A DNA stretch of 64,000 nucleotides from Acetatifactor sp. (GTDB lineage: Bacteria; Bacillota; Clostridia; Lachnospirales; Lachnospiraceae), in assembly GCA_022511465.1 (NCBI GenBank), contig JAFLRM010000001.1, forward strand, positions 1 through 64,000. The letters run 5' to 3'. Below, in pieces: positions 1 to 64,000 of this stretch. Within the stretch, counting starts at the first letter, position 1, and each line of letters begins with the position of its first letter. The position numbers and the translations under genes are program-made. The notes under the pieces are model-generated. The model was not told the origin of the DNA. It did not search any database and saw nothing but the letters and a program-made list of their open reading frames with translations.

Positions 1-29
1 ACTATAACTTTTGGAGGTGAATTGCTCCT

Positions 30-2006
30 GTGGAGTTTAAATTACATTCAGAATATCAGCCCACCGGCGACCAACCCCAGGCCATAGAAGCCCTTGTCAA
101 AGGCTTCAAAGAAGGCAACCAATTCCAGACTTTACTGGGGGTCACGGGTTCCGGGAAGACCTTTACCATGGCGAACGTGATCGCCGCGTTAAATAAGCCC
201 ACTTTGGTCATTGCCCACAATAAGACCCTCGCCGGTCAGTTATATGGTGAGTTCAAGGAGTTCTTCCCTGAGAATGCGGTGGAGTATTTTGTGTCCTATT
301 ACGACTATTACCAGCCGGAGGCCTATGTGCCTTCCTCCGACACCTATATCGCCAAGGACTCTGCCATCAACGACGAGATTGATAAACTACGCCTTTCTGC
401 AACCGCCTCCCTGACGGAGCGAAGGGACGTGATTGTGGTGGCCAGCGTGTCCTGTATCTATGGCCTGGGCAGTCCCGACGAGTACAAGGACATGGTAGTG
501 TCCCTTCGCCCCGGCATGGTGCGGGACAGGGATCAGGTCATCCGCGATCTGATCGATCTGCAGTATGACCGCAACGAGATGGACATCAAGCGCGCCACCT
601 TCCGGGTGCACGGTGATGTATTGGAAGTTTATCCGGCGCAGGGCGGCGATTATCTGATCCGTGTGGAATTTTTTGGGGATGAGATAGATCGTATTTGTGA
701 AGTAGAACCGCTCTCCGGGCAGGTACATGCCACGCTGAACCACGTCGCTATCTTTCCCGCCTCCCACTATGTAGTGTCTCAGGAGAAGATCCGATTGGCT
801 TGCGACAACATTGAGAAGGAGATGGAGGAGCGAGTGCGCTATTTTAAAGGCGAGGACAAACTGATCGAGGCCCAGCGCATTGCAGAGCGCACGAATTTTG
901 ACATAGAGATGCTGCGTGAGACCGGCTTTTGTACCGGCATTGAGAATTACTCGCGTCATTTGAATTTCATGCAGCCTGGGGAACCGCCGCTTACACTCCT
1001 CGATTTCTTTCAGGATGATTTTTTGATCATCGTGGACGAGTCCCATATGACGATCCCCCAGGTGCGGGGGATGTACGCGGGAGATCGTTCCCGCAAGAAT
1101 ACACTGGTGGAGTATGGTTTTCGACTGCCCTCGGCGCTGGACAACAGACCGCTCAATTTTCAGGAGTTCGAGTCTCACATTGATCAGATGATGTTTGTGT
1201 CCGCGACTCCTTCCGACTATGAGACGGAGCATGAACTGATGCGCACGGAGCAGATCATCCGCCCCACCGGTCTGTTGGATCCGCAGGTGGAGGTGCGCCC
1301 TGTGGAGGGACAGATTGACGATCTGATCGGTGAAGTCAACAAGGAAGTAGAACATCACAACAAGGTGCTGATCACCACGCTGACCAAGCGCATGGCCGAG
1401 GATCTGACAGACTACATGAAGGATGTGGGTATTCGGGTGAAGTATCTGCACTCCGACATCGACACGCTGGAGCGCGCGGAGATCATAAGGGATCTGCGTC
1501 TGGATGTGTTTGACGTGCTGGTGGGAATCAACCTGCTGCGGGAGGGTCTGGACATTCCCGAGATATCACTGGTGGTGATCCTGGATGCGGACAAGGAAGG
1601 CTTTCTTAGAAGTGAGACCTCCCTGATCCAGACTATCGGTCGTGCGGCCCGAAATGCGGACGGCCACGTGATCATGTACGCGGATGTGATCACAGATTCA
1701 ATGCGGGCTGCGCTGGACGAGACGGAAAGGCGCCGCAATATCCAGATGAAATATAATGAGGAAAACGGGATCACGCCCCAGACGATCCGCAAGGCGGTGA
1801 GAGATCTGATCAGCATTTCCAAGGTGGTAGCCAAGGAGGAGGTTCGGTTTGAGAAAGATCCTGAGTCCATGAGCCGCAGCGAACTGGAGAAGCTGATCGC
1901 GACAGTCCAGAAGCAGATGCAGAAGGCGGCAGCAGACTTAAACTTCGAAGCGGCGGCAGAGCTGCGTGACAAGATGATCGAATTGAAGCAGAAGCTCAAT
2001 GACTAG
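30..2006 (+). CDS. uvrB: UvrABC excision nuclease subunit B
   Basis: UvrB is the damage-verification subunit of nucleotide excision repair; it is loaded by UvrA, opens the DNA with a beta-hairpin and recruits UvrC. The 658-residue protein has the usual length. Seen: Walker A GVTGSGKT at about 37-44, the tyrosine-rich hairpin region [10 protein letters not shown] near 90-100, the DESH box [11 protein letters not shown] near 336, helicase motif GRAARN, and a C-terminal UVR coiled segment (residues about 620-655) that binds UvrC. The start is GTG at 30: an in-frame stop lies at 18-20 and a GGAGGTG SD precedes it. uvrA lies about 1.2 kb downstream, separated by an unrelated lipoprotein gene. Identification is certain from these motifs. 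Confidence 0.98.
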
Positions 2007-2032
2007 GCTTTCAATAATGAGGAAAGAATTCA

Positions 2033-3091
2033 GTGAAGCGGTTATTGGATATTATAAGGGTTGAAATAAGGATAGTCTGTGTGCGTAATTATATAAAATT
2101 GTCAGCGATCACACTATTTGTTATCTCGCTGGTCGGATGTGGGAATTTTGAGCCTGATCTCGGCCAAATTAAAAAAGTAGAAACCCACAAAAAATCACCT
2201 AAAGATGTATTGATCGAGAATGATCATGTAGATTTAACTAGAGAATGTATGGAGCTCGGTATATCAACAGAAGAAATCAATATACATATTTCCGGGCTGG
2301 AAAGGGAATATACGTTTCTGTGGCTGTCGGATATGCATATCATTACGGAAAATGATGAGATTGCTGTGGAAGATTTGGAAACAGTAGAGGGTAGAAGAGA
2401 AAGTTTTAAAAATGCAGCAGGTATGTATTCGGACGAATTTTGGTCGCGACTGTCAAAGATTCTGGATGATTGGGGCGCTGATGCACTCTTTTTTGGCGGT
2501 GACATGATAGATTATGCGGCAAATGCTAATATAGCTTGCTTGAAAGAAGGGATTGACAATTTGGACACACCATATTTGTATGTTCGGGCTGATCATGATT
2601 ACTTTCCATATTATTGTGCGGTAAAGGATGAAGAGGCCATTGCGAGATTACATGCGAAAATTGATGGATATGAGGAAATTTCTCTGATAGAATTTGAGGA
2701 TCTATGTCTTGTCGGAATAAATGATAGTACAAGGCAAATCTCTGCAACTGCACTGCAGAAAATGAAAGACATTTGCGCTAAGGGAAAGCCCGTCATTCTG
2801 ATCACACATGTTCCGTTGAACTCATTGTATGATACAAGTCTGGAAGAAGGATCCAAAACGGTGTGGGGAGATAAGGCTTTAGTATGGGGTGAAAATTGTG
2901 CTTATACACCGGATGAAATAACACAGGAATTCATGGATCTGGTGTGTGCTGAGGACAGTCCGGTAAAAGAGGTTTTGGCCGGACATCTGCATTTCTCTTG
3001 GGATGGACATTTGACAGAGAATATTGGAGAACATGTGTTTATGCCGGGATATCATGGAAATATTGGGATTGTAAAGGTGGGTGCTCATTGA
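2033..3091 (+). CDS. calcineurin-like metallophosphoesterase lipoprotein
   Basis: Predicted exported lipoprotein: a hydrophobic N-terminal segment (about 21-34) ends in a lipobox LVGC with Cys36. The rest carries the ordered metal-binding motifs of calcineurin-like phosphoesterases: SDMHI (D100, H102), GGDMID (D157, D160), RADHD (H188), an ITHVP histidine near 259, and AGHLHF near 317. The usual GN-H-D/E block reads AD-H-D here, so the motif-III glycine and asparagine are substituted. GTG start with a GAGGA SD just after the uvrB stop. Substrate cannot be read from sequence; a phosphodiester or phosphomonoester outside the membrane is an inference. It sits between uvrB and uvrA and looks AT-richer than both, consistent with insertion into a repair gene pair. 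Confidence 0.85.
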   Translation: MKRLLDIIRVEIRIVCVRNYIKLSAITLFVISLVGCGNFEPDLGQIKKVETHKKSPKDVLIENDHVDLTRECMELGISTEEINIHISGLEREYTFLWLSDMHIITENDEIAVEDLETVEGRRESFKNAAGMYSDEFWSRLSKILDDWGADALFFGGDMIDYAANANIACLKEGIDNLDTPYLYVRADHDYFPYYCAVKDEEAIARLHAKIDGYEEISLIEFEDLCLVGINDSTRQISATALQKMKDICAKGKPVILITHVPLNSLYDTSLEEGSKTVWGDKALVWGENCAYTPDEITQEFMDLVCAEDSPVKEVLAGHLHFSWDGHLTENIGEHVFMPGYHGNIGIVKVGAH

Positions 3092-3213
3092 TGAATATAT
3101 TTAGAGTTAGGCTATTGGAATGAGTACCTTTCAATCGATGCTGTCAATAGAGGATATGTTAAAGGAACGATAAACAAATCAAGATAAAAATAAAACCGCA
3201 GAAGAGGTACACC

Positions 3214-6066
3214 ATGGAAGAAGTCAAGAAAATGCGCCCTCGGGAATATATCCGAATCCGAGGCGCCAAAGAGCATAATTTAAAGAACATCAATGTGGAT
3301 ATTCCCAGAAACGAGTTGATAGTTCTGACAGGGATGTCAGGTTCTGGCAAGTCGTCCCTTGCATTTGACACGATCTACGCAGAGGGACAACGCCGCTATA
3401 TGGAGTCTCTGTCCTCCTACGCGCGACAATTTCTAGGGCAGATGGAGAAGCCCAATGTGGAGAGCATTGAGGGGCTGTCCCCTGCGATCTCCATCGACCA
3501 GAAATCTACCAACCGCAACCCCAGATCCACGGTGGGAACAGTGACGGAGATTTACGACTATTTCCGTCTGCTCTACGCCAGGATCGGCATCCCCCATTGT
3601 CCGAAATGCGGCAGGGAGATCGCCCGCCAGAGTGTGGATCAGATGGTGGATCAGGTGATGGCTCTTCCCGAGGGGACGAGGATTCAGCTGATGGCTCCCG
3701 TGGTGCGGGGACGGAAGGGCGAGCACGCGAAGGTTTTGGAGCGCGCCAAGCGGGGCGGCTATGTCCGTGTGCGCATTGACGGCAGCCTGTATGAACTGAC
3801 CGAGGAGATCAAACTGGATAAAAATATCAAGCATAATATCGATATTGTGGTGGACAGGTTGGTGGTGAAGCCGGGTATCGAGAGACGTCTGGCAGACTCT
3901 GTGGAGAATGTCCTGGATCTGGCGGAGGGACTTTTGACGGTGGATGTCATCGATGGGCAGCCCATGAATTTCAGTCAGAGCTTTGCCTGCCCCGACTGTG
4001 GGATCAGCGTCAGCGAGGTGGAGCCCAGAAGCTTTTCCTTCAACAATCCTTTCGGAGCCTGTCCGGAGTGTTTTGGTTTGGGTTACAAGATGGAGTTTGA
4101 TGAGGATCTGATGATCCCGGACAAGTCTCTGAGTATCAACGAGGGCGCTATCACAGCGCTGGGCTGGCAGTCCTGTGCGGATCCCTCCAGCTTCACCAAC
4201 GCTGTTTTGCAGGCGCTTTGTAAGGAGTATCACTTTGATCTGGACACCCCCTTCGAGGAGTATCCGGAGAAGGTTCACGACGTCCTGATCCACGGCACAA
4301 ACGGCAAAGAGGTGGAGGTCCACTACACAGGACAGAGGGGCAGAGGTGTGTATCCTGTGGCCTTCGAGGGGCTGATCCGCAATATGGAGCGTAAATACAG
4401 AGAGACCGCCTCCGAAGTCACCAAGCAAGAGTATGAGACCTATATGCGCATTACCCCCTGCAAGGAATGCAAGGGGATGCGCCTGAAGAAGGAATCCTTG
4501 GCGGTGACTGTCTGTGACAAAAATATTTATGAGGTGACCAGTCTGTCTATCCGCAAGTTGCAGAAGTTTTTGCAGGGGATGACCCTGACGGAGCATCAGC
4601 GGTTCATCGGGCAGCAGGTGCTGAAAGAGATCAATGCCAGAGTGGGCTTTCTGGTGGATGTGGGACTGGAGTATTTGTCGCTGTCCAGGGCCACGGCGAC
4701 CTTGTCGGGCGGTGAGGCCCAGCGCATCCGCCTGGCCACTCAGATTGGCTCCGGGCTGGTGGGTGTCTGCTATATTCTGGATGAGCCCAGCATTGGCCTG
4801 CACCAGCGGGACAACGACAAGCTGTTAGCGACCTTGAAGCACTTGCGGGATCTGGGCAATACGTTGGTGGTGGTGGAGCACGACGAGGATACCATGCTGG
4901 CGGCGGACTATGTGGTGGACATCGGGCCAGGTGCCGGCTCCCACGGCGGCGAGGTGGTGGCCTGTGGCACTGCGGAGGAGATCATGGCGGTGAAGGAATC
5001 TATCACCGGGCAGTATCTGAGCGGTGCAAAGAGTATCCCGATCCCTGACATTCGCAGAAAGCCTACAGGATGGCTGGAGGTTCAGGGAGCGCAGGAGAAT
5101 AATCTGAAAAATATTGACGTTAAAATCCCTTTGGGAGTGATGACTTGTGTCACCGGCGTGTCCGGTTCCGGCAAGAGCTCTCTAGTCAATGAGATCATGT
5201 ATAAGCAGCTTGCCAGGAAATTGAACCGTGCGAGGTGCATACCTGGCAAGCACAAGGGGATCAAAGGTGTGGAGCAGTTGGACAAGGTGATCAACATTGA
5301 CCAGTCCCCCATCGGACGTACGCCCCGCTCCAACCCCGCTACCTACACGGGCGTGTTTGACATGATACGAGACCTCTTTGCCGCCACGGCGGACGCCAAA
5401 GCTAAGGGCTACAGCAAGGGGCGCTTCAGCTTCAATGTGAAAGGAGGACGCTGTGAGGCCTGCTGCGGTGACGGTATCATCAAGATTGAGATGCACTTTT
5501 TACCGGATGTGTATGTGCCCTGCGAGGTCTGCGGTGGCAAGCGCTATAACCGGGAGACGCTGGATGTAAAGTACAAGGGAAAGAACATTTTCGATGTGCT
5601 GGATATGACGGTGGAGGAGGCCAAGACCTTCTTCGAAAATGTGCCCACCATCCGCCGTAAGATTGAGACGCTTTACGATGTGGGATTGTCCTATGTGAAG
5701 CTGGGGCAGCCCTCTACCACCCTGTCGGGCGGTGAGGCCCAACGCATTAAACTGGCTACGGAGCTCTCAAGACGCAGCACCGGCAAAACAATCTATATTC
5801 TGGACGAGCCCACCACGGGGCTGCATTTCGCGGATGTGCACAAGCTGGTGGAGATCCTCCATCGCCTGGCGGACGGCGGCAATACGGTGGTGGTGATCGA
5901 GCACAATCTGGACGTGATCAAGACGGCGGACTACATTGTTGACATGGGTCCCGAGGGAGGCGACAGAGGCGGCACCGTGATCGCCGAGGGCACTCCGGAG
6001 GAAGTGGCTAAGAGCAAAAAGTCTTATACGGGTCTGTATGTGAAGAAGATGCTAAAGAGGAGATAA
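3214..6066 (+). CDS. uvrA: UvrABC excision nuclease subunit A
   Basis: UvrA is the dimeric damage-recognition ATPase of nucleotide excision repair that delivers UvrB to lesions. The 950-residue protein has the full family architecture: first Walker [10 protein letters not shown] at about 40-48, zinc knuckle CPKCGR near 129, insertion-domain CPDCG/CPECFG cysteines near 259-285, first ABC signature [12 protein letters not shown] near 497 with Walker [11 protein letters not shown], second Walker [10 protein letters not shown] near 648, the C-terminal zinc module [14 protein letters not shown] near 747-770, and the second [12 protein letters not shown] with [10 protein letters not shown]. The ATG at 3214 is chosen; an internal Met7 is a possible alternative. 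The next gene follows after 8 bp, so read-through is likely. Confidence 0.98.
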
Positions 6067-6074
6067 GTGAAAAG

Positions 6075-7592
6075 ATGGAATGTGCAGCGAATAAAGTAAT
6101 AGACAAAGTTTTTGGGATTGTTGCCTTAGTGAACCTTTTTCTGGTGTTGTGTTATGCACCTTTTGCAGAATATTCATGGAAAAGAAGTGCCGATCTGCCC
6201 AATATTGTATTGTTGCCAGGAGCTGCCATACTGCTTGCACTTTTATACTATCTGATCTATAGATTTCAGAATCTCTTGGCGAATGTCTTTGGAAGGGGGT
6301 ATGCCATTTCCGGTGTGCTTTTTTGGGCAGAGATATACTGGACATGTAATGCCTATTTTAAAACAGGATGGGATGCGGGGAATTGTTTGCTGCCTTCTGC
6401 TATAGAGTTGTCATACGGACTTCCGGTTTCCGATGCAGGATACTTTTCTATGTGTCCCAACAATATAACGCTATTGTGGATCCAATCTAAGGTGTTGAAA
6501 TTTGCATGGCGTTTCAGTATTCTTGACGGAAAAACGGGGATGATGTCCCTGGTGGCGTTGAATTGTCTGATATCGGTAATCTCTGCATTGTTGATATACA
6601 AAATAGTAAATAAGCTCACGAGTCAGCATACTGCTTTGTTTGCATGGGTATTGTATGCAATTTATATGGGGCTTTCTCCCTGGCTTTTGATCTCCTATTC
6701 TGATAGTATTGCGCTTCTATTTCCGATCCTAGTGATGTGGCTGTATATGCAGGATGGCTGGAAAGCGTGGGTAAGATGGTTCCTGATCGGTCTCTTCGGT
6801 TTTGGTACATATTACATTAAGCCGCAGTGCTGTATCATCTTGATTGCCATAGTGTTGGTAGAGCTTTTGGAAAGATTTTACTTGAAAGAGAAAAGGTGGA
6901 AAGAACTGCTGGCGGGAGGTGCGGTACTTTTGCTGGCCATAGCAACGGCATACGGCCTTCAACAGTTGATAATAAGGGATACGGGATTGAAGCCGGAAAA
7001 GGGAGGGGGCTTTGGGGTTGCACATTTTTTGATGATGGGATTAAATGAAAACACGAATGGGTCATACTCGGAAGAAGATGCGATATTTTCTTATGATTTT
7101 TCGGATCCGGCAAAGCGGCGTACAGCAGAACTGAAGATGGCCGGAGAACGTGTCAAAAACTATGGCTTTGTTGGTATGCTGGAGCATTTATCCAAAAAGC
7201 AGTTGGTTAATTTCGGTGATGGGACTTTTGCATGGGGAGCGGGAGACAGTTTTTTCTGGGAGTATTATGAAAGGAAGAATAGTTATATATCCGGTATGAT
7301 CCGCTCCCTATACTACGGAGATGAAAAAAATGTGCATTATATGGAAACATATATGCAGTTTTTCTGGGTCTGGATACTCTGCTTTATGGGAACGATAATT
7401 TTAAAAAAGGGGAAGACGAAAGCTGAAAATATATGTATGCTCTCTGTTTTGGGACTGATCTTATTCCAACTGTTGTTTGAGTCGGGAGCAAGGTATATCT
7501 ACTGTTATGTGCCTCTTATGCTGGTACTTGCGGTGATGGGGCTTGATGATCTGATGGTGAAAATTTGGAATGGGGCCATAAAGAAAAAATGA
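6075..7592 (+). CDS. polytopic membrane protein, GT-C (GT39-like) glycosyltransferase candidate
   Basis: A 505-residue integral membrane protein with about ten or more hydrophobic helices spread along its length. The arrangement (long extracytoplasmic loop with TGWDAG after the second or third helix, then repeated short helices, and a soluble loop around 310-390) is that of GT-C glycosyltransferases using polyprenyl-phosphate sugars, such as the GT39/PMT group. I see no decisive catalytic motif, so the enzyme class is inferred from topology. The ATG lies 8 bp after the uvrA stop with an AGGAGATAAG SD overlapping that stop, so it is co-transcribed with uvrA. A strong terminator follows. Another polytopic transporter or polymerase cannot be excluded. 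Confidence 0.6.
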   Translation: MECAANKVIDKVFGIVALVNLFLVLCYAPFAEYSWKRSADLPNIVLLPGAAILLALLYYLIYRFQNLLANVFGRGYAISGVLFWAEIYWTCNAYFKTGWDAGNCLLPSAIELSYGLPVSDAGYFSMCPNNITLLWIQSKVLKFAWRFSILDGKTGMMSLVALNCLISVISALLIYKIVNKLTSQHTALFAWVLYAIYMGLSPWLLISYSDSIALLFPILVMWLYMQDGWKAWVRWFLIGLFGFGTYYIKPQCCIILIAIVLVELLERFYLKEKRWKELLAGGAVLLLAIATAYGLQQLIIRDTGLKPEKGGGFGVAHFLMMGLNENTNGSYSEEDAIFSYDFSDPAKRRTAELKMAGERVKNYGFVGMLEHLSKKQLVNFGDGTFAWGAGDSFFWEYYERKNSYISGMIRSLYYGDEKNVHYMETYMQFFWVWILCFMGTIILKKGKTKAENICMLSVLGLILFQLLFESGARYIYCYVPLMLVLAVMGLDDLMVKIWNGAIKKK

Positions 7593-7665
7593 TTTTCCCC
7601 TAAAGTTTTTTAAAATCCTGCCGATAAACTTTTTACAACCGGATTTTAAAGGTATACAAACGCAA

Positions 7666-7725
7666 GGATGCAGAGTAATAGACGGAAGGAACCGTTTTAT
7701 TCTCTGCATTCTTTTTTGTTTTTTT
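7666..7725 (+). terminator. Rho-independent terminator after the GT-C-like gene
   Basis: An imperfect stem of about 20 bp (GGATGCAGAG... pairing with ...CTCTGCATTC) with a short AAGGAA loop is followed by CTTTTTTGTTTTTTT. It ends the uvrA-containing transcript and separates it from the mbl operon. Confidence 0.9.
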
Positions 7726-7829
7726 AGAGTGTTGAGAAAAAGAAAAGTAGCTGCATAACATCATTTATTTTTTTTTAATTAAAAAATTTAATATCCCCTC
7801 TATGAAAATGGAAAAATTTCAGGTATAAT
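7726..7829 (+). promoter_or_regulatory. mbl upstream region with -10 element
   Basis: The 322-bp gap 7593-7914 holds the terminator above and then a very AT-rich stretch (TTTATTTTTTTTTAATTAAAA-like) ending in a consensus TATAAT at 7824-7829. No good -35 is found at 16-18 bp; the A/T-rich tract may act as an UP element. Predicted transcription start is about 80 nt before the mbl start codon. Confidence 0.55.
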
Positions 7830-7923
7830 ACATTATGTATGACTAAAAAGTTCCAGCAAGTCAAGAATAATGAAAAGCCAGGATGTTAGTAAATAGATAC
7901 CATCAGAAAGGGGTATGAAGCAT

Positions 7924-8913
7924 ATGCAGTGCACAGATATTGGAATCGATTTAGGGACAGCCAGTATACTTGTTTACATCAGAGGAAGGGGCGTTGTTTT
8001 AAAGGAGCCCTCAGTCGTTGCATTCGATAGAGATACACAGAAGATCAAGGCCATCGGTGAGGATGCGCGCCTGATGCTGGGAAGGACTCCCGGCAACATC
8101 ACAGCGGTGAGACCGTTGCGTCAGGGCGTGATCTCCGATTACCGCGTCACAGAGAAGATGATGAAGTACTTCATCCAGAAAGCTTTGGGCAAACGATCTT
8201 TCCGCAAGCCACGCATCGCGGTTTGCGTGCCCAGCGGCGTCACCGAGGTGGAGAAGAAAGCCGTGGAGGACGCTACTTATCAGGCAGGAGCCAGAGAGGT
8301 GTCCATCATTGAGGAGCCCATCGCGGCAGCTATCGGTGCGGGGATAGATATTTCCAAGCCTTGCGGCAACATGATCGTTGATATCGGCGGCGGCACCTCC
8401 GATATTGCCGTGATTTCCTTGGGAGGTACGGTGGTCAGCGCATCTATCAAGATTGCCGGTGATGATTTTGACGAGGCGATCGTCCGCTATATGCGTAAGA
8501 AACATAATCTTCTGATCGGTGAGAGAACCGCGGAAGATCTAAAGATCAAAATTGGCTCCGCTTACAAGAGGGCCGAGGTGGATTACATGGATGTCAGGGG
8601 ACGTAATCTGGTGACAGGTCTCCCCAAGACCGTAAAGGTGTCCTCCGAGGAGACAGAGGAGGCTCTGAGAGAGACCACGGCACAGATCGTGGAGACCATC
8701 CACAGCGTTTTGGAGAAGACTCCCCCTGAGTTGGCTGCGGACATTGCGGACAGGGGTATTGTCCTGACAGGAGGCGGAAGCTTGCTCCGCGGACTGGAGG
8801 ATCTGATCTCTGCTAAGACCGGGATCAATACCATGACAGCGGAGGATCCCATGACGGCGGTTGCTATCGGCACCGGAAAGTATGTGGAGTTTATTGCCGG
8901 CTATAGAGATTAA
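7924..8913 (+). CDS. mbl: MreB/Mbl actin-like cell-shape protein
   Basis: Bacterial actin that forms membrane-associated filaments guiding the elongation peptidoglycan machinery. Seen: phosphate-1 motif IGIDLGTASILVY at the N-terminus, KEPSVVA, the phosphate-2 block IVDIGGGTSDIAVISLGG near 155, and the adenosine motif VLTGGGSLLRGLE near 280; length matches the family. The ORF track starts at ATG 7915, but the GAAAGGGG SD at 7906-7913 touches that codon; the ATG at 7924 has better spacing, so I prefer it (329 residues). Two flagellar rod/hook genes follow, the mbl-flhO-flhP order known from Bacillus, which favours the Mbl paralogue name over MreB, though the sequence alone cannot separate them. 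Confidence 0.93.
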   Translation: MQCTDIGIDLGTASILVYIRGRGVVLKEPSVVAFDRDTQKIKAIGEDARLMLGRTPGNITAVRPLRQGVISDYRVTEKMMKYFIQKALGKRSFRKPRIAVCVPSGVTEVEKKAVEDATYQAGAREVSIIEEPIAAAIGAGIDISKPCGNMIVDIGGGTSDIAVISLGGTVVSASIKIAGDDFDEAIVRYMRKKHNLLIGERTAEDLKIKIGSAYKRAEVDYMDVRGRNLVTGLPKTVKVSSEETEEALRETTAQIVETIHSVLEKTPPELAADIADRGIVLTGGGSLLRGLEDLISAKTGINTMTAEDPMTAVAIGTGKYVEFIAGYRD

Positions 8914-8951
8914 GGGAACCAGTCACAGACAGGTTACAGAAGGAGTAAGTT

Positions 8952-9728
8952 ATGGTTAAGGGATTGTACACAGCGTACACGGGTATGACGAACGAGCAGC
9001 ACAGAATGGATGTTATGACCAACAATCTGGCCAATGTGACCACGGTTGGTTTCAAGAAAGAGGGGACGACCAGTCAGTCGTTCCAAGATATTCTGGCATA
9101 CAGGATCAAGGATAATTCCGTTAATTCCCATCTCGCATATCGTCTTGGCAACAACAATCCCGGTGTGAAGATCGGTGAGGATTACGTGGATTACAAGGAA
9201 GGTTCTTTCCGCATCACGGATAATACCTACGATCTGGCCCTTTCAGGTGACGGTTTCTTTGCCATTGAATTTACCAACAAGGCGGGGGAGACCAGCACCA
9301 AGTACACCCGCGCCGGTCAGTTTACCCTGAACAGGGAGGGATATCTGGTGACCGAGGAGGGCGACTATGTACTGGATGTCCGGAACAACCGGATCCAGAT
9401 AGACACTCTTCTGGATTCTATCATCGACGAGAACGGCAACATTTCCCAGAATGGCCGGGTGGTAGCCCAGATTGGTGTGTTTGACTTTGACGATTACAAT
9501 TATCTGGATAGATACGGAGAGACTTACTTCGAGCCTATTGCGGGGGCGGAAGCTTATCTCACCAACAATGCACAGATTCACTCCGGCTATCTGGAGATGT
9601 CCAATGTATCCAGCGTGCAGGAGATGGTGAATTTGATCGCCATCACCAGACAGTACGAGAGCAATCAGAAGGTGATCCAGACCCTCGACGGCACCTTGGA
9701 GCAGGCGGTACAGCTTGGCAAATTATAA
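8952..9728 (+). CDS. flhO: flagellar basal-body rod/hook protein (FlhO/FlgF type)
   Basis: A structural protein of the flagellar axial family (rod/hook). The N-terminal signature LYTAYTGMTNEQHRMDVMTN with NNLANVTTVGFKK and the C-terminal coiled segment VQEMVNLIAITRQYESNQKV are the two regions that pack into the rod-hook core; the middle (about 80-200) is the variable surface domain. The 258-residue length fits FlgF/FlhO. AGAAGGAG SD 5 to 8 bp before ATG 8952. It lies 38 bp after mbl and 65 bp before a paralogue, so the three are probably one operon. Which of the pair is proximal or distal rod is inferred from order only. Confidence 0.9.
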   Translation: MVKGLYTAYTGMTNEQHRMDVMTNNLANVTTVGFKKEGTTSQSFQDILAYRIKDNSVNSHLAYRLGNNNPGVKIGEDYVDYKEGSFRITDNTYDLALSGDGFFAIEFTNKAGETSTKYTRAGQFTLNREGYLVTEEGDYVLDVRNNRIQIDTLLDSIIDENGNISQNGRVVAQIGVFDFDDYNYLDRYGETYFEPIAGAEAYLTNNAQIHSGYLEMSNVSSVQEMVNLIAITRQYESNQKVIQTLDGTLEQAVQLGKL

Positions 9729-9793
9729 AGATTACTTGGGATAAAAACAAGGCAGTAAGTTGAGGAGCATTCCTCAGGAAAGAAGGTTACACT

Positions 9794-10609
9794 ATGGTAC
9801 GAAGCTTATGGACGGCGGCGACCGGAATGATCGCACAACAGACCAATCTGGATACGATCGCCAACAACCTTGCAAACGTAAATACCACCGGCTACAAGAC
9901 GCAGGTCAATGAGTTTAAGAGCCTGCTCTATCAGTCGATCCAGACCAAGACCACCTCCGCCAACGGTGAGGACAGACCCAGTGGTGCACAGGTAGGTCTC
10001 GGTGTAAGGAACGCTTCCATTGCTTCAATATTCAGACAAGGTCCTCTGTATGATTCTGACAGCGATACATCGTTTGCCATCGATGGTAAAGGTTTTTTTG
10101 CGGTGAGAGCGGCTGACGGAAATACATACTACACCAGAAATGGTGATTTTAATTTTACCCTTGCCACCAACGGCAACATGTTGGCTAACTCGGAGGGATA
10201 TCCCGTGTTGGACATCAACGGCCAACCCATTATCCTGCCGGAAGAGTACACCGTCAGCAAGATTGTTGTGACGTCAGACGGAAATCTCTGCTATCCGGAT
10301 GAGGTTGGCAACCCGCAGCCTCTTGGCATCACTATTGGCGTGTACCAGTTCAACAACCCCAACGGTCTGGAGAAACTGGGAGGCAGCATCTTCCAGCAGA
10401 CAGCGGCCAGCGGCCAGCCTTTGAACGAGGCTACCAACAACAACCTGCAGCGAAGCAGCATCATTCAGGGCTATCTGGAGGGCTCCAACGTACAGGTTGC
10501 CGATGAGATGGTAAACATGATCGTAACCCAGCGTGCCTATGAACTCAACTCTAAGGCGATCATAGCATCCGACGAGATGCTCCAGCAGGCCAATAACTTG
10601 AGAAGGTAG
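9794..10609 (+). CDS. flgG: flagellar distal rod protein FlgG/FlhP type
   Basis: Second flagellar axial protein of the pair, 271 residues. It has the FlgG-like start MVRSLWTAATGMIAQQTNLD followed by IANNLANVNTTGYKTQ, and the conserved C-terminal helix VADEMVNMIVTQRAYELNSK ending in LQQANNL. These fit FlgG better than its neighbour does. In Bacillus the syntenic gene is called flhP, so the symbol is by family, not by orthology. An AGAAGG SD precedes ATG 9794. The rod-binding domain gene follows after a 144-bp gap containing a short palindrome. Confidence 0.92.
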   Translation: MVRSLWTAATGMIAQQTNLDTIANNLANVNTTGYKTQVNEFKSLLYQSIQTKTTSANGEDRPSGAQVGLGVRNASIASIFRQGPLYDSDSDTSFAIDGKGFFAVRAADGNTYYTRNGDFNFTLATNGNMLANSEGYPVLDINGQPIILPEEYTVSKIVVTSDGNLCYPDEVGNPQPLGITIGVYQFNNPNGLEKLGGSIFQQTAASGQPLNEATNNNLQRSSIIQGYLEGSNVQVADEMVNMIVTQRAYELNSKAIIASDEMLQQANNLRR

Positions 10610-10620
10610 TGAGTCAAGGT

Positions 10621-10633
10621 CATGCCTGGCATG
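10621..10633. other. 13-bp palindrome between flgG and the rod-binding gene
   Basis: CATGCCTGGCATG is a perfect inverted repeat around a central T, 12 bp after the flgG stop. A related GCATGGCA follows 8 bp later, so a hairpin in the mRNA is possible. No T-tract follows, so it is not a standard terminator. Confidence 0.4.
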
Positions 10634-10753
10634 CTTGTTTTGCATGGCAAGACATGAATTTGACGAACGGAAGACATGAGCGAAGGCAAAACCGAAGCGA
10701 ATGGCGCTGCCGCAGGCAGAGCTTCTCAATAAGAAAGGTAGTGAGGTACTAAT

Positions 10754-11191
10754 ATGGATATTGGAAATCTTGGTTCCGCATATGATGACATTTATTCACA
10801 GGCAGTCAGCCAGAGCTCTTCCAAGCTGGAGAGTCAGCTGAAAGCAGATTACTCCCAGGCCACTGACGACGAGTTGATGGATGTCTGTAAACAGTTTGAA
10901 GCCTATTTTTTGGAGCAGGTCTTGAAGGGTGTGATGAAGACGGTTCCGGAGCCTGAGAGTTCTTCCCAGGCCAACAGCAATCTGGTGAGCTACTTTAAGG
11001 ATGAGATGGTCAAGGAGCTTGCCTCCCAGTCCACAGAACAGAACGGTCTGGGCCTGGCACAGATGCTCTACGAGCAGATGAGACGAAACTATGGTCTGGA
11101 TCCCAACTGCATCACTGCAGCTGAGCTTGCGGCTCGCAAGGCGGCAGAGCAGGTCGGCGCAGGGCAGACGGTGCAGGATGTAGAAGACTGA
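10754..11191 (+). CDS. flgJ: rod-binding protein, FlgJ N-terminal domain
   Basis: A 145-residue protein matching the rod-binding (FlgJ N-terminal) family: LMDVCKQFEAYFLEQVLKGV near 40-60, followed by MVKELASQSTEQNGLGLAQMLYEQM near 85-115. It lacks the C-terminal muramidase domain of enterobacterial FlgJ, as is usual outside Proteobacteria, so it probably acts as a rod-assembly chaperone or cap only. AAGAAAGG SD upstream. It is probably the last gene of the mbl-flagellar cluster; a new promoter-like region follows. Confidence 0.88.
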   Translation: MDIGNLGSAYDDIYSQAVSQSSSKLESQLKADYSQATDDELMDVCKQFEAYFLEQVLKGVMKTVPEPESSSQANSNLVSYFKDEMVKELASQSTEQNGLGLAQMLYEQMRRNYGLDPNCITAAELAARKAAEQVGAGQTVQDVED

Positions 11192-11222
11192 CAAGGCTAT
11201 AAAATATCATATGATATTGATC

Positions 11223-11311
11223 AAAACCTCCCTTTTTGAGCAAATTTGCGGTATAATAGAGTTGTTCCCAAAGCTATATTATCGCGAGAGGCATCAAATG
11301 GGGAGGTTTTT
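11223..11311 (+). promoter_or_regulatory. recD2 leader: -10 element and flanking inverted repeat
   Basis: A consensus TATAAT lies at 11252-11257; no convincing -35 is seen. AAAACCTCCC at 11223-11232 and GGGAGGTTTT at 11302-11311 are exact reverse complements flanking it. The second arm lies in the predicted leader. The first arm would be upstream of the transcript start, so this is a DNA-level inverted repeat unless transcription starts earlier. Confidence 0.4.
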
Positions 11312-11334
11312 GGGCGCAGAATAAAGGTACAGAT

Positions 11335-13554
11335 ATGGAAACGATCAATGGGTATGTAGATCATATTATATTTCAGAATAATGAAAATGGCTACACGGTG
11401 ATGGAGCTGATCGTGGACGGGGATGAGGTCACCTGTGTGGGGACGTGCAAAGGACTCAGCCAAGGGGAGAACATCTCGGCAACCGGCGACTATATGGAGC
11501 ATCCGGTATACGGCAGCCAGTTTAAGATCCATAGTTATGAAGTGGTTGCGCCCCGAGACAGTGTCAGCATGGAACGATATCTGGGGTCAGGAGCCGTCCG
11601 GGGAGTAGGGCCGGCGCTGGCAGCACGCATTGTGAAGAAATTTGGTGATGACACATTCCGTATCATCGAGGAGGAACCAGAACGTCTGGCAGAGGTCAAA
11701 GGTATCAGTGAGCGGAAAGCTCAGGAGATCGCGATCCAGATGGAGGAGAAGAAGGACCTTCGGGATGCGATGGTGTATCTGCAACAGTTTGGAATCTCCA
11801 ACGCGCTGGCAGTGAAGATTTATGATACCTACGGGACGGAGATTTATAGCATTATGAAAGAAAATCCATACCGTCTGGCGGAGGATATCAATGGTGTGGG
11901 TTTTCGGATCGCGGATGAGATCGCGGCGAAGATTGGCATCCATACGGATTCGGATTACCGCATTCGCAGCGGTCTTCTGTATACTCTGTTTCAGGCTGTG
12001 GGAGAGGGCCATTGTTATCTGCCCATGAATATCCTGTTGGAACGTGCGCATACACTACTTCGCGTAAAAGAGGAAGATATCCGGCCTCAGGTGGATAACC
12101 TGATGATGGACAAAAAGTTGGTGGTCAGGGGGGAGAACGCCTTTGCCGCCTCTTACTACTATGCGGAGTTAAACTGTGCGCGAATGTTGTACGAGCTCAA
12201 TGTGCCTATGCTGGAGGCGGAGACGCTGCCCTCTCAGGAGGGAGCAGCCCGAAAGAAGCTGGAGCGGCTGGCGGAGAGTCTGAAAATGGAGCTGGATGAG
12301 CTGCAGCTGGAGGCGGCGATGGAATGTATCAGGAATGGCTTATTCCTCCTTTCCGGCGGTCCGGGTACCGGCAAGACCACCGCCATCAACCTAATCATCC
12401 GCTATTTCGAGGCGGAGGGGATGGATATCTATCTGGCGGCACCCACCGGACGAGCTGCCAAGCGCATGACGGAAGCCACGGGATTTGAAGCGAGGACGAT
12501 CCATCGGCTGTTGGAATTGAACAGTGCGCTGTCGGATGAGGATACGAGACGGGTGAATTTTGAGCGCAACGAGGAGAACCCGCTGGAAGCGGACGTGGTC
12601 ATCATTGATGAGATGTCCATGGTGGATATTCACCTTTTTCAATCGCTTCTCAAGGCCATTCTGCCGGGGACAAGGCTGATCCTGGTGGGCGATGTGAACC
12701 AGCTGCCCAGTGTAGGGCCAGGACAGGTGCTCCGGGATCTGATGAACAGCAGTGCCTTTCCTATGGTGATCCTGCAGAAAATATTTCGGCAGGCGGAAGA
12801 GAGTGACATTGTCGTCAACGCACACCGGATCAATCGCGGAGAGCAGATCACACTGGATAATAGATCCAAAGATTTCTTTCTTTTGGAGAGGAATGATATA
12901 AACGTCATATATAAACATATGATACAGTTGATCAGGGAGAAGCTTCCGCCCTATGTGAATGCGACACCCTATGATATTCAGGTGCTGACACCCATGCGGA
13001 AAGGACCGCTGGGCTGCGAGACCCTAAACGGCATCCTACAGCGGTATCTGAATCCGCCGGACGCCGGGAAAAAAGAGCATGTGAGCGGTGACACCATCTA
13101 CCGCGAGGGCGACAAAGTCATGCAGGTGAAGAACAATTACCAGCTGGAGTGGGAGATTGTCAGCCGGTACGGGATCCCCATTGATAAGGGGATGGGGATC
13201 TTCAACGGCGACATGGGTCGGATCGTGGAGATCAACGAGATCTCCGCCACACTGGTGGTGGAGTACGATGAGCTGCGTCGGGTAACCTATCCTTTTGCAC
13301 TGCTGGAGGAGCTGGATCTATCCTACGCGATCACCATCCACAAAGCGCAGGGAAGCGAGTATCCGGCAGTCATCATGCCCTTGCTGGGCGGGCCGAGAAT
13401 GCTCTTTAACCGGAATCTCCTTTACACGGGGATCACTCGGGCCCGAAATTGTGTCACTATCTTGGGCAGTAGTGACACTGTCCGCGGCATGATCGACAAT
13501 GTCAGTGAGAACCGGCGTTTTACCGCGCTGGAACAGCGGATCCGGGAGCTTTAA
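11335..13554 (+). CDS. recD2: RecD2-type ATP-dependent DNA helicase
   Basis: 5'-3' superfamily 1B helicase of the RecD2/TraA group, acting without RecBC in DNA repair. The 739 residues contain an N-terminal OB-like region (about 1-85), helix-hairpin-helix repeats (GSGAVRGVGPALAARIVKKF near 85-105 and further copies to about 190), Walker A GGPGTGKTT near 341, Walker B IIDEMSMVD near 423, QLPSVGPGQ, and the C-terminal UvrD_C-type motifs AITIHKAQGSEY near 664 and LLYTGITRARN near 695. The extra N-terminal domain distinguishes RecD2 from the RecBCD subunit. Start ATG 11335 has a weak AAAGG SD. comF begins 34 bp downstream. Confidence 0.95.
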   Translation: METINGYVDHIIFQNNENGYTVMELIVDGDEVTCVGTCKGLSQGENISATGDYMEHPVYGSQFKIHSYEVVAPRDSVSMERYLGSGAVRGVGPALAARIVKKFGDDTFRIIEEEPERLAEVKGISERKAQEIAIQMEEKKDLRDAMVYLQQFGISNALAVKIYDTYGTEIYSIMKENPYRLAEDINGVGFRIADEIAAKIGIHTDSDYRIRSGLLYTLFQAVGEGHCYLPMNILLERAHTLLRVKEEDIRPQVDNLMMDKKLVVRGENAFAASYYYAELNCARMLYELNVPMLEAETLPSQEGAARKKLERLAESLKMELDELQLEAAMECIRNGLFLLSGGPGTGKTTAINLIIRYFEAEGMDIYLAAPTGRAAKRMTEATGFEARTIHRLLELNSALSDEDTRRVNFERNEENPLEADVVIIDEMSMVDIHLFQSLLKAILPGTRLILVGDVNQLPSVGPGQVLRDLMNSSAFPMVILQKIFRQAEESDIVVNAHRINRGEQITLDNRSKDFFLLERNDINVIYKHMIQLIREKLPPYVNATPYDIQVLTPMRKGPLGCETLNGILQRYLNPPDAGKKEHVSGDTIYREGDKVMQVKNNYQLEWEIVSRYGIPIDKGMGIFNGDMGRIVEINEISATLVVEYDELRRVTYPFALLEELDLSYAITIHKAQGSEYPAVIMPLLGGPRMLFNRNLLYTGITRARNCVTILGSSDTVRGMIDNVSENRRFTALEQRIREL

Positions 13555-13588
13555 CGCCTGCCTCGGAGAAGGGCGGAAAGGCGAACCT

Positions 13589-14332
13589 GTGAAAAAAATA
13601 AAATTAGTGATCGTGTCAGTGGCAAAACAAGTGATCCAATTAACATTACAGCTGTTATTTCCGCGCCGGTGTCCGGTGTGTGACCGGATTGTTCAGCCTT
13701 TTGGCAGGAAGATCTGTCCGGAATGCAGAGGCAGACTGAAGCTTGTAACCCCACCCTGGTGTATGAAATGCGGAAAGAAACTGCGGGAGGAGCGGGAGTT
13801 GTGCGCAGACTGCAGGCGGGAAACGCATGTATTCCTTCGAGGAAGATCGCTTTATGAATACGCAGACGCTGCCCCTTCCATCTATCGCATGAAATATGGG
13901 AAACGGCAGGAGTATGCAGAATTTTTTGGGGAGGAAGCGGCTGAGCATCTGGCGGGATTTATCCGGGAGGTACATCCAGATGCGTTGATCCCGATCCCGC
14001 TGCACAAAAAGCGTCTGAGAAAGCGAGGTTACAATCAGGCAGCGCTGTTGGCGAGGGTTATCGGAGCCTCTGCCGGAGTGCCGGTTTACGAGAAAATGAT
14101 GCTCCGGATCAAAAATACGTCTCCTTTGAAGAAACAAAATCCTGAAGAACGGCAAAATAATTTGAAAAAAGCTTTTATTATCGCTCAAAATGATGTAAAA
14201 TTAAATACGATCATAATAGTGGACGACATATACACTACAGGCAGTACAATAGATGAGGCGGCAAGAGTGTGGAGAGCTGCCGGAGTGCCAAATGTTTATT
14301 TTATTGCGCTGGCCTGTGGTGCAGGCGTTTGA
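13589..14332 (+). CDS. comF: ComF family phosphoribosyltransferase-like protein
   Basis: ComF/ComFC family, linked to natural DNA uptake. N-terminal double zinc ribbon (CPVC at 28-31, then CPEC, CMKC, CADC) and a C-terminal type I phosphoribosyltransferase fold with the PRPP motif IIIVDDIYTTGST near 208-220. The track start at 13499 would overlap recD2 by 56 bp and has no SD; GTG 13589 has a GGAAAGG SD 7-8 bp upstream and gives 247 residues, close to the family length, so I choose it. The next gene is a YvyF homologue, the same comFC-yvyF neighbourhood as in Bacillus, supporting the identification. No comFA or comFB is present next to it. Confidence 0.9.
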   Translation: MKKIKLVIVSVAKQVIQLTLQLLFPRRCPVCDRIVQPFGRKICPECRGRLKLVTPPWCMKCGKKLREERELCADCRRETHVFLRGRSLYEYADAAPSIYRMKYGKRQEYAEFFGEEAAEHLAGFIREVHPDALIPIPLHKKRLRKRGYNQAALLARVIGASAGVPVYEKMMLRIKNTSPLKKQNPEERQNNLKKAFIIAQNDVKLNTIIIVDDIYTTGSTIDEAARVWRAAGVPNVYFIALACGAGV

Positions 14333-14374
14333 AAAACATATTATGCGTGTAGTCACGCGGAAATGAGGTAAGGT

Positions 14375-14788
14375 ATGAACGTTAAAAACTGCAGAAACTG
14401 TGGAAGGATCTTCAACTATGTATCCGGCTCCTTTATGTGTCCTGCATGTAGGGAGAAGATGGAAGTGAAGTTCCAGGAAGTGAAGGAGTACATTCGAGAG
14501 AACAGAGGTGTGGGCATTCAGGAAGTTGCGGAAGCTTGTGATGTGGATGTTTCGCAGATCAGACAGTGGCTGCGCGAGGACCGTCTTGAAGTCACGGAGG
14601 ATTCCCCTATCCTGTTGACTTGTGATAGCTGTGGTGCGCCCATTCGATCCGGAAGGTACTGTGAGAATTGTAAGAAGGGTACAGCTTCCGGTTTTCAGGA
14701 TGTGCTCAATGAGAATAGGGAGGCGCAGCGTAAGGCGGCTGCAGCTCTCGAGAAGGATAAGAACGGCCCTAAGATGAGATATCTGTAG
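14375..14788 (+). CDS. yvyF: flagellar-operon protein, YvyF/TIGR03826 type
   Basis: A 137-residue zinc-ribbon plus helix-turn-helix protein. N-terminal CRNCGRIF...CPAC knuckle at about 6-25, a central HTH-like segment VGIQEVAEACDVDVSQIRQW near 46-65, and a second knuckle CDSCGAPI...CENC near 87-105. This layout is that of YvyF-like proteins found beside comFC and flgM, and in Bacillus implicated in flagellar regulation; the role here is inferred from that. It follows comF by 42 bp and precedes a small membrane protein by 13 bp. Confidence 0.85.
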   Translation: MNVKNCRNCGRIFNYVSGSFMCPACREKMEVKFQEVKEYIRENRGVGIQEVAEACDVDVSQIRQWLREDRLEVTEDSPILLTCDSCGAPIRSGRYCENCKKGTASGFQDVLNENREAQRKAAAALEKDKNGPKMRYL

Positions 14789-14801
14789 GGAGGCTGATAT
14801 C

Positions 14802-15188
14802 ATGCTGAATGAGGAACGTATCATATTGATGACAAAGATGGCTTCCTACGAGACGCATGAAGGTAAGAAGAATATGCAGATCGGAAAGTATTTCCGCAGC
14901 GATTATATTGCCGTTCAGGTGCTGAAGTCCTTAGTCTGCGCCACAATATCATATGGCATTATATTTGCTTTGTTTATCTTCTATGACTTTGAAGTGTTTA
15001 TGCAGGACATCTACAATATGGATCTGATTACATTTGCCAGAAATGTATTGCTGTATTACGGCATAACGGTGGTGGTGTATGGCGTCGTGTCCTATGGCAT
15101 CTATTCCTATCGCTATGCGAAGGCGAAAAAAAACCTGAAATGCTACTATCAGAACCTGAAAAAGCTAAATTCTCTATACAATGAGTAG
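14802..15188 (+). CDS. small membrane protein of unknown function
   Basis: A 128-residue protein I do not recognise. Two predicted transmembrane helices, about 45-65 (VCATISYGIIFALFIFYDF) and about 80-102 (NVLLYYGITVVVYGVVSYGI), are bracketed by a polar N-terminal 40 residues and a basic C-terminal tail AKAKKNLKCYYQNLKKL. GGGAGG SD at suitable spacing. It sits between yvyF and a larger membrane protein that leads into cdaA-cdaR; its stop overlaps the upstream GTG of the next frame, so it is part of the same transcript. Confidence 0.7.
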   Translation: MLNEERIILMTKMASYETHEGKKNMQIGKYFRSDYIAVQVLKSLVCATISYGIIFALFIFYDFEVFMQDIYNMDLITFARNVLLYYGITVVVYGVVSYGIYSYRYAKAKKNLKCYYQNLKKLNSLYNE

Positions 15189-15217
15189 TGGCAGAAAGGT
15201 GTGTTCTGGAGGAAAGA

Positions 15218-16360
15218 ATGACAGTTTTACTGGAATTTAGGGAAAAAGTCAAAGCAATTTACAGTCGATACGAGGCGTTTATTCTGCCAATCGTCAAGTT
15301 TTTGCTGGCATTTGTGGTGCTCACCACCATCAACAGGCGGATGGGATATATGACGCTTTTGAATGGACACATTGAGTTGGTGCTGATCGCAGCGCTGACC
15401 TGTTCCTTTCTGCCATCGGGCGGCATCATCTTTTTTGCTGCGCTTTTCAGTCTGCTGCATATGTATGCGCTGTCAATGGAGGTGGCACTTGTAGGATTCT
15501 GCCTGTATCTGCTCATGTTTCTTTTGTTTTTCCGGTTTACGCCCAAAGATTCTCTGGTGGTAGTTTTGACTCCGCTTCTGTGTGCCTTCCGCGTTCCCTA
15601 TGTGATGCCGGTGGCCATGGGATTGTTAGGAACGCCGGTGTCCGCGGTCTCTGTGGGCTGCGGTGTTGTGATCTATTTTCTGTTTCAGGCGGTGGCCGGC
15701 AATGCAACGACCATCGGAACCTTAGGGGATGAGGATGCCACGGCGAAGCTGCGTTTGGTCATTGACGGAATGATGAATAACCGTCAGATGCTTGTCATGG
15801 TGGCGGCTTTTGCCATCACGGTGATCGTGGTCTATCTGATACGCAGGATGTCTGTGGATTACGCTTGGACAATTGCAATGATAGCAGGTGTTATGGTTGA
15901 CCTGGTCATTTTGCTGGTAGGGGATCTGTTGTACGACACGAACATGTCGGTGGGATGGGCCATCTTAGGCGTGGTGCTGGCTGTTGTCTGTGGTAAGATC
16001 ATTGAATTTTTTCGATTTTGTGTGGACTACAGCAGGACGGAGAAGGTGCAGTTTGAGGACGATGAGTACTACTATTATGTGAAGGCGGTTCCCAAGATGA
16101 CTGTGGCGGCGCCGACGAAGACCGTGAAGAAGATCAATACCCAGAGGCAGGGAAGTTCTTCTGTGGGAAGAGGTTACGAGGAGGATCTGCTATATGACCG
16201 TCCAAGAAGTGTTGTGACAGAGAGAACCAATAGAAATGCCGGCACATCAAGAACCCGGGCGGACTATGTCAGGAATCGGACGGATCGCCAGAGCAACAGA
16301 AGTGTCACTGCCAACAACCGGGCAGAAGATTTGGAAGATGATTATGAGGAGTTGTTTTAG
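15218..16360 (+). CDS. polytopic membrane protein upstream of cdaA, unknown function
   Basis: The track start (GTG 15188) lacks an SD, while ATG 15218 has GGAGG 5 bp upstream, giving 380 residues. About eight transmembrane helices occupy residues 15-270, resembling a small permease or ECF-like fold but with no motif I can name. The cytoplasmic tail begins with an acidic and tyrosine-rich stretch (EDDEYYYYVKAVP near 285) and ends in a long Arg/Asn/Ser-rich, probably disordered region. Tight linkage to cdaA (30 bp) suggests a role at the cell envelope connected with c-di-AMP, which is inference only. Confidence 0.7.
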   Translation: MTVLLEFREKVKAIYSRYEAFILPIVKFLLAFVVLTTINRRMGYMTLLNGHIELVLIAALTCSFLPSGGIIFFAALFSLLHMYALSMEVALVGFCLYLLMFLLFFRFTPKDSLVVVLTPLLCAFRVPYVMPVAMGLLGTPVSAVSVGCGVVIYFLFQAVAGNATTIGTLGDEDATAKLRLVIDGMMNNRQMLVMVAAFAITVIVVYLIRRMSVDYAWTIAMIAGVMVDLVILLVGDLLYDTNMSVGWAILGVVLAVVCGKIIEFFRFCVDYSRTEKVQFEDDEYYYYVKAVPKMTVAAPTKTVKKINTQRQGSSSVGRGYEEDLLYDRPRSVVTERTNRNAGTSRTRADYVRNRTDRQSNRSVTANNRAEDLEDDYEELF

Positions 16361-16390
16361 CGAAATATAGGAAGTAAGGTTTGAGACAGA

Positions 16391-17269
16391 ATGCAGTGGT
16401 TGAGTGACAGAATAGGCGACTATCTGAATAATTTGGGTGCCTATAGGACAATGATGGATTTCGGCGATGTTGTAGAGATTTTGATAATCGCCCTGTTGTT
16501 GTACTATATTTTGGTGTGGATGAAAAACACTCGCGCGTGGGCCCTGTTAAAGGGACTGATCATCATCTGCATTTTTTTGCTGTTGGCCTATTTCTTCAAT
16601 ATGACCACCATTTTATGGATTGCTCAGAACGTGTTGAGTTTTGCGGCAATTGCTCTGATCGTGGTCATCCAGCCCGAGCTTAGAAAGGCGCTGGAGGAGT
16701 TGGGCAAGAAAAACATTTTAGCGTCGGTGATCCCTTTTGATACAGGACACCGGGAGGAGTTTTTTTCGGAGAAGACAATAGGTGAGATCGTCAAGGCGTG
16801 CGTGGAGATGGGAAAGGCCAGAACAGGTGCGCTGATCGTTATTGAGCAGCAGGAGACGCTGAAAGATTATGAGAGAACCGGCATCACAGTGGATGGTGTC
16901 GTCACCAGCCAGCTTCTGATCAATATTTTTGAGCATAATACACCTCTGCATGACGGAGCGGTCATTATCAGGGGCAATCGCATTGTGTCGGCTACCTGCT
17001 ACCTCCCTCTCTCTGACAATTTGGGCCTGAGCAAGGAGCTGGGAACCAGGCATCGTGCGGGAGTGGGAATTTCCGAGGTGACGGATTCTTTGACTGTGAT
17101 CGTGTCTGAGGAGACCGGCAAGATCAGCGCGGCCTACGAGGGAGTGTTGGATCGCAATCTGAGTGCGGAGCAGTTAAGGCAGCGTATGCAGGAAATCTTA
17201 AACGGAGTGCAGGAGGAGAGCAGTAAGGAGAAACGTATTTGGAAGGGAAGGAGCAAGCTTAAGAAATGA
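16391..17269 (+). CDS. cdaA: membrane diadenylate cyclase CdaA
   Basis: Makes c-di-AMP from two ATP. The 292-residue protein has three N-terminal membrane helices (about 28-95) and a DAC (DisA_N) domain with both hallmark motifs: HDGA at about 187-190 and GTRHRAGVGISE at about 217-228. PELRKALEELGK follows the third helix as in other CdaA proteins. Its stop overlaps the cdaR start (ATGA), so translation is probably coupled. In many Bacillota glmM follows cdaR, but here it does not. Start ATG 16391 has a GAAGTAAGG SD. Confidence 0.95.
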   Translation: MQWLSDRIGDYLNNLGAYRTMMDFGDVVEILIIALLLYYILVWMKNTRAWALLKGLIIICIFLLLAYFFNMTTILWIAQNVLSFAAIALIVVIQPELRKALEELGKKNILASVIPFDTGHREEFFSEKTIGEIVKACVEMGKARTGALIVIEQQETLKDYERTGITVDGVVTSQLLINIFEHNTPLHDGAVIIRGNRIVSATCYLPLSDNLGLSKELGTRHRAGVGISEVTDSLTVIVSEETGKISAAYEGVLDRNLSAEQLRQRMQEILNGVQEESSKEKRIWKGRSKLKK

Positions 17270-18534
17270 GAAAGAAGTTATTTCACAACTGGGGCTTAAA
17301 ACTTGCTTCTCTTGTGCTGGCGATCATCCTATGGTTTCTGGTGGTGATGGCATTCAACGGTCCGCAGCAAAAAACCTTTCGGAATATTCCGGTGGATCTG
17401 ATCAACACGGAGCTTTTCGAACAGGAAAATAAGGTGTATGAGATACTGGACAACACCAATTATGTCAATGTGAGTGTGATAGCGCCTTCCAATGTGCTTT
17501 CACAGATCAGTGAGAGTGATATTACAGTGACAGCGGATGTGAACAGACTGACAGATATCAGCACGATTCCCATCGAGGTGGATGTGAACAGTTCCAATGT
17601 GATCTCTTCCTCCAGCAGCCGCGAGGTAGTGAGACTGAATGTGGAGGATAAAACCAACAAGAATGTTCCCCTCTCCTATGTCACCGAGGGTGAAGTGGCT
17701 GATGGTTATATTGTCGGCAATGTAGCCTTGGATCTGACGATGATTGAGATTTCCGGCCCGGCGTCTGCCGTGAACGATGTTCAATCTGCGAGGGTCAATG
17801 TAAACGTGGCCAATGCTTCCAGCAGCTTGTCGGCTAACATGGAGATTCATCTCTACGATCAGGATGGCGATGAAATAACAAAAGAGTCCATTCGCAAACA
17901 GACAAATTATGTGCGTGTTTCTGTGGAAGTACTGGCGACCAAGTCCGTGCCGGTTTATGTGTACTATTCCGGTGTCCCTGCGAGAGGCTATCTGACCACC
18001 GGCGAGATCGACACGGATCCGGGACTGGTCAAGGTCGCAGGTACTGCGGCCAGCCTGCTTGGTGTGAGCAATATAACCATCCCCGGTGAAATGATTGACA
18101 TATCGCATGCAGAGGAGGATGTGATCACCAGCGTAGATATCCAGGAACTTTTACCGGACAATGTGCGGCTGGCAGACAGCAGTTTTAACGGGAACGTGAC
18201 TGTAACTATCCATGTGGAGCCGGAGTCAGAGAGGCGAGTGGAGATTTCCGCCGATAAGCTGAGCATTATCAATGTTCCGGACGGTCTGGAGGCGGAGCTT
18301 GCGGGAAACGCAGATTCCTATTTTGTGATCATAAAGGGATTGACGGGATCGCTCAGCGAACTGAGTGAAGGCGCCATCATCGGCATTGTTGACGTGGAGG
18401 CCTGGATGAAGAAACAAGAGATTAGCACGTTGAGTCCGGGATCCTACTATATACCTGTGGACTTACAGTTGGCGGAAGGGATGGAACCGCGGACACCTAT
18501 GACGGTATATGTTACGATCCGTCGGGCGGGCTAG
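17266..18534 (+). CDS. cdaR: YbbR-domain protein, CdaA regulator CdaR
   Basis: A 422-residue protein with one N-terminal membrane helix (about 10-31, LKLASLVLAIILWFLVVM) and an extracytoplasmic part built of tandem YbbR-like beta domains, visible as repeated short segments such as NIPVDLINTE, NVPLSYVTEGEVADGYIVG and SVPVYVYYSGVPARGY. In Bacillus CdaR binds and tunes CdaA, and the 4-bp overlap with cdaA supports that partnership. A short hairpin (TGTGCAAAA pairing with TTTTGCGCA, 18535-18559) follows its stop but lacks a T-tract. Confidence 0.92.
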   Translation: MRKKLFHNWGLKLASLVLAIILWFLVVMAFNGPQQKTFRNIPVDLINTELFEQENKVYEILDNTNYVNVSVIAPSNVLSQISESDITVTADVNRLTDISTIPIEVDVNSSNVISSSSSREVVRLNVEDKTNKNVPLSYVTEGEVADGYIVGNVALDLTMIEISGPASAVNDVQSARVNVNVANASSSLSANMEIHLYDQDGDEITKESIRKQTNYVRVSVEVLATKSVPVYVYYSGVPARGYLTTGEIDTDPGLVKVAGTAASLLGVSNITIPGEMIDISHAEEDVITSVDIQELLPDNVRLADSSFNGNVTVTIHVEPESERRVEISADKLSIINVPDGLEAELAGNADSYFVIIKGLTGSLSELSEGAIIGIVDVEAWMKKQEISTLSPGSYYIPVDLQLAEGMEPRTPMTVYVTIRRAG

Positions 18535-18566
18535 TGTGCAAAATAATTTGTTTTGCGCAAATCTGC

Positions 18567-18595
18567 TTGTGATTATTCTGCAATCATGCTATTAT
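18567..18595 (+). promoter_or_regulatory. ptsH promoter, extended -10 type
   Basis: TTGTGA (18567-18572), 17-bp spacer, TATTAT (18590-18595), preceded by TGC giving an extended -10. Predicted start near 18602, leaving a leader of about 60 nt before the HPr start codon. Confidence 0.8.
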
Positions 18596-18662
18596 AGAAA
18601 GGAGAAGGAACATGTTTTCCCGACGATAAGTTAGGGACGACATAAAATTGGAGGGTAGGCTT

Positions 18663-18926
18663 ATGGTAAGTCAGAAAGTAGTCATCAAAAATCCGACTGG
18701 CTTGCATCTGAGACCGGCAGGTATTCTATGCAAGGAAGCGATGCAATTTAAATCATTAATTACTTTTACATTTCGTGACAGTACAGCAAATGCAAAGAGT
18801 GTGTTGAGCGTGCTTGGTGCATGTGTTAAATGTGGTGATGAGATTGAGTTTGTATGTGAAGGGGAAGACGAAGAAGACGCGTTGAAGACACTGATTGAAG
18901 CAGTAGAAAGCGGTCTTGGTGAATAG
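18663..18926 (+). CDS. ptsH: phosphocarrier protein HPr
   Basis: HPr relays phosphate from enzyme I to sugar-specific EIIA proteins and, in Bacillota, is phosphorylated on Ser46 by HprK for carbon catabolite repression. From ATG 18663 (GAGGGTAGG SD) the protein is 87 residues, with His15 in GLHLRPAG and Ser46 in NAKSVL, exactly at the canonical numbers. The track start at TTG 18648 would add five residues and lies upstream of the SD, so it is rejected. The gene is monocistronic: own promoter before it and a terminator after it, with no ptsI adjacent. Confidence 0.93.
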   Translation: MVSQKVVIKNPTGLHLRPAGILCKEAMQFKSLITFTFRDSTANAKSVLSVLGACVKCGDEIEFVCEGEDEEDALKTLIEAVESGLGE

Positions 18927-18930
18927 TCGG

Positions 18931-18964
18931 CAGCTCATCCGGAGGATGAGCTGTTTCTATTTTA
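18931..18964 (+). terminator. terminator after ptsH
   Basis: CAGCTCATCC-GGA-GGATGAGCTG is a perfect 10-bp stem with a 3-nt loop, followed by TTTCTATTTT. It closes the HPr transcript. Confidence 0.88.
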
Positions 18965-18989
18965 GATGAACTAGAAAGGACATAGAAAA

Positions 18990-20669
18990 ATGTTAAATTA
19001 CAGTCGTTATCGTAAAAACCCAGTGGTGGATCATCCGGAGCGTGAATGGCCAAATAAAGAGATTGAGAAGGCTCCCATCTGGTGCAGCGTCGATCTGCGT
19101 GACGGCAATCAAGCCTTGATCGATCCTATGATCGTGGAGGAGAAGATTGAGATGTTCCAGTATCTGATCAAGCTGGGTTTTAAGGAGATTGAGATTGGCT
19201 TTCCGGCGGCCAGTCAGATTGAGTTTGACTTTCTGCGCCAGTTGGTAGAGCGCAAGATGATTCCGGATGATGTGATAGTTCAGGTTTTGACCCAGTGCAG
19301 GGAGGAGCTGATCGACCGCACTTTTGAGTCGATTGAGGGCTGTAAGCAGGCTATTGTACATATTTACAATTCCACATCCACCTTGCAGAGAGATGTGGTG
19401 TTCAACATGGACAGGGAACATATCACTGAGATTGCGGTGAACGGCACCAAGATGGTGAAAGAGCGTGCGGCAAAGTTTCCCGGCAAAATTATTTTTGAGT
19501 ATTCTCCCGAGAGTTTTACGGGTACGGAACTTGACTACGCGCTGGAGATCTGCAATGCGGTGTCGGCGGCCTGGGGGCCTACGCCGGATAATCCCATGAT
19601 CCTGAATCTGCCATCCACGGTAGAGATGAATACGCCCAACGTGTACGCTGATCAGATCGAGTGGATGATCAAACATCTGGACAATCGGGAAAGCATCATT
19701 TTAAGTGTGCATCCTCACAATGATCGGGGAACCGGCGTGGCGAGCGCAGAGCTTGCGCTGCTTGCGGGGGCTGACCGTGTAGAGGGAACACTTTTTGGAA
19801 ACGGCGAGCGAACCGGCAATGTGGATATTTTGAACATTGCCTACAATATGTTTTCACAGGGGATCGATCCGAAGCTTAACATTGAGCATATCAATGAGAT
19901 CATAGAGATTTATGAGCGTTGTTGTAAGCTGCCCATCCATCCCAGACACCCTTATGCGGGAAAGCTGGTGTTCACCGCTTTTTCCGGTTCTCATCAGGAT
20001 GCCATCAACAAGGGTGTGAAGGCTATGAAGGATCGGAACAGCGAAATATGGCAGGTGCCCTATCTGCCGATTGATCCTTCCGATATTGGCAGGGAGTATG
20101 AGCCCATTGTGCGCATCAATTCCCAATCCGGCAAGGGCGGTGTGGCCTTCATCATGGATACTTATTTTGGATTTAAGCTGCCCAAGGCGATGCACAAGGA
20201 ATTTGCCAATGTGATCCAGGAAATTTCTGAGAAGCAGGGTGAGGTTTCGCCGGATCAGATCATGCAAAGCTTCAAGGCGGAGTATCTGGATCGCAAGGAG
20301 CCCATTCACTTCAGACAGCTTCACATGGACGATCTGAGTAGCTCGGTGAAGAGTGAGTTTGATACCAGAGTCACCGTGGTCTACACGGATCATGGCGAGG
20401 AGAAAAGCTTCGAGGCTGTGGGAAATGGGCCGATTGACGCGGCACAGAGAGGTCTGGCTGAGGCCCTTGGAATTTCTATCAAGATATTGGATTATGAGGA
20501 GCATGCCCTGCAGAGCGGCGCCAACTCTCAGGCAGCCGCCTACATCCATCTGCTGGACAGAGAGACCGGTCATGTGACATACGGTGTTGGTGTCAGCTCC
20601 AGCATCACAAGAGCGTCTGTCAGGGCGATCTTCTCTGCGGTGAATAGGCTGGGACTTACCGGAAGGTAA
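18990..20669 (+). CDS. leuA: 2-isopropylmalate synthase, long form
   Basis: Condenses acetyl-CoA with 2-ketoisovalerate in the first step of leucine synthesis. The 559 residues fit the long (LeuA2-like) branch. Seen: the HMGL-like catalytic start WCSVDLRDGNQALIDPM near 31-47, metal-site HPHNDRGTG near 240, GNGERTGNVD near 270, and a C-terminal LeuA dimer/allosteric domain (about 430-555) for leucine feedback. AGAAAGGA SD before ATG 18990. There is only 63 bp upstream after ptsH and no T-box is visible. No other leu genes are adjacent. Its last 14 bp overlap the 3' end of a convergent gene. Confidence 0.95.
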   Translation: MLNYSRYRKNPVVDHPEREWPNKEIEKAPIWCSVDLRDGNQALIDPMIVEEKIEMFQYLIKLGFKEIEIGFPAASQIEFDFLRQLVERKMIPDDVIVQVLTQCREELIDRTFESIEGCKQAIVHIYNSTSTLQRDVVFNMDREHITEIAVNGTKMVKERAAKFPGKIIFEYSPESFTGTELDYALEICNAVSAAWGPTPDNPMILNLPSTVEMNTPNVYADQIEWMIKHLDNRESIILSVHPHNDRGTGVASAELALLAGADRVEGTLFGNGERTGNVDILNIAYNMFSQGIDPKLNIEHINEIIEIYERCCKLPIHPRHPYAGKLVFTAFSGSHQDAINKGVKAMKDRNSEIWQVPYLPIDPSDIGREYEPIVRINSQSGKGGVAFIMDTYFGFKLPKAMHKEFANVIQEISEKQGEVSPDQIMQSFKAEYLDRKEPIHFRQLHMDDLSSSVKSEFDTRVTVVYTDHGEEKSFEAVGNGPIDAAQRGLAEALGISIKILDYEEHALQSGANSQAAAYIHLLDRETGHVTYGVGVSSSITRASVRAIFSAVNRLGLTGR

Positions 20670-21798
20670 AGTTGTCGTTATCGATTATGATACAGATCAT
20701 GGTTTTACCGGTATTAAGAAGGATTTCGTTTCCGTTGTCATCGTAGTAATGGGTGGCATCGTAATCGGAGTCCTTTTTCCATGTGACGTGGATTCCCATG
20801 CCGTTGGTAAAGTACCAACCGTCTCTGGTGTCGTCGTGGCACTGGAATACCAGATAGCCCTCGCTCAGTCCCAGATCCTCGCTTTTGATCTTCTGCACCA
20901 GAATATTTTTGAAGGCCAGCTGTTCGCCGGTGGCAGCGTCGATATGAGGGGTATCGATATCTCCTACCAAATGCTGGTAACGGTAGTAGAGCCCGTCTTT
21001 TTCGTTAAAATCAAAATAGCATCTGGTCAGCGGATAGCAGCCGGACATGTCAATGTAAGTAGCAGGGCTGGCGTCCTCGCCATACTGGGTCAGAGTGTTG
21101 GGCTCTGATCTGGTGGCAAAAAGGAAATGGTGATCGTCAGTGAGTCCACGGTAGGACAGGCTATAGCCTTTTTGCTGGATGACCTGAAGCAGTTTTGAAC
21201 CTGTGATGTAGGTGTTGTGAGGCGCTTTACGGTCTGTAGAGCGGTAGAAAGCCGCACTGTCTGAGGCTGACATACCGTCAACATTTTCCGTGGTGGGTTG
21301 GTCGATCAATTCGTTAATAAAGAAAGGCCCGCCGTAGTGTACGAGAAAAGCGTCCCACTCAAAAGCCCAGTATGCATAGTAGGAGCGCAGGCTTCGCACA
21401 TTCCCGATCTGTCCCAGAGCGGCCCAGTCTTCGTAGATTGCCATAAGGCGTGTCATGCGTCCTTCCACGTTGGCCTCGTAGAGTATGGATGCCTTTGAAA
21501 GGTTATACTGGGGGATGGCATCTTTCTCGTTGGGGATCATAACTGCGATAGGGCGGGTATCGGCCACGGAGTCATCCACCCACTCATTGGTGAGGAGGCT
21601 TCGAGTCATACCCTCATGAGGGGGGACAGAGTCGTCTTCGACAACAATGTTGGCAGGGGCGTTTGAGGGGGTGGAGGAGACTGTGTTCTCCTCAGTCTCA
21701 GGAAGAATGGGGCTGCTGGGCCCGTTATATCGTGTTCCGCAGGCTGTCAGCATTGTCAGTGCGACAATGAGAGCAAGGCCTGTTTTGAATCTTTTCAT
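20656..21798 (-). CDS. DUF3048 (YerB-like) lipoprotein
   Basis: Exported lipoprotein: signal segment and lipobox LTAC with Cys20, then a Pro/Glu/Ser-rich linker (about 25-60). The main part matches the DUF3048 family: RPIAVMIPNEKDAIPQYNLS near 82, LYEANVEGRMTRLMAIYED near 107, and the C-terminal domain with VQKIKSEDLGLSEGYLVF and TWKKDSDYD. Family function is unknown; YerB of Bacillus is the known representative. The 3' end overlaps leuA by 14 bp on the opposite strand, so the two transcripts are antisense at their ends. Start ATG 21798 is preceded on the minus strand by a GGAGG SD. Confidence 0.88.
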   Translation of the reverse strand: MKRFKTGLALIVALTMLTACGTRYNGPSSPILPETEENTVSSTPSNAPANIVVEDDSVPPHEGMTRSLLTNEWVDDSVADTRPIAVMIPNEKDAIPQYNLSKASILYEANVEGRMTRLMAIYEDWAALGQIGNVRSLRSYYAYWAFEWDAFLVHYGGPFFINELIDQPTTENVDGMSASDSAAFYRSTDRKAPHNTYITGSKLLQVIQQKGYSLSYRGLTDDHHFLFATRSEPNTLTQYGEDASPATYIDMSGCYPLTRCYFDFNEKDGLYYRYQHLVGDIDTPHIDAATGEQLAFKNILVQKIKSEDLGLSEGYLVFQCHDDTRDGWYFTNGMGIHVTWKKDSDYDATHYYDDNGNEILLNTGKTMICIIIDNDNFTFR

Positions 21799-21946
21799 GG
21801 TAAGCCTCCATGTCTTTCGCAGTAAAAGCGTATTTCAGTAAAACCTATAAATTAGTTTATCATAAAATGGGAGAGAAGTCATTAGAGGGACAGTTTTTTT
21901 AGGCAATCTTAAGAATTAGAAGATCCAAAGGAGATTTAGCTGCATC

Positions 21947-21975
21947 TTGCGATTTGTTTTTTGGTATAGTATACT
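21947..21975 (+). promoter_or_regulatory. promoter of the GtrB-type glycosyltransferase gene
   Basis: TTGCGA (21947-21952), 17-bp spacer, TATACT (21970-21975). The predicted start lies about 35 nt before ATG 22016 and just upstream of its GGGAGGAG SD. Confidence 0.75.
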
Positions 21976-22015
21976 TTAGAAAGAAGTGATAAGAGAGCGA
22001 AAACGGGAGGAGTTT

Positions 22016-22945
22016 ATGAGCCTGTTAAGTGTGATTGTTCCCTGCTATAACGAGGAGGAAAGTGTGGCTCTGTTTTATGAGGAGCTTGTGAAAAATGATG
22101 CTTTCTTTCAGGGTAAGGGAGTAGAGTTAGAGTTGTTATATATCAACGACGGATCTCGGGACGGGACATCTGCCGAGGTGAAGAAATTGCGTGAGAAGGA
22201 CGAGAGGGTTCATCTGATTTCTTTTTCGCGTAATTTTGGCAAGGAGGCGGCTATGTATGCTGGTCTGGAGAGGTCCAGGGGCGATTATGTAGTGATGATG
22301 GACGTAGATCTTCAGGATCCGCCTTCTCTTTTGCCAGAGATGTATGCTGCTCTGGAGGAGGGATACGATTCCGTGGCCACCAGAAGGGTTACCAGAAAGG
22401 GGGAGCCGCCGATCCGCAGCTTTTTTGCCAGACGGTTCTATCATCTGATGAAGAAAATTTCCCAGACGGAAATGATGGACGGGGCGAGGGACTATCGGTT
22501 GATGACGAGGCAGATGGTGGATGCGATTTTGTCTATGAAAGAATATAACCGCTTTACTAAGGGGATTTTTGGCTGGGTCGGATTTCAGACCAAATGGCTG
22601 GAGTATGAGAATGTGGAGCGAGCCAGAGGGGAGACCAAGTGGAATTTTTGGAAGCTTCTCATGTATTCTTTTGAGGGAATCGTGGCGTTTTCCACGGCCC
22701 CGCTGATGATCGCTTCCTTTATGGGGGTATTGTTCTGTATAGTTGCCTTTTTGATGATCTTGTTTATTGTCGTGCGAAAGCTTGCTTTTGGAGATCCGGT
22801 GTCCGGCTGGCCGTCGCTGGTATGCATTATCCTTATGACCAGCGGTGTACAGTTTTTTTGCACCGGCATCTTGGGACAATATCTTGCCAAGACTTACATG
22901 GAGGTAAAGAGGCGGCCCATTTATCTTGTTAAGGAGGAACTATAG
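22016..22945 (+). CDS. GtrB/DPM1-like polyprenyl-phosphate glycosyltransferase
   Basis: GT2 enzyme expected to transfer a sugar from a nucleotide donor to undecaprenyl phosphate. From ATG 22016 (GGGAGGAG SD; the track GTG at 21986 is upstream of the SD) it is 309 residues: an N-terminal GT-A domain LLSVIVPCYNEEES with DVDLQDPP near 95, ARDYRLM near 155 and GETKWNFWKL near 205, then two C-terminal membrane helices (about 225-250 and 265-290) ending in a basic tail. This is the architecture of GtrB, YkcC and CsbB. No GtrA is adjacent; a GtrA gene lies 30 kb away at 52.0 kb. Sugar specificity is unknown. Confidence 0.88.
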   Translation: MSLLSVIVPCYNEEESVALFYEELVKNDAFFQGKGVELELLYINDGSRDGTSAEVKKLREKDERVHLISFSRNFGKEAAMYAGLERSRGDYVVMMDVDLQDPPSLLPEMYAALEEGYDSVATRRVTRKGEPPIRSFFARRFYHLMKKISQTEMMDGARDYRLMTRQMVDAILSMKEYNRFTKGIFGWVGFQTKWLEYENVERARGETKWNFWKLLMYSFEGIVAFSTAPLMIASFMGVLFCIVAFLMILFIVVRKLAFGDPVSGWPSLVCIILMTSGVQFFCTGILGQYLAKTYMEVKRRPIYLVKEEL

Positions 22946-22973
22946 CATAAAGTATGATTTTCTTTACAGTTTC

Positions 22974-23002
22974 TTCACGTTACAGAATTCCACACATATG
23001 AT
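22974..23002 (+). promoter_or_regulatory. promoter of the Spo0A-like gene
   Basis: TTCACG (22974-22979), 17-bp spacer, TATGAT (22997-23002). Its position puts the transcript start near 23009, which excludes the upstream ATG at 23006 and supports the start at 23066. Confidence 0.6.
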
Positions 23003-23065
23003 AGAATGAATCCTGACACTAAAAACGCAAATTGTGATTTGATCGCGGCAGAAAGGGGAATGATC

Positions 23066-23443
23066 ATGGATATCGCGACTGTAAAGGATTGTGAGCTGGA
23101 GAGATATATCACAAGCATCATGCTGGATGTTGGGGTTCCGGCACATTTGAAGGGCTATCACTATTTGAGGGATGCCATTTTGCTGACCGGTAGGGATATG
23201 GAGGTGGTCAGCAGTGTGACAAAGCTCTTGTATCCTACGATTGCCAAGCATTTTAAGACCACCAACCAGAAGGTGGAGCGGGCGATCCGCAACGCTATCG
23301 AAGTGTCATGGATGAGGGGAAACATAAACACTTTTGAGGAGATGTTTGGATACTCGGCGGCATCCGGCAAGACCAGACCGACCAACAGTGAATACATAGC
23401 GCGTATTGCTGACAAGGTGAGGCTGGATTATAAGGCGATGTAG
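23066..23443 (+). CDS. stand-alone Spo0A DNA-binding-domain protein
   Basis: A 125-residue protein that is nearly only the Spo0A effector domain. The blocks GVPAHLKGYHYLRDAI, SVTKLLYPTIAKHFKTTNQK, VERAIRNAIEVSWMRGNI and RPTNSEYIARIADKVRL follow the Spo0A C-terminus in order, including the recognition helix region. The N-terminal response-regulator receiver is absent: only about 15 residues precede the domain. ATG 23066 has an AAAGGGG SD 7 bp upstream; the promoter and SD argue against the track start at 23006. It is monocistronic, between a promoter and a terminator. Without a receiver it cannot be switched by phosphorylation in the normal way. It may act as a constitutive binder or competitor at 0A boxes, which is inference. 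Confidence 0.88.
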   Translation: MDIATVKDCELERYITSIMLDVGVPAHLKGYHYLRDAILLTGRDMEVVSSVTKLLYPTIAKHFKTTNQKVERAIRNAIEVSWMRGNINTFEEMFGYSAASGKTRPTNSEYIARIADKVRLDYKAM

Positions 23444-23461
23444 ATTAGGCTAGATGGGAGG

Positions 23462-23497
23462 ACGATCATGGAGCGATCCATGGTCGTTTTCATTTGT
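23462..23497 (+). terminator. terminator after the Spo0A-like gene
   Basis: ACGATCATGGA-GCGA-TCCATGGTCGT forms an 11-bp stem (one G-T pair) followed by TTTTCATTTGT. Its tail overlaps the -35 of the next promoter. Confidence 0.82.
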
Positions 23498-23522
23498 ACA
23501 AATAGGATAAATATGGTATAAT
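23494..23522 (+). promoter_or_regulatory. promoter of the 23.6-26.3 kb operon
   Basis: TTGTAC (23494-23499), 17-bp spacer, TATAAT (23517-23522) with TGG immediately before it (extended -10). It overlaps the ATG the ORF track uses at 23521, so that ATG cannot be the start. Confidence 0.78.
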
Positions 23523-23571
23523 GTGCGCAAAGGGCAGAAGGACTCTGCCCGCAACTTGTGAAGGAGTAGCT

Positions 23572-24591
23572 ATGGCTTATCAAATGCTTCGCCTTTTGTG
23601 CTTTTTTATGGTACTGATCCCGCTTTTGCTGGGACGGGGCGCGCTATGTATATCGTATAGGAAACAGCCGATCCGGGAGACCATATTGTCAGACAGTGTG
23701 CTGACGGGATATCTGATCATGATAGGACTGACCGAGGCCGCTCACATGGGAACTGTCGTTCTTGGGTGGTCTTTTTCTGATTGCTGGAAACTGTTTGCGC
23801 TGATGCTGGTGGTGTGTCTGTTTGCGGCCGTCGGTATCCTTTTATGGGACAAGCATGGAAAGAAGAATTCCAATAGGCGAAAGCTTCCCGGAAAAAATCG
23901 AAAACCAGTCACAACAAAAGAACAAGTGTTATTTATCGCTTTTGCGGCGCTGGTATTGATTCAAATTATGCGGATCGTGATTCAAAAAGAAGTTTACCTG
24001 GGCGGAGACATGACTGCGGAAACAGTGAATAGTTTTTTGATAACGGATGCTATTTATAAAGTCAACCCCATGACGGGAGAACTCTACAGTTTGGGGATCC
24101 CCTTTCGTCTACAAATCTTGTGTCTTCCCACCTTTTACGGAACCCTCTGCGCTCTGTTTGGTCTGAGTGCGGAGCAGGTGGTGTGGAGCATTGTGCCCAT
24201 TGCTACGCTGTTGTACAGCTATCTGGCGTACAGTATTCTGGCCCGTGTGCTTTTTCCGGACAAGAGGGATCAAAGGGTGGCTTTTTTGATTTTTGTAGCA
24301 CTTCTCTATCTTTTTGGAGATTATATGTACGGAGTGGATGGCTTTGGTGTGATGCACGGAGGTTTTCGGGGTGTGGTGATCCGGGCGGCGGTGCTCCTGC
24401 CCTATACTTTTGGCGCAGTGATGCGCAGACGGTGGAAGATTGTGATCTTGTGTGTGTTGGCGGAGGCATGTCTGGTCTGGACATTTTATGGCATGGGCGT
24501 ATGCTTGTTTGTGGCAGCGGGGCTGACGTTGGTCAACCGCCTGATAGGCCGTAGGCGTAAATCTGCCGACGGGAAGGAGACGACCGTATGA
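23572..24591 (+). CDS. polytopic membrane protein, unknown (DUF6077-like?)
   Basis: From ATG 23572 (GAAGGAG SD) the protein has 339 residues and about eight membrane helices: two at the N-terminus, a basic loop (KHGKKNSNRRKLPGKNRKP near 108-126), then six more. A conserved-looking extracytoplasmic loop GGDMTAETVNSFLITDAIYKVNPMTG near 158 suggests a GT-C or polymerase-like fold, and I recall similar DUF6077-type proteins from Lachnospiraceae glycan loci, but I cannot confirm that. It overlaps the next gene by 4 bp (ATGA) and the two look like halves of one membrane machine. Function unknown. Confidence 0.65.
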   Translation: MAYQMLRLLCFFMVLIPLLLGRGALCISYRKQPIRETILSDSVLTGYLIMIGLTEAAHMGTVVLGWSFSDCWKLFALMLVVCLFAAVGILLWDKHGKKNSNRRKLPGKNRKPVTTKEQVLFIAFAALVLIQIMRIVIQKEVYLGGDMTAETVNSFLITDAIYKVNPMTGELYSLGIPFRLQILCLPTFYGTLCALFGLSAEQVVWSIVPIATLLYSYLAYSILARVLFPDKRDQRVAFLIFVALLYLFGDYMYGVDGFGVMHGGFRGVVIRAAVLLPYTFGAVMRRRWKIVILCVLAEACLVWTFYGMGVCLFVAAGLTLVNRLIGRRRKSADGKETTV

Positions 24592-25496
24592 GGGAGCTCT
24601 TCAGGAATGCCTGGCTTGGCTGGGGCCGTTATACAGAGAATGGCAAGTTTGCTGCACTCTTGCTGGCTGTGCTTTTGATCTTCTGGCTGCTGCAAAGAGC
24701 AGCCTTCGGCGATCATAAAAAATTTTTAGGATTGATGGTGTATACGTCATTTATGACGGTGGCTTGTATCTGTCCGGTGACAGCGGTATGCTTCATGCTG
24801 TATCAGACACGCTTTTACGATTACGAATGGATCTGGAGTTTGGTACCGGTGACAGCTGTCATCGCTGCCGGCGGAACGGTTTTTCTGGAAAAAATTTGGG
24901 AAGACTATTCTCATCCAAAGGAAAAAAGGTACTTTCGGGCCTCCCTGTTCACAGCCGCTCTAGTGCTGCTGATCTTTTTCAGCGGAAGCCTGGATCAAAA
25001 AGTTTGGAATGACGGTGTGACGGGAAGCGAGCGTGCACAGGTGGAGGCGGTGTTGGAACGCCTGATGACAGAGCAGGATGAGGAAGGTTTGTGTCTGTGG
25101 GCGCCCAGGGAGGTCTTGGAGTGTGCAAGAGCCTATTCCGGTGAGATATTTCTCCTTTATGGCAGAGACATGTGGGACGGTGCGTTGGGGGCGTATACTT
25201 ACGAGGTATATGATGAGACCAGGCGGGAACTGTACCTGTGGATGGATCATGCGGAGGAGAGTGGAAGCCTTGTGGGGATCGTGGAGGTGCTGACCGTCGA
25301 TGAGGCGGGAGAGCAGCACAATGGCGAAAAGCAGTTGGACGGCATAGTTTGTATACAGGATGCTATCAATATGGGAGCCAACCGCATTTTGCTCCCGGGA
25401 AATATGCAGGAAGAGGATCTGGAGCAGATTGAGAAAGCGCTTTCTGTGGAGGCAGAGGAGTTAGGAGGCTATATTTTGCTCAGGTTAGGAAAGTGA
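24588..25496 (+). CDS. membrane protein with soluble C-terminal domain, unknown function
   Basis: A 302-residue protein not recognised. Four hydrophobic helices lie in residues 20-140 (FAALLLAVLLIFWLL, FMTVACICPVTAVCFML, VPVTAVIAAGGTVF, LFTAALVLLIFFSGS). The remaining half is soluble, acidic, and predicted alpha/beta. Translation is coupled to the upstream membrane protein by an ATGA overlap. The upstream protein ends in helices without a soluble domain, so the two could together equal one longer polytopic protein with an extracytoplasmic C-terminal domain that is fused in relatives. A GT2 gene follows 14 bp later. Confidence 0.6.
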   Translation: MRELFRNAWLGWGRYTENGKFAALLLAVLLIFWLLQRAAFGDHKKFLGLMVYTSFMTVACICPVTAVCFMLYQTRFYDYEWIWSLVPVTAVIAAGGTVFLEKIWEDYSHPKEKRYFRASLFTAALVLLIFFSGSLDQKVWNDGVTGSERAQVEAVLERLMTEQDEEGLCLWAPREVLECARAYSGEIFLLYGRDMWDGALGAYTYEVYDETRRELYLWMDHAEESGSLVGIVEVLTVDEAGEQHNGEKQLDGIVCIQDAINMGANRILLPGNMQEEDLEQIEKALSVEAEELGGYILLRLGK

Positions 25497-25510
25497 CGAG
25501 GAGGAAAACC

Positions 25511-26260
25511 ATGATCAGCGTGATTGTGCCGGTCTATCATGCGGAAAAATACATTGTGGAGACAATGGACTGCGTGCGCAGCCAGACCTATCGGGACTGG
25601 GAGCTCCTTTTGGTGGAGGACTGTGGCAGGGATGGCTGTGTGCAGATGATCCAGCGGTATATAGAGGATACGCGCGATGATAGGATCCGACTGATCAGAC
25701 AGCCTTCCAACATGGGGGCGGCTATGGCCCGCAACAGGGGGGTACAGGAAGCCAAAGGACGTTACATCGCCTATTTGGACGCGGACGACTTGTGGGAGGC
25801 TGAAAAGCTGGAGCGTGAGCTGGCCTTTATGAAGGAGAGAGAGGCCGCCTTTGTGTTTACCGGCTATGAGTTTGCCGACGAGTGGGGGAAAGGAACAGGT
25901 AAGGTAGTACATGTGCCGGAAACTCTTAACTATAAGGAAGCATTAAAGAATACTACTATTTTCACAACGACTGTTATGTTTGACACGCAGAAAGTGAACA
26001 AGGAGCTTTTACAGATGCCGGTTATGAAGAGCGAAGACACGGCGCTGTGGTGGAAGATCCTGCGATTGGGGTACACTGCCTACGGTTTGGACGAGAATCT
26101 GGTGAAATACCGCCGTGCGGGTAAATCCTTGTCCTCCAACAAACTGGAAGCTATTCGGCGCATTTGGAACCTCTACCGTAGGGCGGAGGGAATGAGTGTA
26201 ATAAGCAGTGCTTATCACTTCTGTTTCTGGGCTGTCCGGGCTGTGAAGCGCAGGGTGTAG
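25511..26260 (+). CDS. GT2 glycosyltransferase (TuaG-like)
   Basis: Cytoplasmic GT-A enzyme of 249 residues from ATG 25511 (GAGGAGG SD; the GTG at 25493 in the track lies upstream of it). Motifs: ISVIVPVYHAEKYIVETMDC at the N-terminus, NMGAAMARNRGVQEAKGRYI near 73, the DXD-type DADDLWE near 96, and the acceptor-side MKSEDTALWWKIL near 172. The arrangement resembles TuaG and similar enzymes of teichuronic-acid or polysaccharide loci. It is the last gene of a three-gene operon with two unknown membrane proteins. Sugar and acceptor are unknown. Confidence 0.85.
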   Translation: MISVIVPVYHAEKYIVETMDCVRSQTYRDWELLLVEDCGRDGCVQMIQRYIEDTRDDRIRLIRQPSNMGAAMARNRGVQEAKGRYIAYLDADDLWEAEKLERELAFMKEREAAFVFTGYEFADEWGKGTGKVVHVPETLNYKEALKNTTIFTTTVMFDTQKVNKELLQMPVMKSEDTALWWKILRLGYTAYGLDENLVKYRRAGKSLSSNKLEAIRRIWNLYRRAEGMSVISSAYHFCFWAVRAVKRRV

Positions 26261-26314
26261 CAGGCGGGAGAACCGCTGTAGGAGCAATGATTTTGGGAAA
26301 ATTCAGTAAAACCA

Positions 26315-26343
26315 TGTCAAAGTATGGGATAATATGGTATACT
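26315..26343 (+). promoter_or_regulatory. promoter of the first exopolysaccharide operon
   Basis: TATACT (26338-26343) preceded by TGG (extended -10), with a poor -35 TGTCAA at 17 bp. The sequence ATGTCAAAGTATGGGATAAT just upstream resembles the tandem repeat before the 32.5-kb gene. Confidence 0.55.
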
Positions 26344-26387
26344 ATACAAGAATGTAATGCGATTCTATACCGTTAATGCGGAGGAAG

Positions 26388-27836
26388 ATGGTTTTGACTA
26401 CAAATACCAATCAAATTAAATTACAGAGGATGGAGTCTTTTAAACGCCTGATCAACCTTGGGCTGACGGCCGGGTGTCTGGCGCTGGAGATTGCTGTTTT
26501 TGCCTATAACTGGCTGGAGCATTTTCAGTACAGCGTGGTGGAGCCGCTGCGGGACTTCTGGTTCAAAGGACATTTGCTGGAGATAGCCATCTACGGTGTG
26601 ATCCTCTTTTTCTTCTCCAAGATGTACGGCGGTATGCGGCTGGGATATTTGAAAAATGTGGAGATCATCTTTTCGCAGGTGTTTGCCACCTTTATGGCCA
26701 ACGTGCTGATCTATGCGGAGTTGTCTGTCATGGCATTCCAGCTGTTTATGCCTAAAGTGTTTATCTTTATGATGGTGGAGCAGACTGTGATCGTGGTAAT
26801 CTATATCTATGTGACCAATAGGCTGTATAAGTCTCTGTTTCCGCCGAGAAAACTGTTGTTGATCCATGGGGACAGACCCATAGAGGATATCTGCAACAAA
26901 TTTGAGAGCAGGAAGGACAAGTACCGGATCGTAAGGTATGAGCATATTGGAAAGGGAGTGCCGGATCTGTGCAAGGCGATCCTCAAAGAATATACGGAGG
27001 GAACCTGCAATGCGGTGGTACTGTGGGATGTGTCCGTGGAGGACAGGAACAAACTTTTGAAATTCTGCTATTCTCAATCCATTCGAATATACTTAATGCC
27101 AAAGATTACAGATGTTATATTAACGGGTGCAGAGGAATTGCATGTGTTTGACGCTCCCTTGCTTTTGACCAGAGAATACTGCCTTACCATGGAGCAGCGC
27201 TTTATTAAAAGAATGATTGATATTTTATTTGCAGCCCTGTTGCTCGTCATTGCATCCCCTTTTATGCTGATAACGGCTATCGCTATCAAGATTTACGACG
27301 GAGGGCCGGTGCTTTACAGGCAGGTGCGCTGTACCAGGAATCAGCGGCAATTCTACATTTTGAAGTTTCGCAGCATGCGCACGGATGCGGAGAAGGACGG
27401 CGTGGCCAGGCTGGCCCAGAAGAATGATGACCGCATCACACCTATCGGGCAGCTGATCCGCAAGTGCAGGATTGATGAACTGCCCCAGCTCTTCAATATC
27501 CTGCGGGGTGACATGTCCTTCATCGGCCCCAGGCCGGAGCGGCCGGAGATCATCAATCAATATGTGGAGATCATGCCAGAATTTGTCTTCCGCATGAAGG
27601 TGAAGGCGGGCTTGGCCGGCTTTGCACAAGTGTACGGCAAGTACAACACATCACCCTACGATAAGCTGAAGTTGGATCTGGCGTACATTGAACATTATTC
27701 TATCTGGCTGGACCTCAAACTGATGCTTCTGACTTTAAAGGTTCTTCTATGGCCGGACAGCACGGAGGGTGTGGAGAATGAGCAGATCACTGCATTTAAG
27801 GCGTCCTATGACCGCAAGAGAGAAGAGGAAGAATGA
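26388..27836 (+). CDS. large polyprenyl-phosphate sugar phosphotransferase (initiating PGT)
   Basis: Initiates glycan synthesis by moving a sugar-1-phosphate onto undecaprenyl phosphate. N-terminal membrane helices (about four, residues 15-145) and a Rossmann-like central region (about 155-245) precede the catalytic bacterial sugar transferase domain: KRMIDILFAALLLVIASPFM, GGPVLYRQVRCTRN, ILKFRSMRTDAE, and the Asp-Glu dyad in RIDELPQLFNILRGDMSFIGPRPERPE. This is the WbaP/EpsL-like long form. Start is uncertain: GGAGG at 26380-26384 serves ATG 26388 at short spacing or TTG 26394 at ideal spacing; the track ATG 26376 lies before it. First gene of the 26-32 kb glycan operon. Confidence 0.93.
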   Translation: MVLTTNTNQIKLQRMESFKRLINLGLTAGCLALEIAVFAYNWLEHFQYSVVEPLRDFWFKGHLLEIAIYGVILFFFSKMYGGMRLGYLKNVEIIFSQVFATFMANVLIYAELSVMAFQLFMPKVFIFMMVEQTVIVVIYIYVTNRLYKSLFPPRKLLLIHGDRPIEDICNKFESRKDKYRIVRYEHIGKGVPDLCKAILKEYTEGTCNAVVLWDVSVEDRNKLLKFCYSQSIRIYLMPKITDVILTGAEELHVFDAPLLLTREYCLTMEQRFIKRMIDILFAALLLVIASPFMLITAIAIKIYDGGPVLYRQVRCTRNQRQFYILKFRSMRTDAEKDGVARLAQKNDDRITPIGQLIRKCRIDELPQLFNILRGDMSFIGPRPERPEIINQYVEIMPEFVFRMKVKAGLAGFAQVYGKYNTSPYDKLKLDLAYIEHYSIWLDLKLMLLTLKVLLWPDSTEGVENEQITAFKASYDRKREEEE

Positions 27837-27882
27837 CGGAAGACAGTGAAAAGCAGGCTAGAAAACGGACAGGAGACGGACT

Positions 27883-28998
27883 ATGTGGGAAGGAAGCTAT
27901 GGAAAGGAACCCTTCGACCTTCGGTTGGCGGTGCTTCGACTGATTAAGAATATACCTGTAATAACAGCCGTTACCGTATTGGGAACACTCCTTTTTGGCG
28001 GCGGTTACTATGTGAAAAATGTGTTGTTCTATCAGGATCACTTATACGCAGCCACCTCTATCTACCGTGTGGAGTACACGGAAGAACCCACTCAGTCGGG
28101 AGATTATTACATTAATGAGATGAGCTGGAACACCTATGTGGAATCTCAGGAGTTTTATGAGGCGGTTATAGGGCACCTGAGCGAGATCACGAAAGATCTG
28201 TCTTATGTCTATCCGCTTTCCAAGGATCGATATGTGGAGGAAGTGGAGGCATTTCTTGCGTCGGACTGGCACGTCCCCTCCACGGTTGTGACCACGGAGC
28301 TTGAAGGGTGGAGTGTGTACATTGCACAGGCTGTGGAGCAGACCATGATACAAGAATTTGTGGAGAGCAATCCTCAAGTTTTGCGGGTTACCGTGATCGA
28401 TCCCGCCGTCACTGCAGTGGAGGTACTTCCTGATGTGCGGCCTCTCAGGGCAGTGATCCTGAGTGCGGTTTTATCCTGTTTTTTTGCGGTGGTGATCTTT
28501 CTTCTTCGGGAACTGGGGGCGGACAGTATTTGGCTGCCGGTCACGTTGAGACAGCGCTATGGTCTTGCCGCAATGGGAACGATTCACAGCACAGAGCTTC
28601 TTCCCAATCTGGAATACCATTTTGCCAAGGCGGAGAGAATTGCCGTCTGTGCGGTTGATGAGCATATTGACCCTGTAGAGGTGTGGGGGGCGATCAAAGA
28701 GCGAGGGGATGGAAGTACCCTCATGGGGAAAGAATGGATCCCGATGCCGGCACCTTTTCTTTGTGGGGAGAGCGGTGATAGTATGCGAAGTATGGATGCT
28801 GTGTTATTAGTCATAGGGGCCGGAAGCCATGTGGGAAAGCCTTTAGAGCGTGCACTGGAGTATCTGACAGAGCAAGAAATAAAAATAACAGGTGCAATAT
28901 TATGGGAGGCGGATGAACGGCTGATCCGCACCTACTATCGCATTCCTTTTGCCTCCAACGCGGAGGATATCCCTTCGAAACGGGAGGGAAGCCTATGA
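27883..28998 (+). CDS. Wzz-like chain-length protein with degenerate kinase-like C-terminus
   Basis: A 371-residue polysaccharide co-polymerase-like protein. One membrane helix near 27-48 (IPVITAVTVLGTLLFGGGYYV), an extracytoplasmic Wzz-type region (about 55-185), and a second helix near 188-208 (AVILSAVLSCFFAVVIFLL). The cytoplasmic C-terminus (about 215-371) keeps P-loop-kinase-like secondary pattern, with DAVLLVIGAGSHVGKPLERA near 305 resembling the BY-kinase/MinD segment after the Walker A' box. I find no Walker A or Tyr-rich tail. So it probably regulates chain length without kinase activity. Its stop overlaps the next gene by 4 bp. Confidence 0.75.
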   Translation: MWEGSYGKEPFDLRLAVLRLIKNIPVITAVTVLGTLLFGGGYYVKNVLFYQDHLYAATSIYRVEYTEEPTQSGDYYINEMSWNTYVESQEFYEAVIGHLSEITKDLSYVYPLSKDRYVEEVEAFLASDWHVPSTVVTTELEGWSVYIAQAVEQTMIQEFVESNPQVLRVTVIDPAVTAVEVLPDVRPLRAVILSAVLSCFFAVVIFLLRELGADSIWLPVTLRQRYGLAAMGTIHSTELLPNLEYHFAKAERIAVCAVDEHIDPVEVWGAIKERGDGSTLMGKEWIPMPAPFLCGESGDSMRSMDAVLLVIGAGSHVGKPLERALEYLTEQEIKITGAILWEADERLIRTYYRIPFASNAEDIPSKREGSL

Positions 28999-29780
28999 GT
29001 GTACAGGTTCTGGCATCGGTGATGAACAGCTCTGTGGAGCAGATCACAAAACAGATGAATTTGGATTCTGATGCGGTCATCATCAATCAATGTGACCGTC
29101 TTGGAATGGAAGAAATGGAATACAGAGGGCATAGAGTGCGCTTTTTTTCCTTTCCGGACAGAGGGATCGGAAGGAGCCGCAATGAGGCGATCATGAGAGC
29201 AGATAGCGATATCTGCCTTTTTTCGGATGCGGATATTGTGTATGAGGAGGGCTATGCGGAGGCTATAGAGGCAGAGTTTGCCCAAAATCCAATGGCGGAT
29301 ATGATCCTTTTCAACATCTCGGTGGAAGTGGACCGCCGGACCTATCATATCACAAAACGGCGGAAAGTGCACTGGTACAACTGCGGACGCTATGGGGCGG
29401 TAAGCTTTGCAGTAAAGCGGGAGAGTCTGCTTGCATCGGGGGTGACTTTCTCCCTGCTGTTTGGCGGCGGCGCCAAGTACAGCAATGGGGAGGACAGTCT
29501 TTTTTTGAAGGAGTTTATGTCCAAGGGTTATCGGGTCTACACGGCGCCCGTGACTATCGGCAGGGAGATTGCCGGGGATTCCACCTGGTTTTCCGGATAC
29601 AATGAGAAATTTTTCCACGACAGAGGAGTGCTCTATCATTATCTATACAGAAGGCTTGCTGGATTCATGGCAATCCGCTTCCTGATGGCCCATCGAGGGA
29701 AGCTCTGTGCAGAAACTTCTGTAAAACAGGCTTATTCCTGGATGAAGGATGGAATCCGGGTGGGAAAGGGAGGCGAGTAG
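28995..29780 (+). CDS. GT2-family glycosyltransferase
   Basis: A 261-residue GT-A fold protein of the type common in Clostridia exopolysaccharide operons. The N-terminus is atypical (SVQVLASVMNSSVEQITKQM rather than the usual SVIVPVYN), followed by DAVIINQCDRLG, RGIGRSRNEAIMRADSDICL near 54, and a DXD-type SDADIVYEEGY near 77; GGGAKYSNGEDSLFLKEFM near 160 is the acceptor-side motif. It is translationally coupled to the Wzz-like gene (ATGA) and abuts the EpsG-type polymerase with no gap. Substrate unknown. Confidence 0.8.
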   Translation: MSVQVLASVMNSSVEQITKQMNLDSDAVIINQCDRLGMEEMEYRGHRVRFFSFPDRGIGRSRNEAIMRADSDICLFSDADIVYEEGYAEAIEAEFAQNPMADMILFNISVEVDRRTYHITKRRKVHWYNCGRYGAVSFAVKRESLLASGVTFSLLFGGGAKYSNGEDSLFLKEFMSKGYRVYTAPVTIGREIAGDSTWFSGYNEKFFHDRGVLYHYLYRRLAGFMAIRFLMAHRGKLCAETSVKQAYSWMKDGIRVGKGGE

Positions 29781-30914
29781 ATGGAGAGCAGCGCACTGGT
29801 ATATATTTTCCTGACCATAGTGACCCTTCTGCTGGCTCTCTGTGTGGATAACCGGGCCTATGTGCCGGGACACATAAGCGGCAGACGCTTTCCCGGAACG
29901 GATGTAGGTTTTCGCAGGGAGCAGGCCAGGAATCTGGTGGCGGAGATTGCTATTTTTTGTCTGTTGACCGGCGTGTCTGCGTGCCGCATTGCCGTGGGGA
30001 ACGACTATTGGCCCTATCGCTTTAACTTTCGACTGATCGCACAGGAGCGCCATGTGTCCTCAGAGCTGGGCTTCAATTTGATCGTAAAAGGAATGCAGGA
30101 TCTGTTTGGGTATGACAATTATCTGCCGATTTTTGCACTGTTTTCCTTTTTGACAGTTTTATTCTTTGTGCTGGCGCTTCACGATCAGGGGAGCCACTAT
30201 GCATTCTCACTGTTTCTTTTAATGACGGGGGGCTACTATTTCAATAGTTTAAATACCGTACGTTATTATTTGGCGCTGGCGATCGCACTGTACACCATGA
30301 AGTATGTGCTTCGGGGAGAGTACGGTAAATTTATTCTGTGGGTGGTGGCAGGAACCGCTTTCCACAAGTCGATTCTTTTGGTGATCCCTGTGTATCTGGT
30401 AGCCAGATGGCTGGCGGCCACACGACTGAAAAAATGGCATTATGTGGCTGGCGGAATTCTGATCTTAAGTCTCATCTTTGCACAGGATGTTTATCGGGGA
30501 ATTATCTTTCGATTTTACGGCTTTTATGAGAATTCTGATTTTGATAACGGGCGTTTGTCTTATGTGAATATCTTGAAGTGTGTGGCAGTGTTGATCTTGT
30601 GTGGAATCTGCTATCGACGCAGTCTTCGGGACAACATGGCGGCACGGTTTTATTTTTTCCTGAATGTGGCAGGGCTTGTCGCCTTCTGCTGCGGCACTTT
30701 CACCCCGGAAGTGTCCCGTGTTGCCTATTATATGGTTATTTCTCAGATATTCCTGATCCCGAGGCTGCTTGCGGACATGGAGAAGACGTGGCTGCGCAGG
30801 CTTATGTATGTGGGAGTGATCGGTGCATTTACTGTGTACTTTGTCTTTTTATTGCGGGGAATGTACGCGGTAGATGTGAGGCTGCTGCCCTATCTGAATT
30901 GGATCTTTAACTGA
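29781..30914 (+). CDS. EpsG-family polysaccharide polymerase
   Basis: Polytopic protein of 377 residues with about ten membrane helices. EpsG-type features: an N-terminal helix, then VGNDYWPYRFNFRLI near 72 and ELGFNLIVKGMQDLFGYDNY near 94, the central NTVRYYLALAIALYTMKYVLRGEYGKF near 155, and an AFHKSI motif near 191. EpsG and related Wzy-like proteins join repeat units on the outer face of the membrane. It starts immediately after the upstream stop. This module has no flippase of its own; the nearest Wzx genes are at 48 and 54 kb. Confidence 0.82.
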   Translation: MESSALVYIFLTIVTLLLALCVDNRAYVPGHISGRRFPGTDVGFRREQARNLVAEIAIFCLLTGVSACRIAVGNDYWPYRFNFRLIAQERHVSSELGFNLIVKGMQDLFGYDNYLPIFALFSFLTVLFFVLALHDQGSHYAFSLFLLMTGGYYFNSLNTVRYYLALAIALYTMKYVLRGEYGKFILWVVAGTAFHKSILLVIPVYLVARWLAATRLKKWHYVAGGILILSLIFAQDVYRGIIFRFYGFYENSDFDNGRLSYVNILKCVAVLILCGICYRRSLRDNMAARFYFFLNVAGLVAFCCGTFTPEVSRVAYYMVISQIFLIPRLLADMEKTWLRRLMYVGVIGAFTVYFVFLLRGMYAVDVRLLPYLNWIFN

Positions 30915-30935
30915 CGGAGCGAGAGGAACATTGAG

Positions 30936-32309
30936 ATGAGAGTGCTATGGCTGTGCAATTTTATGTTGCCTATGATCGCAGAAAAATTTCATTTAGGTTA
31001 TACCAACAAAGAAGGCTGGGTCAGCGGATTAGCGTCCATGGTGTTAGAGCGCAAGGAGGAGAGCGGCATCGAGCTTGGGATTGCTTTTCCGGCACCGGAG
31101 GAACTCTGCGGTGGGAAGGGGCAGGAAATAGAGAATAACACATGTTCTTTTATGGCTTTTGGTTTCCTGGAGGACACCATGCACCCTCACTGTTACGACA
31201 CCGGTCTAGAGGAAAGACTCCGTTCTATTGTGGCTGAGTTTCAGCCGGACGTGATACACTGCTTTGGCACGGAATATCCCCATACGCTGGCTATGTGCAG
31301 GATATTTTCGCGGAAGGACAGGCTGCTTGTAGGGATACAGGGCTTGTGCGCCGTGTATGCAAACACCTATTTTGCAGACTTGCCTCAAAACGTGGTAAAG
31401 TCCACAACTCTGCGTGATATATTGAAGCGAGACAGGCTGCCCGGACAGCAGGCCAAATTTGAAAAAAGAGGTGCGATGGAGAGAGAGGCCCTTCAGATTG
31501 CAGGCAATATCACGGGACGCACGGATTGGGACAGACATTATGCCCATAACTGGAATCCCAATGCCAAGTATTATGTTATGAATGAGACTTTGCGGGAAAG
31601 CTTTTATCAAGGGGCATGGCGGGAGGAGGAATGCATTCCCCACTCCATTTTTGTCAGTCAGGGCGATTATCCCATCAAAGGGTTGCATTACCTGCTTTTG
31701 GCGCTGCCAAAGATCCGACAGAAATATCCCGATGCGCAGGTATTCGTGGCAGGAGATTGTATTGTGGGGAACGGGAGCTTTTGGAAAAGATGGAAGCTGT
31801 CGGCCTATGGTAAATATCTTCGGAAGCTGCTTGGGGAGGGCGGACTGTGGGCTCATGTCACCTTTTTGGGACGGTTGAACGCTCAGGAAATGAAAGAGCG
31901 CTATTTGAAGAGTCATCTCTTTGTCTGTTGCTCGACGATTGAAAACTCCCCTAATTCCCTGGGAGAGGCTATGGTGCTGGGGGTGCCCTGTGTCAGTGCG
32001 GATGTAGGCGGAATTCCAAGCCTGTTTACAGATGGGGAGGACGGTCTTTTGTATCAGGGCTACCGCAGCGAGAAAAATTCCTATGACCGTATCAGCGGTG
32101 ATCATAGGACGGAGGACGAGCGGCGGGAGGAAAACGCAAACGCGCTGGCTGACGCAGTGATCCGAATGTGGAGCGACCCTGACCAAATGCAAGCTTATTG
32201 TAAGCATGCGAGGGAACATGCCGCGAAAACCCATGACAGAGAGGAAAATTATAGAAGGCTGATTGAGATCTATGCAAGTATTGTGGAGCGAGCCTCAAGC
32301 AGCCGATAA
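30936..32309 (+). CDS. GT4-family glycosyltransferase
   Basis: GT-B enzyme of 457 residues. N-terminal acceptor domain begins MRVLWLCNFMLPMIAEKF and contains PDVIHCFGTEYPHTLAM near 107; the C-terminal donor domain carries SQGDYPIKGLHYLLLALP near 240, VTFLGRL near 308 and the GT4 EX7E-type block CSTIENSPNSLGEAMVLGVPCVSADVGG near 328. The length exceeds the usual 370-400 because of insertions between about 150 and 240. Last gene of the first transcription unit; a 158-bp gap follows. Sugar unknown. Confidence 0.87.
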   Translation: MRVLWLCNFMLPMIAEKFHLGYTNKEGWVSGLASMVLERKEESGIELGIAFPAPEELCGGKGQEIENNTCSFMAFGFLEDTMHPHCYDTGLEERLRSIVAEFQPDVIHCFGTEYPHTLAMCRIFSRKDRLLVGIQGLCAVYANTYFADLPQNVVKSTTLRDILKRDRLPGQQAKFEKRGAMEREALQIAGNITGRTDWDRHYAHNWNPNAKYYVMNETLRESFYQGAWREEECIPHSIFVSQGDYPIKGLHYLLLALPKIRQKYPDAQVFVAGDCIVGNGSFWKRWKLSAYGKYLRKLLGEGGLWAHVTFLGRLNAQEMKERYLKSHLFVCCSTIENSPNSLGEAMVLGVPCVSADVGGIPSLFTDGEDGLLYQGYRSEKNSYDRISGDHRTEDERREENANALADAVIRMWSDPDQMQAYCKHAREHAAKTHDREENYRRLIEIYASIVERASSSR

Positions 32310-32399
32310 TATGACGGGTGATATTGAAGTTTGGAGAAAAATCAATCGGAGATTAAGTTGCAGGAAATTATGCAGAAACAGGCAAAAAAAGTGATGTGT

Positions 32400-32439
32400 A
32401 TGTCAATAAATGCAAGATTATGTCAAAAAATGAAAGATA
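32400..32439. repeat. tandem 20-bp repeat upstream of a GT4 gene
   Basis: Two adjacent 20-bp units, ATGTCAATAAATGCAAGATT and ATGTCAAAAAATGAAAGATA, identical at 17 positions, end 28 bp before the next start codon. A -10-like GATAAT (32436-32441) overlaps the second unit. The two-turn spacing would suit a repeated protein-binding site; the rest of the 158-bp gap shows nothing else. Confidence 0.6.
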
Positions 32440-32467
32440 ATGGGGCAAATTATGTGGAAGGGCAGCT

Positions 32468-33697
32468 ATGAGAATTACATTCGTATCTAATTACATCAAT
32501 CATCATCAGATCCCTTTCTGTAATGCCATGAGTAAATTGGCAGCACAGGAAGGTGGCAGCTTTTTCTTTGTGCAGACAGAGCCCATGGAGCAGGAGCGCG
32601 TGCGTATGGGATGGCAGCTTCAGGAGTTGCCGGAATATGCGCATTGTTATTATGAGGAAGAAGCTTTTTGCAGACAGCTGGTTCTGGACAGTGATGTGGT
32701 ACTGTTTGGAGGCTGCGATGAGGAAGCTTATATTGCGGAGAGGTTGACACAGGGTAAGTTGGTGATCCGCTACAGCGAAAGACTTTACAAAACCGGTCAG
32801 TGGAAGGCGATTTCACCAAGAGGGCTTAAGAAAAAGTACCGTGATCACACCTGTTATCGGAAAGCACCGGTGTACTTACTGTGTGCCGGAGGGTATGTGC
32901 CGTCAGATTTCCATCTGGTGCACGCCTATCCGGGCAAGATGTTCTGCTGGGGATACTTCCCGGAGAAGAGGCGCTATGATATTGAGCAGTTGCTGAAGGA
33001 TAAGGGATATCGCGGAGGCACTGGATCTTCGGCCAAGATACCTTATCTTCTGTGGGCAGGGCGAATGATCGACTGGAAGCATCCGGAGCTTCCGCTTCAG
33101 ACGGCGGCCTATCTGAAAGGGCAGGGTCTTACCTTTCACATGGATGTGATTGGGGGCGGCGATATGGAGGAACAGATGCGGAGTCTTTTGCAGGAACTCG
33201 GCTTGGAAAAACAGGTGTCATTTTTAGGTTTCCGGACACCGCAACAAGTACGCGAACACATGGAGAGGGCAGACATCTACCTATTTACCAGTGACCGGCA
33301 GGAGGGCTGGGGAGCTGTGGCCAATGAGGCCATGAACAGTGGCTGTGCACTGGTGGCAGATCATATGATCGGAGCGGTGCCCTATCTTGTGCGGCACGGG
33401 GAAAACGGGCTGATCTATCGGGATGGGGACAAGGAGATGTTGTTTCGACAGGCGGCGGAGCTGGTGCGGGACGCGGACTTTCGCAAAAGGCTTGGGCGAG
33501 CTGCCTATGAGACCGTCACACAGCGGTGGAATGCGGAGTATGCCGCAGAGAAACTGATGGTGTTGTGCGACAGGCTGTTGAATGCCGATGCAGCGCGCTG
33601 GCGGTCAGAAGAGCCTCCGGCGGGGCCTCTTTCCCCCTGTGATCCGGCACCGGTGATAGCGGAGCGGAAAATGCTTCCTTGGCTGATAAGGAAATAG
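32468..33697 (+). CDS. GT4-family glycosyltransferase
   Basis: A 409-residue GT-B enzyme. The N-terminal domain starts MRITFVSNYINHHQIPFC, a form seen in exopolysaccharide GT4 enzymes; the C-terminal domain has PYLLWAGRMIDWKHPELPLQ near 195, VSFLGFRTPQQVREHMERAD near 247 and SDRQEGWGAVANEAMNSGCALV near 275 containing the EX7E motif. The tail (about 375-409) is Pro/Ala-rich. A GGAAGGGCAGCT leader supplies the SD. The downstream GT2 starts 11 bp after its stop. Confidence 0.87.
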   Translation: MRITFVSNYINHHQIPFCNAMSKLAAQEGGSFFFVQTEPMEQERVRMGWQLQELPEYAHCYYEEEAFCRQLVLDSDVVLFGGCDEEAYIAERLTQGKLVIRYSERLYKTGQWKAISPRGLKKKYRDHTCYRKAPVYLLCAGGYVPSDFHLVHAYPGKMFCWGYFPEKRRYDIEQLLKDKGYRGGTGSSAKIPYLLWAGRMIDWKHPELPLQTAAYLKGQGLTFHMDVIGGGDMEEQMRSLLQELGLEKQVSFLGFRTPQQVREHMERADIYLFTSDRQEGWGAVANEAMNSGCALVADHMIGAVPYLVRHGENGLIYRDGDKEMLFRQAAELVRDADFRKRLGRAAYETVTQRWNAEYAAEKLMVLCDRLLNADAARWRSEEPPAGPLSPCDPAPVIAERKMLPWLIRK

Positions 33698-33708
33698 GAG
33701 GTGCGTCC

Positions 33709-34701
33709 ATGGCCGAAAGACCATTGATCAGCGTGATCGTTCCGGTCTACAATATAATAGAGTATCTGCCCAGATGTGTGCACTCCATCACGGATCAGAC
33801 CTATGGGAATCTGGAGCTTTTGTTGGTAGATGACGGTTCCACGGACGGAACCGGTGAATTGTGCGACCGCTTGGCAGCGGAGGACGGGCGCATACGGGTC
33901 TTCCACAAGGAGAACGGTGGTTCCTCCTCAGCCCGAAACCTGGGAATCTCACAGGCAAAAGGTGAGTATCTGGGCTTTGTGGACAGCGATGACTATGTGG
34001 AGCCGGATATGTACGAGCGCCTGTATCAGGGAATTATTGAATTTGGGGTAAAGGCTGCACAGATTGGAAGAGATGAGATTGACGAACAAGGGCATCGGCT
34101 CCCCAATATTTGTGAGCCGCCGAAAGAGCCTGTCTGCTATGAGGACGGAGATTTTTTGAGGGAACTTCTGATGCACCGTGGTGACTGTTCTTTCTGTACA
34201 AAACTGTTGCGCAGAGAGCTATTTGCCGGGGAAAACTTTCCGGAGGGGAGGCTCAACGAGGATTTTTACCTGTTGGTGCGTATGCTGCCTCGGATTGGCA
34301 GACTGGTCTCTCTGCCGGAACAGGCTTATCATGTGTTTTATCGCATTGGCAGCAATTCCCGCAAGGCAGACAGGGAGAACTTTTCTCGAGTTTACGGAGA
34401 CAGCGTGGACAATGCGGATATGGTGGCAGCCATTGTGGACAGGGAGTATCCTGACTTGAGGACCGTGGCACTTCGATTTGGCGTATTCCAGCGGTTGGAA
34501 TACCTGTTGCACATCCCCATCAGCCGGATGCGGCGGGACAATACTCAGTACCGCGCTATTGTGAAGTGGCTTCGTCGGATGTGGACGCGCGGCATGACGA
34601 ACGCCCTTCTTACCGGCAAAAATAAGGCATATCATACTATTTTTGCCATAGCTCCGAGGGGCGCCAGAAAATTTCACCGATTTCTGCGGAAAAAAAGCTA
34701 A
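33709..34701 (+). CDS. GT2-family glycosyltransferase
   Basis: From ATG 33709 (AGGAGG SD; the TTG at 33679 used by the track overlaps the upstream gene and precedes the SD) the protein has 330 residues. Canonical GT-A signature: PLISVIVPVYNIIEYLPRCV, VDDGSTDGTGELCD near 40, GGSSSARNLGISQAKGEYLG near 76 and the DXD-type VDSDDYVEPDMYER near 97. The C-terminal 150 residues are helical with a basic end. Similar to capsular GT2 enzymes such as EpsJ/CpsI types; linkage unknown. Confidence 0.88.
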   Translation: MAERPLISVIVPVYNIIEYLPRCVHSITDQTYGNLELLLVDDGSTDGTGELCDRLAAEDGRIRVFHKENGGSSSARNLGISQAKGEYLGFVDSDDYVEPDMYERLYQGIIEFGVKAAQIGRDEIDEQGHRLPNICEPPKEPVCYEDGDFLRELLMHRGDCSFCTKLLRRELFAGENFPEGRLNEDFYLLVRMLPRIGRLVSLPEQAYHVFYRIGSNSRKADRENFSRVYGDSVDNADMVAAIVDREYPDLRTVALRFGVFQRLEYLLHIPISRMRRDNTQYRAIVKWLRRMWTRGMTNALLTGKNKAYHTIFAIAPRGARKFHRFLRKKS

Positions 34702-34703
34702 TT

Positions 34704-34732
34704 TTGACATTACCCGGAGAATGGAGTACATT
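34704..34732 (+). promoter_or_regulatory. promoter of the dehydratase operon
   Basis: A consensus TTGACA (34704-34709) starts 2 bp after the preceding stop codon, with TACATT (34727-34732) at 17 bp. TATAGT at 34733 would need a 23-bp spacer and is less likely. Confidence 0.65.
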
Positions 34733-34775
34733 TATAGTAATCATCATATAAAGTTGGGAAATTAGGATAAAATTT

Positions 34776-36656
34776 ATGAAAAAGTTGAATGAAGTGAGAG
34801 CGGGGCTCTTGAAAGTGCCCGTGACAAGGATCGCACTGTTGATCGTGGCGGATCTTTTTGCCATATTGTTGTCGGAAGTGCTGAGCCTGTACGTGAGATA
34901 TGATTTTAAGTTCATGGATGTAAGCCGGGAGTTTTGGGAGGCGATCCTGGTAATTTATCCTTTCAATGTGGTCCTCACGCTGATCATTTTTTATATTTTT
35001 AAGCTGTACAATAGTGTGTGGCGATATGCCTCCGACAAAGAGCTGGTAAACAACGGAATAGCGGTGTTTGTATGTGCCATAATACAACCGATCCTGTGCT
35101 GGATCGTGGGGATGAGGCTGCCTGCAAGCTTTCCTTTCGCTTACTGTTTCTTTTTGCTCTTGTTTACCTGTGGTGTGCGTTTCAGCTATCGTATTCTGCG
35201 GGTACTGCAGAACCGGCGTCTGATGCATAGCGGGAGAAATGAGCGTATCAATTGTATGATCATCGGTGCGGGAGCGGCAGGCAATGCGATCATCAAGGAG
35301 ATTGAAAGCAGTAATTACCTAAGTATGCAAGTGGCTTGTGTTATTGATGACAATCCGGGGTGTCATGGGAAGTATTTGAGGGGTGTGCCCATTGTGGGAG
35401 GACGTGACACGATTTCGGACAATGTGCAGAAATATGCTATTGATGAGATCATTATTGCCATCCCTTCAGCGAGCAGACAGGATCTGAAGCCCATCTTGGA
35501 AATCTGTAAAGAGACCGGATGCCGAATGCGGATCCTTCCGGGAATGTATCAGATCATCAATGGGGATGTGAACGTGTCACAGCTGCGAGATGTGCAAATT
35601 GAAGATCTGCTGGGCAGAGATCCTATTACTGTCAATGTGGATGAGATCATCGGCTATGTGAAAGGCAAAGTGATCCTGGTCACCGGAGGGGGCGGTTCCA
35701 TAGGAAGCGAGCTCTGCCGGCAGATTGCCGGACACGATCCGAAACAGCTGATCGTATTGGATATTTATGAAAATAATGCCTACGAGATCCAACAGGAATT
35801 GAAGAGGGACTTTCCGGAGCTGGATCTGGTAGTGCTCATTGGCTCTGTGCGCAATACGGCGAGAGTGGAGGAGGTTTTTAAGACTTATCGTCCGGAAATT
35901 GTGTATCATGCGGCGGCACACAAGCATGTACCTCTGATGGAGGACAGCCCCAATGAGGCAGTGAAGAACAATGTGTTTGGAACGCTTAAGGTGGCTGCCG
36001 CAGCGGACAGATATGGCACAAGGCGCTTTGTGATGATCTCCACGGACAAGGCGGTGAATCCCACCAATGTCATGGGAGCCAGCAAACGCATCTGCGAGAT
36101 GATCATCCAGAATCTGAATCGAAGATCGCGGACAGAATATGTGGCGGTGCGATTTGGAAATGTGCTGGGAAGCAACGGCAGTGTGATCCCTCTGTTTAAG
36201 AAGCAGATTGCACAGGGTGGCCCGGTGACGGTGACCAGCCCTGATATCATCCGTTATTTTATGACGATCCCGGAGGCAGTGTCCCTGGTGCTTCAAGCGG
36301 GAGCCTACGCAAAGGGTGGAGAAATCTTTGTGTTGGATATGGGTGAGCCTATGAAGATCGTGGATCTGGCCCAAAATTTGATCAAGCTGTCGGGGTATCG
36401 GGTGAATGAGGATATTAAGATTGAATTTATTGGTCTGCGGCCCGGGGAGAAGATGTATGAGGAGCTTCTGATGAATGAGGAGGGACTCAGGGAGACGGCT
36501 AATAAGATGATTTATATTGGAAAACCTATTGAGTACGATGAAGATGTGTTTGAGGAGCAGTTGGAGAGGCTGCGCCAGGTCTCTGCGGATGAAGGAGGGG
36601 ATGTCCGCGAGGTGATCAAGGAGATTGTGCCGACGTATCACTACGAGTCCGAGTGA
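34776..36656 (+). CDS. membrane-bound UDP-sugar 4,6-dehydratase (CapD/EpsC/WbpM-like)
   Basis: Makes a UDP-4-keto-6-deoxy-hexosamine, normally from UDP-GlcNAc. The 626-residue long form has four N-terminal membrane helices (about 17-140), a first Rossmann-like domain (IIGAGAAGNAIIKEI near 162), and a catalytic SDR domain with VTGGGGSIGSELCRQI near 303 and ISTDKAVNPTNVMGASKR near 421. In that last motif Met replaces the SDR tyrosine (Ser-Met-Lys triad), as known for WbpM-type enzymes. RYFMTIPEAVSLVLQA and GEKMYEELL follow as in the family. It leads an operon with a small sugar transferase and an SDR, the usual set for making and attaching a 6-deoxy-HexNAc. Confidence 0.92.
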   Translation: MKKLNEVRAGLLKVPVTRIALLIVADLFAILLSEVLSLYVRYDFKFMDVSREFWEAILVIYPFNVVLTLIIFYIFKLYNSVWRYASDKELVNNGIAVFVCAIIQPILCWIVGMRLPASFPFAYCFFLLLFTCGVRFSYRILRVLQNRRLMHSGRNERINCMIIGAGAAGNAIIKEIESSNYLSMQVACVIDDNPGCHGKYLRGVPIVGGRDTISDNVQKYAIDEIIIAIPSASRQDLKPILEICKETGCRMRILPGMYQIINGDVNVSQLRDVQIEDLLGRDPITVNVDEIIGYVKGKVILVTGGGGSIGSELCRQIAGHDPKQLIVLDIYENNAYEIQQELKRDFPELDLVVLIGSVRNTARVEEVFKTYRPEIVYHAAAHKHVPLMEDSPNEAVKNNVFGTLKVAAAADRYGTRRFVMISTDKAVNPTNVMGASKRICEMIIQNLNRRSRTEYVAVRFGNVLGSNGSVIPLFKKQIAQGGPVTVTSPDIIRYFMTIPEAVSLVLQAGAYAKGGEIFVLDMGEPMKIVDLAQNLIKLSGYRVNEDIKIEFIGLRPGEKMYEELLMNEEGLRETANKMIYIGKPIEYDEDVFEEQLERLRQVSADEGGDVREVIKEIVPTYHYESE

Positions 36657-36701
36657 CGGCACTAGGGGTAATAACATGCAGGTAGAGAGGATGGAAAGGA
36701 G

Positions 36702-37358
36702 ATGAGCTTATTGTATCCATATATTAAGAGAACCTTGGATTTCATAATGGCTCTTTTGGGATTGATCATCTTGTCTCCTGTTTTTTTGGTACTGATCATA
36801 GCGATCAAACTGGATTCTCCGGGCCCTGTTCTGTTTAGACAGAAGAGAATTGGGATCCATAAGTCACATTTTTCCATCCTGAAGTTTCGAACCATGAGGA
36901 CGGATACGCCCAAGGATATGCCGACGCACCTTTTGAAAGACCCGGATCAGTATATCACAAAGGTGGGAAAGTTTTTGAGAAAGACGAGTCTGGACGAGCT
37001 GCCGCAGATCGTCAATATCCTGAAAGGGGATATGGCGGTGGTGGGACCCAGGCCGGCGCTCTGGAATCAGGAGGATCTGATCGCGGAACGGGACAAGTAT
37101 GGTGCCAATGATGTGAGACCGGGTCTGACCGGGTGGGCACAGATCAATGGGCGCGATGAGCTGGAGATTCCCGTGAAAGCAAAGTTTGACGGAGAGTATG
37201 TGAAGCGGATGGGCCTTGGTATGGATTGCAGGTGTTTTTTTGGAACCTTCTTAAGTGTGCTCAGAGGTGACGGTGTCGTGGAGGGCGGTACCGGCGCCAT
37301 GGCGACGGGAATTATGGATGCAACAAGCAGGGCCAGCCGAGAAGAGGATATACAATAA
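36702..37358 (+). CDS. small monotopic phosphoglycosyl transferase (PglC-like)
   Basis: Transfers a sugar-1-phosphate to undecaprenyl phosphate. The 218-residue short form has only the re-entrant N-terminal hydrophobic helix (FIMALLGLIILSPVFLVLI, broken by Ser-Pro) and the catalytic core: SPGPVLFRQKRIG, ILKFRTMRTD, Asp-Glu dyad in TSLDELPQIVNILKGDMAVVGPRPA and RPGLTGWAQINGRD. This resembles PglC, WecP-like and EpsL short enzymes. The C-terminal 30 residues are an extra Gly/Ala/Ser-rich tail. AAAGGAG directly abuts ATG 36702; TTG at 36711 would have better spacing. Next to a UDP-sugar dehydratase, so the modified HexNAc is its likely donor. Confidence 0.92.
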   Translation: MSLLYPYIKRTLDFIMALLGLIILSPVFLVLIIAIKLDSPGPVLFRQKRIGIHKSHFSILKFRTMRTDTPKDMPTHLLKDPDQYITKVGKFLRKTSLDELPQIVNILKGDMAVVGPRPALWNQEDLIAERDKYGANDVRPGLTGWAQINGRDELEIPVKAKFDGEYVKRMGLGMDCRCFFGTFLSVLRGDGVVEGGTGAMATGIMDATSRASREEDIQ

Positions 37359-37400
37359 GGTAGTTTGGCGGAACAAGCATAAACAGTAAGGAAACAGGTT

Positions 37401-38318
37401 ATGGAACAGGCCGTAAGACGAATTTTGATAACCGGAGTAAACAGTTATGTCGGAAACAGTGTAGAAGCATATCTGAAAGAATATAACAGCGTGCAGGGCA
37501 GGGAATTGTATCGCGTGGGAAAGTGCTCCCTCAGAGAGAAGTCCTGGGAGCAGGAAAGCTGGAATGGCTACGATGCAGTGCTCCACATGGTGGGGATTGC
37601 CCACGCTGATATTGGGCATGTGTCCGAGGAAACGAAGAGGCGTTATTATGAGATCAATCGTGACCTGGCGGTGCGTGCGGCAGAGAAAGCGAAGCGCGAG
37701 GGTGTCAGGCAGTTTGTATATATGAGTAGTGTGATCGTGTACGGCGACAGCGCAACCGTGGGCAAAGGGAAGAAGATTACCGAAGAGACTGAGCCCTCCC
37801 CCGCAAACTTTTACGGGGACAGCAAGTGGCAGGCGGAGAAAGCACTGAAGAAGCTGGAGGATGCTTCCTTTGCCATTGCCATTGTGCGTGCCCCAATGAT
37901 CTATGGCAGGGGCAGTAAAGGAAATTTTCCACTGCTTGCAAAGCTGGCAGAGAAAACTCCCATTTTCCCGTCGATCAACAATGAAAGGAGCATGTTGTAC
38001 ATTGAGAATTTGGCAGAGTTTTTTCGTCTGCTGGTGGAGAGTGGCAGGGGAGGGGTATTCTTTCCGCAGAACCGGGAATATGTCACCACCTCGCAAATGG
38101 TGCAGATGATCGCCGCGGCGAAAGGACAACGGATCCGTCCGTGGCGCGTGATCAACCCGTTGGTAAAGCTGGCGGGCAAAATGCCCGGCAAAATAGGCGG
38201 CATGGTAAACAAAGCGTTCGGTTCCCTGACGATCGATCAGGAGTTGAGTGTCCGCGATATAGATGGATACCGGCGTTATTCTCTGGAAGAGAGCATAGGT
38301 AGAATTTATGAGAGTTAG
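37401..38318 (+). CDS. NAD-dependent epimerase/4-keto-reductase-like SDR
   Basis: Extended SDR of 305 residues. The nucleotide-binding loop reads ITGVNSYVGNS, so the middle glycine of GxxGxxG is serine. The catalytic block keeps SSVIVYGDS near 110 and FYGDSKWQAEKAL near 135 (Tyr and Lys of YxxxK). Such SDRs next to WbpM-type dehydratases and small sugar transferases commonly reduce the 4-keto group to give UDP-QuiNAc or UDP-FucNAc (WbpV/WreQ type). That assignment is by context; C4-epimerase is the alternative. The 3' end overlaps the next gene by 11 bp. Confidence 0.8.
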   Translation: MEQAVRRILITGVNSYVGNSVEAYLKEYNSVQGRELYRVGKCSLREKSWEQESWNGYDAVLHMVGIAHADIGHVSEETKRRYYEINRDLAVRAAEKAKREGVRQFVYMSSVIVYGDSATVGKGKKITEETEPSPANFYGDSKWQAEKALKKLEDASFAIAIVRAPMIYGRGSKGNFPLLAKLAEKTPIFPSINNERSMLYIENLAEFFRLLVESGRGGVFFPQNREYVTTSQMVQMIAAAKGQRIRPWRVINPLVKLAGKMPGKIGGMVNKAFGSLTIDQELSVRDIDGYRRYSLEESIGRIYES

Positions 38319-39057
38319 TATCATCACGGTGGCATACAACAGCGAGATGTCCATCGGACACACCATGGAGTCCGTTCTGGGTCAGACCTTCCCGGATGGC
38401 AGGGTGACACTGGAATACTTGATCATAGATGGGAAAAGCAAGGATCGCACCGTGGAAGTGGCGGAGAGCTACAGGGAGGCATTTGAGAAAAAAGGGATTA
38501 CCCTTCGCGTGTTCAGTGAACCGGATGAGGGGATCTACGACGCCATGAACAAAGGTATACGTCTGGCACAGGGCGAGATCATTGGAATATTAAACAGCGA
38601 TGACTGGTATGAGCCGGACACGGTGCAAGTCGTGGTGGAAACCTTTGAGCGGGAGGACTGCGACCTTTTGTACGCCGATATCCGCGTGCACAAGGTAAAC
38701 GGCAACACCTTTGTCAAGAAGGCGAGGAATCGCAACTTTGAGACCTCCAGAGACTGGAATCATCCCACCACCTTTGTGAGGGCAGAACTGTATAAGAAGT
38801 ACCCCTTCCGCGATCTGGGAATCCATGATGATTACGGTTTTTTCCTTCAGATGAAGAAGCAGAAGCGAAGGATTGTGATCGTGAACAAGGTGCTGGCCAA
38901 TTTCCGTATGGGGGGAGCCAGCAATCAAAAGAGCCTGAAGGCAGCCGTGAAACGCATTCAGGACCGTTACCACTATTGCTACCGCATCAATGGCTACAGC
39001 AGATGGTATCTGTTGGAATGTGTGGCGATCGAAGCGGCCAAGATGATCTTGGGATGA
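38308..39057 (+). CDS. GT2-family glycosyltransferase
   Basis: A 249-residue GT-A enzyme: MRVSIITVAYNSEMSIGHTM at the N-terminus, IIDGKSKDRTVEV near 39, EPDEGIYDAMNKGIRLAQGE near 71, NSDDWYEPD near 96 (DXD type) and NHPTTFVRAELYKKYPF near 150. It belongs to the WcaA/colanic-acid-like group that acts early after the initiating transferase. It is coupled to the upstream SDR by an 11-bp overlap. A fragment of a duplicate of this gene (corresponding to about 38710-38855) survives in the pseudogene at 43.0 kb. Confidence 0.88.
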   Translation: MRVSIITVAYNSEMSIGHTMESVLGQTFPDGRVTLEYLIIDGKSKDRTVEVAESYREAFEKKGITLRVFSEPDEGIYDAMNKGIRLAQGEIIGILNSDDWYEPDTVQVVVETFEREDCDLLYADIRVHKVNGNTFVKKARNRNFETSRDWNHPTTFVRAELYKKYPFRDLGIHDDYGFFLQMKKQKRRIVIVNKVLANFRMGGASNQKSLKAAVKRIQDRYHYCYRINGYSRWYLLECVAIEAAKMILG

Positions 39058-39090
39058 GCAGATATTACCAAAGATAGCACACCGAAAATA

Positions 39091-39141
39091 TGTTATGATA
39101 ACCGTGCGAGCTCGCAGACCATGTTGACGTGTCGAAGACAC
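39091..39141 (+). promoter_or_regulatory. promoter and 0A-box-like site before the glucosaminidase gene
   Basis: TGTTATGAT (39091-39099) is an extended -10 without a good -35. Downstream lie a GCGAGCTCGC palindrome and TGTCGAA at 39130-39136, identical to the Spo0A-box core, inside the inverted repeat GTGTC-GAA-GACAC (39129-39141). Whether it is a real 0A site is not known. Confidence 0.4.
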
Positions 39142-39166
39142 CACAGAAAGAGGAAATGAGGTGCTC

Positions 39167-41296
39167 ATGAAGCATTCCATAAAAAAAGTGAAAAAAATAT
39201 TAATTTATATTGTTTGTACTCTTGTCCTGACCGCATCGTTTGGCAGCGTGGAAGGAGCTTCTCGAAAAGCGCATGCGCTGACGGAAGAGGATGAAGCCTG
39301 GTATCAGGAGGCGAGAGCGGCACTTGCGGAGATCGTAGACGAACGTCCGATCATGGCGCTTGTATATCTGAGCGATGAATATCCCGTGCGTGTGGAACCT
39401 TCCTACGACAGTGAGACGATACTCACGGTCCCCAGCGGACAGTTGGTGACGATAGAGGATGCAGTCATCAGTGAGGATCATATGGCGTGGGAATATGTCA
39501 GCCTCTATTATGGGGATACGGAATATTGCGGATATGTTCCAAGAACAAATCTTGCCTGCTCCGATGAACGTTTTCTGGAGTGGGAGAGCAGCTATGGCAT
39601 GAATCCCATGGCGGCGGTTCCCATGATGATCGCGGAGGGGCCTACGCCTTATGCGGATATTAATCAGTTCCCAGCCAGTTATCAGGCGGCACTGGTGGAA
39701 TTGAAAAATCAATACCCCAGCTGGATATTCGTGCCGATGAACACCGGTCTGAACTGGAGCACGGTGATCAATAACGAGATCGGCGGAGGGAAGAGCCTGA
39801 TTTATAAAAATCAGCCGGACTATACCAAGGAAGGTCTGTATGACACGGGAAACTGGTACTATGCCTCCAGAGCTATACTGGAATATTATATGGATCCCCG
39901 CAACAGCCTGACATTGGACTCGATCTTTCAGTTTGAGCAGCTGACCTACAACGAAAGTTATCACACGGAAGCAGCTGTGGAGAGCTTTTTGAATAAAACT
40001 TTTATGAATAGTTCACAGAAAGCACCGGGAACAGTAATGACCTACGCTCATATCTTCTGGTCCATTGGTGCGGAGGAAGGTCGGAAAGTAAGCCCCTTCC
40101 ATTTGGCGGCCCGTGTCTATCAGGAGCAGGGACAGGGAGATTCCCCCTTGATCTCCGGAAATTATCCGGGATATGTGGGATACTATAACTATTTTAACGT
40201 GGGAGCCAGCGGTACCACTAACGAGCAGGTGATCGTAAGTGGTCTGCAGTATGCCAAAGACCACGGATGGGACAATGCCTACCATTCCATTCTTGGCGGT
40301 GCGGATGTGATCTCTGCCAACTATATCCGAAAGGGACAGGATACTCTGTACCTTCAAAAATTTAATGTCAATCCCACCGGTGGATATCCTCTGTATACGC
40401 ACCAATATATGCAGAACATTATGGCACCCACCACAGAGGGATCAAGCATTATGAAGCTGTATCAGGGAGCCAGCTCTCTGGACAATACCTTTGTGTTCAA
40501 GATTCCCGTGTTTAACAATATGCCGGGTTCGGCCAGCGCCAAACCCACTTCTTCCACCAATGTAGTGCTGCAGGTTCCTTCCGGATATGACACCACCGTA
40601 TATCTGGATGGCATGGCATACAGCGCGGTCAGCCGAAACGGCAGATATATTGTGACGGCACCACATGCCAATATGACCAATGCAGTAGTATACCGGTACG
40701 ATGCGAGCGGCGTGCCTGTGGGAATGTATGTGTGGACGCTGGAATATCAGAACGGCGCCTACAAAGTGACGGCACAGCCGCAGCTGACAGACCTTTTGAC
40801 CTATCACGGCTTTTCTATTCGCATTACGGGAAAATCGGGGATCCGCTATAAGACCGGAATTTCGGCCGATCTGAGGAATCAGCTGACCTCCTCCGGTGTA
40901 AACGGTTACACATTGAAGGAGTATGGAACGCTGGTAATGAACAATGCCAACCGGTCTTCCTATCCGATGATCTTAGGCGGAGAGAAGGTATCCAGCGGCA
41001 TGTCCTACGGTGTAAACGCAAACGGTGCATTGGAGGACAAGATTTATGAGACGGTGGGCGGCAGATATCGATTTACCTCTGTACTGGTGGGCCTGCCGGC
41101 CAGTCAGTACAAGGTGGAATATGCTTTTAGGGGATATGCAATTTTAGAGAAAAATGGCGTACAGACTGTGGTATACGGACCTGTGGTAGCAAGGAGCATC
41201 TACGCGCTTGCGGAGCAGGTGCTTAATATGGGACTCTATCCTTCCGATTCGGAAGCTGATGCGTTCCTTAGAACTTTGATCCGGGATGCGCAGTAA
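39167..41296 (+). CDS. exported LytB-like glucosaminidase with SH3-type domain
   Basis: Predicted cell-wall hydrolase that cleaves N-acetylglucosaminyl bonds. Signal peptide at residues 1-35 (IYIVCTLVLTASF core), then an SH3b-like domain (about 50-130), then a glucosaminidase (GH73-like) region at about 160-420 with NWSTVINNEIGGGKSLIYKN, LEYYMDPRNSL, FQFEQLTYNESYH, HLAARVYQEQGQG, SGNYPGYVGYYNYFNVGA and HGWDNAYHSILGGADVIS. These blocks match LytB-type enzymes of Firmicutes. The C-terminal 280 residues are beta-rich repeats, possibly wall binding. Start: ATG 39167 has GAGG 5 bp upstream; GTG 39161 (track) is also possible. It pairs with the lipoprotein 25 bp downstream. Confidence 0.85.
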   Translation: MKHSIKKVKKILIYIVCTLVLTASFGSVEGASRKAHALTEEDEAWYQEARAALAEIVDERPIMALVYLSDEYPVRVEPSYDSETILTVPSGQLVTIEDAVISEDHMAWEYVSLYYGDTEYCGYVPRTNLACSDERFLEWESSYGMNPMAAVPMMIAEGPTPYADINQFPASYQAALVELKNQYPSWIFVPMNTGLNWSTVINNEIGGGKSLIYKNQPDYTKEGLYDTGNWYYASRAILEYYMDPRNSLTLDSIFQFEQLTYNESYHTEAAVESFLNKTFMNSSQKAPGTVMTYAHIFWSIGAEEGRKVSPFHLAARVYQEQGQGDSPLISGNYPGYVGYYNYFNVGASGTTNEQVIVSGLQYAKDHGWDNAYHSILGGADVISANYIRKGQDTLYLQKFNVNPTGGYPLYTHQYMQNIMAPTTEGSSIMKLYQGASSLDNTFVFKIPVFNNMPGSASAKPTSSTNVVLQVPSGYDTTVYLDGMAYSAVSRNGRYIVTAPHANMTNAVVYRYDASGVPVGMYVWTLEYQNGAYKVTAQPQLTDLLTYHGFSIRITGKSGIRYKTGISADLRNQLTSSGVNGYTLKEYGTLVMNNANRSSYPMILGGEKVSSGMSYGVNANGALEDKIYETVGGRYRFTSVLVGLPASQYKVEYAFRGYAILEKNGVQTVVYGPVVARSIYALAEQVLNMGLYPSDSEADAFLRTLIRDAQ

Positions 41297-41321
41297 AATG
41301 ATCGCAAAAGTGAGGTAATCT

Positions 41322-42935
41322 ATGAAGAAAAAATGGATATACGGCATGACGGCATGTACCTTGGCAGCTGCTATGCTGACAGGATGCGGGGATGGCAATT
41401 ATTTTCTGAACCTGGAGGGAGATGGCTCAGGAACGCCTGCCGCGTTGACGGGGGAGCCTTTGCTGTCGGAGACAAAGATTGCTATTTTAAATTATGAATT
41501 ACAATATCAGTCGGGAGAATTCTCGCAGGAAGACTATCAGGCACTGGCAGCTCTGTACAAAGAAGCAGGTTTGATCCGCAAGCAGCGGGATATGCTGGAG
41601 CAGTGCTATCGCCTGTACGATGATGAACATGCTTTTGAGGAGCTGCAGACCATCGCTGTCAATCTGGCGGAGGAGGATGCTGCAATCTTGGGAGAAGCGC
41701 AGACTATGTTGCAGAATCTGGAGCTGGAAGATTATCTGGGTGAGAGTATTCATATGATTTTCGGTCAAACATGGTTTGACACCATGATGCCAAAGCTGGG
41801 AGCAGGTATGCGCAGCTATTTCCTCTGTAAGGATGGGCAGACTGTGCTCACGATCCAAGTGGGCTATGATGAGACGGGAGTGCCTTTTTCCAATGTCTGG
41901 CACAATGCGGGGGATCAGACTACACTGCTTAGCTGGACAGAAAACACGGTACAGCTGCTCACCACCGATCTTGTGGAGGAGAATTACAACGGAGACTTCA
42001 CTCTGTGGACAATAAACGGAAACAGTGGTGATATCAAAAAAGAGCAGGGAACCATGGCGAACGGTATCTACACCGGAGTGTATCAGGTTGAGCTTCACAT
42101 TGGCAGTGCCGGCGGAGATGTGTATGATCTTTGGTCCAACAGAAACAATATGAGTTACTCTACTTATGTCGGAGCCTTTGACGGATCCGGCGTGACGACT
42201 GTGGATCAGCCCTCTGCTTCCAATCTGGCCTCCTTTGTGGAGGGAAGCGATCATGGTACCTGTGTGGTGTATGCTTACGATGAGAATAAAGAGAATTGTC
42301 TCTTTATTGGAGTTGTGGATGCAGAGGAAGCGGAGAACTTCGCTTTTGGCATAGGGGCTATGGGAATATCTGCATATCCGAGTTTGTTGATCTATGAGCC
42401 GGTGGAACAGACTGAACCAGAAGGCGGAGAGACCGAAGAAGTGCCACAGGTGCGGATCTTTGACGGACAGATCCAGTTCTTCTCCGGCAATAAGTGGGTG
42501 ACTTTGGGTAGTGTGAGCCAGTATCAGAAAGAAGATCCCTTCCGCGGCTACGGCGAGCAGAAAGTGCAGTCCGATGAAGCCAAGCGTAATGCCGCGAGCA
42601 GTGAAGAGGGAGAACGCGGCAAAAACGGTCAGGGAGTGGGCAGCATAGAACCGGAGAAACCTACCGCACCGAGCACGCCTAGCACTCCTTCCACCACAAG
42701 GCCCAGCAGGCCTTCCACTACGACACCAAGTACACCCTCGGTACCTTCTACACCTGCACCTGCGCCCAGTACGCCGCCGGCACCCTCTTACGATGACGAC
42801 GATGATGACGATGATGACGGCGGAAATTATGACAATGGAAATAATAGCGACGATGGTCAGGACAACAACGGCGGCGGAGACACCGGAAACGAAGGCGGAG
42901 ACGTGGATATTGAGTGGACGCCGGATCTAATGTAA
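41322..42935 (+). CDS. lipoprotein with Pro/Ser/Thr-rich tail and poly-Asp tract, unknown function
   Basis: A 537-residue exported lipoprotein (lipobox LTGC, Cys22). Residues 50-130 are helical with TPR-like content (ETKIAILNYELQYQSGEFSQ, YKEAGLIRKQRDMLEQCYRLY). Residues 140-370 are beta-rich and include an MORN-like element (NGIYTGVYQVELHIGS). The end is low complexity: a PST/TPSTPS run (about 445-490), then nine consecutive Asp and an Asn/Gly/Asp-rich stretch. Such tails usually span the wall, but here the lipid anchor is at the N-terminus, so the tail would reach outward. Not recognised beyond this. It is next to the glucosaminidase and probably co-transcribed. Confidence 0.7.
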   Translation: MKKKWIYGMTACTLAAAMLTGCGDGNYFLNLEGDGSGTPAALTGEPLLSETKIAILNYELQYQSGEFSQEDYQALAALYKEAGLIRKQRDMLEQCYRLYDDEHAFEELQTIAVNLAEEDAAILGEAQTMLQNLELEDYLGESIHMIFGQTWFDTMMPKLGAGMRSYFLCKDGQTVLTIQVGYDETGVPFSNVWHNAGDQTTLLSWTENTVQLLTTDLVEENYNGDFTLWTINGNSGDIKKEQGTMANGIYTGVYQVELHIGSAGGDVYDLWSNRNNMSYSTYVGAFDGSGVTTVDQPSASNLASFVEGSDHGTCVVYAYDENKENCLFIGVVDAEEAENFAFGIGAMGISAYPSLLIYEPVEQTEPEGGETEEVPQVRIFDGQIQFFSGNKWVTLGSVSQYQKEDPFRGYGEQKVQSDEAKRNAASSEEGERGKNGQGVGSIEPEKPTAPSTPSTPSTTRPSRPSTTTPSTPSVPSTPAPAPSTPPAPSYDDDDDDDDDGGNYDNGNNSDDGQDNNGGGDTGNEGGDVDIEWTPDLM

Positions 42936-42962
42936 AGAATAAAGAGGAAAAGGTTAAACAAA

Positions 42963-43183
42963 ATGCGCGTTGGAATTGATCTATTGTGGGTTAGGCCAGG
43001 TCTTTGTGGCGGCACAGAGTCTTTTATCCGCAGTATTTTTGTCAAGAAAGCAAGGCTGCGCAGATTTGAGACTTCCCGGGACTGTGATCATCCTACCACC
43101 TTTGTTCGGGCGGAACTTTGCAAGGAATTTCCGTTTTGAGACCTGGGAATCCATGATGACTACGGTTTTTTTCTGTAAATGAA
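42963..43183 (+). pseudogene. chimeric glycosyltransferase remnant (GT4 start fused to GT2 middle)
   Basis: From ATG 42963 the frame reads MRVGIDLLWVRPGLCGGTES, the start of a GT4 enzyme, for 25 codons. It then continues in frame into FVKKARLRRFETSRDCDHPTTFVRAEL, homologous to residues about 135-160 of the GT2 at 38.3-39.1 kb. A TGA at 43137 interrupts it; beyond that DLGIHDDYGFFL continues the match before a TAA. So an internal recombination joined two glycosyltransferase genes, and the product then decayed. An SD (AGAGGAAAAGG) still precedes the ATG. Confidence 0.85.
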
Positions 43184-43208
43184 GCCTCAGGTAATTGTAC
43201 CTGAGGCT
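43183..43208 (+). terminator. terminator-like hairpin after the glycan module
   Basis: AGCCTCAGGTA-ATTG-TACCTGAGGCT is a perfect 11-bp stem with a 4-nt loop. The following GAACTTTGAG is a poor T-tract, so termination may be inefficient. The remaining 43209-43248 is AT-rich with no gene. Confidence 0.6.
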
Positions 43209-43248
43209 GAACTTTGAGACTATTAGTAATAGATATTTATTTTTTTAC

Positions 43249-43277
43249 TTGAAAAAATACATCAATTGATGCATAAT
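43249..43277 (+). promoter_or_regulatory. toxin-antitoxin promoter with operator palindrome in the spacer
   Basis: TTGAAA (43249-43254), 17-bp spacer, CATAAT (43272-43277). The spacer holds CATCAATTGATG (43260-43271), a perfect 12-bp palindrome abutting the -10. A repressor bound there would block RNA polymerase, the usual autoregulation of type II toxin-antitoxin operons. Confidence 0.7.
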
Positions 43278-43321
43278 ATTAGATATAAGAATTAAATGAT
43301 ACAAAGGAAAGGAGGAGAAGG

Positions 43322-43717
43322 ATGACGAATCCGAATAGCTTTATTGAATTAAAAGAAAATGTGCAAAGGCATTTGGAAGATGTCAAAAATGCTCTAGACT
43401 CTCCCAATTGCCAAATTGACATTTTGCCCACCAAGAAAGGACAGTCAGAAACGGATCCTTACTCTACGGCGTACACAATGTTGAAGCTGGAATATGATAG
43501 TTCAGATGTCAAAGAGGTTCTGAAAAAGCTAAAAGTCGAAGATTATATTGAAAGTATCAAAGATAATAGAAAGATCGACAGCCCCCCATTTTGGGTGTTT
43601 GGCACTGAAATATCTGAAAATCAAATTTATATAAAAGAAAAATTACGAGACCATAATAATATATTTTGTGTTTCGTTTCATTTTCCGAAATACCCGCTTA
43701 AAAAGGGGCCTTATTGA
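43322..43717 (+). CDS. MqsR-like type II toxin (putative)
   Basis: A 131-residue soluble protein. The C-terminal 80 residues match the MqsR/RelE-like order: STAYTMLKLEYDSSDVKEVL, VEDYIESIKDNRKIDSPPFWVFG, and the final strands QIYIKEKLRDHNNIFCVSFHFP, comparable with MqsR VYLKI...VLIVSFK. MqsR toxins are mRNA interferases cutting mainly at GC-rich codon sites; that activity is inferred. GGAGGAG SD before ATG 43322. The toxin precedes its antitoxin, which is the MqsRA order. The region is much more AT-rich than the glycan genes before it, suggesting acquisition. Confidence 0.7.
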   Translation: MTNPNSFIELKENVQRHLEDVKNALDSPNCQIDILPTKKGQSETDPYSTAYTMLKLEYDSSDVKEVLKKLKVEDYIESIKDNRKIDSPPFWVFGTEISENQIYIKEKLRDHNNIFCVSFHFPKYPLKKGPY

Positions 43718-43748
43718 TGGTTTACTACAGATGAATACTATAAATTCT

Positions 43749-43800
43749 CAGGGAGATGTTTCTCCCTGGAGGATTTTATACATAAAGCATATTATATGCT
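43749..43800. promoter_or_regulatory. hairpin and 15-bp palindrome between toxin and antitoxin
   Basis: CAGGGAGA-TGTT-TCTCCCTG (43749-43768) is a perfect 8-bp stem. AGCATATTATATGCT (43786-43800) is a perfect palindrome around a central T. The first may attenuate or protect the mRNA between the genes; the second could be a further repressor site for an internal antitoxin promoter. Confidence 0.55.
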
Positions 43801-43869
43801 AGTATGGAGACTACTATTAAAATGAATATTCTAGATACTAATTTAGCAATATTGCAGGAGGAAAAAAAT

Positions 43870-44898
43870 ATGGAAAGAGAGGAGAAGAAAACACTTTTGT
43901 ATAATTGTCCATTTTGTGAAGAGATGCATGAAGTTCAGATCAAAGATTATTGGGCAAGAACAACGGTAAAAGAAGAAGAAGTGGAATATCAAAAGACTGT
44001 TTACTATTGTGGACAAAGTGATGAAGAATTTACGCCTGCAGATATTATGGATGTTAATTTATTGAAGGCGAGAGATGCCTATCGTAGAAAGAAGAATTTT
44101 TTGACTTCGGGGGATATCAAAGCAATAAGGACAAAATATGATTTGACGCAAAAGGAATATGCAAGGCTTTTGGGTGTTGGAGATGCAACAATTCAGCGAT
44201 ATGAGACCAAGGCAATACAGGACAATATATATGATAATTTGATGCGATTGACGAATCAAAATCCGAGCTATTGTCTTGAACTTCTTGAACAAAACAAAGC
44301 AGCATTTGAAAGTGCAAGATACGAACAGATCAAAAGAGGTGTTGCCTATCAAATTAAGCTGTACGGTGAAGATTTTTACTTGGAAGAAGCGATTAAGGTA
44401 AAATATGTGGATTATGATGATTGCAACAGTTGCAATGGATATATTCTGCTAAGCTTGGATAAGGTGAAAAATCTATTAGTTTATTTTGCCACATACATTC
44501 CGGAGTTATATAAAGTAAAATTAATGAAGCTGCTATGGTATACAGATGCTGAATCATATCGCCAATATGGTCATTCTATTACCGGATTAGTGTATCAACA
44601 TATGCCGTTAGGCGCTGTGCCAATAGCCCATAACGAAATTATGGGATTGGGCTGTATAAAAGTAGAAGAGCAAGTGCATGATGATTATGTTGCCCAGAGA
44701 GTGTATCCGAATAAGAATATCAGCATAAATAACTTTTCAATAGAAGAGCTTGGAGTCTTACAAAGAGTGACAGAGAAATTTATACACTATTCTACCAAAA
44801 AGATAGTGGAATATATGCATGAGGAAACAGCATATAAGTGCACCGGACCAAATGAGATTATAGAGTTTACAAATAAAAATAAGATAAGAAATCTATAA
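43870..44898 (+). CDS. MqsA-type HTH antitoxin with C-terminal Panacea (DUF4065) domain
   Basis: From ATG 43870 (GGAGG SD 8 bp upstream; the track start 43804 precedes it) the protein has 342 residues. N-terminal zinc-knuckle region NCPFC (Cys13, Cys16) and YYCGQS (Cys47; the fourth cysteine is missing), an XRE-type HTH near 80-115 (LTSGDIKAIRTKYDLTQKEYARLLGVGDATIQRYE region), then a Panacea/SocA-like domain near 205-300 (KVKLMKLLWYTDAESYRQYG, ITGLVYQHMPLGAVPIAH). Panacea is a known toxin-neutralising domain found with many unrelated toxins. The HTH probably binds the operators upstream. A perfect terminator closes the operon. Confidence 0.85.
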   Translation: MEREEKKTLLYNCPFCEEMHEVQIKDYWARTTVKEEEVEYQKTVYYCGQSDEEFTPADIMDVNLLKARDAYRRKKNFLTSGDIKAIRTKYDLTQKEYARLLGVGDATIQRYETKAIQDNIYDNLMRLTNQNPSYCLELLEQNKAAFESARYEQIKRGVAYQIKLYGEDFYLEEAIKVKYVDYDDCNSCNGYILLSLDKVKNLLVYFATYIPELYKVKLMKLLWYTDAESYRQYGHSITGLVYQHMPLGAVPIAHNEIMGLGCIKVEEQVHDDYVAQRVYPNKNISINNFSIEELGVLQRVTEKFIHYSTKKIVEYMHEETAYKCTGPNEIIEFTNKNKIRNL

Positions 44899-44914
44899 TT
44901 TCTAAATTTTACGT

Positions 44915-44967
44915 AAAAATCAATAGTTTTATGGAGGATATCCATAAAACTATTGATTTTTTGTTTA
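44915..44967 (+). terminator. strong terminator after the toxin-antitoxin operon
   Basis: AAAAATCAATAGTTTTATGGA and TCCATAAAACTATTGATTTTT form a perfect 21-bp stem around GGATA, ending in TTTTTTGTTT. The A-tract on the left arm makes it potentially bidirectional. Confidence 0.92.
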
Positions 44968-45020
44968 TAAAGACATGTGCAAAAGCTGAACATTGTGAAT
45001 AAAACCACGGAAACTCAAGG

Positions 45021-45049
45021 TTGCGCACATAGATTATCAGTGGTATAAT
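45021..45049 (+). promoter_or_regulatory. promoter of the second polysaccharide module
   Basis: TTGCGC (45021-45026), 17-bp spacer, TATAAT (45044-45049) with TGG before it (extended -10). The start codon of the acetyltransferase is 36 bp downstream. Confidence 0.8.
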
Positions 45050-45085
45050 ATGCCAACGAGAGATGTGTTGTGAAATGGGGGACAT

Positions 45086-45640
45086 ATGCTAAAGTTTAAC
45101 AGTTATCTGCCCAGAATTTTTTATAAGTTGAATCGTGTGAAATATGGTAAAAAACTAGTGTTGCATGGTTGGCCGTTTGTATTCCGATTTTCGGCGGCTG
45201 CTATTGAGATAGGAAGCGGATGTACGATCAACAGCGGTTTCTTTTCTAATCTTCTCGGATTGTATCATAGAACCATCGTGGTAGCTAGAGGGAATGGCAG
45301 AATAAAGATTGGTGACAACACAGGAATTTCCGGGGCTACCATCTATGCTTGGGAGGACATTCAGATTGGGAATAACTGTATTATTGGGGCGAATGTCAAG
45401 ATTTTTGACACGGATTTTCATCCGGTAGATGCCGAAGAGCGCCTGCGCGGAAACCGCGATGCGGTGAAGACAAGACCGGTAAAGATTGGTAATAATGTGT
45501 TTATCGGGGTAAACTCTATTATCCTGAAGGGCACCGAGTTGGGGAATAACTGCGTGGTAGGCGCGGGAAGTGTTGTGAGCGGTAAGTTTAACGATGGAGA
45601 GATCATCGCAGGTAATCCGGCGAGGGTGATAGCAGAGTAA
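45086..45640 (+). CDS. hexapeptide-repeat acetyltransferase
   Basis: O- or N-acyltransferase of the left-handed beta-helix family, 184 residues. Hexapeptide periodicity runs through about 45-175 (IEIGSG, INSGFF, IKIGDN, IQIGNN, CIIGANVKI, VKIGNNVFIGVNSIILKG, NCVVGAGSVV), with the family loop FDTDFHPVDAEERLRG near 112-127 that carries the catalytic histidine. Comparable with WcaF- and CapG-type enzymes that acetylate a glycan residue using acetyl-CoA. First gene of an operon with its own promoter; a GT4 follows 24 bp later. Confidence 0.88.
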   Translation: MLKFNSYLPRIFYKLNRVKYGKKLVLHGWPFVFRFSAAAIEIGSGCTINSGFFSNLLGLYHRTIVVARGNGRIKIGDNTGISGATIYAWEDIQIGNNCIIGANVKIFDTDFHPVDAEERLRGNRDAVKTRPVKIGNNVFIGVNSIILKGTELGNNCVVGAGSVVSGKFNDGEIIAGNPARVIAE

Positions 45641-45664
45641 ATCAACGTGGGAAAGGCTTTGGCA

Positions 45665-46864
45665 ATGAGAATCTTTCAGATTAACATCTGCGGCAATCTC
45701 AGTACAGGGAAGCTCGCGGTGGAGATAGCGAAAAACCTGAAGCAAAATGGTGATGAGTCCCTTATCGCATTTGCAAGGAACGAAATAGCCGACGGCGTTG
45801 ACTATTATAGGATCGGTAGCCGCTTAAATGTCTTGTGGCATGCTGCAATGAGCCGATTGACAGATCGGGCGGGGTTTTATTCTAAGCGGTCAACCAGGAA
45901 GCTGATACATGAGATTGAAAAGTATCGGCCCGACATCATTCAGCTTCATAATCTGCATGGCTATTACCTTAATATAGAGATATTGTTTCACTTTTTAAGA
46001 GAATATGGGAGGCCGGTGGTCTGGACATTGCATGACTGCTGGGCATTCACAGGGCATTGTTGTTACTTTGACTATACACAATGTAATAAATGGGAGACGG
46101 GCTGTTCGGATTGTCCTGCCATTGATAGATATCCCAAAGCCTTTGTAGATGGATCCTCAAGGAATTATACACAGAAAGAGGCATTGTTTACTTCCATTGA
46201 GAATATGACGTTGGTCACCCCATCGCACTGGTTGAAAGGGCGGGTAGAGCGTTCTTTTCTGAAAAAATATCCTGTGGAAATGATCTACAACGGAATTGAT
46301 CTGGCATATTTTCGTCCGGGGATTGATGCGGAGCTTGTGAGGCAGGAGTATCATCTGGAAGAGAAGACAATTATATTAGGGGTTGCGAGCGCTTGGGATG
46401 CAAGAAAGGGACTGCTGTATTTTCAGGCACTGGCGGACAGACTTCCAGACAAATATCAGATTCTCATGGTAGGGCTCAAACCTAAACAAATAGAACGGTT
46501 GGACAGAAGAATCCTGGGGTTAGGGCTTATCCGGGATGTAAAAACGCTTGCCCGGCTCTATGCGGCGGCGGACATATTCCTGAATGCCAGCGTGGAGGAA
46601 ACTTTCGGGTTGACAACGATTGAGGCACTGGCTTGCGGGACATATACCATTGTCCTGCGCGATACAGCCTGCGCGGAGATAGCCAAATTGAGCGGCGGAA
46701 AAGTTGCGGAGCGTAACCTTCAAGCGATTGAGGATGCTATTTATGAATATGATCCACAAAAAAAAGTGAAGCCGATCGACCCGAAACTGTTTTCGGGAGA
46801 AATCTATGCCCAAAATATGATTCGGTTATATAAGGAAAAGTTAAAAATACAGTTTACTGATTGA
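45665..46864 (+). CDS. GT4-family glycosyltransferase (WcaC-like)
   Basis: From ATG 45665 (GGGAAAGG SD; the GTG 45647 in the track overlaps that SD) the enzyme has 399 residues. The acceptor domain begins MRIFQINICGNLSTGKLAVE and carries the characteristic VWTLHDCWAFTGHCCYFDYT followed by CNKW...CSDCP, a cysteine-bearing loop seen in WcaC-like colanic-acid transferases. The donor domain has VTPSHWLKGRVERSFL, MIYNGIDL, VASAWDARKGLLYF and NASVEETFGLTTIEALACGT with the EX7E motif. Sugar unknown. Confidence 0.9.
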   Translation: MRIFQINICGNLSTGKLAVEIAKNLKQNGDESLIAFARNEIADGVDYYRIGSRLNVLWHAAMSRLTDRAGFYSKRSTRKLIHEIEKYRPDIIQLHNLHGYYLNIEILFHFLREYGRPVVWTLHDCWAFTGHCCYFDYTQCNKWETGCSDCPAIDRYPKAFVDGSSRNYTQKEALFTSIENMTLVTPSHWLKGRVERSFLKKYPVEMIYNGIDLAYFRPGIDAELVRQEYHLEEKTIILGVASAWDARKGLLYFQALADRLPDKYQILMVGLKPKQIERLDRRILGLGLIRDVKTLARLYAAADIFLNASVEETFGLTTIEALACGTYTIVLRDTACAEIAKLSGGKVAERNLQAIEDAIYEYDPQKKVKPIDPKLFSGEIYAQNMIRLYKEKLKIQFTD

Positions 46865-46894
46865 GCGGTTAAAGGAATGGGGATTAGGCTGCAT

Positions 46895-48049
46895 ATGAAG
46901 ATTGTTCATGTATGTTTGTGCGGAATATTTACAGATGGGTTAAGCTATCAAGAGAACTTGTTGACAAAATACCACGTAAAGGCAGGGTATGAAGTAACTG
47001 TCATAGCTCCTCAATGGGTATATGCAAAGGAGGGTATTGTTAAAAGTTCTGATACTAATTATTTTAACGCAGATGGTGTGAAAGTCATCCGATTGCCAAT
47101 AAAAGGGGACAAGCATTTTAATTATAGAATTAAGAAATATATAGGAGTTATAGATGCTGTTTCAAAAGAGGATCCAGATATACTATTTATTCACGGCTGC
47201 CAATTTTTAGATATATTAAGTCTTGCCCAATATTTAAAGCGTAACAAAATTAAGTGTTATGTAGATAATCACGCTGACTTTTCAAATAGTGCAACCAATT
47301 TTTTGTCAAGACATATTTTACACGGAGTACTGTGGAGGTATTGTGCTCATAGAATATTGCCATATGCTGAGCGATTTTACGGGGTATTGCCGGCCAGAGT
47401 TGATTTTTTGATCGATGTTTACCATGTGCCTAAAGAAAAAGTGGAACTGCTGATCATGGGGGTGGACGATGAGTTGGTAGCTAAAATAGAAAATTCTGAT
47501 GCTAAGAATACAGTTCGAGAGAATTTTAGTATTGCTCCGGAAGATTTCCTCATTGTTACCGGCGGAAAAATTGACATGGCAAAGCGGCAGACACTTTTCT
47601 TGATGGAGGCAGTTAAAAAGATCAATGATGAGAGATTGAAATTAGTAATATTCGGTTCGATTGAAAAAGAGATAGAAGACAAAGTGTTCCAAATGTGTGA
47701 TGGGAAGAGAATTCAGTACGTGGGCTGGGCTGATAATGAAAAGGCATATAATCTTTTTTATGCTGCGGATCTGGTAGTGTTCCCCGGCAGACACTCAGTG
47801 TATTGGGAACAAGTGGTAGGACTTGGCAAGCCGTTGATCGTAAAATATTGGGAAGGTACAACACATATTGATATAGGCGGAAATGTCATATATTTATATG
47901 AAGATGGCGTTGATTGTGTTTTGAGGCAATTGAATCAAATTATTGAGTCAAAAGAGTTATATGAAAACATGGTTAGGAGTGCGCAGGGAAAAGGGAAGCA
48001 GGAATTTTACTATAGTAACATTGCGACAAAAAGCATAAAAGCGGAATAA
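46895..48049 (+). CDS. GT4-family glycosyltransferase
   Basis: A 384-residue GT-B enzyme from ATG 46895 (the ATG at 46877 in the track directly abuts AAAGGA, so is unlikely). N-terminus MKIVHVCLCGIFTDGLSYQE, then ADGVKVIRLPIKGDKHFNYR and PDILFIHGCQFLDILSLAQ; the donor domain contains IVTGGKIDMAKRQTLFLMEA near 225, IQYVGWADNEKAYNLFYAAD near 275 and VVFPGRHSVYWEQVVGLGKP near 295 (the second Glu of EX7E is not conserved). From here to 50.4 kb the DNA is clearly more AT-rich than the 22-42 kb module, suggesting a different source. Confidence 0.85.
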   Translation: MKIVHVCLCGIFTDGLSYQENLLTKYHVKAGYEVTVIAPQWVYAKEGIVKSSDTNYFNADGVKVIRLPIKGDKHFNYRIKKYIGVIDAVSKEDPDILFIHGCQFLDILSLAQYLKRNKIKCYVDNHADFSNSATNFLSRHILHGVLWRYCAHRILPYAERFYGVLPARVDFLIDVYHVPKEKVELLIMGVDDELVAKIENSDAKNTVRENFSIAPEDFLIVTGGKIDMAKRQTLFLMEAVKKINDERLKLVIFGSIEKEIEDKVFQMCDGKRIQYVGWADNEKAYNLFYAADLVVFPGRHSVYWEQVVGLGKPLIVKYWEGTTHIDIGGNVIYLYEDGVDCVLRQLNQIIESKELYENMVRSAQGKGKQEFYYSNIATKSIKAE

Positions 48050-48053
48050 AAAA

Positions 48054-49319
48054 GTGGATGTTATGAAAAATATGGGTCATATTATTCTGAAAATTAGGAA
48101 CTCAATAGGAAGTGGGAAAAAGATCATTACAGACTTCGGGTATAATATTCTTGCCACAATAGCAGTAACTGCGGCACTTCAGCTTGTTGTATATCCATAT
48201 TTGGCTGTATGCTTTTCGGGAGAAATATATGGGCAATTACTTACCATTATGGGAGTCGCGAATGTTTTTATTAGCTCACTGGGGGGCAGCCTGAACAATG
48301 TGCGTTTGCTTCAAAAGGACTCCTATAATGAAAGAAATGTAACAGGTGACTTTAGCTTATTGCTTATAGGTTTTTCCGCTATAGGAACTTTGATTTTTGG
48401 AATGATTATTTCCATACAATTTAGAGTTCTGGGCTGGCCACTATTTATCCTCTTATTAATGGTTTGCATTGGAATCATTGAGGGCTATTGGACAGTTGCA
48501 TATAGAATTGTAATAAATTATAAAGCCTATCTGATATATAATGTCCTAATGAGCATAGGATACTTGGTTGGTATTTTCATTGCCAAGCAGATCAATATAT
48601 GGTCCATTCCTTTTATTTTAGGCGAGTTTTTCGCACTGTTATTTTTGATCAAATCTACGTTGATTTATAAAGAGCCATTTAAGATCACTCCATTATTCCC
48701 TAAAACGCTTAAGATTTATGTAATCCTTATTGGTACAAATCTAATTGTTAATGCAGTAAACTATTTAGATCGCTTTTTCTTATATCCGATTTTGGGCGGT
48801 GAGCAGGTTTCAATCTATACAGTGAGCTCTTTTGTGGGGAAAAGCATAGGACTGTTGGTTACGCCTATAGCCGGTGTTTTGCTCAGCTATTATGCACAAA
48901 GTACCTTTAAAATGACAGTTAAAAGATACTGGACGATTAACGGAATAACCTTAGTTGTGGGAGGTGTGGCAGGAATTCTTGCTGTCATCTTATCTCCATG
49001 GGTTACAGGAATCTTGTATCCGACACTTATTGAAGATGCCAGACAATATCTTTGGCTTGCTAATATAGCATCACTTATTGGAGCTTTAGCAAACATTTTA
49101 GCGCCTTCCGTATTAAAGTTTGCTAACATTTTCTGGCAAATTATTATACAACTTGCATATGTTGTTATTTACCTGGGGATGGGTTACTTATTATTACTTA
49201 ACTATGGTCTATTAGGTTTTTGTGTGGCAACACTAGCTGTTAATTTAATAAGAATGTTATTTTTGATGTTAATTGGGCATATTAGCATCAGGAACTCTGT
49301 TTTTAAACAATATGTGTGA
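48054..49319 (+). CDS. Wzx-type oligosaccharide flippase
   Basis: A 421-residue membrane protein with about twelve helices of the MOP/polysaccharide-transporter family, which flips undecaprenyl-linked repeat units to the outer face. N-terminal FGYNILATIAVTAALQLVVY with YLAVCFSGEIYGQLLTIMGVANVF is typical of Wzx. GTG 48054 is used in the track; ATG 48063 is an alternative and neither has a clear SD, so coupling to the upstream gene (4-bp gap) is likely. The last 51 bp overlap the 3' end of the convergent polymerase-like gene on the other strand. Confidence 0.88.
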   Translation: MDVMKNMGHIILKIRNSIGSGKKIITDFGYNILATIAVTAALQLVVYPYLAVCFSGEIYGQLLTIMGVANVFISSLGGSLNNVRLLQKDSYNERNVTGDFSLLLIGFSAIGTLIFGMIISIQFRVLGWPLFILLLMVCIGIIEGYWTVAYRIVINYKAYLIYNVLMSIGYLVGIFIAKQINIWSIPFILGEFFALLFLIKSTLIYKEPFKITPLFPKTLKIYVILIGTNLIVNAVNYLDRFFLYPILGGEQVSIYTVSSFVGKSIGLLVTPIAGVLLSYYAQSTFKMTVKRYWTINGITLVVGGVAGILAVILSPWVTGILYPTLIEDARQYLWLANIASLIGALANILAPSVLKFANIFWQIIIQLAYVVIYLGMGYLLLLNYGLLGFCVATLAVNLIRMLFLMLIGHISIRNSVFKQYV

Positions 49320-50378
49320 CAAATATAAAAGTGATAAATTCCAGCCAACGCTTAGGGGCCAATGCTCCATGAAGCCGTATAGTGCCATCGTGCTGAGAAT
49401 AATTACCTCATAAGGCCTGTTTTTCCTAATGCAATTCCACATTGTGTATAGATAGGCAAAAAAACATACCAATGCCATAACCCATCCATAGTTATACACC
49501 AAGTAGAAATAGCTGCTGTCAAATGGTTCACGAGGGGCATTTCCTAAAGGCAGAGAGCCCAGAGGACTCCAAAATTGAATGAGATGGTGTATCCTGCCTG
49601 TCAGATAGTAATCCACGGTGGATAAAAAGGCATCATTCCGCATTCCGATCAGAGGCAGCAAAAAAGTCAACATTGCCATTGTGACAGGTATTAAGAGAAG
49701 CAAAGTGAGATATATTCTTTCCCATTTCAATTTACAGCTGATCTTGTAACCCAATACTATGATCAGCAATGCACCCCATACAAGAAGGCCGGTGCGACAT
49801 ATTAAAACAGAATATACAGCTAATAGAACAAGGGAAAAGCCTGCATATGCATACCATTTTAGCTTGTCTTTCCATACGAGGATAGCAATAACAAAGATAA
49901 GAAATATATTTGCAAATGTTGCGTTAGGATGAATATAGCCATAGCAATAAATTAATATATGTTCACTGTTTTTAGGAAGCAGCAGAGCTTCATTTTCAAT
50001 AATGCCCACAGAGGCGCAGAGAATAGTTCCCACTGTCAACACTATTTTCAGCCACAGAGATTGCCGAAAAACCTTTTCTAACGAGATATTTTTGGCTCCA
50101 AAAACACCAATGACAGTCATGATCAATGTTTTTTCGCCGTTTCGCAGAAGGTTAATCCCCAGTAGCAAAGTGATGACTGCCATCCATAGAATCTCTCGCC
50201 ATGTAAAATCAGTAACTGCCATCTTTAGCAAAAGAAACAAAGTGGCGACAAAAAAGACAACCAGATAAAATTTATCCTCCGAATTAAAACCGGCAGAAAT
50301 CAGTCCCACCATGGATAAGATAAACACCAGATAAAATTGTTCCTGATATTGTGCCAACTTTTTCCTCAGTTTGAGCAT
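49269..50378 (-). CDS. Wzy/O-antigen ligase-like membrane polymerase
   Basis: From ATG 50378 on the minus strand (AAGGAG SD; the upstream start at 50453 precedes it) the protein has 369 residues with about ten membrane helices. A large extracytoplasmic loop near 255-310 (LSTVDYYLTGRIHHLIQFWSP, LPLGNAPREPFDSSYFYLVYNYG) is flanked by helices, the layout of Wzy polymerases and WaaL-type ligases. Low sequence conservation in this family prevents a finer call. It is the only minus-strand gene between 22 and 52 kb and faces the flippase, overlapping it by 51 bp. Confidence 0.8.
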   Translation of the reverse strand: MLKLRKKLAQYQEQFYLVFILSMVGLISAGFNSEDKFYLVVFFVATLFLLLKMAVTDFTWREILWMAVITLLLGINLLRNGEKTLIMTVIGVFGAKNISLEKVFRQSLWLKIVLTVGTILCASVGIIENEALLLPKNSEHILIYCYGYIHPNATFANIFLIFVIAILVWKDKLKWYAYAGFSLVLLAVYSVLICRTGLLVWGALLIIVLGYKISCKLKWERIYLTLLLLIPVTMAMLTFLLPLIGMRNDAFLSTVDYYLTGRIHHLIQFWSPLGSLPLGNAPREPFDSSYFYLVYNYGWVMALVCFFAYLYTMWNCIRKNRPYEVIILSTMALYGFMEHWPLSVGWNLSLLYLSHILFKNRVPDANMPN

Positions 50379-50443
50379 TCTGTTCTCCTTCTTCCAATTC
50401 CCAGATCCGTTAAGGACATCATGATCCTCTCTTTCTTCGTATA

Positions 50444-50472
50444 ATCTTAGCATACATTTATTTTAGACGCAA
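50444..50472 (-). promoter_or_regulatory. promoter of the Wzy-like gene
   Basis: On the minus strand TTGCGT (50472-50467), 17-bp spacer, TAAGAT (50449-50444) preceded by TGC (extended -10). It is divergent from the promoter at 50498. Confidence 0.55.
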
Positions 50473-50497
50473 TGTTTTTTGGAATAGCTTAATCTGC

Positions 50498-50527
50498 TTG
50501 ACTAAGCAATGTCCCTAAAGATATAAT
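50498..50527 (+). promoter_or_regulatory. promoter of the third initiating transferase gene
   Basis: TTGACT (50498-50503), 18-bp spacer, TATAAT (50522-50527), about 60 bp before ATG 50586. Confidence 0.8.
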
Positions 50528-50585
50528 ATAAACGAATATTTAAATTAGGGTAAGCTTGATTTACTTGATCCTTTTGGAGTGTACA

Positions 50586-51995
50586 ATGTATCAAAAGAAG
50601 AGTAGGATTGAAAAATATTTAGTATTACTTATAGATATAATTTGTGTCGTGTTCAGCCTTACCATCAGTCTGCGCATCCGTTTTGACAGATGGATGTGGC
50701 AGAGTGGGGAGGATCAGTGGATCCTTTATTTTGTCTTACTGGCATATCTGGTTGTAGGTCTGATATTTGATTTTTACCGCCATTTCTATCGCCGGGGGTA
50801 CTGGGAAGAGTTTCGGCGGGTGCTGGAGTCAGAGCTTGCCACGATTCTGGTGATATTGACGCTTTTATACATTATTCACCGGACGGAGCTTTTTTCCAGA
50901 CTGGTGTTTGGCTATTTTATTGTGATCAATACCACAGTGATGTACGCTTTCCGCCTGATCTTTAAGCAGGTCATGACGAAACTGTATCGGACCAGCAGGT
51001 ACAGCAACCGACTCCTTCTCATCACCAATTCACGGCAGGCTGCCGCGATGGTGTACAATATTTCCCTCTATAACGAATGGTATCGTCAATTGATTGGCAT
51101 TGCTCTGACGGATGATTCCGGAGAAACGGAAATTGCCGGGATCCCGGTGGTGGCAAATACAGATAATCTGCAGGAGTTTGTGGTACGCGGAGACATTGAT
51201 GAGGTATTTATTGCCGATGGAGCGCTTCTGGGAACCGAGACGCTGAACAATTGGATCACTGAATTTGGCCAGATGGGAATCGTTATCAATGTCAATATCA
51301 GTGAGTTTGATCTGGAGTTTGCCGGCAAGAAGACACTAAATCGGGTAGGAAAGTATGCAACGGTCACTTTTTCCCGGAATATCTTTTCCAACCGGCAATT
51401 GCTGCTCAAACGCACCATGGATATTGTCGGAAGCCTGGTAGGGATGGTGATATTAGGTATAGCCACTGTTTTTGTGGCACCGGCGATCAAGCTGGATTCC
51501 CCGGGACCGGTCTTTTTTGGACAGACCAGAGTCGGGAAGAACGGACGGAAGTTTACCTTCTATAAATTCCGTTCCATGTACGTGGACGCAGAAGAGCGCA
51601 AGAAAGAGTTGATGAATCAAAATGAAGTTCAGGGATTGATGTTTAAGATGGAAGATGACCCCAGGATCACAAGAGTCGGGAAATTTATACGCAGGACAAG
51701 CATTGATGAACTGCCGCAGTTTTGGAATATCTTAAGGGGTGATATGAGTCTGGTGGGAACCAGACCGCCTACAGTGGATGAATTTGAGCATTATGAGATG
51801 CAACATAAGGGACGGTTAAGTATGACGCCGGGGCTGACAGGGTTGTGGCAGGTCAGCGGTCGGAGCAGCATTACGGACTTTGACGAAGTTGTCAAGTTGG
51901 ACATGGAGTATATTGATGATTGGAACATCGGGAAGGATATTAAGATCTTGCTGATGACAGTGAAGATTGTATTGACGGGGAAGGGAGCGAAGTAA
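50586..51995 (+). CDS. large polyprenyl-phosphate hexose-1-phosphotransferase (initiating PGT)
   Basis: WbaP/CpsE-like long form, 469 residues from ATG 50586 (TGGAG SD). Four to five membrane helices occupy residues 8-120, a CoA-binding-like region 130-270, and the catalytic domain follows: KRTMDIVGSLVGMVILGIAT, DSPGPVFFGQTRVGKNGRKF, FYKFRSMYVDAEERK, SIDELPQFWNILRGDMSLVG with TRPPTVDEFEHYE. The TRPPT ending is common in glucose- or galactose-1-phosphate transferases. It is a separate transcription unit. ATG 51996 directly after its stop begins a second gene that is cut off (see next entry). Confidence 0.93.
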   Translation: MYQKKSRIEKYLVLLIDIICVVFSLTISLRIRFDRWMWQSGEDQWILYFVLLAYLVVGLIFDFYRHFYRRGYWEEFRRVLESELATILVILTLLYIIHRTELFSRLVFGYFIVINTTVMYAFRLIFKQVMTKLYRTSRYSNRLLLITNSRQAAAMVYNISLYNEWYRQLIGIALTDDSGETEIAGIPVVANTDNLQEFVVRGDIDEVFIADGALLGTETLNNWITEFGQMGIVINVNISEFDLEFAGKKTLNRVGKYATVTFSRNIFSNRQLLLKRTMDIVGSLVGMVILGIATVFVAPAIKLDSPGPVFFGQTRVGKNGRKFTFYKFRSMYVDAEERKKELMNQNEVQGLMFKMEDDPRITRVGKFIRRTSIDELPQFWNILRGDMSLVGTRPPTVDEFEHYEMQHKGRLSMTPGLTGLWQVSGRSSITDFDEVVKLDMEYIDDWNIGKDIKILLMTVKIVLTGKGAK

Positions 51996-52037
51996 ATGGA
52001 AGGAAAAATAAAGAAAGATGCTACACCTTTCTCATAA
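51996..52037 (+). pseudogene. decapitated gene start after the initiating transferase
   Basis: TAA-ATG coupling with a strong GGGAAGGGAGCG SD begins MEGKIKKD, then the frame runs out within 13 codons and overlaps the 3' end of the convergent GtrA gene. This looks like the first codons of the next gene in the original operon, lost when the minus-strand module was joined here. The original product cannot be told. Confidence 0.5.
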
Positions 52038-52416
52038 ACACCAAGAACTTCTGTCCCAAGTAATTTACCGTCATTCCGCAAATTGTGGCTGCCAGATATG
52101 CTAACAATTTGTATCCTGTACAGTTGAACACCAGATAATTTACGCCGAGATTAGTTCCCAAATTAGCGCCAAATACCAAATAAAACCTAATGATATACCA
52201 TACATCTGTCTTATCCTTGTTTTCAAAAGTAAAGCTTTTATTTGCTATGTATGAGAATATCGAAGAGATGATCATAGAAATACCCTTTGATAAAGTGATC
52301 GGCAACTTCATGGACAGTAGTATATAGATTACAAAATCTATGCCTGTGGAGCAACCGCCTACGATCAAAAACTTCAATATGATATTGGTTTTAACTTTGT
52401 TCCATAATTCATTCAT
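52021..52416 (-). CDS. GtrA-family membrane protein
   Basis: A 131-residue protein with four membrane helices. The GtrA pattern is clear: LKFLIVGGCSTGIDFVIYIL near 14-33, SYIANKSFTFENKD near 56-69, YLVFGANLGTNLGVNYLVF near 78, and the ending VNYLGQKFLVF. GtrA proteins are thought to move polyprenyl-phosphate sugars across the membrane and normally partner a GtrB/DPM1-like transferase; two such GT2 genes are in this window (22.0 and 60.3 kb) but neither is adjacent. The start lies 3 bp after the stop of the truncated HAD gene, so it is probably translated from that transcript. Confidence 0.9.
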   Translation of the reverse strand: MNELWNKVKTNIILKFLIVGGCSTGIDFVIYILLSMKLPITLSKGISMIISSIFSYIANKSFTFENKDKTDVWYIIRFYLVFGANLGTNLGVNYLVFNCTGYKLLAYLAATICGMTVNYLGQKFLVFMRKV

Positions 52417-52419
52417 ATA

Positions 52420-52875
52420 TCAGTTATATCCAAATACCTTTACATATTTCGCACCGGAAAGTTCTGCCGCTTTCAGTCCAGCCTCAGAATCTTCGAAAAT
52501 AATTGTATTTTCTATTCCTACGCCAGCAATATCCATAACCTTCATGAAGCATTCAGGGTCTGGTTTCGTTTTATTTACATCTTCTTGGGTGATTATAAAA
52601 TCAAAACTATTTTTCACGCCAAATTCCATCAAAATATCCATTGTATTAGCCTTTGACGCAGTGGTCACAAGAGCTAACTGATACGCAGGCTTTATCAGAT
52701 CAATGATCGTAAACATCTGTTCATTCTTTTTGGCGAGATGCAGACATTTCTTGTATATCTTCTGTAAGCGCAAAGTAATAGGGTGTTTCACCTGAAAAAC
52801 TAGGGAGTTCTCACTCGTTAGATTTATTGACACAGCATTCCTGGACTGCAGGACTTCAAGGTGCCATCTTTTCAA
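52420..52875 (-). pseudogene. 5'-truncated HAD-family phosphatase
   Basis: The recognisable HAD part covers motif II (LALVTTASKANT), motif III (NKTKPDPECFMKV) and motif IV (IIFEDSEAGLKAAELSG), as in beta-phosphoglucomutase-like phosphatases. The N-terminal DxD nucleophile motif is gone. The first 20 or so codons of the ORF (KRWHLEVLQSRN) are not HAD but out-of-frame IS66 end sequence. So an IS66 insertion removed the 5' part and the product should be inactive. Intact relatives would supply phosphosugar phosphatase activity to the glycan pathway. Confidence 0.8.
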
Positions 52876-53525
52876 GTCCCTCGTCAGACATGTTTTTATC
52901 TGGTCTTGCTTCGAGAAGGTATTCCAGATATTTCTGGGGATTCAGACCATTCAATCTTGCAGTCTCGAGCAGGGAATATACCATCATACTGGCATTAGCT
53001 CCGTCTGTGGAATCGCAGAACAGCCAGTTGCGCCTGCCCACGGTCACGGGACGGATAGAATTCTCGCTTAAATTGTTCGAAATGCTACAGTGTCCGTCCT
53101 CAAGATAGGTCATCATGTAGTTTTGCTGGTTTCGTGCATAAGTCAGTGCTCTGGATAAACGGCTTCCGATTGGAGCGTTCTGCTTATTGATTCACGCCAA
53201 GAAAGCCTCTACGACAGGTTTTTGATTCTTGAGACGGCGGTTATATATCTGCTTGTAGGAGAGCCCTTTTTCACGGTAACTCCCCTCGTATTCGAATAGT
53301 TTATTGCAGTAGAGGAATCCCTGTACGGCAGGATTGGTGTAATCCTTTTCTTTGCCCTTGGGGATCGCCTACAGAAAGTATCTTCTGATGTGTGCATAGC
53401 AGCAACACCTTTTGAAGTCCTTTAACTTGTTGTATCCGGCATATCCGTCTACGTTGATGTAGGTGCCGGGTTCCAATCCTTCAAAGAACTTCGCGGCAGC
53501 ATCACCATTTCTTGTTGGATGTATT
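52853..53525 (-). pseudogene. IS66-family transposase remnant (copy A)
   Basis: C-terminal half of an IS66 TnpC-like transposase. Reading down the minus strand: NGDAAAKFFEGLEPGTYINVDGYAGYNKLKDFK, then CCCYAHIRRYFL, then LSENSIRPVTVGRRNWLFCD with the DDE glutamate and TGANASMMVYSLLETARLNGL. Two in-frame stops interrupt it (53369-53371 TAG, 53192-53194 TGA), and no N-terminal half or left end is found. It abuts the truncated HAD gene. Confidence 0.85.
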
Positions 53526-53649
53526 TAACGTTAGAGCCCCAGATATTGCCAAAAACAATGGTACAGAAAATTTGCAAAACACCGATTTACTCGTCTGTCT
53601 ACCAAATTTTGAAGATTCCTTCCATATCCCTTATATTTGGTTTTAGTCA

Positions 53650-54045
53650 ATAAATGTATTCATATTTTGCCGTTTCGGAAATGCTGTAGATCATGGCGCT
53701 TGCTTCGGCACCTTTGATAGAGTCATGGAATAACCCGTTCTTTTTGCCGATACAGAATGTCCTGATGGCGCGCTCCGCGGCGGAACTATTGATCGATATC
53801 TCACCATCAGTCAGGAAAACTTTCCGGTATTCTTCCTGATTTACGCTGTAACGCAGGCCTTCAGCAGTTTTACTTTTCAGTGGAACAGCATTCTATTCAA
53901 GCTGCTGTTTTACCCACGCAAAATACTCTTCAACAAGCAGCTTTATTGGTGTCTGCCGCTCCAGATGTCATTCATGGGGGTGTGTTCCTTCAGTGCCTCC
54001 TCCAGTTTATATAGCAATGCAATCTGGCCTACTGTCTATGATGTT
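53650..54045 (-). pseudogene. second, different IS66-family transposase remnant (copy B)
   Basis: Minus-strand reading gives KLEEALKEHTPMNDIW, a frame change, a stop, then YSVNQEEYRKVFLTDGEISI, SSAAERAIRTFCIGKKNGLF and ASAMIYSISETAK. The AERAIR...IGKKNGLF version of the E-containing motif differs from SENSIR...VGRRNWLF of copy A, so these are remnants of two IS66 subgroups. The interval 53526-53649 shows no gene. 54046-54278 holds only a CACCGTTA/TAACGGTG hairpin (54059-54085). Confidence 0.75.
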
Positions 54046-54278
54046 GTTAATGGATGCCCACCGTTAAGCCACGTATATAACGGTGCCAATCCTGATGTCG
54101 AACAAACTCATCTTACTGTTACCGAAACCCAAATAATCAAGGGAATGATCCATAATAACAATTAAGGAACATATAAACTGAGTCCATCTTATCTTTTTAC
54201 TCGTCAATATGCTAATACTTGCTTTTTCATCCACAATGTAATTCCCTCTATTTTCAATTCTTAAATGCTTTGGTACGT

Positions 54279-55814
54279 TTACTTATCGACTCTTCTGTCT
54301 ATTACTTTTAAGACAAAGTCTCTCGTTTCCGTAAATAGTGAATCTTTTTTGTAAATTATATAAAATAGAATACATGGTATAATAATACATAAGATTCCTC
54401 TGATCATTAAATCAGCAAATAAATTAATGTTTACTAACTGACATACTGAAAAGCAGAAAACACCAACTATTGTTGTAACAAATATGTATTTTATATAATT
54501 CCATATATATGAAACAACACTGTATTGCTTAAAATAGTTATTGAACAGAATTTTCGTCTGCCATATAAAGTTAAAGAAAAAGAGTGTTATAACAGTTGCC
54601 AGTACAATTCCAAATACTCCCCAAAAATAGCCCAAAAAAATATTCAATAATAAATTGCAGATAGATTCAAATATTGTGCGATAGCGATTCTCCCACCAAA
54701 GACCGACGGCTCCTGAATAAGCATTTGTAATATCACCCATCGTCTGCCACAAGAAGTAGATACACAATAGAATTACAATGTAAAAGGGAAACATATTCTC
54801 AGTCCCAACCCAAAGTTCCATAAAAGGTTGATATAAGCATAGCAAACAGATTGCGCACCAAGACGCAATCAACGAATACATAAAGGTAAATTTGTTGTAA
54901 TCGCGATAGTTTTTTTCGAGAGATTCCAATGCTACACTATTGCCTATTCCTGCTTTCATAGATGTTACAAATATGACAAGCACACTAGCAATATTACTTA
55001 AAATGTAAAAATAGTTCCCATAAATTGCCACAGTTGTCAGACCTAAAAAAGATGAAATGATAATACTATCAAAAGTATTTCTGGTCATTCCGCAAAATTT
55101 GCTGACTACTGTTCCGCTTACTTTCTCTTTTACATCTTTAAGGATATCATCCGGAACTTTTCCCAAAGGTCGATACTGAGGATAATATTTTTTTGATAAT
55201 ACGTTTGTAATAATATTATTAGCAATACTAATCGCTGGAACTAAGATATAATAGCAATAGTAATTTCTAAAGACAACTAATACTACTGCCTGCGCCCCAT
55301 ACTGCACAATCAATAAGGCGGAATATATTTTACTGATAACATCTTCTCTTTGAAATGCAGAAAAAAGTACGCTTTTATATGCAAACATGAAGTAGCTGAC
55401 ACTTGCATTGAATAGGTATAGCAAGTACAAATAATAGATGTTAATATTTGCCGGCACATCTTCATGAATGAATAAATGAAGAAATGGCATGAATATTATC
55501 CCTATTCCCAAAATCATAATGCCAACAATTTTATAAATCTTTCTATAGAGATTCAGTAATTGGCAAATTAGTTCTTCGTCATTGTTTGCAATCGGTCCAT
55601 ACATACTAAAGGCAATTGCCGAGCCGAATCCCAACTCCGCCATGCTCAAAACCTGCAGTATAGATGTAAACAAACTACTCAATCCAAGGTATTCTACTCC
55701 AAGCATGTATATAATCAGAGTTCTGATTAAAAATGGTCCCAATAAAGCAATCGCGCGGTTCAAAATACCCCATATTGAATTCCTAATCGCATTTTTTTTG
55801 CGCTCAAGTCTCAT
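54279..55814 (-). CDS. Wzx-type oligosaccharide flippase
   Basis: A 511-residue membrane protein with about 12-14 helices of the polysaccharide transporter family. N-terminal RNSIWGILNRAIALLGPFLI, then TLIIYMLGVEYLGLSSLFTS and AELGFGSAIAFSMY are characteristic of flippases of Gram-positive capsule loci. From ATG 55814 (minus strand) a GAGGGAA SD is well placed; the track start at 55838 lacks one. It is the last intact gene of the minus-strand module before the IS66 debris. It is not closely similar to the flippase at 48 kb by eye. Confidence 0.9.
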   Translation of the reverse strand: MRLERKKNAIRNSIWGILNRAIALLGPFLIRTLIIYMLGVEYLGLSSLFTSILQVLSMAELGFGSAIAFSMYGPIANNDEELICQLLNLYRKIYKIVGIMILGIGIIFMPFLHLFIHEDVPANINIYYLYLLYLFNASVSYFMFAYKSVLFSAFQREDVISKIYSALLIVQYGAQAVVLVVFRNYYCYYILVPAISIANNIITNVLSKKYYPQYRPLGKVPDDILKDVKEKVSGTVVSKFCGMTRNTFDSIIISSFLGLTTVAIYGNYFYILSNIASVLVIFVTSMKAGIGNSVALESLEKNYRDYNKFTFMYSLIASWCAICLLCLYQPFMELWVGTENMFPFYIVILLCIYFLWQTMGDITNAYSGAVGLWWENRYRTIFESICNLLLNIFLGYFWGVFGIVLATVITLFFFNFIWQTKILFNNYFKQYSVVSYIWNYIKYIFVTTIVGVFCFSVCQLVNINLFADLMIRGILCIIIPCILFYIIYKKDSLFTETRDFVLKVIDRRVDK

Positions 55815-55842
55815 ATATAATTCCCTCGTTATATCCATACAA

Positions 55843-56955
55843 TTAATTAACTAACGAAGCAATAAAATTAAACGATTCATTCTTTAATTTTATGAGTTCT
55901 GTTGATTCAAATTCATAACTCATTTCCATTTCCATTTTTTCTAAAAGATCAGTCGGATGCAAAACACGATTGTTAGTTTGTAGAATTTCCATTATATCAT
56001 TTATTCGATCATCCAATATATTATCATCCGAATTCTTTAAAAACCAAAATTGTTTTTGAAATATATAAGAGAACAACGTTCCATGGAAAGATTCCACCAA
56101 TGAAAATTTACAGTATCTCATTAGGCTTAAAAAAGCTATTGGTCCAGATCTTTTACATATCTTAAATCCATATTCTTTTTCTTTTCCATCACACCATCTA
56201 GATACATTAATAACATAGACAGGAAGTCCTGCCTTTGCAGCAAACAAGGCCACCATTTGATTTTTAATTTCATCCCCGTAATTAAATGAGTAATAAAATA
56301 TAAAAGGAATCTGAGGCACTACATTAATATCAGTTAATGTTTCCCATTCTTCATATTCCAATAGCAATGTTGGATCAAGACATAATTCTACATTCTTTGT
56401 ATAAATCCTATTGAGTCTTATTAGAGCGGATTTTTCACGCACAGAAACAGCAAAGAAATCATCTATTTCAGCAAGTTTTTCTTTTAGTCCTTCTAGTCTT
56501 TCATTTTTCTTGTCCCCCAAACTAACAGCATATCCCGCCTTTTTTGAGATTTTGCACCATTTCAGCAAATATGCATCATCAAAATCCCACATGTCAGTAT
56601 TCCATACTTGATCACTACCGCAAACAATTAAATCATATTTTCCATCAGCCAAAACCAAGTCAGACGAACTGCTATATTTATGCATACTCATAATTAAATA
56701 GTTATTTCTAAAATCCTGATAATCTTTTTTTTGACTTTTTAACTTATCATATCTGACGAACGAACCAATCAGCTTCTTAGGGTCTTTGAAATAACTAGGA
56801 TGAAATATCCTATACATTTTCTTTGATTTTTTAGTAATAAAATCTAATATTTCTACTTCATGTCCAGCACTTATCAATACTTGTTGCAATGCATACGCTT
56901 GTAATAAAGAACCACAGTTATCTGAAGCGCTCAACGTTAATATGGCAATGTTCAT
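55843..56955 (-). CDS. polysaccharide pyruvyl transferase family protein
   Basis: Predicted to add a pyruvate ketal from phosphoenolpyruvate to a glycan sugar. The 370 residues match the family: MNIAILTLSASDNCGSLLQA with YALQQVL at the N-terminus, YDLIVCGSDQVWN near 108, the DPTLLL block near 194, and the C-terminal SLVESFHGTLFSYIFQKQFW near 285 with the conserved Ser-Phe-His-Gly. GGGAGG SD before the ATG on the minus strand. It lies 28 bp upstream of the flippase and is co-transcribed with it. Pyruvylation would add negative charge to the polymer. Confidence 0.9.
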   Translation of the reverse strand: MNIAILTLSASDNCGSLLQAYALQQVLISAGHEVEILDFITKKSKKMYRIFHPSYFKDPKKLIGSFVRYDKLKSQKKDYQDFRNNYLIMSMHKYSSSSDLVLADGKYDLIVCGSDQVWNTDMWDFDDAYLLKWCKISKKAGYAVSLGDKKNERLEGLKEKLAEIDDFFAVSVREKSALIRLNRIYTKNVELCLDPTLLLEYEEWETLTDINVVPQIPFIFYYSFNYGDEIKNQMVALFAAKAGLPVYVINVSRWCDGKEKEYGFKICKRSGPIAFLSLMRYCKFSLVESFHGTLFSYIFQKQFWFLKNSDDNILDDRINDIMEILQTNNRVLHPTDLLEKMEMEMSYEFESTELIKLKNESFNFIASLVN

Positions 56956-57224
56956 ATTAAACCTCCCGTACTATCAGTTTCATAAAAGGGTATTTCTTCT
57001 CTGCCTAGGGCAAGAACTAACGGGCAGATCAGTATTTGGGAAAAAGCATACCTACTTTTACTAAGTGGACATAGAATGAGTACTAATATGCTGATCAAAA
57101 CAGGACACAAACAACATATGGTTTTTCTCTGATGATCTGAAATCAATTTGCATAACACCAGACTTGGAATAACCCATACATAGGTAAATTTATAAAAAAG
57201 ATAATTCCACTGAACATCTGTCAA
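56952..57224 (-). pseudogene. C-terminal fragment of a membrane protein
   Basis: An open stretch of about 90 codons with two to three hydrophobic helices (VWVIPSLVLCKLI, ICCLCPVLISILVLIL, AFSQILICPLVLAL) whose frame stays open a little upstream without a start codon or SD. It ends overlapping the pyruvyltransferase start. The upstream part is replaced by transposase debris. It looks like the 3' end of a polytopic glycosyltransferase or polymerase gene, which is inference. Confidence 0.55.
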
Positions 57225-57244
57225 ACAATTATAAAAGTCTAATA

Positions 57245-57435
57245 CTACTTGATAGCTCCTATCAGTACATCTGATTCGTTGTATGCGTCAAATGATATTC
57301 TCTTCAGATGCACCAGTTCTCTTTCGTCTATACCCATCTCCAACTTTCCCTTATCTCACTTTGTGAATTGTAAATCCAAGAATATACTAGGTCATGGAAA
57401 GCACAGGTCGCGTCCAGAACTATTGTCCTATGGTT
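57245..57435 (-). pseudogene. decayed DDE transposase fragment (IS1182/IS5-like)
   Basis: Two minus-strand segments in different frames resemble this transposase group: IVLDATCAFHDLVYSW (compare the VLDATCAP-type motif) and, after a frame change, RELVHLKRISFDAYNESDVL (compare ISWDAYNES-type motif). Stops and frameshifts break it, and no ends are seen. The gap 57225-57482 holds nothing else. Confidence 0.4.
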
Positions 57436-57482
57436 TTCATTTTCAAAGTTTCCCTCTGATCTATCTAACCTCTTCAAACTAT

Positions 57483-58076
57483 CTACTTACTTAATTTCAC
57501 AATGAAGTGTAACTTTCTATCAAATAGCAAATGAAATAATCCAGTGTATAAATTCAAATGAGTGATTTTTATGTCAATTTTTAGCCCATTTTTCGCAAAA
57601 CAATCCCTCCATTGTCTTTCTGTCCAGTAATTATAAGGTAGGCGGACATGGTAATGGGCATTACCAACATAGTCCATAGCACGAAGTTTTATATAAGATA
57701 AAAAACCATGTTTTATATGATCTTTGATTATGATATGTTTATTTGCCACCCGAACCAATTCTGCAATGAGCTTCTCTGGTTCATCTGTATGATGCAGCAC
57801 ATCTATAACCGTTACCGCATCAAAAGAATCATCATCATATGGAATCATCTTTCCATCATATTCTTGCACTTCAATAAATGTATCTGGACGCACAAGGACA
57901 TCTATCCCACGAATTGATATGTTGACATTTTTTTTAATCAGGTAATCTATTCTCCCATCGCCACATCCAACATCTAATACCGAATGCGAGTCATCAAGTA
58001 ATGGAGTGATTAACTCTGCTAATCTGCTCATTCTACGGGTGTAAATCATCTTATCATGAACCTTTTTTGTAAACAT
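57483..58076 (-). CDS. class I SAM-dependent methyltransferase
   Basis: A 197-residue Rossmann-type methyltransferase. SAM-binding motif I HSVLDVGCGDGRIDYLI near 31-47, motif II-like IRGIDVLV near 55, the acidic IPYDDDSFDAVTVIDVLHHT near 78-97 (motif IV), and a helical C-terminus. The small size and motif order fit Methyltransf_11. AAAGGATGG SD upstream. In a polysaccharide cluster it could O-methylate a sugar or modify a lipid-linked precursor; no substrate clue is visible. The gene ends next to transposase debris but appears complete. Confidence 0.87.
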   Translation of the reverse strand: MFTKKVHDKMIYTRRMSRLAELITPLLDDSHSVLDVGCGDGRIDYLIKKNVNISIRGIDVLVRPDTFIEVQEYDGKMIPYDDDSFDAVTVIDVLHHTDEPEKLIAELVRVANKHIIIKDHIKHGFLSYIKLRAMDYVGNAHYHVRLPYNYWTERQWRDCFAKNGLKIDIKITHLNLYTGLFHLLFDRKLHFIVKLSK

Positions 58077-58159
58077 ACTTTTCCATCCTTTATTATTTCT
58101 TATGGGTTTTATTCATAATTAGTGTCTACTCTACAACAAACTAAACTTTATCCTCAATA

Positions 58160-59368
58160 CTACCAATAAAACCAATACCAGACCATTTCAATACAGTTCC
58201 ACGCTACAGCAAATAGCAATAATACGTTTGCGACCCTACGTTTTTTCTTACTTAAACTCATAAGCCACTGTAAAAAGTAAGCTAATGGCCAAGCGATTAA
58301 TGTCAAATAATTGACATAAGCCCGTCTCCCAATTCCGGCCGGAGCCCAGCTAGCACATACAAGATATAAATCTACTAACAGGCACAATAACAATCCTATT
58401 ACCGTATACCTATTACTTTGTTTATCTCTTAGCATAAATATAACTCCCGGAATTGTTACCAATAATAATGGTGAAAGTTTTATCATGCCAGAAATAGTAT
58501 CTTCTCCAAACATAACTTTTATAATTTGCGGATGGAACCAGTCAAAACTCCATTCTCCATAACTATTATATATCCATTGACCTGAAGACAGTTTCCAATA
58601 GAGCATCATTGGAAAAAAAGCTATAATAAAACCTATCGCGGCAATAAGCAAATCCATCAAGTAATTTTTATACTTAATTTTATCCTTTTGAGAAACACAG
58701 TCGCCTAATATATACATCATTGGAACTATAGCAATAATAATGTTTACGTTCCGCAAATTGGTTATTAATCCCAATAAAACTCCACATATTATCGCTTTCC
58801 ACCGTGTTTTGTATGAAAAATATCTATAGAAAGATACACAGAATAAAGCAATTGTAGCAAAAGAATATGTATGAGAAAGACATGCATCTATCGACGAATA
58901 ATGAAAAAGTCTAGTACCAAACGTTATTAAGACACATGATAGCAATGCAATCCTTTTTTCAAATTTTTTACATAATAACCAATATGTGCAAGCTATTCCA
59001 ATAACCCAGTATATTATTGCATTTAATAAGATAGCTTTCTCATAAATAAATCCGTAGCCCGTTACATTTCCTTGAACAAACAGCTGAATAACCTCTGCAA
59101 CAAAAAAAAGGGGCATCCAACACACCGCAACTCCCAATGGATATCTGTTAACTCCGTTCACCAAAAATGAATTTGTACCATTCCCCAAAAAAGAAAAGGA
59201 AATATCTTTATAGATAAAAGTCGCTGGAAGGTACGCATAGTAACCAATTCCATCCACTCGTATAGTACTTGTATACGCTTCACAAGAAGAATATATCCAC
59301 ATATCCACTAGGCCCAAAGCAAAAATGCCTACAATAATGAAAAGGAAAAATTTTCTATCTTTGAACAT
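58160..59368 (-). CDS. GT-C type membrane glycosyltransferase candidate
   Basis: A 402-residue protein with about ten membrane helices. After the first helix comes the loop RVDGIGYYAYLPATFIYKDI near 38-57, with the Asp typical of the first periplasmic loop in GT-C enzymes; a second loop NGVNRYPLGVAVCWMPLFFV follows near 70. These features are common to membrane glycosyltransferases that use polyprenyl-phosphate sugars, which the DPM1-like GT2 two genes upstream would supply. It overlaps the radical SAM gene by 14 bp, so the two are translationally linked. Alternative: a polymerase. Confidence 0.75.
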   Translation of the reverse strand: MFKDRKFFLFIIVGIFALGLVDMWIYSSCEAYTSTIRVDGIGYYAYLPATFIYKDISFSFLGNGTNSFLVNGVNRYPLGVAVCWMPLFFVAEVIQLFVQGNVTGYGFIYEKAILLNAIIYWVIGIACTYWLLCKKFEKRIALLSCVLITFGTRLFHYSSIDACLSHTYSFATIALFCVSFYRYFSYKTRWKAIICGVLLGLITNLRNVNIIIAIVPMMYILGDCVSQKDKIKYKNYLMDLLIAAIGFIIAFFPMMLYWKLSSGQWIYNSYGEWSFDWFHPQIIKVMFGEDTISGMIKLSPLLLVTIPGVIFMLRDKQSNRYTVIGLLLCLLVDLYLVCASWAPAGIGRRAYVNYLTLIAWPLAYFLQWLMSLSKKKRRVANVLLLFAVAWNCIEMVWYWFYW

Positions 59369-60305
59369 TGCATCCCCCCCTTTCTCTCAAATAATTTTTC
59401 ATAAATGTATTCCTTATTCCCGCGTCTACAAAATCACATCCCTGGCAAAATCCATATAAATTGCGATCTTTACCTAAACTCTTTCGTATACTTTTAAATA
59501 CATTACCACTCCAAATTTCTTGCAATGATGAATAGTTTACATTTCCTAAATTTGTTTTTTCAATTGCATCACTACAACACAAACCTATCACTCCATCCGG
59601 ATATATAATTATGTCTGTATATGGCATAATACAAATTTTGTGATTTATTCTACCTGTTTTCTTGTTCGGTGCGAAACCGGCACGGTTCGTTAGTATTTCA
59701 TGAATATATCGTATTTGTATTATAATGTCTTTGGATAACAATTCGGGCGAAGACTTCACACATTCAATTAATTCTTTTAAATTTGAATGTAATTCCAATG
59801 TTTCTGAGTAATTGTTAATTATCATTTTGTCAACATAAGGTATAATTTTATGAAACCGATCTTGTGTAATAAGCGTACCGTTTGTATACAACAACATTTT
59901 TGCATTAGGAAGATTATCCTTTGCATATTTGTACAAATCTTCAATTCTTACATCGATAAAAGGCTCATTATTAACGTATAAATTCAAGTAACCACTATAA
60001 TCCATATCCGCAAGTTCTGCAATTATCTTTTGAAATAATTCATCAGACATTTTCTTGAAGGGTCTTTTTTCTGCATTCTTATTTGCTGGGCAAAAATCAC
60101 AAGTACTATTGCATCTATTAATCGTTTCAATTGATATAATGCATGGTTGAAAACATTCCTTTTCAAATTCTTCTATATACCTTTTAAACAAACTCTTTCG
60201 TAAAAAATATTGCATCTCTAAGTATGCTTTACTAGTATAAGATGAAAAATGCTTACGAAGAAACCAGCCGAATTTCCCACCATATGTTACTACCTTAATT
60301 CCCAC
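59355..60305 (-). CDS. radical SAM protein with SPASM-like domain
   Basis: A 316-residue radical SAM enzyme. The cluster motif is CNSTCDFC (Cys65, Cys69, Cys72), preceded by IISIETINR; VNNEPFID near 112 and LLYTNGTLIT near 139 are later core motifs. The C-terminus contains CIMPYTDIIIYPDGVIGLCC near 223 and CQGC near 297, the cysteine layout of a SPASM/Twitch auxiliary-cluster domain. GTG start with an AGGGGGGGA SD, 2 bp after the GT2 stop. Reaction unknown; relatives modify peptides or oxidise/epimerise small substrates such as sugars. The setting between a GT2 and a GT-C gene points to a glycan or lipid-linked sugar substrate (inference). Confidence 0.85.
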   Translation of the reverse strand: MGIKVVTYGGKFGWFLRKHFSSYTSKAYLEMQYFLRKSLFKRYIEEFEKECFQPCIISIETINRCNSTCDFCPANKNAEKRPFKKMSDELFQKIIAELADMDYSGYLNLYVNNEPFIDVRIEDLYKYAKDNLPNAKMLLYTNGTLITQDRFHKIIPYVDKMIINNYSETLELHSNLKELIECVKSSPELLSKDIIIQIRYIHEILTNRAGFAPNKKTGRINHKICIMPYTDIIIYPDGVIGLCCSDAIEKTNLGNVNYSSLQEIWSGNVFKSIRKSLGKDRNLYGFCQGCDFVDAGIRNTFMKNYLRERGGCNVQR

Positions 60306-60307
60306 TA

Positions 60308-61471
60308 CTAATCCCCCCCTGAACTCTCTTGTTTATTCAAATCAAGAATGCCTATAAAAAAGCTGGAAAAAATAAATTCTATACCAAGTGCAATTAGAAC
60401 AGCAGCAGGAATAGTAAGCCGCATAAAACTTTCAGGAAACAATGCTCCATAATCCTTTTGAGACCATATAACAAAGGCTATAATAGTTAAAACACTTCCA
60501 ACTATCACGAAAATAGCCCCCCCGAAAATACCAAAATCAACACTAAACTGTTCAATTAGATCCGCCTTTTGGCATTTTACAAGAAAATGCGAATTTCTGG
60601 CATACACTTTAGTGAACGTATATAAAAAGATGATTTTTACTCCTATAATGATAAAGAAAGCCATATAAAGTAATGTATGAACCCCAAACGCCACCTCCCC
60701 TATTTCAACATTTCCAAACAGTTCAATCAATACACCTCCCAAAAGTCCAATTACACATAAAGTCACCCCTGGGTATAAAAAAAGCCAATCCGGGCAATAC
60801 ATGAACAGAAACTTCAAATGTCGCCACCCATCCTTAAAGCTTCGTAAATGAGGCCGGCGACTCCTTCCATCTTTTTTTAATGTAGTTGGAACCTCCGCAA
60901 TTCTCAGTCCGTGCAGTTCAGACATCACCACCATTTCACTTGCATATTCCATTCCCGTAGTTTTTAGGTGAAGATTTTTTATTGCCTCTGTATGGTATCC
61001 TCTTAGACCGCAATGAAAATCTTTGATATTACTTTTGTAAAAAACTCTGCCAATATAAGAAAGAATAGGATTTCCTATATATTGATGCGACCAAGGCATT
61101 GCTCCCTTCTCTATTCCTCCAGCAAATCGATTTCCCATGACCAGATCGTATCCTTCCTGAAGTTTCAATAGAAAGGGGTGCAGATTAACAAAATCATAGC
61201 TGTCATCAGCATCTCCCATAATGATGTATTTTCCGTGTGCCGCATTGGTTCCTGCTATTAAAGCGCTTCCATATCCTCTCTGCTCTACCGATATCACTCT
61301 TGCGCCCAAATTAATTGCAATATCAATACTTCCATCCGTGCTGCCATTGTCTGCAATCAGCACCTCTCCAGATACATCATTGTCATGTAGAAACTTGAAA
61401 GCTTTTTGTATACAGGTTCCTAAAGTTTCCGCCTCATTCAAGCAAGGCATAAGTATAGTAAGTTCGCACAT
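60308..61471 (-). CDS. DPM1-like GT2 glycosyltransferase with C-terminal membrane helices
   Basis: Polyprenyl-phosphate glycosyltransferase-like protein, 387 residues from ATG 61471 (GGAGG SD 7 bp upstream; the track start 61504 precedes it). GT-A part: ELTILMPCLNEAETLGTCIQ, IADNGSTDGSIDIA near 44, GDADDSYDFVNL near 84, GNRFAGGIEKGAMPW near 111 and a HCGLRGYHTEAI near 151. Then four membrane helices from about 225 to 380. The AMPWSHQYIGN motif is typical of the dolichol-phosphate-mannose-synthase-like group in bacteria. It probably makes the Und-P-sugar used by the GT-C gene downstream. Confidence 0.9.
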   Translation of the reverse strand: MCELTILMPCLNEAETLGTCIQKAFKFLHDNDVSGEVLIADNGSTDGSIDIAINLGARVISVEQRGYGSALIAGTNAAHGKYIIMGDADDSYDFVNLHPFLLKLQEGYDLVMGNRFAGGIEKGAMPWSHQYIGNPILSYIGRVFYKSNIKDFHCGLRGYHTEAIKNLHLKTTGMEYASEMVVMSELHGLRIAEVPTTLKKDGRSRRPHLRSFKDGWRHLKFLFMYCPDWLFLYPGVTLCVIGLLGGVLIELFGNVEIGEVAFGVHTLLYMAFFIIIGVKIIFLYTFTKVYARNSHFLVKCQKADLIEQFSVDFGIFGGAIFVIVGSVLTIIAFVIWSQKDYGALFPESFMRLTIPAAVLIALGIEFIFSSFFIGILDLNKQESSGGD

Positions 61472-61497
61472 ACTACATCCTCCATATATTCTTTTCT

Positions 61498-61722
61498 TTA
61501 CCAATCAGGCGGAAGATCTAGTGGTATAATGTCGTATCCGTGATAAAACAAAATTTGTCTTCTGTAATAATTTATAGAAGAGGAAAAGTAACTGGTTCCA
61601 AAATCTTCGAATGTACCTACTCGCCTATCTTGAAGTATTTCATATGCAACTCTCCTATTGTTTTCACAAATACTCCAATCACTAGAGCAACTAAGCTGAA
61701 GTGTTGGAATTTTAATTACCAA
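61498..61722 (-). CDS. short ORF, probable 3' fragment of an unknown gene
   Basis: A 74-codon frame ending 27 bp before the GT2 start. It has no SD at its start and its frame continues upstream to about 61740, where it meets the end of the UDP-glucuronate decarboxylase remnant. The sequence (SYFSSSINYYRRQILFYHGY...PLDLPPDW) is soluble, Tyr- and Ser-rich, and not recognised. Most likely the tail of a gene that lost its 5' part in the same deletion that truncated the decarboxylase. Confidence 0.4.
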   Translation of the reverse strand: MVIKIPTLQLSCSSDWSICENNRRVAYEILQDRRVGTFEDFGTSYFSSSINYYRRQILFYHGYDIIPLDLPPDW

Positions 61723-61743
61723 AAATACTATTATTTCAGCACA

Positions 61744-61894
61744 ATATAATTGTTCGATAACAAATGCCTAATATTTTCTTTGCTTCCAGTAAAGAGATTA
61801 TCAACACATATGACATCATTACTTTCCCTGATTAATCTGTCACACAAATGCGATCCTAAAAAACCTGCCCCCCGGTCACTAATACTCTCTTCAT
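61744..61894 (-). pseudogene. 5' fragment of a UDP-glucuronate decarboxylase/epimerase (frameshifted)
   Basis: ATG at 61894 on the minus strand begins KRVLVTGG, then a run of six G (61868-61873) is one base short and the frame shifts. In the next frame the SDR continues [40 protein letters not shown] and stops near 61744. This is the N-terminal Rossmann part of a UXS-type SDR, about 50 of 310 residues. Both the frameshift and the truncation make it non-functional. Confidence 0.75.
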
Positions 61895-62182
61895 TTTTCT
61901 TTTTTGCCCCTTTATTTCTTTTTGAATAGTCTTTTCACTTCAATCAAATACACGCTCCTTGTTATCATCAAGCGTAACATGCGCAAGGAGCTTCCAAGTG
62001 ATTGGCTGGACGGGCTCCATAATGTATACACAAACATCAAGGAACCTCATGAAGAAAAAAAGGAGTACATAGGCCAACCTTTCGAAGGAACTCACTTATG
62101 ATAAGTTATGCTGCAAGTGGGGCTGAAGTAAGTAACATTGGGGCTCCATTTTACATTTGTTACAAATAATAGATAATTTACT
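61895..62182. other. non-coding interval, possible mobile-element remnant
   Basis: Between the decarboxylase remnant and the methyltransferase gene. A plus-strand frame gives KRNMRKELPSDWLDGLHNVY and then stops, without an SD, and is followed by GGGGCTCCATTTTACATTTG-like sequence that could be a decayed IS end. I cannot assign it. Confidence 0.3.
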
Positions 62183-62914
62183 CTATTTCTTTTCCCCTAT
62201 TGTTACCAATAAGTACCCTTGTCCCAGCTCATCCAAGTTAAATTTTTGTTTTAATAATTTTGACATCGCTTTTCTAAGATAATGTCTTGGAGGCAAGAAA
62301 TTCAATGCATGCTGTGTTCCAATTGTATATTCATAAATTTCATTATATCCTGCTAAATAAAATTCATTTTTTAGGCTAAATTGTGGTATTTCAAGCCCGT
62401 ACTCCCATGTCCCATTGTCTTCCATCATCTTTTTACCAACTCTATATGCCAATGAAGCGGCATTAGGCACCATACATATCATTCTATTTGCCAATCTCCG
62501 CCAACTTCTTATCAAATTGATCCGCTCATCCTGTTCAAAATGTTCTAAAAGTCCACAATGAAAAACCGTATCAAATTCATTGTCATTAAAGGGCAGTTCC
62601 TTTGTAGCATCTAAACATTTTGTATCAATTTTTATATCCATCCTTTTTGCCAGTTCATTTATCAAATTTATACTATCTTCTGAATAATCAAGTGCAGTAA
62701 GAATTCTGCCCTTTGTAGCCAAATATGCCGATGTCTGCCCTGTTCCACAACCTATCTCAAGGCATTTTTCTCCCACGGAAGTCAATTTTAATAATTCTCT
62801 GCTCCAACAGGGTATTCTATCATTTGAGATATCTTCCACTATTTTTTCTGCTAATCCAATTTGAGCATGTTTCGCCCATTCCTCTTTTTTTAATGCTTTT
62901 TCTTGACTACTCAT
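62183..62914 (-). CDS. class I SAM-dependent methyltransferase
   Basis: A 243-residue methyltransferase: SAM motif I EKCLEIGCGTGQTSAYLA near 48-65, ALDYSEDSINLI near 75 (acidic residue binding the ribose), LDATKELPFNDNEFDTVFHC near 100-119 and GLLEHFEQDERINLI near 120. The C-terminal third (NEFYLAGYNEIYEYTIGTQH) would form the substrate side. AAGGAGG SD before ATG 62914. It lies 22 bp after the polymerase-like gene and is likely co-transcribed. Substrate is probably a glycan or a lipid-linked intermediate, inferred from context only. It is not obviously a paralogue of the methyltransferase at 57.5 kb. Confidence 0.87.
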   Translation of the reverse strand: MSSQEKALKKEEWAKHAQIGLAEKIVEDISNDRIPCWSRELLKLTSVGEKCLEIGCGTGQTSAYLATKGRILTALDYSEDSINLINELAKRMDIKIDTKCLDATKELPFNDNEFDTVFHCGLLEHFEQDERINLIRSWRRLANRMICMVPNAASLAYRVGKKMMEDNGTWEYGLEIPQFSLKNEFYLAGYNEIYEYTIGTQHALNFLPPRHYLRKAMSKLLKQKFNLDELGQGYLLVTIGEKK

Positions 62915-62936
62915 AATTATTCCTCCTTAACAAAAA

Positions 62937-64000
62937 TCACTTACTCTTATTCGTAAAATACGCAGTATTTCTAATAGCATTATTCTGAAATCCGACACAC
63001 TCATAAAAACTTACACGCTCCCTCTGAGCCTTCCAACTTAGATTTGCAGCTATAATAACTGGGAATATTGCTGTCGGCGACAATATTGTATTTTCCGCAA
63101 GCGCAATGACAGAATATAATATTAAACAACATGAACTCCTAAAGTCTATCCTTTTTCTAGCTTTCAAAAATAGAAATGATATCAATATCAGATAAAAAGT
63201 GCCATATTGTATCATCATCATATAATAGGCATTATCCACAACTAAAAAAAATGCACTATTTTCCCTTTTCATCCAATAAAAAAACTCCAGATTTGACTGC
63301 CCAAACATTGATATTCCATATGTCTCAAATCCCAGTTTTCCCAAGGTCAATCTTCCTGTTACAAACTTATTAATGACATTATAGATAAGGCTATTTTCAA
63401 ACCTTAATATCAAAAGGCTTAATATCCATAACCCCACAAAGCTGTATCCCCCATATTTCTCAACAAATTTCCTAAAACCTGTTCTATGTCCCAGATATAC
63501 AAGCATAGACATCGCCAAAATCAATAACAGTGTATCCGAGAGCGTACATAGATAAAAGAAAATTGTAACAGTAAAAATCAACAATTTCTTTAAAATGGGG
63601 ATTCTTTTTTCTGCATTTACATATAAAAATAAAACAAACCAAAATATCCAATATCTTGCAGCTTCGTTTGCACCAATAAATGTCATGCCATATTTTATAA
63701 CTGTTCCGTCCTTATGTGCTAGCAATGAGGATGGCACAAAAACATATTGAAACAAAAATATACTAACAGCAATCAATATAAAAACGCTCATGCATCTATA
63801 AACAATTTTTATAGCTACTTGAATATTTATATTCTTTGCAAATGCGACAAGTATCATTGAATACAACGTCCATTTACTTCCAGTCAGGAACGAAGTATAA
63901 GCGCCGATCGCGATCAACGAAAAGGCCACTGCTAATTCTATAAATGTATAACTTTTTTCAAACATTAATACTAAAATCATCACAATAGCGCTTCCAAGCA
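62937..64000 (-). CDS. Wzy-like membrane polymerase, 5' end outside the window
   Basis: At least 348 residues with about nine membrane helices and a long extracytoplasmic loop near 205-260 (NKFVTGRLTLGKLGFETYGI, FFYWMKRENSAFFLVVDNAY) as in Wzy polymerases and O-antigen ligases. The frame stays open to the window edge (upstream codons read GSAIV before the GTG used by the track), so the true start is beyond 64000 and the gene is partial here. With the flippase at 54.3 kb it would supply export and polymerisation for the minus-strand module. Confidence 0.8.
   Translation of the reverse strand, partial: LGSAIVMILVLMFEKSYTFIELAVAFSLIAIGAYTSFLTGSKWTLYSMILVAFAKNINIQVAIKIVYRCMSVFILIAVSIFLFQYVFVPSSLLAHKDGTVIKYGMTFIGANEAARYWIFWFVLFLYVNAEKRIPILKKLLIFTVTIFFYLCTLSDTLLLILAMSMLVYLGHRTGFRKFVEKYGGYSFVGLWILSLLILRFENSLIYNVINKFVTGRLTLGKLGFETYGISMFGQSNLEFFYWMKRENSAFFLVVDNAYYMMMIQYGTFYLILISFLFLKARKRIDFRSSCCLILYSVIALAENTILSPTAIFPVIIAANLSWKAQRERVSFYECVGFQNNAIRNTAYFTNKSK

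Follow-up and report, generated by a model that had tools for sequence, protein, structure and literature searches.

A BtrN-fold radical SAM enzyme gene beside a predicted polyprenyl-phosphate sugar synthase gene, with a possible role in tailoring surface-glycan sugars

In the first 64,000 nucleotides of contig JAFLRM010000001.1 of Acetatifactor sp. (assembly GCA_022511465.1; hereafter, the window), a minus-strand gene at positions 59355..60305 encodes a 316-aa radical SAM/twitch enzyme with a BtrN-type fold, located in a surface-glycan cluster next to the gene for a predicted polyprenyl-phosphate sugar synthase. We propose, with a probability of about one half, that this enzyme tailors a nucleotide- or undecaprenyl-phosphate-linked sugar on which a putative transmembrane glycosylation module acts. 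The BtrN-type fold and the glycosylation module are each already known; a search of the accessible literature, outside of which most subscription papers lie, yielded no report that links them. To our knowledge, the twitch radical SAM enzymes described so far as acting on sugars belong to antibiotic pathways. A conserved relative of these enzymes that works with a synthase of lipid-linked sugars in gut bacteria would extend radical chemistry to the assembly of surface glycans.

According to the listing of open reading frames, the gene begins with a GTG codon at position 60305, which is preceded by a Shine-Dalgarno-like run (AGGGGGG), and its stop codon occupies positions 59355-59357 of the minus strand. 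Two Pfam domains pass their cut-offs in the encoded protein, namely Radical_SAM (PF04055, residues 59-157, E 1.2e-7) and SPASM (PF13186, residues 225-291, E 1.4e-12). The complete CxxxCxxC motif reported by the initial annotation is present in this real minus-strand frame as C65/C69/C72 (60090..60113, minus strand). These cysteines, which correspond to C16/C20/C23 of BtrN and are kept throughout the family, are the predicted ligands of the SAM-cleaving [4Fe-4S] cluster, and the sequence CNSTCDFC is the sole CxxxCxxC motif among the open frames of at least 150 codons in the window. The retained cysteines, the PF04055 match, and the agreement of the structural model with BtrN place the protein in the radical SAM superfamily.

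The clear solved relative of this protein is BtrN, as detected by phmmer against the PDB (E 4.5e-21, residues 56-295). A profile of 31 homologues matched BtrN at 8e-31, and the next match, NifB at 5e-6, covered the core only. The AlphaFold model (pLDDT 89.6) also had BtrN as its best Foldseek match (4m7t, the complex with AdoMet and substrate, at E 9e-19 and a target-length TM of 0.84), and the fold matches to SuiB, BlsE, SpeY, and EpeE were far weaker. The identity to BtrN in the fold alignment is about 21%. A helical and basic N-terminal extension (residues 1-50; 60156..60305, minus strand) is absent from BtrN. Family members carry a net charge of +2 to +11 over their first ~55 aligned residues, and we infer that the extension possibly contacts the membrane or a partner protein. 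The prokaryotic viperin assignment was rejected, with 26.4 bits against the cut-off of 180 for NCBIfam NF038283, and 28.9 bits, in the core only, for the PADLOC pVip model.

The C-terminal cysteines distinguish between two architectures. The BtrN-type twitch domain with one auxiliary cluster is defined by four cysteine ligands spaced C-x17-C ... C-x2-C, and the protein has exactly such a set, C225, C243, C287, and C290 (59436..59633, minus strand), which are invariant, align with C169/C187/C232/C235 of BtrN, and are predicted from the alignment to ligate an auxiliary [4Fe-4S] cluster. The two-cluster SPASM architecture calls for at least seven conserved C-terminal cysteines, and the five invariant ones found here (C225, C243, C244, C287, and C290) are too few. 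The SPASM-type cysteines noted previously are therefore real insofar as PF13186 scores above its cut-off; however, they fit a one-cluster twitch domain and not a full SPASM domain. All seven cluster-ligand cysteines are conserved in the family, as is R208 (59682..59684, minus strand), an invariant residue aligned with BtrN Arg152, which we take to be the proposed active-site base of that enzyme. In the alignment, the counterpart of R152 is thus retained, whereas Y62 of BtrN is replaced by N112 and F188 by a cysteine.

This last substitution, C244 (59574..59576, minus strand), lies beside an auxiliary-cluster ligand and is a cysteine in 33 of 33 family members, in place of Phe188 in BtrN. We consider C244 a reasonable candidate for a hydrogen-atom donor, because the radical epimerase NeoN uses Cys249 as its hydrogen donor (PMC10991966) and because HygY is, by the title of its report, a twitch epimerase in which mutation of one cysteine brings out a latent dehydrogenase activity (doi 10.1021/jacs.1c05727); C244 is likened to these residues by its possible role only. 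Two points count against this argument. Cys249 of NeoN stands between Asp248 and Tyr250 and therefore, unlike C244, does not directly follow a cysteine, and twitch and SPASM proteins in general may often carry CC and CCC motifs.

The gene on the upstream side (60308..61471, minus strand) encodes a 387-aa DPM1/GtrB/AglJ-like GT2 glycosyltransferase, a predicted polyprenyl-phosphate sugar synthase, and its stop codon lies 2 bp upstream of the radical SAM gene. The GT2 protein matches PF00535 (E 2.3e-24), its best NCBIfam model, AglJ, stays below cut-off, and its nearest solved relative is the dolichol-phosphate mannose synthase DPMS (5mlz, E 2.5e-8). Its true start is likely the ATG at 61471, located behind a GGAGG sequence, rather than the TTG at 61504. 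On the other side, the end of the radical SAM gene overlaps by 14 bp a gene (58160..59368, minus strand) for a 402-aa membrane protein with a DGxxYYxYLP motif, a candidate GT-C-type glycosyltransferase. This protein has no Pfam match; its model is of low confidence (pLDDT 58), and the PDB matches of the model are mainly to GT-C enzymes (PglB, OST, AftA, Emb, Pmt4), at E 3e-3 or worse, so that the GT-C identity is suggestive only. Homologues with ~30% identity keep D39/G40 and the DGxxYYxYLP motif. The position between a DPM1-like GT2 and a GT-C gene given in the initial annotation was accordingly confirmed, with its GT-C end depending on the low-confidence model.

Three-component glycosylation systems combine a GT2, a GtrA-family flippase, and a GT-C enzyme. 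The first is present here, a GtrA-family gene (PF04138, E 1.3e-23) is found at 52021..52416 on the minus strand, and the GT-C is recognized by low-confidence fold only. The GtrA-family protein is possibly the third component of the module, although its gene lies ~6 kb off, beyond insertion debris. The same cluster includes genes for a Wzx-like flippase (54279..55838, minus strand; PF01943, below cut-off) and, downstream of the GT-C candidate, a SAM-dependent methyltransferase (57483..58076, minus strand; PF13489/PF08241).

The glycan cluster runs on along the contig to about 75 kb and is a decaying mosaic. Gene debris was observed at 61500-62200, 57245-57500, and 52400-54200, including a minus-strand fragment at 61731-61847 that reads like an NAD-dependent sugar epimerase, as well as sequences resembling transposase and HAD remnants. 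Over positions 40000-64000 the GC content drops, with values near 0.50 at 40 kb and near 0.33 at 54-64 kb, which agrees with a horizontal origin of the minus-strand cluster. Repeats near the radical SAM gene are at background level. Elsewhere on this contig, another glycan locus (L041:631-8388) contains CDP-glucose pathway-like and methyltransferase-like genes along with genes for a PMT_2-like membrane protein and a GT2, and has no radical SAM gene.

The comparison of homologous gene neighborhoods suggested in the initial annotation gave a divided answer, with the GT2 kept in the close clade across three phyla and variable partners in the wider family. The close relatives (60-67% identity) come from two Treponema, two rumen or gut Pseudomonadota, and one Clostridiaceae assembly, and together with the window gene they form a supported clade (98/99) that spans Bacillota, Spirochaetota, and Pseudomonadota. 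In all six complete loci of this clade, the immediate neighbor of the radical SAM gene, in either gene order, is a gene for a GT2 of this one family. In one of them (L027) the pair stands alone amid housekeeping genes, which makes it a compact system for finding the substrate. The GT2 beside one Treponema gene (L026:5225-6442) reads as two pieces of 179 and 157 aa, and may be broken or misassembled. Two sister loci (L036 and L038) also carry this GT2 (62% and 52% identity), while their radical SAM proteins share no more than 46% and 44% identity with that of the window. On the radical SAM tree the GT2 label is clustered, with none of 500 shuffles giving as low a value.

In the main Lachnospiraceae clade, this GT2 gives way to other neighbors, namely a membrane protein of the DUF6044 type in 10 loci and an FAD oxidoreductase of the PRK07208 type in 13 loci including L029. 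Of 32 loci compared, 10 have none of the GT2, DUF6044, or flavoprotein genes within 3.5 kb. A recurrent module of DUF6044, radical SAM, and an opposite-strand PRK07208-type FAD oxidoreductase was seen in eight Lachnospiraceae loci (L030, L031, L035, L042, L043, L045, L049, L050). In the reverse search, the GT2 was found in 19 other genomes of the family, with the radical SAM gene beside it in one, and 11 of the 19 adjoin a gene for a multi-spanning protein homologous to the neighbor in L025 and L028; no homology was found between that protein and the GT-C candidate of the window. Since the GT2 usually occurs without the radical SAM gene, we rejected the idea of a dedicated pair; the radical SAM gene looks like an accessory that a unit of GT2 and membrane protein can carry or lack, and its product like an optional tailoring enzyme.

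The distribution of the radical SAM gene is sporadic (22 of 299 genomes in the family, 3 of 399 in the phylum, and 2 of 195 and 2 of 153 in two other sampled groups). No close homologue was found in IMG/VR, and the BFVD search returned generic radical SAM matches only. An unverified fecal 'phage' scaffold (MT835743, L063:5660-6601) carries a 44.6% homologue, and may be a misassigned bacterial fragment. On plasmid pBHWA1 of Brachyspira hyodysenteriae (L064:3971-16729), several radical SAM genes lie beside rhamnose-type sugar genes, and one of them encodes a 25% relative; a gene block on this plasmid has been linked, by its presence, to virulence (PMC4267127).

In the mechanism that we propose, the GT2 would load a sugar onto polyprenyl phosphate. 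At the cytoplasmic face, the radical SAM enzyme would change one carbon of this sugar, in either its lipid-linked or its nucleotide-linked form; a flippase would turn the lipid-linked sugar over, and the GT-C enzyme would transfer the modified sugar to a surface glycan. The fold class, the cluster ligands, the conserved residues, and the linkage to the GT2 come from the analysis itself, and the substrate, the stage, the reaction, and the flippase are inferred. A sugar or lipid-linked sugar substrate is favored because the pairing with the GT2 is kept across three phyla. The earlier suggestion of a sugar, lipid-linked sugar, or surface-protein modification is thereby narrowed to its first two parts, and the surface protein survives only within a rival reading. 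Among sugar-tailoring reactions, epimerization has roughly even odds: a 5'-deoxyadenosyl radical would take a ring hydrogen and C244 would return a hydrogen to the other face, in a redox-neutral reaction. Dehydrogenation is the main rival within this class, though rather improbable, and other reactions taken together are about equally so. Two considerations put epimerization ahead of dehydrogenation: the presence of C244, and the stand-alone gene pair in L027, which has no partner to use a ketone. A more specific version, with a radical SAM epimerase acting on an undecaprenyl-phosphate sugar within the module, would provide an irreversible radical route to a stereoisomer, bypassing nucleotide-sugar epimerases, in a module that moves between gut phyla; we regard it as doubtful. 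Precedent for altering a sugar once it is bound to the lipid exists in DprE1/E2 and in the three-component system with the SDR ORF13, and the authors of that pentofuranose study state that further epimerases in side-chain systems of this sort were not known to them (PMC11127046). The DUF6044 and flavoprotein partners in the main Lachnospiraceae clade, the loci without any of these partners, and the non-adjacent GtrA gene count against the proposal.

Three other readings were weighed against sugar tailoring by a GT2-linked enzyme. The enzyme may be a BtrN-like dehydrogenase that converts a hydroxyl of the nucleotide- or lipid-linked sugar to a ketone and passes the second electron to its auxiliary cluster. 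In favor of this, the dehydrogenase BtrN oxidizes an aminocyclitol (PMC9012708), R208 and the four-cysteine auxiliary cluster are conserved, and SpeY, another twitch dehydrogenase, appears as a weaker fold match; however, the family has an invariant extra cysteine where BtrN has Phe, and no dedicated aminotransferase or reductase lies beside the pair, for example in L027, which leaves this reading unlikely. Equally unlikely is that the target lies elsewhere in the envelope pathway, be it the polyprenyl tail, the acceptor glycan, or a peptide or surface protein whose gene lies outside the locus. The variable partners of the wider family (DUF6044, flavoprotein, or none) speak for such a target, and peptides are often modified by radical SAM/twitch enzymes, whereas the closest fold is that of a small-molecule enzyme and the GT2 linkage holds in the close clade. 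Finally, the gene could be mobile cargo that spreads horizontally and has no functional tie to its incidental neighbors, as its sporadic cross-phylum distribution and the low-GC mosaic cluster with decayed genes might indicate; this is quite improbable, as the GT2 stays adjacent through transfers between phyla, in both orders, and the junctions are overlapping and operon-like.

A peptide-maturase role, already judged unlikely for lack of a visible precursor, was further weakened. When the 3-kb flanks of the radical SAM gene were compared across 33 loci, no ORF of 20-110 aa recurred from one locus to another, RiPP-type families are absent from the tally of the 100 nearest neighbors, where the GT2, flavoprotein, and DUF6044 appear instead, and none of the NCBIfam maturase models reaches its cut-off on the protein, whose nearest solved relative is BtrN. 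We therefore rejected a RiPP maturase and consider this role unlikely, with a distant precursor peptide encoded elsewhere being possible.

Among known systems, BtrN (2-deoxy-scyllo-inosamine dehydrogenase of the butirosin pathway; PDB 4m7s/4m7t) resembles the window enzyme in its fold, RS motif, four auxiliary ligands, Arg152 counterpart, and single auxiliary cluster; it differs in having Phe188 in place of C244, in lacking the ~50-residue basic N-terminal extension, and in serving an antibiotic pathway instead of a surface-glycan cluster. The twitch epimerases NeoN and HygY share radical SAM chemistry, sugar-type substrates, and a catalytic cysteine donor (by title for HygY, and with C244 as a candidate only), but belong to aminoglycoside pathways. 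The SPASM maturases of anaerobic sulfatases and RiPPs (anSME, SuiB, CteB) likewise combine a radical SAM core with a Cys-rich C-terminal domain, at the level of weak fold matches; in contrast to our enzyme, they have two auxiliary clusters and act on peptides or proteins, and no precursor was found at our locus. The GtrB/GtrA/GT-C and CsbB-GtcA-YfhO systems (PMC8035078) have the same membrane GT2, GT-C (a candidate here), and GtrA-family flippase, the last being 6 kb from the module in the window, and none of the papers considered here on such transmembrane glycosylation systems, PMC8035078 among them, mentions a radical SAM component. The closest parallels to the proposed reaction are DprE1/E2 and ORF13 of Citrobacter youngae O2 (PMC11127046), in which a sugar is epimerized after loading on polyprenyl phosphate, in an arabinan or three-component pathway, though by unrelated proteins that use flavin- or NAD-dependent oxidation and reduction.
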